From a virus, in IMG/VR virus record IMGVR_UViG_3300031612_000049, positions 1 to 29,107 of that record: a DNA stretch of 29,107 nucleotides, one strand, 5' to 3'. The position numbers and the translations under genes are program-made. Positions 1-29,107 of this stretch are shown here, piece after piece (position 1 is the stretch's first letter; the number at the start of each line of letters is the position of its first letter). The notes under the pieces are model-generated. The model was not told the origin of the DNA. It saw only the letters and a program-made list of their open reading frames with translations, and did not search any database.

Positions 1-104
1 TGGAAAGGAATTGAATTTAATGGAAAGGAAGTGAAAAGGAGTTTAATCTTAATGGAAGGGAGTGGAAAATAAATGAATTTAGATGAAAAGAATTAAACAG
101 TATA
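1..104. repeat. Purine-rich imperfect repeats upstream of terminase genes
   Basis: The top strand is almost pure A/G/T. The unit TGGAAAGGAA occurs at 1-10 and 21-30, a variant TGGAAGGGAGTGGAAAAT starts at 53, and weaker GATGAAAAG copies follow. There is no open frame of note. Its place just ahead of the packaging genes would suit a pac/cos or other protein-binding region, but nothing in the sequence proves this, and the array is cut by the window edge. Confidence 0.5.
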
Positions 105-170
105 TTAAGGGTATCTTATACTCTTAAAGATAAAGAACAAGATAAAGGTATGGATAAAGATATGAAGAAA
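105..170. promoter_or_regulatory. Hairpin plus AAAGATAAAG repeat element, copy 1
   Basis: TTAAGGGTAT (105-114) and ATACTCTTAA (118-127) form a 10-bp stem with one G-T wobble and a CTT loop. It is followed by AAAGATAAAG-type repeats to about 170. A 19-base stretch, ATACTCTTAAAGATAAAGA (118-136), is found again exactly at 25639-25657, also just after GGGTAT plus three bases. Copy 1 lies about 120 bases before the first late gene. Its role is unknown: a regulator-binding site, origin iterons or a packaging signal are all possible. Confidence 0.6.
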
Positions 171-245
171 GCTCAGTTAATAAAATTTCCTAAAGTTTCG
201 TAGGATATATAAAATATTTTGCTTTATTTGTGCAAACGAAAAACA

Positions 246-641
246 ATGGCAACTTATCATCCACCTAAAATAATAACTACACAAGCTTCTCCTGCTATAA
301 CTGCAGATTTGACTTATGAAGCTCATGGTAAGTGTGGTTGTCAAACTATAATACTTAGTGGAGAAGGAACTAGGGCTTGGGAAGCAGCATCTCCTGATAG
401 ACAGCCTGAATTAGATGGCTGTACTGATTATTCTAATGTTTATAAAATTGTAGCACTAGCAAATACTAAATTTAGAGGACTTAGTGCTAATAATATATCT
501 CAAGAACAAATGGAACAATCTTTGATATTTGGTAATGTAGGATTTATATTAAAGCCTGATGCTGAGATATTGGCTGATTTTACTTATGTGGAAATATTGT
601 CAGGAACGCTAATATTATACAGGGATTGTAATCAATCGTAA
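246..641 (+). CDS. Hypothetical protein, possible small virion/fibre-type protein
   Basis: This 131-residue protein opens the late gene block. I chose ATG 246 over the in-frame upstream codon at 219 because it follows the A-rich tract typical of starts in this window (MATYHPPK). It has three clustered cysteines (CGC near residue 31, a C near 59) and no signal peptide or membrane segment. The C-terminal half, with hydrophobic beta-like stretches ending in VEILSGTLILYRDC, resembles the closing strand pattern of small phage decoration or fibre proteins (SG-x-xxLY). That is a weak resemblance and the function is unassigned. It lies 36 bases before the next gene and about 500 before the small terminase. 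Confidence 0.6.
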   Translation: MATYHPPKIITTQASPAITADLTYEAHGKCGCQTIILSGEGTRAWEAASPDRQPELDGCTDYSNVYKIVALANTKFRGLSANNISQEQMEQSLIFGNVGFILKPDAEILADFTYVEILSGTLILYRDCNQS

Positions 642-677
642 AAAAAAAATTATAAAAAAAATTAAAAAATAGAAAAT

Positions 678-1148
678 ATGCCTTGCGAATTATGCGAAGA
701 AGGATTATACAAATGGGGAGAAACAGGAGAGTGTATGTACGAAACTCTTGAGGACTGCCAATTAGCAAATCAAGAAGAATATCTTGATGAAACTATAAAA
801 AAACCAAGATACGAAGAAGAAATTGATTGGACTTACAACTTTACTGAAGAACAAATGAAAGAACTTCATGATGATGGTAAACTTATTGTTAAAGTTGAGA
901 AAGAAGAACAAGAATCAATGACTCTGCTTTTCACTTATGATAGAGAGGAAAAAGAAGAAGAAAAAGAGGAGGAGTTAGAGGAAGATAAGAGAGAAGATGA
1001 TAAGAGAATTGATGAGGAGGAGAAAGAGGAAAGAGAATATGCTAAATTAACTGCTTCTATGTTGGATGATGAACTTGATGAATATATAGATAAAATTGTA
1101 GATTCAATAGCTACTTTAGATGCTTTTGATAAAGACTTACATAAATAA
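678..1148 (+). CDS. Hypothetical highly acidic protein with N-terminal Cys motif
   Basis: 156 residues starting at ATG 678 after an A-rich leader. The first 30 residues hold four cysteines (PCELCEEGLYKWGETGEC, then a C a few residues on) that could bind a metal. The middle (about 90-122) is an almost uninterrupted run of Glu, Lys, Asp and Arg, likely a charged helix or coiled coil. The C-terminus is amphipathic and acidic. It ends 3 bases before the small terminase, so the two are probably co-transcribed. The acidic middle may be a DNA mimic or a protein-binding spacer, but I do not recognise the family. Confidence 0.65.
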   Translation: MPCELCEEGLYKWGETGECMYETLEDCQLANQEEYLDETIKKPRYEEEIDWTYNFTEEQMKELHDDGKLIVKVEKEEQESMTLLFTYDREEKEEEKEEELEEDKREDDKRIDEEEKEEREYAKLTASMLDDELDEYIDKIVDSIATLDAFDKDLHK

Positions 1149-1151
1149 AAT

Positions 1152-1556
1152 ATGAGTGAAGATGAAAGATATAAACTTAAAGAGAGTAATCTAAATAAAC
1201 TCAATCCTTATAAAGAAACTACAGACAAGTTCTTTCCAAATGGAGGTAAAATAAATACAGAAGGAAGAAAAAAAGGAGAGAAAAATAATGTTGTGGTTAA
1301 TAAAATTAGCAGAAATGCTTTAACTTGGGCATTAGAAGGACATTCTACTAAAATAAGAATGGCATTAGATAAATTATTTGACCAAAACCCTGAAGCTTAC
1401 ATCAACGCAGTTTCAAAACTACTTAACTATACTGTTCCAAAATTATCATCTTCTGAAATTACCGATAATACAACTAAAAAAGTTAAGATTGAACTTAATG
1501 ATGATGTCAGCATTGATGAATTAAGAGCAAAACTTGATGAAATTAACAACAACTGA
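1152..1556 (+). CDS. terS: Terminase small subunit (probable)
   Basis: A 134-residue basic protein directly upstream of, and overlapping by 20 bases, the large terminase. The region around residues 34-60 is Lys/Arg-rich (GGKINTEGRKKGEKNN) with a following helix. A second helical segment (WALEGHSTKIRMALDKLFDQNPEAYINAVSKLL split over about 55-85) matches the pattern of small terminases that recognise the packaging site and form a ring on DNA. The last 35 residues are acidic and may contact the large subunit. Identification rests mainly on position, size and charge pattern, since small terminases diverge fast. An alternative would be another DNA-binding accessory protein. Confidence 0.7.
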   Translation: MSEDERYKLKESNLNKLNPYKETTDKFFPNGGKINTEGRKKGEKNNVVVNKISRNALTWALEGHSTKIRMALDKLFDQNPEAYINAVSKLLNYTVPKLSSSEITDNTTKKVKIELNDDVSIDELRAKLDEINNN

Positions 1557-2994
1557 TAATCAGTTAAAATTTGCATTAGAAAAGAAGTTATGCGAACTAT
1601 CATTCTATGAGTTCTTCCAACAAGCGTGGCATATTGTTGAGCCTTCTATTGAATTGTCTACTAATTGGCATCATAAATATTTATGTGATGTTTTACAAGA
1701 GGAAGCAGAGAGAATAATAGCTAATAAACCTAAAACGAAAGATATTGTAATTAATATTCCATTTCGTTCTACAAAATCACTTCTAGTTACTGTTATGTTT
1801 CCTGTATGGGCTTGGATTAAGAATCCTAAGTTCAGATTCATAACAGCATCTTATTCTGCAGAGCTTTCAATAGAACATTCAACAAGAAGTAGAGATATTA
1901 TAAACTCAGAGTGGTTTAAAGCAAGATGGGGAGATTTATTCTTCATTAAGAAAGACCAGAATCTAAAATCAAGATACGAGAACAATTTTCTAGGAGTTAG
2001 GAGGGCAACATCAGTAGGAGGTACTGTTACAGGGCAAGGAGGGGACTTTCTGCTTGTAGATGACCCTGTTTCCCCACAACACGCTGCATCAGAGATAGAG
2101 AGAGAGAACGCAAACGAATGGTATAGGACAACATTCTACTCTAGGCTTAATAATCCCCTAACAGGAGTAAGAATAATCATTATGCAGAGAATACATGATG
2201 ATGATTTAAGTGGATTCTTACTTTATGGTAGTCAAAGTAGACTAAAATATAAGCATATTTGCATACCTGCAGAGCTTTCAGAGGATGTTAAGCCTAAAAT
2301 GTTAGAATCTAACTATGATGAAGATGGATTGTTTTGGTCAGATAGGTTCAGTAAGGCTATTTTAGATGATTATAAGCAAGCTTTAGGAAGTTATGGATAT
2401 GCAGGACAACTTATGCAAACTCCTACACCTCTAAACTCAGGAATGATAAAATCTGAGTGGTTAAACATAGATAATCATAAAGTAGGAGATATTGGAGAGC
2501 AAACGACAGTTGATTTCGTTATTGACCCTGCATATACTGCAAATGAGAAGAATGACCCCTCTGCACTACTAGCATATACATATAAAAATAATAAATGGCA
2601 GATAATTGATTGTATTAATGTATATAAAGAATTTCCTGACCTAATTAAATTCATTCAACAATGGGTTTCTAAAAATGGATATACAAGTAGGAGTAGAATA
2701 TATGTTGAACCTAAAGCATCAGGTAAATCTATCGTTCAAACTCTTAAAAAAGAAACAGGACTTAATGTTAAAGAAGATAAACCACCATCTAAGGATAAGG
2801 TGGCAAGAGTACAGGATATTTCTGCCTCTTTAGAGTCAGGTAGAGTAAGTTTACTCAAAGGGAAATGGAACGAGGAGTTTTTACAGCAGTTAGTGAGGTT
2901 TCCTTCTGCAAAACATGATGATATGGTAGATTGTCTAGTGATGGCTGTGAATAATAATATGTGGAGTGGCTCAAAAGTAGTTTATTTTTCTTGA
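1537..2994 (+). CDS. terL: Terminase large subunit
   Basis: This 485-residue motor cuts concatemeric DNA and pumps it into proheads through the portal. The ATPase half has a Walker A-like loop in IPFRSTKSLLV (about residues 70-80; a T stands where many P-loops have the second G, as in a known terminase subgroup with RSxKS), a Walker B with acid pair FLLVDDP (about 170) and a coupling-region motif IIIMQRIHDDD (about 210). The nuclease half shows the three acidic clusters of the RNase H fold: VIDPAYT (about 330), YVEPKASGKS (about 390) and KHDDMVDC (about 465). The first in-frame ATG is 1537, overlapping terS by 20 bases, which suggests translational coupling. Length is normal for the family. 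Confidence 0.96.
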   Translation: MKLTTTDNQLKFALEKKLCELSFYEFFQQAWHIVEPSIELSTNWHHKYLCDVLQEEAERIIANKPKTKDIVINIPFRSTKSLLVTVMFPVWAWIKNPKFRFITASYSAELSIEHSTRSRDIINSEWFKARWGDLFFIKKDQNLKSRYENNFLGVRRATSVGGTVTGQGGDFLLVDDPVSPQHAASEIERENANEWYRTTFYSRLNNPLTGVRIIIMQRIHDDDLSGFLLYGSQSRLKYKHICIPAELSEDVKPKMLESNYDEDGLFWSDRFSKAILDDYKQALGSYGYAGQLMQTPTPLNSGMIKSEWLNIDNHKVGDIGEQTTVDFVIDPAYTANEKNDPSALLAYTYKNNKWQIIDCINVYKEFPDLIKFIQQWVSKNGYTSRSRIYVEPKASGKSIVQTLKKETGLNVKEDKPPSKDKVARVQDISASLESGRVSLLKGKWNEEFLQQLVRFPSAKHDDMVDCLVMAVNNNMWSGSKVVYFS

Positions 2995-3012
2995 TTTACT
3001 AATTTTACTAGG

Positions 3013-3039
3013 TTGTTAAGAAAAAAAGTCATATAATTG
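3013..3039 (+). promoter_or_regulatory. Weak candidate Bacteroidetes promoter
   Basis: TTG at 3013-3015, a 16-base gap, then TATAATTG at 3032-3039, one mismatch from TAnnTTTG. It sits in the 65-base gap after terL, and a start about 6 bases downstream would give a short leader before ATG 3060. In such AT-rich DNA a chance match is quite possible. Confidence 0.3.
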
Positions 3040-3059
3040 CGAAGAAATAGGAATAAATT

Positions 3060-3488
3060 ATGGATGTAAGTAGTTTGAATGGTAAACACGAAGAAATGAT
3101 TCACAAATATGTGAAATTTGTTCAGGGTACTGCATATACAGCTACTGAAGGGTATGAGAGTAGTAAATTCCTAGGATTCAATGAGATAATAGCAAATATA
3201 ATAACATATACCAATTCATTTAACAATATGTTGGTTTCATCTAACAGAAGAACTGAATGGGCTTATATGACTCCTAATTTAATGCTTTATGCGACAATAG
3301 GTTTCTTGGAGGGAGTTAAAAATGATGAAAACAGCGATTTAATTGATGAGTTATCAGAAGATTTGTTTGAAACAACTGTAGATTTTGTTGGAGAAACAAC
3401 AGATATTTTAGATGATATTGAGAAAAAAGAAGAAATACAGAGAAAAATACTAACTAACCAAAAAACACAGAATGAGTATAACAATTAG
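3060..3488 (+). CDS. Hypothetical protein preceding the tail assembly chaperone
   Basis: 142 residues, largely helical and acidic in its last third (ENSDLIDELSEDLFE, then a run rich in Asp and Glu). I see no membrane segment or known motif. It overlaps the chaperone gene that follows by 17 bases, implying coupled translation and a likely role in tail assembly or packaging. The central part (IIANIITYTNSFNNMLVSSN) looks like a buried helix. It could be a second chaperone-like protein, but there is no direct evidence. Confidence 0.65.
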   Translation: MDVSSLNGKHEEMIHKYVKFVQGTAYTATEGYESSKFLGFNEIIANIITYTNSFNNMLVSSNRRTEWAYMTPNLMLYATIGFLEGVKNDENSDLIDELSEDLFETTVDFVGETTDILDDIEKKEEIQRKILTNQKTQNEYNN

Positions 3489-4182
3489 CCTGAAAAGCCA
3501 AAATTTAGAGAGAGATGTAGTAATTCCTGTAGAATGGAAGGATATAAATGTTCAGTATTGGGGAGAATTATCTACAATAATTAAGAAACACTATAAAGAT
3601 GCTTCTGATGGAGTAGTAAAGAAAGAGAATGAGGCTCACGAACTACTTAAACTTGGATTTATTTCGGATTTAACCGATAATACAGAGCTTAATCCTTCTC
3701 AAACATTAAAAATGAACGCTGATATATTCTCGTATATGACAGGATTAACAAAAGATGAAGTAAATCTTGTTGATGTAGATGTAATAACAAGGGTAATAGA
3801 TTGTATAAATAAATTAACAAAAGAATATAAACCGAAAGAGCTAAAGTCATTTGATTTTGATGGAGAAACTTATCATTTCCCATCTGAGTTTTTGAGAAAA
3901 GAAACTTATGGGGATTTTATTGAATCTACTCAATTAGATATGTATATTTCTGATATGGATAACGGAAGGTATGATGTACTTCCTGAGCAAATGGCAATAC
4001 TATGCAGGAGAGAAGGAGAGGAGTATGATGAAGAATTAATCCCTGAAAAGGCAGATAAATTCAGAAAACTTACAATGGATGTCATTTGGGAGTTCAGTTT
4101 TTTTTTGACTCATCAAAGCAAAAAATTAACGACACTTTTCCATACATATTCGGAGAAAAAACAACAAATACAGGAACTGTGA
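3472..4182 (+). CDS. Tail assembly chaperone, short form (gpG-like)
   Basis: 236 residues. The N-terminal half has the mixed beta then helical look of siphovirus tail assembly chaperones (KSQNLERDVVIPVEWKDINV, then helices around 40-130). The decisive evidence is arrangement: a T9 run near codon 210 and an open -1 frame overlapping the last 80 residues, as in lambda G/GT and related systems where frameshifting makes a second longer chaperone. These proteins coat the tape measure while the tube polymerises and are absent from the virion. Here four to five tail genes lie between it and the tape measure, which is farther than usual. Confidence 0.75.
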   Translation: MSITISLKSQNLERDVVIPVEWKDINVQYWGELSTIIKKHYKDASDGVVKKENEAHELLKLGFISDLTDNTELNPSQTLKMNADIFSYMTGLTKDEVNLVDVDVITRVIDCINKLTKEYKPKELKSFDFDGETYHFPSEFLRKETYGDFIESTQLDMYISDMDNGRYDVLPEQMAILCRREGEEYDEELIPEKADKFRKLTMDVIWEFSFFLTHQSKKLTTLFHTYSEKKQQIQEL

Positions 4183-4409
4183 ATACAAAAGGACTATATC
4201 AAACCTACATTGCCCCGTTTGGTTGGTTAAATAGCCTTTATATGTTAGCTGAGAAAGGTGTGTTTAATGTAGATGGGAAAAATGGGATAGATAGCGTTAA
4301 AGAAACTAATCTGTATAATGTCTTGACATATCTTAGTTGGATAACAGCAAAAAATACATACGAATCTAAGGTTCAAGAGAAAATTCACAATCCAAACAAA
4401 ATAATGTAA
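3472..4409 (+). CDS. Tail assembly chaperone, frameshifted long form (gpGT-like)
   Basis: A -1 shift on the T run at 4098-4106 would join codons 1-211 of the chaperone to the overlapping frame that continues to a stop at 4407-4409, giving about 312 residues. The extension (FDSSKQKINDTFPYIFGE..., to HNPNKIM) has no good start of its own: its only nearby ATG, at 4086, lies before the slip site inside the chaperone. It ends one base before the next gene, so it fills the space exactly as an expressed C-terminal domain would. In known systems the extension recruits the tail tube protein. I infer this from layout; no protein data are available. Confidence 0.75.
4098..4107 (+). other. Slippery site for -1 ribosomal frameshift
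   Basis: Nine T followed by G. In the chaperone frame it reads AGT TTT TTT TTG ACT, so both T TTT TTT (4098-4104) and T TTT TTG (4101-4107) fit the X XXY YYZ heptamer pattern. I see no strong stem-loop directly downstream. Confidence 0.75.
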
Positions 4410-4410
4410 C

Positions 4411-6006
4411 ATGGCAATAGTAAGATTAACAGATATAGTAGCAACAATGAAGAATAAATGGACTTATGGAGATAAGTTCTTTGGATATACAGAGGAATTT
4501 AATGATAATCATAATACTCAGTACCCTTCTTTACTCATAACACCACCTAATTCAGTTTACCCTGAAGTAACTCCTAGAAATGGTTGGGAGGAATACTCAT
4601 TTGAGGTTTATTTTTCAGATTTATATAACAGAACAGACCAAGCTAACGAAAGTATAGAGCAAAGATGGGACAACTTACAAGATTTAGCTAATGAGTGGTT
4701 AGATATGTTTCTAAAGCATTATATGGGGACTCAAGCGAATAAAACTACTATATCATACTTAATGGATGGTAGTTTAACAATAGAAAGAAAGAAAGAGGTT
4801 GCTAATGACCAACTTCTTCAATTAAAGATGAATTTTGGATTTAGAATATTCAGCAAGTGCTTTGCACCTGTATCTAACTACCCAAATCAAATAAGTGGAT
4901 TGACTTCTTGGCTAAGAGCTGATAGTAATGTAACATTTAGCATACCAACTAAAAAAGTAAGTATTGTTGGAGATGGTTCAGGTAATGGAAATGGAGTTGT
5001 ACAAGCAGTTGCAAGTGGACAGCCATTAAGATATACTTATGGTGGTGGAGCTTTAGATAAAACAATGGTTACATTTAAAAATGATATTTTAGATTCTCAA
5101 AATAATTTTACAACAAGTTTATCTAATGAACGGTTCTCAATATTTGAAGTTAGTAAAATAAATGCAGTAAGTGATGCTGTTTTTGGCTATTTTAATCTGC
5201 TTGGTTCTGAATTAGTTACTAACGGAGATTTTGCTAATTGGACAAGTGATAATCCTGATAATTGGAATGTTGTTAATGAGAATGCTAATAACTTTGTAAC
5301 TCAATTTGGTACTTATGCGAAAATAGTTTCTAATAATACATCATCTATAAACATTAATCAATCTATATTTACTGTTGGAAAAACATACATAATAGAATTA
5401 GATGCAGTTGTAAATAATGGCAATGTTGTAGGTTTAAAATTAAACGATGCAACAGCAGATTCCAACATAGGAATTGTTAATTCTACAGGGCATTTTACTT
5501 TTTCCTTTACAGCAGCAGGAACTAGTTTTAATATAAATAGAAAAGGTGGAGGTGTTACAGATATATTAATAGATAATGTATCAGTAAAAGAAGTTGAAGA
5601 ATCATCTATAGAGATGGGAACTAATGCTGCAGGGAACTATGAGGTTTCAGTAAGTGATGGAACAACAACATTATTAGAGAAAACAGCAACAGTAGATACA
5701 GGTAAATATCATATTGCATCTTTAAGAAAATCAGGTCAAACAATTCATTTTAATTACTATGATTCAGCAAATACTGTTTATGCACCTGAGTATGATGCAG
5801 CGTTTGATGGTACAAAATCCTTTGAGCAAGATAAATTTACAGTTGGATGTGTAAAGGAAAGTAATGGTCTTATTCCACCTTCAGAAACTAACGCTAGATA
5901 CTTAGATGGAGATTTTCAAGAGCTTATTATTTATGATAAAAAATTAACAGATGCAGAAACAGAAAAAGTAGTAGATTATTTAAACAAAAAATATAGAATA
6001 TATTAA
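4411..6006 (+). CDS. Tail protein with LamG-like domain interrupted by a CBM-like module
   Basis: 531 residues in apparently three parts. Residues 1-150 (to FGFRIFSKCF) are a mixed alpha/beta domain typical in position and size of tail completion or baseplate-associated proteins. From about 160 (SGLTSWLRADSNVTFS ... VVGDGSGNGNG-like) a concanavalin/LamG-like lectin fold begins; it resumes about 395 and closes with the usual FQELIIYDKKLTDAE and YLNKKYRIY ending. Between them, about 268-393, sits a module starting ELVTNGDFANWTSDNPDNWN and ending DILIDNVSVKEV, the hallmark strands of CBM4/9-type carbohydrate-binding modules. This suggests a receptor or glycan contact at the tail. Domain calls are by eye. 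Confidence 0.7.
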   Translation: MAIVRLTDIVATMKNKWTYGDKFFGYTEEFNDNHNTQYPSLLITPPNSVYPEVTPRNGWEEYSFEVYFSDLYNRTDQANESIEQRWDNLQDLANEWLDMFLKHYMGTQANKTTISYLMDGSLTIERKKEVANDQLLQLKMNFGFRIFSKCFAPVSNYPNQISGLTSWLRADSNVTFSIPTKKVSIVGDGSGNGNGVVQAVASGQPLRYTYGGGALDKTMVTFKNDILDSQNNFTTSLSNERFSIFEVSKINAVSDAVFGYFNLLGSELVTNGDFANWTSDNPDNWNVVNENANNFVTQFGTYAKIVSNNTSSININQSIFTVGKTYIIELDAVVNNGNVVGLKLNDATADSNIGIVNSTGHFTFSFTAAGTSFNINRKGGGVTDILIDNVSVKEVEESSIEMGTNAAGNYEVSVSDGTTTLLEKTATVDTGKYHIASLRKSGQTIHFNYYDSANTVYAPEYDAAFDGTKSFEQDKFTVGCVKESNGLIPPSETNARYLDGDFQELIIYDKKLTDAETEKVVDYLNKKYRIY

Positions 6007-6009
6007 GAT

Positions 6010-7836
6010 ATGGCACAAATAAGAAGTGGAACAACTGCAGTATGGGGACAAATACCAAAATGGGGTAGCACTGAAGCTATGTGGCAACAGCAAAGTAAAT
6101 TTGCAGGTAATTCAGTAGTTTCTGCAAATCTACCTATGGTGTATCAAGTTATATGGTCAGGTACAGATGTAAATGAATCATATATTCCTACAGTTTCAGG
6201 GGATATTGTAAATGTTATATTCAATGTGCTTGGAACTACTCAGTTCCCCACACCTGCTCTTACTGCAGATTGGGATTTAATAGGTAGCATTAAAAAATCT
6301 AGGGATATACCAAACACAAATATAGTAAATAATAACGAACCTGCGAGTCATAGTTTTACAGTTGATGTTTCAAGAATGGTAGCTGACCAACTATCTTACT
6401 CATTAGTTCCCATAGGCAAGGGTTCTTGGATGAATACAGAATTTGGAGGTATGAATGGTGGTGCGCAAAAACAAGATAATATTACAGAATCTATTAGTCC
6501 ATATAATGTAACTAGAAATGGAGCTTATAGGTCTATAAGAGTTAAGTGTACGATTGAAATGCTGAACGCTAATGGAGAGATAGAATTATCTACAAGTGTA
6601 GTTACTTCTGCTCCCTATGTAAGGGCTATAAATTCTGCACCTAACTTTAGTTCAAATACATATCTTAATCAAATGAGGTCTTTATTGCAATGGACGCCTG
6701 ATTCAGATTCTCCTGCTAGGGCAATGACTAATAGCCCTAATGTTACACTAACCACAACCGACACACCTTCATACAAAAAACCTGTATCTCTCTCTGATGA
6801 GGCAGAGTTTTTATACTTTTACGCTAGTAATACATTTAATGGAAGCGACCAATCCTCTCCTGATTACTATAATCTTTATGAAGTTTTTGTCAAGACTTAT
6901 AATGCTGCAGGAAGTCAAGTATTGAGTTTTGTTTTAGGTTCTGAATATTATAACTCCTCTAAAGGAGTTGTTGAGATTTCATCAGATATATCTCATAGTT
7001 TTAATCATCAAACAGCAAGTGGAACTACATTTGCTCATGCTCAAAATCAGATATGTGTTCAAAACATATCCCCTGCATTTATAGCTGACCACGCATACAC
7101 TCCTCAAAATGCAAATTACCCTTACACCTCTAAAATAGCAACTCCTATAGGTACTAGTGTTACCCATTACAGGGTTTATGTTAGAGGTAATTATTATAGT
7201 GATGCAGGAGCTGTTTGGACGCAAAAAAGAGCTAGTTCGGTTTATTGGTACAGTATAAATAGAGAAGAAGAAAATCCTGTATATGAAAATGTTAGATTTC
7301 ATTGGTTAAATACAGCAGGAGGTATAGACTCGTACACAGCAAGAAGAAATGTACTAGAATCTATAAGTTCAAGCAAGTCTGTTATGGAAACAAAACTACC
7401 TAGCAGATATTATATGCAAAGTAAGGAAAATGCCGCAGGAACAGAATACACTCCTCAAGATTATCATAATGATGGAATGAGAGGTTGGAATACTTATCAA
7501 GGTGGTACAGAGGTTCTAAGTGTTGATGCGAAAATAAACAATAGCGTATATACAGAGCCATTAAGTGCATTAGAATCTAAGTGGCTAAGAGAAATATTCC
7601 AATCTCCAAATGTTTGGATAGAGGATAAGGCTGAAGATTCAGGGGGAGTTAATTATAAAGCAGATGCTCCTTACCACATGCATAAGCTAAATCCACTACT
7701 AAGACCTTCACAAACCATATACAAACCTGTGATTATAACTAACTCAGAAGTTGTATCTTTAGACCAAGAAAAAGGATTAGTAATGTATAATATAGAATAC
7801 ACTCATTCTCAAGGAATACTTACTCAAAGAAATTAA
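6010..7836 (+). CDS. Tail structural protein, family unassigned
   Basis: 608 residues, beta-rich and high in Ser, Thr, Asn and aromatic residues, with no signal peptide or membrane span. It is translated in a tight run with its neighbours (3-base gaps both sides, each start preceded by an A/T-rich TTAAnATATG context). The N-terminus (MAQIRSGTTAVWGQIPKWGS) and the C-terminal third (VWIEDKAEDSGGVNYKADA, EKGLVMYNIEYTHSQG) look like a folded virion protein. Position between a lectin-bearing tail protein and a large baseplate-like protein points to the distal tail. Unlike three neighbours, I do not see a clear inserted CBM-like module. Function within the tail is inferred only. Confidence 0.6.
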   Translation: MAQIRSGTTAVWGQIPKWGSTEAMWQQQSKFAGNSVVSANLPMVYQVIWSGTDVNESYIPTVSGDIVNVIFNVLGTTQFPTPALTADWDLIGSIKKSRDIPNTNIVNNNEPASHSFTVDVSRMVADQLSYSLVPIGKGSWMNTEFGGMNGGAQKQDNITESISPYNVTRNGAYRSIRVKCTIEMLNANGEIELSTSVVTSAPYVRAINSAPNFSSNTYLNQMRSLLQWTPDSDSPARAMTNSPNVTLTTTDTPSYKKPVSLSDEAEFLYFYASNTFNGSDQSSPDYYNLYEVFVKTYNAAGSQVLSFVLGSEYYNSSKGVVEISSDISHSFNHQTASGTTFAHAQNQICVQNISPAFIADHAYTPQNANYPYTSKIATPIGTSVTHYRVYVRGNYYSDAGAVWTQKRASSVYWYSINREEENPVYENVRFHWLNTAGGIDSYTARRNVLESISSSKSVMETKLPSRYYMQSKENAAGTEYTPQDYHNDGMRGWNTYQGGTEVLSVDAKINNSVYTEPLSALESKWLREIFQSPNVWIEDKAEDSGGVNYKADAPYHMHKLNPLLRPSQTIYKPVIITNSEVVSLDQEKGLVMYNIEYTHSQGILTQRN

Positions 7837-7839
7837 AAT

Positions 7840-10800
7840 ATGATTAAACTTCAGATACTAGATTATAAATATAGTGATACTGCTAGTAATCAATTTAACC
7901 TTAATAATGTTTCTGCACCTCAACAGGTAGATGTAGATTCAGGAACTCCTGATACTGCAGGAGATTGGTCAAATGAAGAAGAAACTAGTGTTAAGTATCT
8001 AGGCAGTTCTTCTGCTGTCCAGTACTATGAAGATATAGCTACAGGATTAACAGCTAATTACACTTATAGATTTACATTAACTATATCAGGTTACGCAGGA
8101 ACAGGTAATTGTGGATTTTCATCTCAAGGAAATGTAGGAGTTTCAGCAGGTAGAACATTATCAGGAGATGGAACTATTACAGGAACTTTTGTTGCTAATG
8201 GTAGTAATTTAAGGATTTTTGCAAGAGATACTCAAACTAATGTAGTTTTCTCTCTTGTATCGTTAAAGGAAGTGTATCAATGGGATATAGAAGATAGTAG
8301 AGAAGCATCTATAGCAGTAGGTGTAGGTTCTGCTAGGTATTTAACACCTGTAACAGGTTTATTAACAGCAGGGACTATATATGATGCATCTATTACTGTA
8401 GATGGGTATAGTGGTTCAGGAGATATAGGATTCTCATCTGCAGGTACAGGTGGTTCTTCTATGGGTTTTGGAAATAATCTTAAGGCGACTGCTGATGGAA
8501 CTACAACTTACTCATTTACTGCTTCTGCTACTGAAGGGTTGAGGATTCTAGCTCAATCAGGAGTAGGATGTACTTCTTTTAAAGCTACTGTTTATCAGAG
8601 AGGTCAAATTGATTTCAGAAGAAGTTTAGTAGGAGAATTAGATGTTGGAGATTCTGAGGATTTTCCGTTAGCAATGAATTTTTCTATATCTGAAGCTAGG
8701 AATTTGAATTCAAGAACAGGAACATACAGTAAGACATTTAAAATACCTGCTACAAAGAACAATAATATAATTTTAAAATCATCATATTATGAAGGCTCTT
8801 ATATAGAATCAAATACAATATCTAATCAGAAAAAATGCAGAATAGAGGTAGATGGTGGGTTATTTATTGAAGGATTCATTCAGGTAACTGCAATAGGTAA
8901 GGGTAGTGAGCCAAAGTATTATTCATGTGTATTTTATGGAAATAATGTGGATTGGGCTGCATCATTAGACAATAAACTATTAATGGATTTAAGTGTGAAT
9001 AATGTTGAAGATGGAAGTGGTTGGGATAATCTTAATTTTAAAGGAAACGGAACAGGACTTAAGGCTAATAGAAATGCAATAATGGCGTCTTGGAAGGCAG
9101 ATAGCGCTACAAGAATGACTAGTACAGCAGGATTTGAAACTGCAAATACTAATCCTATAACTTACCCTCAAGTAGGTTATGGAGCTACAAATGTAGGAGG
9201 TCTATCAGGTTCTCTACAACTTCTTATGACTGCTTCTGAGAAGTATTTTGGTAATGCAGCAAAGGTTGGTTATTCAGGTTGGTTTGATGATGGAACTGCA
9301 ATGCCCACTCCTGAAACCATACAAATGAATTGGCGACCTGCTATATTTATTTATGATATTATGAAGCAAATATTTTTGCAAGAAGGATATACTCTTATTT
9401 CTCAATTTATGGAAGAATCTAGTACATTAGGAGTTGCAGCAAATTTTAAAAAACTAGTAATGCTTCTTCCTAATTTTCTCCATAACAATGTAACTAAAAG
9501 AGTTGCGGATAATAGTGTTTATATTTCATTTAATGGAAATGGTTATATAACAGAAGCAGGCTTTACTTCAGGCGCCCTTACTAGGACGCAATTGACTTGG
9601 AGTGGAAATACTATTCAATGGGGCGCAGGAGGAAATATGGATATTATTGATGATGGCTCTATGTATAGTACAGGTAGTGGATTTTTTACTATTAAAGAAT
9701 ATGGTTATTATGATATAAGTACATCTAATATTGGTGGTTGGTTAGATTCAGTATGTGAGGGAACAAGTTCTGACACTAATTTAACGAATGTTTGGTATGT
9801 TCAAATTAGAATAGAAGTGCAAACAGTAGGGCAGTCTAGTTGGAATATAATTGATAGAATGGATGGATTTCCTCAAACACTTTATCCTTATTCTGAAACT
9901 TGTGCTGATACAGGTGGACTACCTCCTTCTGCTGACAAATCTTTTAATTTTGAGGGGATTACAATAGAAAATCAATGGCTTAATAAAGGAGATAAAGTTA
10001 GATTTACATGCACTAAAAAAGCATCATGGTCTGATACTAGTATATCAACAGGCACTAGAACTATAGGTTATGATTTATCTGTTTGGGGTGGCGAAAACCC
10101 AACAGGATATACATCAGGTAGTAGTTCATCTTCTAATGGTCATATAAGTATAGTTCACAAGGGAGAGAGGGTTGAGTTTGGGCAAACATTTGATTTGAAA
10201 AATGTTATAGATAACTCAAGCACTCAAATGGGGTTTTTAAAGGGAGTTATACACGCTTTTAATCTTCAGATGACAACAGATACAACACAAAGGAGTGTTA
10301 CTATGGAGCCATTTGATGATTTCTATAAGAATAAAAATGAAGCTTTAGATTGGAGTAATAAGGTAGATTTATCTAGGATTCAAGAAGATAAATGGGTTCA
10401 GACTGAATTAAGTAGAGAGATTATTTTTAAATATAAATCGGATTCTAATGATAAGGTTGTAGAGCATAGAGGTAATTCATATTGGGATGGAATACATGAT
10501 GAATACCCTTACAGAGAATTTCTTAGCACCGAGTTTAAGTCAGGTGCCACCACATTTGAAAACCCATTCTTTGCAGGAAGTTACAGTTCTACTGATGGAG
10601 AGAGTTATTATGGTAGTGGTTTTGGAGATATGGCAGCATTAACACCATATAGAGCAAATCTTTGGGGTCTTTGTGATACAGGAGCTGTTCCAACTCCTTC
10701 AAGCTCCTGCAGGCCTCCTTATGCTTATAATTTTATGCCTAGACTTCTTAATTATGTCAAAATGAGTGAATACGTTACTCCTGTTAATCCTACTAGATTT

Positions 10801-11274
10801 CAAACAAGGACTCAGTATTGGGCGCTTGCTGATGATTTTTACTTAATTCCCGGATTTACAGGTACTTATCAATATAAATTTCTTTGTTTAGCTTCTAGTT
10901 ATGATATGTTTACTGATTCTGTTAATCCTAGACAACCATTAACATATAATAGTCTTAATCAAGGTACTTTTGTGAGGTCTAATAATACAGTTACATCTCC
11001 TACTCCTTTCAGAGGTTTATATCAAACTTACTATCAAAAAATGATAGAGCAGGTTAAATTAAATCCAAGAATAAAAACAGTATATGTTAATCTAAAATTA
11101 TCTGATATAAATAATTTAGATTTAAGAAAATTAGTTTATATTGATGGATATTATTACAGAATAAACAGAATCATAGACTATAGACCAAATAATAATGAAG
11201 TTACTAAAGTGGAATTAGTTCTTTGGGAAGATGTAGGTACTCTACCTATTGACATATCATTTAATAATAATTAA
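7840..11274 (+). CDS. Large distal tail/baseplate protein with two tandem inserted modules
   Basis: 1144 residues. A strand MIKLQILDYKY starts the protein and the core resumes about residue 260 with QIDFRRSLVGELDVGDSEDF, followed by FSISEARNLNSRTGTYSKTF and KIPATKNNN, a motif I associate with Bacteroidetes phage baseplate or tail-tip proteins. Between them are two similar modules: SGYAGTGNCGFSSQGNVG (about 85-103) matches DGYSGSGDIGFSSAGTGG (about 188-206), each followed by a hydrophobic strand (NLRIFARDT; GLRILAQSG). The first ends LVSLKEVYQ, like the ending of the module in the gene at 4411. The C-terminal part (KTVYVNLKLSDINNLDLRKLVYIDGYYYRINRI) looks like a hub-type beta domain. Large size and place before the tape measure suit a baseplate hub or host-contact protein. 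Confidence 0.65.
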   Translation: MIKLQILDYKYSDTASNQFNLNNVSAPQQVDVDSGTPDTAGDWSNEEETSVKYLGSSSAVQYYEDIATGLTANYTYRFTLTISGYAGTGNCGFSSQGNVGVSAGRTLSGDGTITGTFVANGSNLRIFARDTQTNVVFSLVSLKEVYQWDIEDSREASIAVGVGSARYLTPVTGLLTAGTIYDASITVDGYSGSGDIGFSSAGTGGSSMGFGNNLKATADGTTTYSFTASATEGLRILAQSGVGCTSFKATVYQRGQIDFRRSLVGELDVGDSEDFPLAMNFSISEARNLNSRTGTYSKTFKIPATKNNNIILKSSYYEGSYIESNTISNQKKCRIEVDGGLFIEGFIQVTAIGKGSEPKYYSCVFYGNNVDWAASLDNKLLMDLSVNNVEDGSGWDNLNFKGNGTGLKANRNAIMASWKADSATRMTSTAGFETANTNPITYPQVGYGATNVGGLSGSLQLLMTASEKYFGNAAKVGYSGWFDDGTAMPTPETIQMNWRPAIFIYDIMKQIFLQEGYTLISQFMEESSTLGVAANFKKLVMLLPNFLHNNVTKRVADNSVYISFNGNGYITEAGFTSGALTRTQLTWSGNTIQWGAGGNMDIIDDGSMYSTGSGFFTIKEYGYYDISTSNIGGWLDSVCEGTSSDTNLTNVWYVQIRIEVQTVGQSSWNIIDRMDGFPQTLYPYSETCADTGGLPPSADKSFNFEGITIENQWLNKGDKVRFTCTKKASWSDTSISTGTRTIGYDLSVWGGENPTGYTSGSSSSSNGHISIVHKGERVEFGQTFDLKNVIDNSSTQMGFLKGVIHAFNLQMTTDTTQRSVTMEPFDDFYKNKNEALDWSNKVDLSRIQEDKWVQTELSREIIFKYKSDSNDKVVEHRGNSYWDGIHDEYPYREFLSTEFKSGATTFENPFFAGSYSSTDGESYYGSGFGDMAALTPYRANLWGLCDTGAVPTPSSSCRPPYAYNFMPRLLNYVKMSEYVTPVNPTRFQTRTQYWALADDFYLIPGFTGTYQYKFLCLASSYDMFTDSVNPRQPLTYNSLNQGTFVRSNNTVTSPTPFRGLYQTYYQKMIEQVKLNPRIKTVYVNLKLSDINNLDLRKLVYIDGYYYRINRIIDYRPNNNEVTKVELVLWEDVGTLPIDISFNNN

Positions 11275-11276
11275 AA

Positions 11277-12008
11277 ATGGAACAAATAAATAGTAGAGGA
11301 CAAGCATTAGAAGATGGTTTAGATGTATTCATATCTGCACCATTCTTATCAGGAGAATATTCATCTTATAGTTCTTCATTCATACCTTCAACAATATCAG
11401 CTACAAATATAGAAACCTCAACTGTTTCTTATGCTACAGAAGCTGTGGGTTTGGCTAATCTACCTACTTATAGTGGTTCAGGTTGGTTTAGATTTTCTTC
11501 AAATGGAACTTCACAAACTTCTGTTACCCCTCCAATCTCAGTTGATAATAGCATAAAGATTAGTTCAGCAGTAACTAGGGCAGGAGTTTCTAGCGTTTCA
11601 GGTGTATTTCAAGAGTTAAAACAATTATATAGAGGCTCTGAATATTCTGCCACTATAAAACTACACCAAAACACAAATACAGGAACTGTTAAGGTTTCAA
11701 CGGTTTACAAGTCCTCAATTCTTCCTTATCCTTTACTTGAGTCAGAAATAAAATCTTATGAAATACCTTCAAATGAATTAACTTTTAATTTCAAGGCTTA
11801 CAGTACTGCAGATATTATTTGTATTACTTTTGAATCTACTGTTGATGGTAGTTTAGTTGATATATCTTCAATTAGTGTTCAAGAAAAAAAAGAATATAAA
11901 ATGCCTGTAGTTACTGATATAATTTTAGTTGGCACTTCAAAGGTATTAAGGAGGAGGGGTAATCCTAGCCTACCATTAGATGAAGGAGAACCTCCTTATG
12001 CTGAATAA
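11277..12008 (+). CDS. Small tail protein with an inserted beta-module
   Basis: 243 residues. The conserved-looking ends (MEQINSRGQALEDGLDVFIS and KMPVVTDIILVGTSKVLRRR) read as a short protein split by a module of about 160 residues (about 40-205). The module has the pattern strand, YRGSEYSATIKL, a break, ELTFNFKAYSTADIICITFE, then VDISSISVQE, much like the modules in the genes at 4411 and 7840. The tail end (RRRGNPSLPLDEGEPPYAE) is basic then proline-rich. It shares its stop with the start of the next gene (TAATG). The function of the core is not recognised. Confidence 0.6.
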   Translation: MEQINSRGQALEDGLDVFISAPFLSGEYSSYSSSFIPSTISATNIETSTVSYATEAVGLANLPTYSGSGWFRFSSNGTSQTSVTPPISVDNSIKISSAVTRAGVSSVSGVFQELKQLYRGSEYSATIKLHQNTNTGTVKVSTVYKSSILPYPLLESEIKSYEIPSNELTFNFKAYSTADIICITFESTVDGSLVDISSISVQEKKEYKMPVVTDIILVGTSKVLRRRGNPSLPLDEGEPPYAE

Positions 12009-12508
12009 TGTCAGCATATAAAGTAATAGACCAAGCGTTAAAAACTGCAGGAGAATTTTACATTGAGTTACTTCAAACAGAACTTGTGTTTCAGGAGCAT
12101 CTTGCCTCTAGGAAACTATATTCATCTTTTAAAACTATTATTTCTGAAAGGGGAGGTAATTTATATATGGATGTTGTAAATGATACTGAATATATGTGGT
12201 TGGTTAATGATGGAAAGAGTAGAGTACCTAATGTTACCTTTGAGGATATTAAGGCTTGGACTCAATTAAAAGGACTAGACTTCTCTAAGAAAAGAATTTG
12301 GAGTGTAACAGAGGAATTAAGACAAAATTACTACACAGCAGGTGGTTTGCTTGTTGCACCAAGAAGAACAGGCTTTATAGATTATGCCTTTGGAATTGCA
12401 GATTCAATGGGAATAAATCAAATGGTAGAAGATGAGATATTAAAGCAGGTGGATGCGGTAATAGGAGAAGAAGGGCAAAGTAAAGCAATACAATTAACGA
12501 TAAGCTAA
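12008..12508 (+). CDS. Probable tail completion/neck protein (HK97 gp10-like)
   Basis: 166 residues, alpha-beta. The pattern MWLVNDGKSRVPNVTFEDIKAW then TQLKGL, and a downstream YYTAGGLLVAPRRTGFID, resembles the vEfGr...PP...I..W...KGL signature of HK97 gp10/tail completion proteins, in which a small domain caps the tail where it joins the head. No catalytic residues are seen. It overlaps the previous gene by one base and lies 9 bases before the tape measure. The resemblance is partial, so a baseplate role cannot be excluded. Confidence 0.5.
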   Translation: MSAYKVIDQALKTAGEFYIELLQTELVFQEHLASRKLYSSFKTIISERGGNLYMDVVNDTEYMWLVNDGKSRVPNVTFEDIKAWTQLKGLDFSKKRIWSVTEELRQNYYTAGGLLVAPRRTGFIDYAFGIADSMGINQMVEDEILKQVDAVIGEEGQSKAIQLTIS

Positions 12509-12517
12509 AATAAAATT

Positions 12518-15500
12518 ATGGCATTAAAAAGTAAGGTAGCAATAGAGGTAGTCATCAAAGACATCAAAAAGATTGCTGATTTAAAAAAGGGATTAAAAGA
12601 GTTAAGAGCAGAGCAGAAAAAACAAGAAGCAAGGTCTAAGACAGGACAAAAGCAATCTCACGCAAATGCAAAGGCATACAAAGAAAGAGCAAAGTCAATA
12701 AAGGAAAACTCAAAATCATTGAGGACTCTTAATAAGGACATGACAGGTGCTAACAATAAAACTAAAGCCGTTACTAAATCATCTAATGGAATGGCAAAGC
12801 AATTCGTAAAGGGTGCTGCTGCTATTGGAGTTATAGTTGGTGCATTTAGATTAGTAAATAGAGTCGCTAGTTCCATAGTAACTACATTTTCTGACTTTGA
12901 ATTTGTTATGGCTAAAGTTAATGCAGTTTCAGGGGCTACTGAATCAGAGTTCTCAGCACTAACTAAATCTGCAGAGGATTTAGGTCGTTCAACATTCTTT
13001 ACTGCTACGCAAGTTGGAGAATTACAATTAGCATATTCTAAATTAGGATTTACAGCACAAGAGATACTAGATGCTACTGAAGCAACTCTTGATTTAGCTA
13101 CTGCAACAGGAACAGACTTAGCTAGGGCTGCACAGGTAGCGGGTGCTTCTATTAGAGGTTTTCAATTAGATGCTAGTGAAGCAGGTAGAGTCGTAGATGT
13201 TATGGCAGTTGCGTTTTCAAGTTCAGCATTAGATATTGAGAAATGGAATACGAGTATGACTAAGGTTGCTCCTATTGCAGCTATGGCGGGATTTGAAATA
13301 GAGGAGGTTGCTGCTATTATGGGTAAGCTTTCTGATACAGGTATTGAGGCTTCTATTGCAGGTACATCTTTGAGGAATATATTCCTTAAAATGCAAGACC
13401 CTTCATCAAAGCTATCCAAAACATTAGGTCATACGATAACAAATTTAGATGAAATGTTAATAGCATTTAAAGGACTGCAAGATGAAGGTACTGACCTTAC
13501 TGATGTTCTTGGTTTTATGGATATTAGACAGGTAGCTGCGTTTGGTACTATGCTAGAGGGTTCTGATGATATAGCAACATTGAGGGATGCATTATTAGAA
13601 GCTACAGGAGAAGGAGAGAGAATGGCAGATATTGTAGGGGACACGCTACAGGGTTCTATGCTTAAGTTTACATCTGCAGCTCAAGGAGCAGCAATAGCTG
13701 TTATGAAAAACTTTGGTGGTGGATTGAAAAAAGCATTTTCATCATTAGCTAAATTCTTAAACAAATTAGTAGAGAATGAGGATGCTATGGCTAAATTAAC
13801 ATCTAATATTAAGTTAGCAGGAAAATGGATTGGATTGACAGCAAAAGCACTCTTAAGTTATGTTGTTGGTGCTAAATTAGCGGCTATGTGGACTGCAACA
13901 ACAAGTTCTGCATTTTTTACTATGATGACAGCCTCTCAAAGAGCTGCAACAGGAGTTAGAATTCTTACTGTAGCTTTAAGAACATTTACTTCTGCTCTTA
14001 TAACTACAGGGGTAGGAGCATTAGTAGTTGCGTTAGGATTTCTCGTTTCTAAAATGTTTGAAGCTAAAGATGTTATAGCTTCTATTCCTACTACATTAGA
14101 AAATGTAGACAACGCAATGTTAGATACTGAAAAAAAAACTAAAGGGTTAGAAAAAGAATTAGAATCTCTATCTATAATTAGAGAGAAAATGATTTCTCTT
14201 TCTAAGGAAGAAGGAAGGGATTTAAAAGAAAATTCTAAACTAAGCTACACATACACAGAGCTTAAAAAGAAAGAAAAATTATCTATATCTAACATTAATA
14301 AGGTTATGAAAGTTCATAATCAAAACCTTGTAAATGAAAAAAATAGCATTGAAGATATAACAACTGCTACAGACACTCTTATAGAGGCTATGAATAAAAA
14401 GGCTTACGCTAATATATATACAGATATGAGAGCCAATATTCTAAAGTCAGAGGTTGAGGGCGATTTGCTTCTTAAGCAGATAAATGAATTAGAAACAGGA
14501 TTTTCAAACGCTTTTGGAGTTTCCTCAAGCATTACGAATATAATTAAAGATGTTGAATCTAATTTTGAAATAGGTTGGAGTAATATAATGCCTTCTGCTG
14601 CTGAGAAGTTTAGGGCAAGAAGGGTTGTTCAGGTTAATAAGCTTTTAAGTGAGATGGATATGACTATAGGTCAATTTAAAGAATCTATACAGGGTGGTAG
14701 TTTTGATTCTAAGATTGCAGAACTTGAAGAAACTATAACTTCTAAGTTAGGAGGTATAAGCATAACAGATTTATTGAATGGAGAAGAAAAAGATAAAAAA
14801 GCTAAGCCTGAAAGCAAAGCTGCTCAGTTTGAAATAAATGAAATGATAAGAAAAAGAGAAGTCTTTTTCAGCGAAAACAATGCAATGTTGGATAATGATA
14901 AGTTATTTAATGCAGGATTACTTGAGGCTAAAATTGCAGGAGTTCAAGATTTCTTAGACCAAGACAACAATAAGAAAGAGGGAACAGAAATTGCTACTAG
15001 ACAAATGGCAGGGCTTCTAAGAAAACAAAGAAAAGCTAACAATGCAGAAACCTTACAAGATTTAAGAACTACAGCTACTGAAAATATAACTTTACAAAAA
15101 TATTTTTTAAAGAATAAAATAAGTACAGAATTTGATTACGCTAAAAACGTAATTAAAATAAAACATAACCTTTTAACAAAGGAATTAGAAATTTTACTAA
15201 AAGGAGAAGGAAACGAAAAGGCTATAGCAGATAATAGAAGTAAAATGCTAACTCTTGAGCTTCAGGAAGGAAAATTAAATCTTAAGGAGAGTGAAAGAAT
15301 TGAAAAAAAGGCATTTGATGATAAGGTTTTTGCTCTTGAATTAGAGCAATCAACTACTATGATGAATAAGATAGAGTTTGATAATCGCATGTTACAATTA
15401 GAGGCTGATTATCTAATGGCAAGAAAGGGTTTATACGAAACAGGTGCTTTAGAATTGATTGATATTAATAATGGTATTTTAAAGAATAACATTAAGGTTA

Positions 15501-16258
15501 ATCAGACGCAAAAAGAAATGATGGAAGAACAGGTTTCTGCTATGGGAGGTGTAGGTAGCGCCTTAACTTCATTGGCAGGAGATAATGAAGGTCTTAATTT
15601 TGTAAAAGAGGCAGGTAATAAAATATCTATGGTGGCTAATACTCTATCTGCTATAAGCTCTCTAAGCACAAACTTAGAATCTCTAGCAAACATAAGAAAA
15701 GCTGCATCAGAAAATTTAGATACAGGTTCTATACTAGCTAACACAATAGCTACAACTCTTAGTATTATACCGAAAGCAATATCTGCCGTTCTAAAATCAT
15801 TTAGTGGGCCTTTCGGTTTATTTGGAGCAATAGCTGCATTTGCTTTTATAAAAAAACTAACAAGTTGGAAAGGAGAGTATGGAGGTATAGTTGAAGGGGG
15901 AGGTAAGTTTGCTAATGGAGGAATGGTTCATGGAAAATCACACGCACAAGGTGGGGAGAAATTCTCAGTAGGAGGTAGGGTAAATGAATTAGAAGGTGGA
16001 GAAGCCGTTATAAACAAAAGAAGTACAGCAATGTTCAGGAATCAATTATCATCTATGAACGAAGCGGGTGGTGGTGTTAAGTTTGCAGACGGAGGATTGC
16101 TTAGTTCTCCTTCATTTACAGAATCTAATTTCGCTGCATCTAATCAATCTGCAATGATAGGAGCTATGCAAGGTCAAAGAAAAGTAGTAGTAGTGGAAGC
16201 TGATATAACGGATAGTCAATCAACAGTTAGTGTAATTCAAGCAAATGCATCATTTTAA
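12518..16258 (+). CDS. Tail tape measure protein (TP901 family)
   Basis: 1246 residues that set tail length and are ejected with DNA; at roughly 0.15 nm per residue a tail near 185 nm would be expected (inference). Residues 1-100 are a basic coiled coil (KKIADLKKGLKELRAEQKK). The TP901/PhageMin tail domain spans about 124-390 (FEFVMAKVNAVSGATESEF, LGRSTFFTATQVGELQLAYS, ASIRGFQLDASEAGRVVDVM, EVAAIMGKLSDTGIEASIAG). Hydrophobic segments occur about 435-460, 490-515 and 1083-1115. Long coiled coils fill 540-1020. The C-terminus (about 1120-1185) has the Gly-rich GGMVHGKSHAQGGEKFSVGG type repeats common in tape measures. It is the longest gene here, as usual for the class. Confidence 0.95.
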   Translation: MALKSKVAIEVVIKDIKKIADLKKGLKELRAEQKKQEARSKTGQKQSHANAKAYKERAKSIKENSKSLRTLNKDMTGANNKTKAVTKSSNGMAKQFVKGAAAIGVIVGAFRLVNRVASSIVTTFSDFEFVMAKVNAVSGATESEFSALTKSAEDLGRSTFFTATQVGELQLAYSKLGFTAQEILDATEATLDLATATGTDLARAAQVAGASIRGFQLDASEAGRVVDVMAVAFSSSALDIEKWNTSMTKVAPIAAMAGFEIEEVAAIMGKLSDTGIEASIAGTSLRNIFLKMQDPSSKLSKTLGHTITNLDEMLIAFKGLQDEGTDLTDVLGFMDIRQVAAFGTMLEGSDDIATLRDALLEATGEGERMADIVGDTLQGSMLKFTSAAQGAAIAVMKNFGGGLKKAFSSLAKFLNKLVENEDAMAKLTSNIKLAGKWIGLTAKALLSYVVGAKLAAMWTATTSSAFFTMMTASQRAATGVRILTVALRTFTSALITTGVGALVVALGFLVSKMFEAKDVIASIPTTLENVDNAMLDTEKKTKGLEKELESLSIIREKMISLSKEEGRDLKENSKLSYTYTELKKKEKLSISNINKVMKVHNQNLVNEKNSIEDITTATDTLIEAMNKKAYANIYTDMRANILKSEVEGDLLLKQINELETGFSNAFGVSSSITNIIKDVESNFEIGWSNIMPSAAEKFRARRVVQVNKLLSEMDMTIGQFKESIQGGSFDSKIAELEETITSKLGGISITDLLNGEEKDKKAKPESKAAQFEINEMIRKREVFFSENNAMLDNDKLFNAGLLEAKIAGVQDFLDQDNNKKEGTEIATRQMAGLLRKQRKANNAETLQDLRTTATENITLQKYFLKNKISTEFDYAKNVIKIKHNLLTKELEILLKGEGNEKAIADNRSKMLTLELQEGKLNLKESERIEKKAFDDKVFALELEQSTTMMNKIEFDNRMLQLEADYLMARKGLYETGALELIDINNGILKNNIKVNQTQKEMMEEQVSAMGGVGSALTSLAGDNEGLNFVKEAGNKISMVANTLSAISSLSTNLESLANIRKAASENLDTGSILANTIATTLSIIPKAISAVLKSFSGPFGLFGAIAAFAFIKKLTSWKGEYGGIVEGGGKFANGGMVHGKSHAQGGEKFSVGGRVNELEGGEAVINKRSTAMFRNQLSSMNEAGGGVKFADGGLLSSPSFTESNFAASNQSAMIGAMQGQRKVVVVEADITDSQSTVSVIQANASF

Positions 16259-16277
16259 TAATTAAAAAAATAAACAA

Positions 16278-16478
16278 ATGTTTGTTAGTAAAAAAGTAAA
16301 GAAAGATAGATTAGATACCTGTAAAAAGTGCGACTTTTACAGGAACTTCGCAATGTTGAAGTACCCTAAATGGACTAAGGGAGCAAGATGTGGTAAATGT
16401 AGTTGCTTCTTAGATGCCAAAACAACTCTCACTAAAGAGTATCTTGGAGAATGTCCTTTAGATAAATGGAAAGAATAA
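16278..16478 (+). CDS. Small zinc-ribbon-like protein
   Basis: 66 residues with C15-x2-C18, C38-x2-C41-x-C43 and C59 (ECPLDKW), a likely zinc knuckle. Small proteins with the same ending (GECPLDKW) are frequent in Bacteroidetes phages near tail genes. The start ATG 16278 follows AATAAACAA. It lies 19 bases after the tape measure and 18 before the next gene. Its function is not known; it may bind nucleic acid or assist tail assembly. Confidence 0.7.
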   Translation: MFVSKKVKKDRLDTCKKCDFYRNFAMLKYPKWTKGARCGKCSCFLDAKTTLTKEYLGECPLDKWKE

Positions 16479-16496
16479 TAATTAAATAATAATAAA

Positions 16497-16829
16497 ATGG
16501 AAAATCCTATTGAAACTGTTGCATCAAAATTATCAAAAGAAGAAAAAGATTTACTCGTTACTTTAAAGTCCTCTAATGATGTTCAAATGAGAAATAATGT
16601 TTATAGTACACCTGCTTTAAATGAGTTTTTCAGATTATGGGCTATACACTTTCCTAGTGTAAAGCAAAGTATTAGTTGTAAAGGATGTAGAGAAACTGTT
16701 GTTAAGTTTTACGGTAGAGTTGCTGACTTTGTGTCTAACGAAAGACTATTAGCTTCTGAGGTAAAACTAGCTGAATTTAAAGATATAGTTGGTAAAAAGA
16801 AAAAGAAAAAAGTTTTATCTAAAAAATAA
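16497..16829 (+). CDS. Hypothetical protein
   Basis: 110 residues, basic, mostly helical. A central CKGCRE motif (about 60-65) gives one CxxC pair only. The C-terminus is a Lys tract (VGKKKKKKVLSKK), so contact with nucleic acid or an acidic partner is plausible. It is co-oriented and 3 bases before the next gene. Not recognised. Confidence 0.6.
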   Translation: MENPIETVASKLSKEEKDLLVTLKSSNDVQMRNNVYSTPALNEFFRLWAIHFPSVKQSISCKGCRETVVKFYGRVADFVSNERLLASEVKLAEFKDIVGKKKKKKVLSKK

Positions 16830-16832
16830 ACT

Positions 16833-17153
16833 ATGGCTAAGAAGCAAAATACTATAGATGTGGTTGAAGAATACATGGAATTATTAAATAATGAGGTTAC
16901 TTTAAGATTTATAGAGCCTACATCTAAAGATACTATAAGGCATCTTATTGAGAAAGGAATTATAGCTCCAAAGATTCTTAGGAATTATATGATAATCTAT
17001 GATTTTGACTGTATGCTTAGATTCAATGAAGGCAATAGAACTCATACTTTTATGGACTTATCTATCAAATATGATATATCTGAAAGACAGGCTCAGAGTG
17101 TGGTTTATAAGGAGAGGAGAAAGCAAAGCAAGTCAGAAAATATCACATATTAA
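16833..17153 (+). CDS. Hypothetical HTH-like protein
   Basis: 106 residues. The C-terminal 35 (HTFMDLSIKYDISERQAQSV followed by VYKERRKQ) have the spacing of a sigma-like or Mor-like helix-turn-helix, with basic residues after the recognition helix. The N-terminus is acidic and helical. Lying between tail and head modules, it could act as a late regulator or be a cryptic structural accessory; neither is shown. The call of an HTH is by eye only. Confidence 0.5.
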   Translation: MAKKQNTIDVVEEYMELLNNEVTLRFIEPTSKDTIRHLIEKGIIAPKILRNYMIIYDFDCMLRFNEGNRTHTFMDLSIKYDISERQAQSVVYKERRKQSKSENITY

Positions 17154-17178
17154 AATTTGTTCCAAAAGTTGCGTAAGA

Positions 17179-17203
17179 TTGTCATAACATAAATTTATTT
17201 TTG
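17179..17203 (+). promoter_or_regulatory. Candidate promoter ahead of the head module
   Basis: TATTTTTG at 17196-17203 matches TAnnTTTG exactly. The only nearby TTG elements are at 17179 (14-base gap, too short) and 17169 (24-base gap, too long). A start would fall at or just after ATG 17209, giving a leaderless or near-leaderless mRNA. The 55-base intergenic gap here is one of the few in the late region, which supports some function. Confidence 0.35.
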
Positions 17204-17208
17204 TTGCT

Positions 17209-18207
17209 ATGAATGAAAATTGGTATAACATAAATTCAAAAGCATCTAAAGTAGTTGATGTTTATATTTTTGATGAGATAGGAATGGGTGGAGTTAATGC
17301 TCAAGGATTCATTGAAGAAATCAAATCTTTTAAGGACTCCCCAATGAATTTGCACATTAATTGTGTGGGTGGAGATGTATTTGATGGAATGGCTATCTAC
17401 AATATTATAAAGAAAAGGACTGCAACTACTACAGTATATATTGAAGGTATTGCTGCAAGTATGGGAAGTGTTATTGCGTTAGCTGCTAATAAGGTTGTTA
17501 TGGCAGAGAACTCTTTATTTATGATTCACAATGCTTGGGGTGGAGCAATGGGAGAAGCTAAAGAAATGAAAAAAACAGCAAAGCTTTTAGATAAGATTAG
17601 TGGAGAGATTGCTGACATCTATGTTAAAAAAACAAAACTGCCTTATGATAAGGTAAAAGAAATGATGGATGAAGAAACTTGGTTAAATGCTGAAGAAGCA
17701 CTAGAACTAGGATTTATTGACTCTATCTCGGATGCTATTAAAGTGGCAGCCAAATATGATGTTTCTAAGTTTAAAAATATAACAAACAAGGAAATTAAAA
17801 CTAAATTAAGTATTAATATAAAAAGTAAAAAAATGACTGATGAGTTAAAAGCTTGGTTTAATGGAAAAGTTGAGGACATTATCGCTAGAGTAAAAAGTGA
17901 AAATGTTGAATCTGATTCTAAATCAAATGTTAAAGTTACTATGTCTGATGAAGCTGAAATTTTAAATAAATTTTCAGATTTTGAAACAAAAGTAGCAGAA
18001 GTTAGTGGGTCTGTAACTGAATTAGAAGGAGAAAAAGAAACTCTTACTATGGAAGTTGAAAGACTTAATGGTTTATTAAGTAAATCAAATGCAAAGGGAA
18101 CTGAAATTTCTACAGATGGCGACCCTGCAGTAGTAGTAGAAAACAAAGTAGAAGGTAGTGATACTAAATTCTGGAATGGAATTGTATCTAAAATGAATTT
18201 AAAATAA
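17209..18207 (+). CDS. ClpP-type prohead protease with fused C-terminal scaffold
   Basis: 332 residues. Residues 1-185 are a ClpP/S14 serine protease: GGDVFDGMAIYN (about 55-66), the nucleophile Ser84 in GIAASMGSVIALA, His107 in FMIHNAWG and a candidate Asp154 in MMDEETWLNAEEA, a spacing near that of ClpP. It matures the prohead by cutting the scaffold and itself. Residues 209-332 form an acidic, coiled-coil domain (KVAEVSGSVTELEGEKETLT) ending in a basic helix, as expected of a scaffold that binds the capsid protein. Met209 is preceded by AAAAAGTAAAAAA-type sequence like real starts here. It lies 18 bases before the capsid gene. Confidence 0.92.
   Translation: MNENWYNINSKASKVVDVYIFDEIGMGGVNAQGFIEEIKSFKDSPMNLHINCVGGDVFDGMAIYNIIKKRTATTTVYIEGIAASMGSVIALAANKVVMAENSLFMIHNAWGGAMGEAKEMKKTAKLLDKISGEIADIYVKKTKLPYDKVKEMMDEETWLNAEEALELGFIDSISDAIKVAAKYDVSKFKNITNKEIKTKLSINIKSKKMTDELKAWFNGKVEDIIARVKSENVESDSKSNVKVTMSDEAEILNKFSDFETKVAEVSGSVTELEGEKETLTMEVERLNGLLSKSNAKGTEISTDGDPAVVVENKVEGSDTKFWNGIVSKMNLK
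17833..18207 (+). CDS. Nested in-frame scaffold protein (probable)
   Basis: An internal ATG, in the same frame as the protease, would give a 124-residue protein consisting only of the acidic coiled-coil scaffold domain (starting MTDELKAWFNGKVEDI). Its upstream context AAAAGTAAAAAAATG resembles true starts of this phage (for example AAAAAAATAAAATTATG before the capsid gene). The same design is known for lambda C/Nu3, where the nested product is the main scaffold. Expression is inferred, not shown. Confidence 0.55.
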   Translation: MTDELKAWFNGKVEDIIARVKSENVESDSKSNVKVTMSDEAEILNKFSDFETKVAEVSGSVTELEGEKETLTMEVERLNGLLSKSNAKGTEISTDGDPAVVVENKVEGSDTKFWNGIVSKMNLK

Positions 18208-18225
18208 AACTAAAAAAATAAAATT

Positions 18226-19341
18226 ATGGCAGCAGCAGATATAGCTCAAAATGGTTTAGGAGCATCTTACAATGGCACCTACGCAGCAAAAATCTTATTG
18301 GAACCAATGTTCCATTCAGATGATATAATGAGAAATTATACTATCTATCCAAATGTAAAGTACAAGCAAAATATTTTAATGGCACCATCTTTAAAGAGTA
18401 TTACAGCTCTTAATGCAGGGTGTATAGCAAATACTTGTGTAGGTACTCAATTTGAAGTAACACAAAAAACTATAGAAGTTGAAAATGTTTCTGTAAAGCA
18501 AACTCAATGTTGGGATGAGTTCAAATCAGAAGTAATAGTAGAGTCTTATAAGAATGGTATCAATATGCCTGACTTATCAGGAACTGAATTAGCTCAAGTT
18601 ATTATTGACAGAGTAAGAGGTGGTATCTCTAACGATATGATTAGAAATATGTGGGCAGGATTGAAGTCAGGAGCAGGAATCCCTGCAGCAGCAGACTGTA
18701 CTTATACTTCTATGGGAGCAGGTCTTTGGGACTTACTTGCAGCAGATGCTAACTTTGCTAACTCAGGAGTATTACAAAGAGTAGATGGAGCAGGAGTAGC
18801 AGCAGATTACAATGTAGTTACAGGAACAATCTCTATTGCAGATGTTGCTAAATTATTAGACAAAGCTTTTGCAGGCGCACCTGCTGAATTACAGCAAGTA
18901 GAAGCATCAGCAAAAAGAATGTTTGTTACACCAAATGTTTATAATGCTTACTACGCTTCTTTAACTTTAGTTGCTAACACAGGAGCAGTTGATTACGGAC
19001 ACTCTGAAGCACAAGCAGGAAAATCAAGATTATTCTACAGAGGAATTGAGGTTGTTGCTATGTATGAGTGGGACACAGCTTTAACTGCAAGAACAGGAGC
19101 AGATTTACCTGCTATCTTTACAGTAACTGATAAAGCAGGAGCAGCTTTCCAAGCAGCTAATGGAGTTATCTACACAGCTACAGCTAATTTATTCATTGGT
19201 ACAGATGTTACTGCACCTGAGAATGAGTTAAAAATGTTCTATGATGAGGTTTCTGATAATATGCTTGTTCGTTCTTACTTCACAATGGGCTTCCAATACG
19301 GATGGACTAACTTGATTTATGGAGCTTGTTTAACATCATAA
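18226..19341 (+). CDS. Major capsid protein (HK97-fold, probable)
   Basis: 371 residues directly downstream of the protease-scaffold gene, with start MAAADIAQNGLGASYNGTYA preceded by an A-rich leader. An N-arm is followed by LLEPMFHSDDIMRNYTIYPN, an E-loop-like part and long alpha/beta P-domain helices (ELAQVIIDRVRGG, DMIRNMWAGLKSG). The C-terminal stretch FYDEVSDNMLVRSYFTMGFQ is an A-domain-like ending. It uses more C-ending codons (AAC, TAC, ATC, TTC) than neighbouring genes, as expected for the most abundant protein, and is followed directly by a terminator. No obvious protease site is visible at the N-arm. Confidence 0.87.
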   Translation: MAAADIAQNGLGASYNGTYAAKILLEPMFHSDDIMRNYTIYPNVKYKQNILMAPSLKSITALNAGCIANTCVGTQFEVTQKTIEVENVSVKQTQCWDEFKSEVIVESYKNGINMPDLSGTELAQVIIDRVRGGISNDMIRNMWAGLKSGAGIPAAADCTYTSMGAGLWDLLAADANFANSGVLQRVDGAGVAADYNVVTGTISIADVAKLLDKAFAGAPAELQQVEASAKRMFVTPNVYNAYYASLTLVANTGAVDYGHSEAQAGKSRLFYRGIEVVAMYEWDTALTARTGADLPAIFTVTDKAGAAFQAANGVIYTATANLFIGTDVTAPENELKMFYDEVSDNMLVRSYFTMGFQYGWTNLIYGACLTS

Positions 19342-19353
19342 TCTAACAGTAAA

Positions 19354-19384
19354 TAGGGTGGGAGAAATTCCACCCTAAATACTT
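19354..19384 (+). terminator. Rho-independent-type terminator after the capsid gene
   Basis: TAGGGTGGGA (19354-19363), GAAA tetraloop, TTCCACCCTA (19368-19377): a 10-bp stem with one G-T wobble and a GNRA loop, then AATACTTTT. The T tract is short, so it may be partial or may act mainly as a 3' stabiliser of capsid mRNA. It lies 12 bases after the capsid stop. Confidence 0.75.
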
Positions 19385-19410
19385 TTATTAATTTAAAAAA
19401 ATAGAATAAA

Positions 19411-20004
19411 ATGGCAATAACAAATGGAATTAATATAGGATGTGCTGACTTAATAGGAGCAGGAGGTATCAGAAATATACTTATTAGAACTTGGAAAGAT
19501 ACAGATGTAGTTCTGTATGGTAATACTTCTACTACTCACGAAGTAACTAGCATTAAAGATGGCTCAGGGTCGGCTACATGGTTTAACTATGAATTTAAGA
19601 ATGAATTACCTGCTTTGACTGTTACTGCAGCTAGAGAAAATGGCTCTACATCTTACGAATGTAGTTTGACTTTTATGATGCCTGACATGGATAATGGAAA
19701 GGGAGCTGCATTACAAGGACTTATGGACACTTGTATGATGGTTTTAGCAGTAGGTAATAACGATAAGGTTTATGTTTTAGGTGCAAGTCAAAAATATGAA
19801 AATGAGGCTGAACCGGTTAGAAATCAAACCTATGTTAGTATGACAGGAGCTGAAGGTACTACAGGAGCAGGAATAAATGATGATAATGGTTGGACGGTAA
19901 CACTAGCATGCAAGCAATGGGAGTCTTTACGTACACTTGCGAATGGTAAACTTACATTATATACCAATGCAGGCTCAGGAACAGGAACATCTACTACAAT
20001 ATAA
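19411..20004 (+). CDS. Major tail tube-like protein, paralogue 1
   Basis: 197 residues, beta-rich, Gly/Thr-rich, without Lys-rich or membrane stretches. It shares a plan with the next gene: MAI(T/A)(N/D)G start, C-A-D-L near residue 12, GG-R-(N/L)I near 20, (Y)EC-(S/T)-L in the middle and a WTVTL/VTVTL strand towards the end. Such duplicated proteins downstream of a capsid gene are usually tail tube subunits or a tube plus a decoration protein. The start follows AATAGAATAAAATGG. It lies after the capsid terminator, so some read-through or an unseen promoter is needed. Confidence 0.7.
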   Translation: MAITNGINIGCADLIGAGGIRNILIRTWKDTDVVLYGNTSTTHEVTSIKDGSGSATWFNYEFKNELPALTVTAARENGSTSYECSLTFMMPDMDNGKGAALQGLMDTCMMVLAVGNNDKVYVLGASQKYENEAEPVRNQTYVSMTGAEGTTGAGINDDNGWTVTLACKQWESLRTLANGKLTLYTNAGSGTGTSTTI

Positions 20005-20025
20005 TTAATTAAAAAATAAAATAAA

Positions 20026-20649
20026 ATGGCAATAGCAGATGGAATGGCAATAAATTGTGCTGACCTACAATCAGTAGGAGGAACAAGACTAATAGCTGTA
20101 AGGGCATATACTAGCACACAAGAAGTAGTTTTTGATGATTCTTTACATACAATTACTGAAATAGACCAAAGTAGTGGAGTTGGTGCAAATTGGGGTGTTT
20201 TTGAAAGTAGAATTGAATCTTCTTCATTAACATTAGCAGGAGCAAATGAAGGCAAACAATTCTCTACTTATGAGTGTACTTTGTCTTGGTTTATTCCGGG
20301 CTTGACAACAGCCCAATTTAATCAACTTTATAAGTTTGATGGAGATTGTTTAATGGCAATGGTTGTAGATAATAATGACATGAAGTCAGGAACAACAGAA
20401 GCAACAGGCGACCAATTACACAATAAGGTTATAGGGCTTTCTAATACTTTAGCAAATCAAGATACTAACGCTACAGAAAGAAGTCAGCAAGAGTGTAGAT
20501 TAGTTTCTGTTGAAGGTGGTACAGGAGCAGCTTTCTCTGATGAGATTGGTGTTACAGTAACTCTTAAGTCAATACAATATGAAATACCTAGAGCTTACAC
20601 GGGTACTATAAATCTTGGTGGTACAGGTTTAACTTTAACAACACAATAA
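20026..20649 (+). CDS. Major tail tube-like protein, paralogue 2
   Basis: 207 residues, clearly related in layout to the preceding gene (MAIADGMAINCADLQSVGGTR against MAITNGINIGCADLIGAGG at the N-terminus; YECTLSWFIPGL against YECSLTFMMPDM mid-protein; late strand IGVTVTLKSIQYE). Its middle differs and carries a charged loop (NATERSQQECRLVSVEGG). One copy may be the tube subunit and the other a tube variant or stabilising decoration. A terminator follows 11 bases after the stop. Confidence 0.7.
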   Translation: MAIADGMAINCADLQSVGGTRLIAVRAYTSTQEVVFDDSLHTITEIDQSSGVGANWGVFESRIESSSLTLAGANEGKQFSTYECTLSWFIPGLTTAQFNQLYKFDGDCLMAMVVDNNDMKSGTTEATGDQLHNKVIGLSNTLANQDTNATERSQQECRLVSVEGGTGAAFSDEIGVTVTLKSIQYEIPRAYTGTINLGGTGLTLTTQ

Positions 20650-20660
20650 TAGTTTATACA

Positions 20661-20706
20661 TAAGGGGGTGTATTAGTTAATAACACTCCCTTATTAATAT
20701 CTTTTT
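20661..20706 (+). terminator. Rho-independent-type terminator after tail tube genes
   Basis: TAAGGGGGTGT (20661-20671) pairs with ACACTCCCTTA (20683-20693) in an 11-bp stem with one G-T wobble and an 11-base loop, followed by TTAATATCTTTTTAAT. It separates the tail-tube pair from the portal group. Confidence 0.8.
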
Positions 20707-20717
20707 AATATGTGTGA

Positions 20718-20745
20718 TTGTAAGAACGAAAAAAGTGTAATTTTG
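20718..20745 (+). promoter_or_regulatory. Bacteroidetes-type promoter for the portal group
   Basis: TTG at 20718-20720, a 17-base gap, and TAATTTTG at 20738-20745, an exact TAnnTTTG. Transcription would start about 20751-20754, leaving a 10-base A/T leader before ATG 20764. It directly follows a terminator, which strengthens the call. Confidence 0.7.
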
Positions 20746-20763
20746 ATAAATATATATACAGAA

Positions 20764-21015
20764 ATGGCAGAATATAAAGTAAATAGTAAGGCTCAGTTAG
20801 GATTATTACTAACAGGCAAGGGGGATGATAACATTCGTAGAGAGTTTGTAGATTTTAGAAAAGAATTAAGTCAAGCTGAATTAGCTTACGCTTATGAGGA
20901 ATTAAATATAACTGATTGGATAGATAAAACTGATAAAGCAAATGAAAAATCAACAACCAAAAAATCAACAACCAAAAAAGCAACAACAATTACGGAAAAC
21001 TCAGAAGAAGAATAA
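20764..21015 (+). CDS. Small protein with Lys/Thr repeat tail, upstream of portal
   Basis: 83 residues. ATG 20764 is preferred to the in-frame ATG 20710, because the latter lies within the promoter region and would give an N-terminus (MCDCKNEKSVI) translated only by read-through. The body (VNSKAQLGLLLTGKGDDNIR, then a helical acidic part) may be a small helix-turn-helix-like domain. The end is a low-complexity KSTTKKSTTKKATT repeat and an acidic tail, coded by tandem 15-base DNA repeats. The last 74 bases overlap the portal gene in another frame. Function unknown. Confidence 0.65.
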   Translation: MAEYKVNSKAQLGLLLTGKGDDNIRREFVDFRKELSQAELAYAYEELNITDWIDKTDKANEKSTTKKSTTKKATTITENSEEE

Positions 21016-22270
21016 CACTTTTGAGTTCGGAGTATTTGATTTAACAGTTCCACCTAGTATTACTGAAGTAAAAGACCTTAAATCACTTAATAATGATTGG
21101 GTGCCTTTTGGAGATGATAACTTATTTCCTCAGTATTTAGCAGAATTAAAGAGAAAGTCCTCCACACATAGGAGTGTATTAGCTCAAAAGACTGTATTTA
21201 CAAGTGGGGCTAAATTTGTTTGTGAGAACGAATCATTAAGAGAGTTTATTGAGGATGTTAATGCTGATAAAGAATCTCTAAGAGATGTTTTCAAGAAGTT
21301 AGCAGATGATTACTATACTTTTGGTAATGCTTATATGGAGTGTGTTATATATGATGGAGGTGTAAACCTTTACCATTTAGATGCAACTACTGTAAGAATG
21401 TCTAAGACTAAGAAAGAGGTTTATGTAAACCCTGATTGGTGTAAGTATTGGAATCAAGACAAAAAAATAAAAAGACTACCTATATACCCTAGAGTAGCAC
21501 ATAACAAGTTTGTAATTCACTTTAAAGATTACGAGCCTACATTTAACTTTTACGGACTTCCTGACTATGTAGCAGCACTAGAGCATATATGTGTTGATTA
21601 CGAAATTGGAAAATGGAATCATACTAAATTCTTAAATGGATTTCAGCCATCTGCTATCGTTGAGATAAGTGGAGATATGGGAGAAGAAGAAGCTCAAAAG
21701 ATGGTTCACGAAGCTCAAAAGAAATTTGTAGGAGAAGGTAATAATGGTAAAATCCTATTTATAGTTAAGAATGGAGATACATCTCCTGCGAATGTTCAGA
21801 TTATAAAAGATGACCAAGAAGGAAGTTGGATTGATTTACAACAGATTACCGACCAAAATATTATAACTGCTAATAGATGGCAACCATCACTTTCAGGTAT
21901 TGTTAGTTCAGGTAAAATGAACAATTCAGGTAGTGAAATTAGAATTGCTTATGACTTGGTAATGACTACAGTAATAAGAGATACTTCTGAGTTAATATTA
22001 AATGGTATCAGAACAGTTCTTTATAATGAGCTAGGATATGACCCTAAAGATTTAAAGATTCATTATGAGCCACCAATCTCATACGCTAATGATGTAGATA
22101 TTAAACAAGTGCTTACTATAAACGAGCAAAGAGCTTTAATTGATGAGGACTTGCCAATGCTAGAAGATGGAGATATGTTTGTATCGGATAGAGAAGTTAT
22201 AGTAGTTGAAAAAGATAATGATGGAGATGGAGAGGTTGATGAGAGTAAAGAAATAACAGTAGAGCAATAA
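20942..22270 (+). CDS. Portal protein
   Basis: 442 residues forming the dodecameric head vertex through which DNA passes. WVPFGDDNLFPQYLAEL (about 35-52) is a motif I associate with Bacteroidetes phage portals. It is followed by the portal body (STHRSVLAQKTVFTSGAKFV, wing and stem helices) and GIVSSGKMNNSGSEIRIAYD about 320-340. The acidic C-terminus (EKDNDGDGEVDESKEITVEQ) is usual. The start at 20942 lies inside the upstream gene and adds a Q/P/K-rich N-terminus (MKNQQPKNQQPKKQQQ) coded by the repeat; no later ATG is suitable, but a non-ATG start past the repeat cannot be excluded. Confidence 0.88.
   Translation: MKNQQPKNQQPKKQQQLRKTQKKNNTFEFGVFDLTVPPSITEVKDLKSLNNDWVPFGDDNLFPQYLAELKRKSSTHRSVLAQKTVFTSGAKFVCENESLREFIEDVNADKESLRDVFKKLADDYYTFGNAYMECVIYDGGVNLYHLDATTVRMSKTKKEVYVNPDWCKYWNQDKKIKRLPIYPRVAHNKFVIHFKDYEPTFNFYGLPDYVAALEHICVDYEIGKWNHTKFLNGFQPSAIVEISGDMGEEEAQKMVHEAQKKFVGEGNNGKILFIVKNGDTSPANVQIIKDDQEGSWIDLQQITDQNIITANRWQPSLSGIVSSGKMNNSGSEIRIAYDLVMTTVIRDTSELILNGIRTVLYNELGYDPKDLKIHYEPPISYANDVDIKQVLTINEQRALIDEDLPMLEDGDMFVSDREVIVVEKDNDGDGEVDESKEITVEQ
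20950..20990 (+). repeat. Tandem 15-base repeat coding in two frames
   Basis: TCAACAACCAAAAAA occurs at 20950-20964 and again exactly at 20965-20979, then a third shortened copy GCAACAACAAT. It encodes KSTTK-type residues in the upstream gene and NQQPK-type residues in the portal frame. Confidence 0.85.
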
Positions 22271-22273
22271 GAT

Positions 22274-22876
22274 ATGGGTAATACTAAACAATATAAAACA
22301 CTAGTAAGTGCAGGAGAAGTAATTGATAAGACCTTCACTAACAAGAATACCGACCCTGTATTAGTTTCAGAGAACACTATTGTATTGTCTGAACTTGCTC
22401 ATATTAGACCTTTATTAGGAGAAAAGTTTTATGCAGAGCTAAAGCTTGAACACGATACAGGAGCTTTGAGTGTTAATAATCAAGCATTTATGACTTACTA
22501 CCTAGAAGATACCTTATCTTGGTTTGTTAGGTTTGAGGTTGTTAATGATATTATGAGTAATATATCATCTAGTGGAGTAGTTAATAATATAGATGAGTTC
22601 TCAAGAATAATAAGTCAAGACACATATAATACATTCAAGCAAGATACATATAGAAAGGCAGATATATTTGCTAACGATATGATGGACTTTTTGAATGGTA
22701 CTGACCAAACAGGACTATACCCTACATTTGCTAGTAATAGACCTAAGAGTATGAGTGATACATATAAGAATCATGGAATGATATTCTATGATAGTATATA
22801 TGGTTATAATGGTGTTGATGGTTGTTATAGCTGTGGAAATCCTTATGTAAGAGGAAAATCAAATTGTAATTGTTAA
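22274..22876 (+). CDS. Probable head-tail connector protein
   Basis: 200 residues, helical, directly downstream of the portal by 3 bases, with the size and pattern of gp6-type connectors: helix pairs around ELAHIRPLLGEKFYAELKLE (about 38-57), a central helix (YYLEDTLSWFVRFEVVNDIM) and further helices. The C-terminus is odd: a Cys-rich tail GCYSCGNPYVRGKSNCNC with five cysteines, possibly metal binding. The role is deduced from place and helix pattern. Confidence 0.65.
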   Translation: MGNTKQYKTLVSAGEVIDKTFTNKNTDPVLVSENTIVLSELAHIRPLLGEKFYAELKLEHDTGALSVNNQAFMTYYLEDTLSWFVRFEVVNDIMSNISSSGVVNNIDEFSRIISQDTYNTFKQDTYRKADIFANDMMDFLNGTDQTGLYPTFASNRPKSMSDTYKNHGMIFYDSIYGYNGVDGCYSCGNPYVRGKSNCNC

Positions 22877-22887
22877 AATAATATAAT

Positions 22888-23544
22888 ATGGCTGCAAACG
22901 AACACAAGAATTTACAAGATGTAAACAGGCATAATCCTATGGGTTATGAACTAGCTAATAATGAAACGGTTCTATCTAAGGGCGCAGGTTCTAGTTCTGT
23001 AGCTAGGGACGGACAATTACAATGGGCGCCTAGAGCTACTATGGGTGTAACTAACTACAAGATGCAGGGATATACTTTTGGTACTAATAATTTTCAGTAC
23101 GGAGAGGATATAGCTGATAATAAATCTCCATTCATAATGGATGTTGATTATGGACAATCTACTCTATCTGCAGGTTCTTTGGCTCCTAATCAATTTTTTA
23201 GAATTGGTCAAAGTTTTATTACTCCTGAAAATGCAAATATATCATCTATTGATGGTTGGGTTACAAGTAGTGGTTCTAATACTATTGAGGTTCTTATATG
23301 CAAGATTAGTCCTGACCCTTCTACTGCAAATATTGTTCCTACTTTACTTGCTACTTGTACTGTTGTAGGCGCAGCAAATAATAATTCTTTAGTAAGAATA
23401 AGACAAAGAATTATAGCCGAACCATTAATAAGAGAGGGAGATGTTATATTTCCAATGATTAGAGAGGTTACAGAAAGAGAGGGTTCAAATTTATATATGA
23501 ACTTATCTATACAGACAATGACATTTACACCTCAAGTAGGTTGA
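22888..23544 (+). CDS. Fibre or appendage protein with a C-terminal beta domain
   Basis: 218 residues. The N-terminus (NEHKNLQDVNRHNPMGYELA, then a VLSKGA... GQLQWAPRA) is a short attachment region that I have seen ahead of fibre-like proteins of Bacteroidetes phages. From about 85 a jelly-roll-like domain follows (FRIGQSFITPENANISSIDG, IEVLICKIS, VRIRQRIIAEPLIREGD, LYMNLSIQTMTFTPQVG). It may be a receptor- or glycan-contact protein. It lies between connector and lysis genes. Confidence 0.6.
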   Translation: MAANEHKNLQDVNRHNPMGYELANNETVLSKGAGSSSVARDGQLQWAPRATMGVTNYKMQGYTFGTNNFQYGEDIADNKSPFIMDVDYGQSTLSAGSLAPNQFFRIGQSFITPENANISSIDGWVTSSGSNTIEVLICKISPDPSTANIVPTLLATCTVVGAANNNSLVRIRQRIIAEPLIREGDVIFPMIREVTEREGSNLYMNLSIQTMTFTPQVG

Positions 23545-23546
23545 TA

Positions 23547-23780
23547 ATGACAACTAAGGAAGAAATAATGTCAATGAAGAAAGATATAGGGTCTATTAAT
23601 AGCAAAATGAATAGTATAGATTCAAAGTTAGATATGCTTACTGAGAAGTTATTAAATCCTGATACAGGGGTTACAGCTAGAGTCAATAGAAATACAGCAA
23701 TGAGAAAGGTTTTAGTTAAAGCTATGTGGGTTATATATAGTATAACTTTAGGTGCTTTGATAAAGCTATTTACATCATAA
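23547..23780 (+). CDS. XhlA-like coiled-coil/membrane protein of the lysis cassette
   Basis: 77 residues. ATG 23547 is chosen over the upstream TTG. It lies 2 bases after the previous stop. Residues 1-45 form a heptad-rich coiled coil (MKKDIGSINSKMNSIDSKLD) and residues about 55-73 a membrane span (VLVKAMWVIYSITLGALI). XhlA-like hemolysin proteins with this plan often sit next to the endolysin and holin. It shares TAATG with the next gene. Confidence 0.65.
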   Translation: MTTKEEIMSMKKDIGSINSKMNSIDSKLDMLTEKLLNPDTGVTARVNRNTAMRKVLVKAMWVIYSITLGALIKLFTS

Positions 23781-24199
23781 TGTCAAAAGACAGAAGCTAT
23801 TACGATATTCAAAGAAATCAATCTCCACCTAGAATAATAAAGTATTTTAATTTATCTGAGTTTGATAGTCCTGATGAGGTTGATTCAGGATATAATATGG
23901 ATTCTCATTTTATGAGAAAATTAGATGAGGCCAGAGAAATAGCAGGAATACCATTTAAGGTAAATTCAGGTTATAGGAGTGTATCTCATAACAAAAAAGT
24001 AGGTGGAGTAAAAAATTCATCTCACATTAAAATACCTTGTTGTGCGGCAGATATACAAGTAAAAGATAGCAGAGATAGATTCCTTGTAATCTCAGCAGCC
24101 ATAAAAGTTGGTATAAATCGCATTGGAATTGGAAAAAATTTCATACATTTGGACACAGATAAACAAAAAAGCCAAGATATTATTTGGCATTATTATTAA
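23780..24199 (+). CDS. M15-type peptidase, probable endolysin
   Basis: 139 residues with no signal peptide. The fold of D-Ala-D-Ala/L-Ala-D-Glu peptidases is indicated by GYRS (about 63-66), the zinc motif S80-x-H82 ... A90-D91 and NFIHLDTD with H123 and D125. These residues cut the peptide part of peptidoglycan at lysis. H82 and D91 are separated by two residues more than in the common S-x-H-x-x-G-x-A-x-D motif, and the Gly is lost (HIKIPCCAAD), an unusual variant that may still bind zinc. Flanked by the XhlA-like and holin-like genes. Confidence 0.85.
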   Translation: MSKDRSYYDIQRNQSPPRIIKYFNLSEFDSPDEVDSGYNMDSHFMRKLDEAREIAGIPFKVNSGYRSVSHNKKVGGVKNSSHIKIPCCAADIQVKDSRDRFLVISAAIKVGINRIGIGKNFIHLDTDKQKSQDIIWHYY

Positions 24200-24213
24200 T
24201 AAAAAAAAAGAAA

Positions 24214-24396
24214 ATGAAAGATTGGTTAATTAAAGCAATGTTAAAAAGTAAAAAATTCTGGTATGCAATATCAGCAGTAGTAGTTCCTGCACTCGTAACT
24301 TACTTAGGAGTTGGAGAAGCAACGGCAACAGATTTATTTCATTCTATTCTCGTTTTGATTTTAGGACAAGGAATAGCTGATTCATCAAAAAAATAG
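24214..24396 (+). CDS. Holin-like small membrane protein
   Basis: 60 residues from ATG 24214, taken over the upstream TTG at 24184 because the A-rich leader is immediately before it. Basic N-terminus (MKDWLIKAMLKSKKFW), then a hydrophobic span (AISAVVVPALVTYLGVG) and a second, shorter one (LFHSILVLILGQGIA), ending in Ser/Lys. Such a two-helix protein next to the endolysin is a plausible holin. Sequence alone cannot separate it from an antiholin. Confidence 0.6.
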   Translation: MKDWLIKAMLKSKKFWYAISAVVVPALVTYLGVGEATATDLFHSILVLILGQGIADSSKK

Positions 24397-24398
24397 TG

Positions 24399-24452
24399 TA
24401 TGTTTGTATTCCTTTTATGAGTGTTTTCATTTAGGAATAGTTAGTAGTTAAG
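24399..24452 (+). promoter_or_regulatory. Possible internal promoter and inverted repeat before terminator
   Basis: TATGTTTG at 24399-24406 matches TAnnTTTG, but no TTG lies at the proper distance upstream. TATTCCT (24407-24413) and AGGAATA (24433-24439) make a perfect 7-bp inverted repeat across a 19-base loop. If used, the promoter would give a short RNA ended by the terminator just downstream. Confidence 0.25.
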
Positions 24453-24485
24453 AGTGAGAGGTTAATAACTTCTCACTTTTTTTTT
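24453..24485 (+). terminator. Strong rho-independent terminator ending the lysis cassette
   Basis: AGTGAGAGG (24453-24461), loop TTAATAA, CTTCTCACT (24469-24477) form a 9-bp stem with one G-T wobble, followed by a run of nine T (24477-24485). Confidence 0.9.
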
Positions 24486-24516
24486 ATATATATAATTATT
24501 TTAATTAAATTTGACT

Positions 24517-25599
24517 ATGAAAAAATCAGGCAAAAGACTAAGGCTATCATCTGATGAGGTTGAATTAATCAATGAATCAAGAGGGGAAGATTTAGATAAT
24601 ATTAACGGAAATACTGCTTTAGACATACATCTACAAGATAGAGGTATAGATAAAAAAGATATTGTTAGTGTTAAACATTGGCAGAATATGGGAGGGGATT
24701 TACGCTTTTCTATAGTAACTAAAGAACAATCTGCTATTGAGCAAACAGATTTATTAGAAGATGTTAAAGCTCTTATAGATAATCACGCACCTACTTATTC
24801 AAAAATTAAAAGAGTAAAGGGGGATAACTTATTAATTATAAATCCTGCTGATATTCATATTGGTAAACTAGCAGTTGCTTCAGAAACAGGAGAAGATTAC
24901 AATACAGATATAGCTTGTGCTAGAGTATTAGAAGGTATTGAAGGTCTTATAAGTAAATCTCAAGGATTTAATGTTGATAGGGTATTGTTCTGTATTGGTA
25001 ATGATATACTTCATACAGATGGAGTTCTATCTACAACTACTAGAGGTACATATCAGGACACAGATAAAAAATGGTGGCAACATTATGAGATAGCGTTAGA
25101 GCTTTATGTTAAATGTGTTGAGATACTTAGACAAGTAGCACCTGTAGATGTGGTTCATTCAATGTCTAATCACGATTTTCAAAGTGGATTCCATTTAGCT
25201 CACGCATTACAATCTTGGTTTAGAAAAGCTGATGATGTTTCTTTTGATATATCAGTTGCTAATCGTAAATATTATAAGTATGGTTCTAATCTTATAGGGC
25301 TTGAACATGGAGATGGCGCTAAGATGGATTTACTTCCTATGTTAATGGCTAATGAGAAACCAAAAGAATGGTCAGAAACTAGTCATAGATATTGGTATCT
25401 TCATCATATACATCATAAAGTTAAGTATAAGTGGTTAGATGGTAAAGACTTTATAGGTTGTACTGTTGAATATATGCGTAGTCCTTCTGCTGCTGATAGT
25501 TGGCACGCAGGTAAAGGATTCATTTCATCTCCTGCAGTTGAAGGCTTTATTCATTCAAAAAATTCAGGTCAGATAGCTAGACTTGTTCATTACTTCTAA
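24517..25599 (+). CDS. Metallophosphoesterase (calcineurin-like)
   Basis: 360 residues. ATG 24517 is preferred over the TTG at 24511. The active-site metal motifs are in order: D112-I-H114 in ADIHIGK, G161-N162-D163, S217-N-H-D220, H264 in LEHGDG and H297-I-H299. They coordinate two metals to hydrolyse phosphoester or phosphodiester bonds. The first 100 residues form an extra N-terminal domain with an acidic, helical start. Such phosphoesterases are common in phages and may act on nucleotides, nucleic acid or protein; the substrate is unknown. It lies after the strong lysis terminator and before the hairpin element. Confidence 0.88.
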   Translation: MKKSGKRLRLSSDEVELINESRGEDLDNINGNTALDIHLQDRGIDKKDIVSVKHWQNMGGDLRFSIVTKEQSAIEQTDLLEDVKALIDNHAPTYSKIKRVKGDNLLIINPADIHIGKLAVASETGEDYNTDIACARVLEGIEGLISKSQGFNVDRVLFCIGNDILHTDGVLSTTTRGTYQDTDKKWWQHYEIALELYVKCVEILRQVAPVDVVHSMSNHDFQSGFHLAHALQSWFRKADDVSFDISVANRKYYKYGSNLIGLEHGDGAKMDLLPMLMANEKPKEWSETSHRYWYLHHIHHKVKYKWLDGKDFIGCTVEYMRSPSAADSWHAGKGFISSPAVEGFIHSKNSGQIARLVHYF

Positions 25600-25628
25600 A
25601 ATTTAAACCCTTTAATAACTCTATCTAT

Positions 25629-25710
25629 AGGGTATTTAATACTCTTAAAGATAAAGATAAGGATAAAGATAAAGATAAGGTTAAAGATAAATACTAGGTT
25701 AAAGATAAAG
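25629..25710. promoter_or_regulatory. Hairpin plus AAAGATAAAG repeat element, copy 2
   Basis: AGGGTAT (25629-25635), a TA loop and a paired ATACTCT form a short hairpin. It is followed by a run of AAAGATAAAG units; TTAAAGATAA occurs at 25645, 25681 and 25699. 25639-25657 equals 118-136 exactly. It lies about 100 bases before the early promoter. The intergenic space 25600-25822 holds only this element, an A/T stretch, the promoter and the leader. Confidence 0.6.
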
Positions 25711-25746
25711 TATTTGTATATTATTTAGAAAAAACATTGTAAATAT

Positions 25747-25777
25747 TTTGGTAGTTTAAAAAATTGTTGTATCTTTG
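25747..25777 (+). promoter_or_regulatory. Strong Bacteroidetes-type promoter for the early genes
   Basis: TTTG at 25747-25750, a 19-base gap, and TATCTTTG at 25770-25777 (followed by C), an exact match to TAnnTTTG with near-ideal spacing. Transcription should start about 25783-25785, giving a leader of about 40 bases (ACTAACTACTAACTAAACTC type) to ATG 25823. Confidence 0.85.
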
Positions 25778-25822
25778 CACAGAATTTAAGACAGACTAAC
25801 TACTAACTAAACTCAAAACACA

Positions 25823-26098
25823 ATGTCAAAAAACTTAACAAGCCCTTGCTGTAACTCAACTTACGAATTAGATACTTTAAGTTTTTGCTGTGGAGCAGAA
25901 ATCGCAGAAGTAGGATTATGCTATTCCTGTAAAGAACACGCAGAACCTGAAGGATATGTATGTGATGAGTGTGAAGGTTACTTTGATACACCTCAAGATA
26001 AAATACATAGCTGTGGATTTTGTGGAGAGGATTTAATTGATGACATAAGTTATTGTTCAGGAGATTGTTCTGTTGCAGATAATTCAGAAAGAGTATAA
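25823..26098 (+). CDS. Cys-rich zinc-ribbon protein
   Basis: 91 residues, 12 cysteines in pairs (PCC, FCCG, CYSC, CDEC, CGFC, YCSGDC), enough for two or three zinc sites, with acidic residues between. It has no basic DNA-binding patch, so a protein-protein adaptor role (for example towards a host polymerase) is at least as likely as nucleic-acid binding. It is the first gene after the strong promoter, where host-takeover proteins are often coded; that is inference. Confidence 0.75.
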   Translation: MSKNLTSPCCNSTYELDTLSFCCGAEIAEVGLCYSCKEHAEPEGYVCDECEGYFDTPQDKIHSCGFCGEDLIDDISYCSGDCSVADNSERV

Positions 26099-26120
26099 TT
26101 ATTAACTAAAACTATTTAAA

Positions 26121-26450
26121 ATGGTAAAAACACAAACGAGTGATATTCTACAACACTTAAAAGATGGTAGAAAGCTTACACAAAAAGAAGCTATTAATGA
26201 ATACGGAGCATATAGATTAGCTGCAGTAATTCATTCCCTAAGAAATCAAGGACACAATATAGAGTCTACTAGGTTAGATGTGCCAACTAGGTATAAGAAT
26301 AAAGATGGTAAGACAAGAATGGCTAATATATCTGAGTATAAATTATCATCAGATTATAAAGATATAATAGATACTTTAAGTCCTGAAAAAAATATGGTAG
26401 ATGAATTTATGGATTACTTAAATAGTATAACAAGTACACATTCAAAGTAA
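26121..26450 (+). CDS. Helix-turn-helix domain protein (HTH_39-like)
   Basis: 109 residues. Residues about 1-52 (DILQHLKDGRKLTQKEAINE, then YGAYRLAAVIHSLRNQGHNI) fit the winged HTH pattern L-x-x-L-x-x-G-x-x-(I/L)-T-x-x-E-A ... R-L-A-x-x-I-x-x-L-R-x-x-G-x-x-I seen in many phage proteins of the HTH_39 family, followed by a beta hairpin wing. The C-terminus is acidic. It may regulate the early genes or act in replication. It shares TAATG-type overlap with the next gene. Confidence 0.8.
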   Translation: MVKTQTSDILQHLKDGRKLTQKEAINEYGAYRLAAVIHSLRNQGHNIESTRLDVPTRYKNKDGKTRMANISEYKLSSDYKDIIDTLSPEKNMVDEFMDYLNSITSTHSK

Positions 26451-26968
26451 TGGGTAGACAGAAAGATATTTATATGGAAATGAAGGAGCAAGAACTTGCT
26501 AATCAAGAAACGAGTATTAATCAAATCAATAATAAAGTGAAAAAAGTAAATGTAGAAGAAGCAACTATGGTAAAAGAAACTAAAGAAGAAACATTAAAAA
26601 GATTATTCCTAGCTAATGGGTTGGTCAAAGAAGATGTTCACAAAGACCCAAGAGGTTTTGTAATTATTAAAAGGTCAGGAATAGATAAGATTGTTTCAAG
26701 ACAAAACATTCAGGTAGCTTACGAGCCTGTTACAATGACTCCTGAGTGGGTAGTGATAAGAGCTACTGCTAGTATGAGAACAGGAACAGGAGAACATGAT
26801 GTTAGAAATATGATGAGTTTCGGAGAAGCTGCAGATAATAACCTTATGGGTGGTGCTAAGAAATTCCCTGTAGCTATGGCTGAGAAAAGAGCTATGAGTA
26901 GAGTTGTTTTAAAGATTGCAGGATTCTATGAGCAAGGAGTGTTTGGTCAAGATGAAATGGCTGACTAA
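26450..26968 (+). CDS. Possible ssDNA-annealing/recombination protein
   Basis: 172 residues. The first 50 are a charged helical region. The core (VHKDPRGFVIIKRSGIDKIV, WVVIRATASMRTGTGEHDVR, then AADNNLMGGAKKFPVAMAEK, RAMSRVVLKIAGF) has the W-x-x-x-x-A-x-x ... P-x-A-x-A-E-K-R-A-x-x-R-x-x-L pattern found in Erf/Rad52-like phage annealing proteins. It lies in a replication neighbourhood with an SSB-tip protein, supporting this. The match is not strong enough for a firm name. Overlaps its upstream neighbour by one base, and the next gene likewise. Confidence 0.5.
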   Translation: MGRQKDIYMEMKEQELANQETSINQINNKVKKVNVEEATMVKETKEETLKRLFLANGLVKEDVHKDPRGFVIIKRSGIDKIVSRQNIQVAYEPVTMTPEWVVIRATASMRTGTGEHDVRNMMSFGEAADNNLMGGAKKFPVAMAEKRAMSRVVLKIAGFYEQGVFGQDEMAD

Positions 26969-27228
26969 TGGATTGGATGGATGAGGTTCTTGATGGACAA
27001 CCATTGGAAGCAGAGATGTGGAAGATAGGATATATTGAGAACCTCTTGCATTACACTTCAATACCTAATTGGGAGCAGAGTGAAATACTCAACTCTTTAG
27101 ATGTTCTTAATGATTTAGATGCAGATAAAATTATTAAGTATATAAAAGAAAATGAAGTTCACTCAGACCCTAAACATCAGTATGAAGCAATGAGAAAAAA
27201 TGGAATGTTTAACGAAAAAGAATATTAA
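26968..27228 (+). CDS. Hypothetical protein of the early operon
   Basis: 86 residues, acidic, mostly helical, with W at residues 3, 18 and 35. No motif is recognised. It is tied to its upstream neighbour by a one-base TAATG overlap and lies 1 base before the next start at 27230, so it is part of the early operon. Confidence 0.7.
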   Translation: MDWMDEVLDGQPLEAEMWKIGYIENLLHYTSIPNWEQSEILNSLDVLNDLDADKIIKYIKENEVHSDPKHQYEAMRKNGMFNEKEY

Positions 27229-27229
27229 A

Positions 27230-27538
27230 ATGAAAAATGATTATGAAAAAGTAAGAACTTCAAGAAATGAACTTGAAGCAATCCTCAGAATAAGAGGAAT
27301 ATCAAAACAAAGATTTGGAAGAATATTAAATATTAAAGGCTCAACTATTGAGAAGTATTTAGACAATCCATATCATTTAAGGTATTATCAAATGCAAAGG
27401 CTATCTCAATTTTTAAATGTAGGAGTTAAAGATATTGTAGACATTATAGAGATTGATTTAAAAGATGGTATGATTGTAGTGCAAGGAGAGGATAACTTTT
27501 CAGCAGTAGAGTCTTTATCAACCAATAGACATGAATAG
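27230..27538 (+). CDS. XRE/Cro-like HTH protein
   Basis: 102 residues starting at ATG 27230 (ATG 27200 would overlap the previous gene by 29 bases, though it is possible). Residues about 10-60 (ELEAILRIRGISKQRFGRIL, then IKGSTIEKYLDNP and MQRLSQFLNVGVKDIVDI) have the five-helix pattern of Cro/C1-type HTH domains. The last 40 residues form a small acidic extension (DLKDGMIVVQGEDNF). It probably regulates early or replication genes. It overlaps the DnaA-like gene by 8 bases. Confidence 0.7.
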   Translation: MKNDYEKVRTSRNELEAILRIRGISKQRFGRILNIKGSTIEKYLDNPYHLRYYQMQRLSQFLNVGVKDIVDIIEIDLKDGMIVVQGEDNFSAVESLSTNRHE

Positions 27539-27992
27539 ATATAAACTAGAGCTAACTAAAGAAAGAGATGAGCAAATCATAAAGGAGATATGTTCTAGGT
27601 ATAATGTTGAGTGGTCTACCATACTATCAAAGAATAGGGTAAGAGTAATCATAGATGCTAGAAGGCTTTATTGTGGCTTATTAAGGAATGTCTTTGGATT
27701 GACATTTCATCAGATAGGAAAAATACTTAATAAAAATCACGCAACAATAGTTCATAATACTAAAATTCACGATAACTTTGTAAGAATTTTAAAGTCTTAT
27801 AAAAAGAATTATGAAGAAATAGAATCTATGTTTTATTTGAATGAAAATTATTACGAACATGAAGTTCTATCAGTTGAAAGAAAAATGGATTTATTATCAG
27901 CAAGACTTAATAGTTTAATAGAAAAGAAAAACGAGTACAAATTAAAAATTAAAAAACAAAAAAATGGCAGACAAGAATTATGTAGTAAGTAG
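27531..27992 (+). CDS. Stand-alone DnaA domain IV-like protein
   Basis: 153 residues. Residues about 33-80 match the DnaA DNA-binding domain: R36 in SKNRVRVIIDARR (the helix that in DnaA carries the conserved R and A-R pair), then GLTFHQIGKILNK and NHATIVHN, the counterpart of the DnaA signature R-D-H-T-T-V-x-H. The AAA+ motor is missing. C-terminal residues 95-153 form a basic coiled coil. In phages such proteins are seen as replication or regulatory DNA-binders. It may recognise the AAAGATAAAG repeats, but that is speculation. Confidence 0.8.
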   Translation: MNRYKLELTKERDEQIIKEICSRYNVEWSTILSKNRVRVIIDARRLYCGLLRNVFGLTFHQIGKILNKNHATIVHNTKIHDNFVRILKSYKKNYEEIESMFYLNENYYEHEVLSVERKMDLLSARLNSLIEKKNEYKLKIKKQKNGRQELCSK

Positions 27993-28215
27993 TATCAAAA
28001 AGGTAACTACGCAGTATGGAGAATTATTTAATGCAAGTTTCAAAATGGATGAACTTCAAAAAATGTCCAAGAGAGGTTGGGTAAACATTACAATAGCAGA
28101 AAGGAGAGAGCCTTCAGAGAAAGGAGCAACTCACTATGCTTATGAGAACACCTATGAAGCACCAAAAGAAGTAACATCAGATAAGGTTAAGGAGGATGAT
28201 GACTTGCCTTTCTAA
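27964..28215 (+). CDS. Small protein with an SSB-type acidic C-terminal tip
   Basis: 83 residues. The body (VSSIKKVTTQYGELFNASFK, MSKRGWVNITIAERREPSEK) has short alternating strands that might be a small OB-like fold. The end EDDDLPF is very like the SSB C-terminal tip (DDDIPF) that docks helicases, polymerase clamp loader and nucleases. This makes a ssDNA-binding protein or an SSB-tip mimic plausible. It overlaps the previous gene by 29 bases and starts after the usual A tract. Confidence 0.7.
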   Translation: MADKNYVVSSIKKVTTQYGELFNASFKMDELQKMSKRGWVNITIAERREPSEKGATHYAYENTYEAPKEVTSDKVKEDDDLPF

Positions 28216-28241
28216 ATAATATTAAATTAACTGCTAAATTA

Positions 28242-28273
28242 TTTGGTGGTTACAAATATTATTCGTATCTTTG
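28242..28273 (+). promoter_or_regulatory. Bacteroidetes-type promoter for the peptidase
   Basis: TTTG at 28242-28245, a 20-base gap, and TATCTTTG at 28266-28273. The surroundings resemble the first early promoter (ATTTGGTGG against TTTTGGTAG at the upstream element, and the same TATCTTTG box). Start about 28279. Confidence 0.8.
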
Positions 28274-28283
28274 TATAAGATTT

Positions 28284-28303
28284 GAGAGGGTATCTACCCT
28301 TTC
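28284..28303 (+). other. Leader hairpin in the peptidase mRNA
   Basis: GAGAGGGT (28284-28291), loop ATCT, ACCCTTTC (28296-28303) form an 8-bp stem with one G-T wobble, at the very 5' end of the predicted mRNA. A T-rich tract follows (ATTTCTTTTAC). It may be a 5' stabiliser, an operator or an attenuator. Confidence 0.5.
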
Positions 28304-28343
28304 ATTTCTTTTACAACTAACTATTCACTAAAACACAAAACAC

Positions 28344-29107
28344 ATGAAGAAAGAGCTACTAGCACGAAAGGAATTATTGATTGAAGTTTTATCTGTTCAA
28401 ACCACAAGTGGTAATGAATTTGATATGATTGCATACATACACAGGTTCTGCAGAGAGAATGTACCATCAGCAGAAGTTGTAATTAAAAACAGCAATATAT
28501 ATGTAACTAAAGGTAAAGCAGAAGCATACCCTTGTATTATTGCACACACAGATACAGTACACGATATACATAAATTTTATAAAGTCTTTGATGATGATAA
28601 CTGCTTGTTTGCATTTAACTCAGAATCAGGTACTCAGGTTGGCGTAGGAGGAGATGATAAGGTAGGAATATGGTTAGCATTAGAGATGTTAATGATGACA
28701 GACAATCTAAAATGTGCTTTCTTTCATTCAGAAGAAATTGGATGTGTAGGTAGTGCTGATGCAGATATGGATTGGTTTAAAGATGTAGGTTATTGTTTTC
28801 AGGGGGACAGGAGAGGTAACAATGACTTTGTTAATAATATATCAGGTAAATTATTCAGCAAAGCTTTTAGTAGAGCTATAGCCCCTTCATTAGCTTATCA
28901 TGATTACTCAGAATCATCAGGTTCTATTACAGATGTAGGTCAGTTGGCTGACAATGGTATTGGAGTTTGTGTAGCTAATATGAGTTGTGGTTATTATGCA
29001 CCTCATTCAGATGAAGAAATAGTAGAGTTTCTTGATTCTAATAACTGTTTAAATATGATAGATATGCTTGTTAAGTCTTTAGGGTGTAATAGGTTTGAAT
29101 ACAATAG
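28344..29107 (+). CDS. M20/M42-type zinc peptidase (runs off the window)
   Basis: At least 254 residues from ATG 28344, cut by the window end. The motifs of co-catalytic di-zinc aminopeptidases (PepT/M20, M28, M42) are in order: H68-T-D70 in AHTDTVHD, D104/D105 in GGDDKVGIW, the catalytic glutamates E130-E131 in HSEEIGCVGS, D155 in QGDRRGNND and H221 in PHSDEE. All key residues are intact, so it should be active. There is no signal peptide, so it acts in the cytoplasm. It has its own promoter and a leader like that of the zinc-ribbon gene. The role for a phage is unclear: peptide recycling, or processing of a toxin or signal. Confidence 0.87.
   Translation, partial: MKKELLARKELLIEVLSVQTTSGNEFDMIAYIHRFCRENVPSAEVVIKNSNIYVTKGKAEAYPCIIAHTDTVHDIHKFYKVFDDDNCLFAFNSESGTQVGVGGDDKVGIWLALEMLMMTDNLKCAFFHSEEIGCVGSADADMDWFKDVGYCFQGDRRGNNDFVNNISGKLFSKAFSRAIAPSLAYHDYSESSGSITDVGQLADNGIGVCVANMSCGYYAPHSDEEIVEFLDSNNCLNMIDMLVKSLGCNRFEYN

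Follow-up and report, generated by a model that had tools for sequence, protein, structure and literature searches.

Candidate carbohydrate-binding-like modules at variably filled sites in two tail-region genes of an uncultured phage

Three tail-region genes of an uncultured phage, here designated g4411, g7840 and g11277, had been predicted to carry similar, mobile beta-modules of a carbohydrate-binding type, each inserted into a recognizable core. Are these modules separable from the proteins that carry them, are they related to one another, and have they moved? The window analyzed, a virus record from IMG/VR, is 29107 bases long and has the gene set of a tailed phage (Table 1). Open reading frames at 4411-6006, 7840-11274 and 11277-12008 were all verified in the window. 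They are situated between the terminase and tape measure genes, and the tape measure gene at 12518 marks this region as a tail module. The three window proteins returned no significant Pfam match, and a PHROGs search produced only two weak matches, both to g4411. Related contigs comprised 36 from a scan with the g7840 core and the best 80 of 217 from a profile scan for relatives, and their gene neighbourhoods were compared with that of the window. Among isolated phages, the g7840 core matches only distant Nonlabens phages, and g4411 and g11277 match none; a single scan of host genomes found no relative, and no literature on this phage family was found among open-licence papers.

Table 1. Features of the window and the evidence used to delimit them.
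Feature	Position	Strand	Evidence or remark
Terminase large subunit gene	at 1534		
g4411 N-terminal core, residues 1-156	4411..4878	+	
g4411 Laminin_G_3-like domain, first half	4879..5199	+	alignment with insert-free relatives; Pfam in relatives
Module A, residues ~264-397 of g4411	5200..5601	+	missing in most relatives; A-family profile
g4411 Laminin_G_3-like domain, second half	5602..6003	+	
g7840 first strand, MIKLQILDYKY	7840..7872	+	conserved with and without modules
Module B1, residues ~12-145 of g7840	7873..8274	+	ends VSLKEV
Module B2, residues ~146-255 of g7840	8275..8604	+	
g7840 core, ~880 aa	8605..11271	+	conserved tail-region protein upstream of tape measure gene
g11277, one CBM-like jelly roll flanked by short tails	11277..12005	+	homologs, predicted fold
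Predicted jelly roll of g11277, residues ~25-205 of 243	11349-11891	+	
Tape measure protein	12518..16258	+	marks surrounding region as tail module
Head maturation protease gene	at 17209		
Portal gene	at 20942		
Exonuclease gene	at 24511		

The prediction that a module interrupts a LamG-like domain in g4411 was confirmed by comparison with relatives. Module A begins GSELVTNGDF and finishes IDNVSVKEV, and a first set of 12 insert-free g4411 relatives (~375-412 residues) aligned straight across its site, and among the closer of these the left flank is 75-87% identical. In the DNA alignment the insertion is clean and preserves the reading frame, and alignments against L018, L014 and L003 showed no obvious direct repeats or target duplications at its borders. 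Two g4411 homologs pass the 27.6-bit cutoff for Laminin_G_3 (PF13385), namely L161 (36.1 bits) and L017 (33.2 bits), and the L161 match is a single uninterrupted stretch spanning residues 217-376. The window's own g4411 protein has no Laminin_G_3 match; on the strength of these homologs, we assign the domain interrupted by module A to Laminin_G_3. The N-terminal core of g4411, which shows 86-94% identity to that of L018 in close relatives, except for L020 (52%), has no match in PHROGs or PDB and belongs to no known family; judged by its position, it is perhaps a tail-completion type protein. The AlphaFold model of g4411 has a mean pLDDT of 53, its input alignment misplaced short module sequences over the N-terminus, and the model is given no weight here.

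The g4411 site is rarely filled. Among 59 distinct homologs, some of them partial, it is occupied only in the window, L134, L136 and the L004-006 group. L134 and L136 carry different modules of the same A family, and the L134 insert (residues 268-374) passes the Pfam threshold for CBM_4_9 (29.0 bits vs a cutoff of 25.9), whereas the L004-006 group has an entire Laminin_G_3 domain (E 3e-16) as its insert. The A-type inserts of the window, L134 and L136 are mutually only 23-30% identical despite surrounding Laminin_G halves that are 62-90% identical, indicating that they were placed or replaced separately. In L004 (1434-3350), a whole Laminin_G_3 domain is nested within another Laminin_G domain at the site of module A.

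In g7840, the expected pair of tandem modules following an 11-residue first strand (family consensus MIKxQLLDYKY) was likewise found, as discrete pieces that relatives lack. Across 67 distinct g7840 cores, 40 have no module, 26 have one, and the window alone has two; the corresponding N-terminal lengths are 22-26, 142-174 and 263 residues, with ~12 residues between first strand and core in the module-free form. Modules at this site are A-type in L136, L161, L186 and L191 and B-type in other relatives, while those of L020, L157 and L177 were placed in neither type. Searches of PHROGs and Pfam gave no match for the core itself, and a core profile has none in the PDB. Compared with evolved Dit, g7840 precedes the tape measure gene instead of following it. 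In L018 (7536-10616), the g7840 homolog is broken into two ORFs of 393 and 597 aa, perhaps by a frameshift or an assembly error.

In g7840, identity between modules does not track identity between cores. L008 and L009 have cores that are 95% identical, yet they carry zero and one module, respectively. The modules of L136 and L191 are 72% identical on cores that are 42% identical, and those of L136 and L139 are 22% identical on cores that are 72% identical. On a maximum-likelihood tree of the core, module presence changes at least nine times (shuffled mean, 21), and every one of the nine state changes is forced by starred branches. A clade of 26 rows has no module in any member. Taken together, these sequence comparisons show recurrent gain, loss and horizontal exchange of modules at one point in g7840. 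Homologs of g11277 were not found in the 26-row clade.

The third gene did not conform to the prediction. The g11277 domain is present at similar length and in the same layout in 42/42 distinct homologs found, and in the checked relatives that lack it (L148, L151 and L153) the entire gene is missing. We therefore reject g11277 as a third insertion, as no homolog without the domain occurs among the 42; the supposed core ends correspond to short tails that flank the one domain of this protein. AlphaFold modeled most of residues 110-200 with a pLDDT of 85-92. The predicted structure is a jelly roll closest to carbohydrate-binding modules (CBMs): the model matches CBM4, CBM16, CBM22, CBM61 and a hyaluronan-binding module with Z 11-12 and rmsd 2.8-4.3 over 129-147 residues, and Foldseek matches to solved CBMs have E of about 3e-5. 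The best structural matches (overall Z 11-13) also include alginate- and porphyran-binding modules and the MAM-containing part of meprins. Because the MAM-type domains of meprins rank equal to CBMs, the fold by itself is no proof of sugar binding, and proteins too are among the ligands of such jelly rolls. From the model, g11277 appears to be a separate single-domain CBM-like protein and a fixed member of the tail cluster.

Kinship among the modules was assessed with an A-family profile seeded with module A and trained only on unrelated contigs. It recovered the seed at E 9.6e-27, B1 at 1.5e-8, B2 at 0.014 and g11277 at 0.3, with the best reversed decoy at 2.5. Profile-profile comparison by hhalign (single-comparison E values) gave E 2.7e-8 and 95% probability for the A and B families, E 1.1e-6 and 91% for A and g11277, and E 1.3e-4 and 54% for B and g11277. 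Modules A and B are thus homologous as judged by their profiles, and the g11277 domain, weak in the plain HMM search, probably shares their fold class as a very remote relative of A. The common ending proposed for all modules is present in A (VSVKEV), B1 (VSLKEV) and g11277 (ISVQEK) and absent from B2. At the nucleotide level, only short imperfect repeats were found, none convincingly tying one module to another. Matches to module A peptide patterns were found at 598 or more places in viral contigs; in the 80 loci among the matches listed, ORFs bearing A-type modules have 1-8 copies, often in tandem, and several such proteins also contain Laminin_G_3. By these sequence criteria, A-family modules abound in fibre-like genes of viruses.

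The carbohydrate-binding character that was proposed for the modules is favored by the fold of g11277, by the CBM_4_9 match of the L134 insert and, more weakly, by matches of the A-family profile to CBMs in the PDB. The B-module profile matched nothing meaningful there. None of A, B1, B2 and g11277 matches CBM_4_9 (PF02018) at E up to 10. BACON (PF13004) has no Pfam match in g4411, g7840 or g11277, and a Nonlabens phage homolog has a BACON match below cutoff.

Could the modules be ancestral, integral parts of their cores that were lost many times? The nine changes on the g7840 tree are divisible between gains and losses, and loss is easy. However, nearly all g4411 homologs are without an insert, the few inserts at that site are as divergent as described above, and an entire g7840 clade is module-free. 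Loss alone cannot yield modules more alike than their cores, and this incongruence between module and core leads us to regard repeated loss as very improbable. The adjacency of B1 and B2 raises another explanation, namely that the window's lineage simply duplicated one module in tandem. The two are homologous, with 37% identity over 93 aa, but the nearest relatives of B1 are the g7840 module of L180 (73 bits) and a fibre-like module of L062 (67 bits), with B2 scoring only 40 bits. B2 is closest to the single module of near relatives (L016, 46% identity, 88 bits). Since B1 is closer to the L180 and L062 modules than to B2, it looks acquired rather than duplicated, and B2 looks like the resident module; we consider a tandem duplication improbable.

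It could also be argued that the modules are structural spacers or stabilizers that stiffen tail proteins or aid assembly and are neutrally exchanged, without any binding to glycans. This would suit the 40 g7840 cores that do without modules and the occurrence of the same fold in MAM-type domains, and glycan binding by the modules is something that we infer. Selection on binding, however, better fits the diverse replacement seen at one site on a conserved core, as does the use of a lectin-type Laminin_G domain as the replacement, which is harder to reconcile with a fixed structural role. One occupant of the same site, the L134 insert, is also a CBM_4_9 domain above cutoff. On balance, a purely structural role seems unlikely.

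The explanation that we consider likely is that g4411 and g7840 contain fixed, tolerant sites at which CBM-like modules are gained, lost and exchanged, and that these modules may bind glycans weakly. Empty sites, alternative inserts, the nine state changes and the incongruence between modules and cores support mobile modules in both genes, in which the modules are separable from their hosts; for g11277, the original prediction of a third insertion is not supported. The insertion point would be a loop inside the Laminin_G domain in g4411 and a turn after the first strand in g7840, both structurally tolerant. An inserted domain with neighbouring ends leaves the host fold undisturbed at a tolerant loop, and both sites resemble such loops. 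Phages of this family would repeatedly gain, lose and exchange CBM-like beta-modules of ~110-135 residues there, with the module-rich fibre-like genes of related phages as the likely donor pool and ordinary recombination as the joining process. The modules would be exposed on the tail, where many copies per virion could turn weak glycan binding into avidity, and their exchange might tune which hosts are captured. The phage family thus seems to swap surface-sticking parts like plug-in tips.

Presence in the virion and avidity to surface glycans are suggested by analogy with the lactococcal 936 siphophages, in which CBMs are predicted in Dit, in the major tail protein (as the TpeX extension) and in the neck passage structure, and in which host-cell binding was demonstrated for one tail and one neck CBM (PMC6669499). 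Like the 936 phages, the window has CBM-like domains in several tail or neck proteins of one siphophage, their presence varies among relatives, and one protein carries an internal insertion. In the 936 phages the CBMs are of the BppA type and sit in proteins of known identity, and some have been shown to bind the host, whereas the window has a CBM_4_9-like family with putative binding; unlike the 936 phages, it has one module nested inside a Laminin_G domain and belongs to an uncultured phage family. The tandem BACON repeats of crAss-like and other gut phages (PMC6949934) are also putatively carbohydrate-binding domains of tail-associated proteins, with single domains duplicated and horizontally transferred, but they constitute a separate family. 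A global survey described domain mosaicism in phage receptor-binding and neck proteins (PMC10684548). The present case shares this shuffling of domains in host-interaction proteins and, unlike the survey, resolves two exact sites that can be empty, filled by alternative domains or doubly filled. Similarity to CBM_4_9 and to the CBM4/16/22/61 folds comes through the g11277 jelly roll, the weak A-family profile similarity and the L134 insert, although the window's modules themselves lack a Pfam match.

Both the decoration of siphophage tails with CBMs and the shuffling of domains were known before (PMC6669499, PMC6949934, PMC10684548). What the present case adds is a pair of exactly placed exchange sites whose occupancy is graded, recurring across an uncultured phage family, and the nested CBM-in-Laminin_G arrangement. 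The window and its relatives provide a resolved natural series (at one exact residue position, no module, one, two or another domain, on cores up to 95% identical) in which to test directly what difference an adhesion domain makes when it is joined to a tail protein. The modules also belong to an abundant viral domain family that is mostly missed by Pfam and may account for a large share of these phages' surface-binding repertoire.

A broader reading, which we offer tentatively and consider less likely than not, is that the two sites are dedicated sockets, evolved as structurally tolerant entry points at which the whole phage family exchanges adhesion domains of different folds (CBM-like and Laminin_G) recombined from fibre-like genes, so that specificity shifts while the tail machinery is left untouched, and that phages without syntenic module-bearing fibres compensate by loading their tail proteins. 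Downstream of the portal region, L010 and L014, both insert-free at g4411, carry three and two A-type copies, respectively, within fibre-like genes. The interval at 23541-24511 of the window is only 970 bases long and has no fibre-like gene; the matching interval is 980 bases in L004 and about 5.3 kb in L010. This contrast, two phages with g4411 inserts and no fibre genes against two with fibres and no insert, is suggestive only, because the interval is short in L015 (about 1.5 kb) and L017 (about 1.1 kb) as well, yet neither has a g4411 insert. The 22888-type gene is followed in L010, L014 and L051 by one or two fibre-like genes that encode A-type modules and Laminin_G.

Immediately upstream of g4411, g3472 and an overlapping -1-frame extension (window 3472-4409) form a tail-chaperone-type pair. 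A slippery stretch, AGT TTT TTT TTG, near 4096-4104 is conserved in the window and in 12/12 relatives compared, and the -1 frame beyond g3472 is open and conserved in sequence in the relatives compared, suggesting that the pair likely uses a programmed -1 frameshift.
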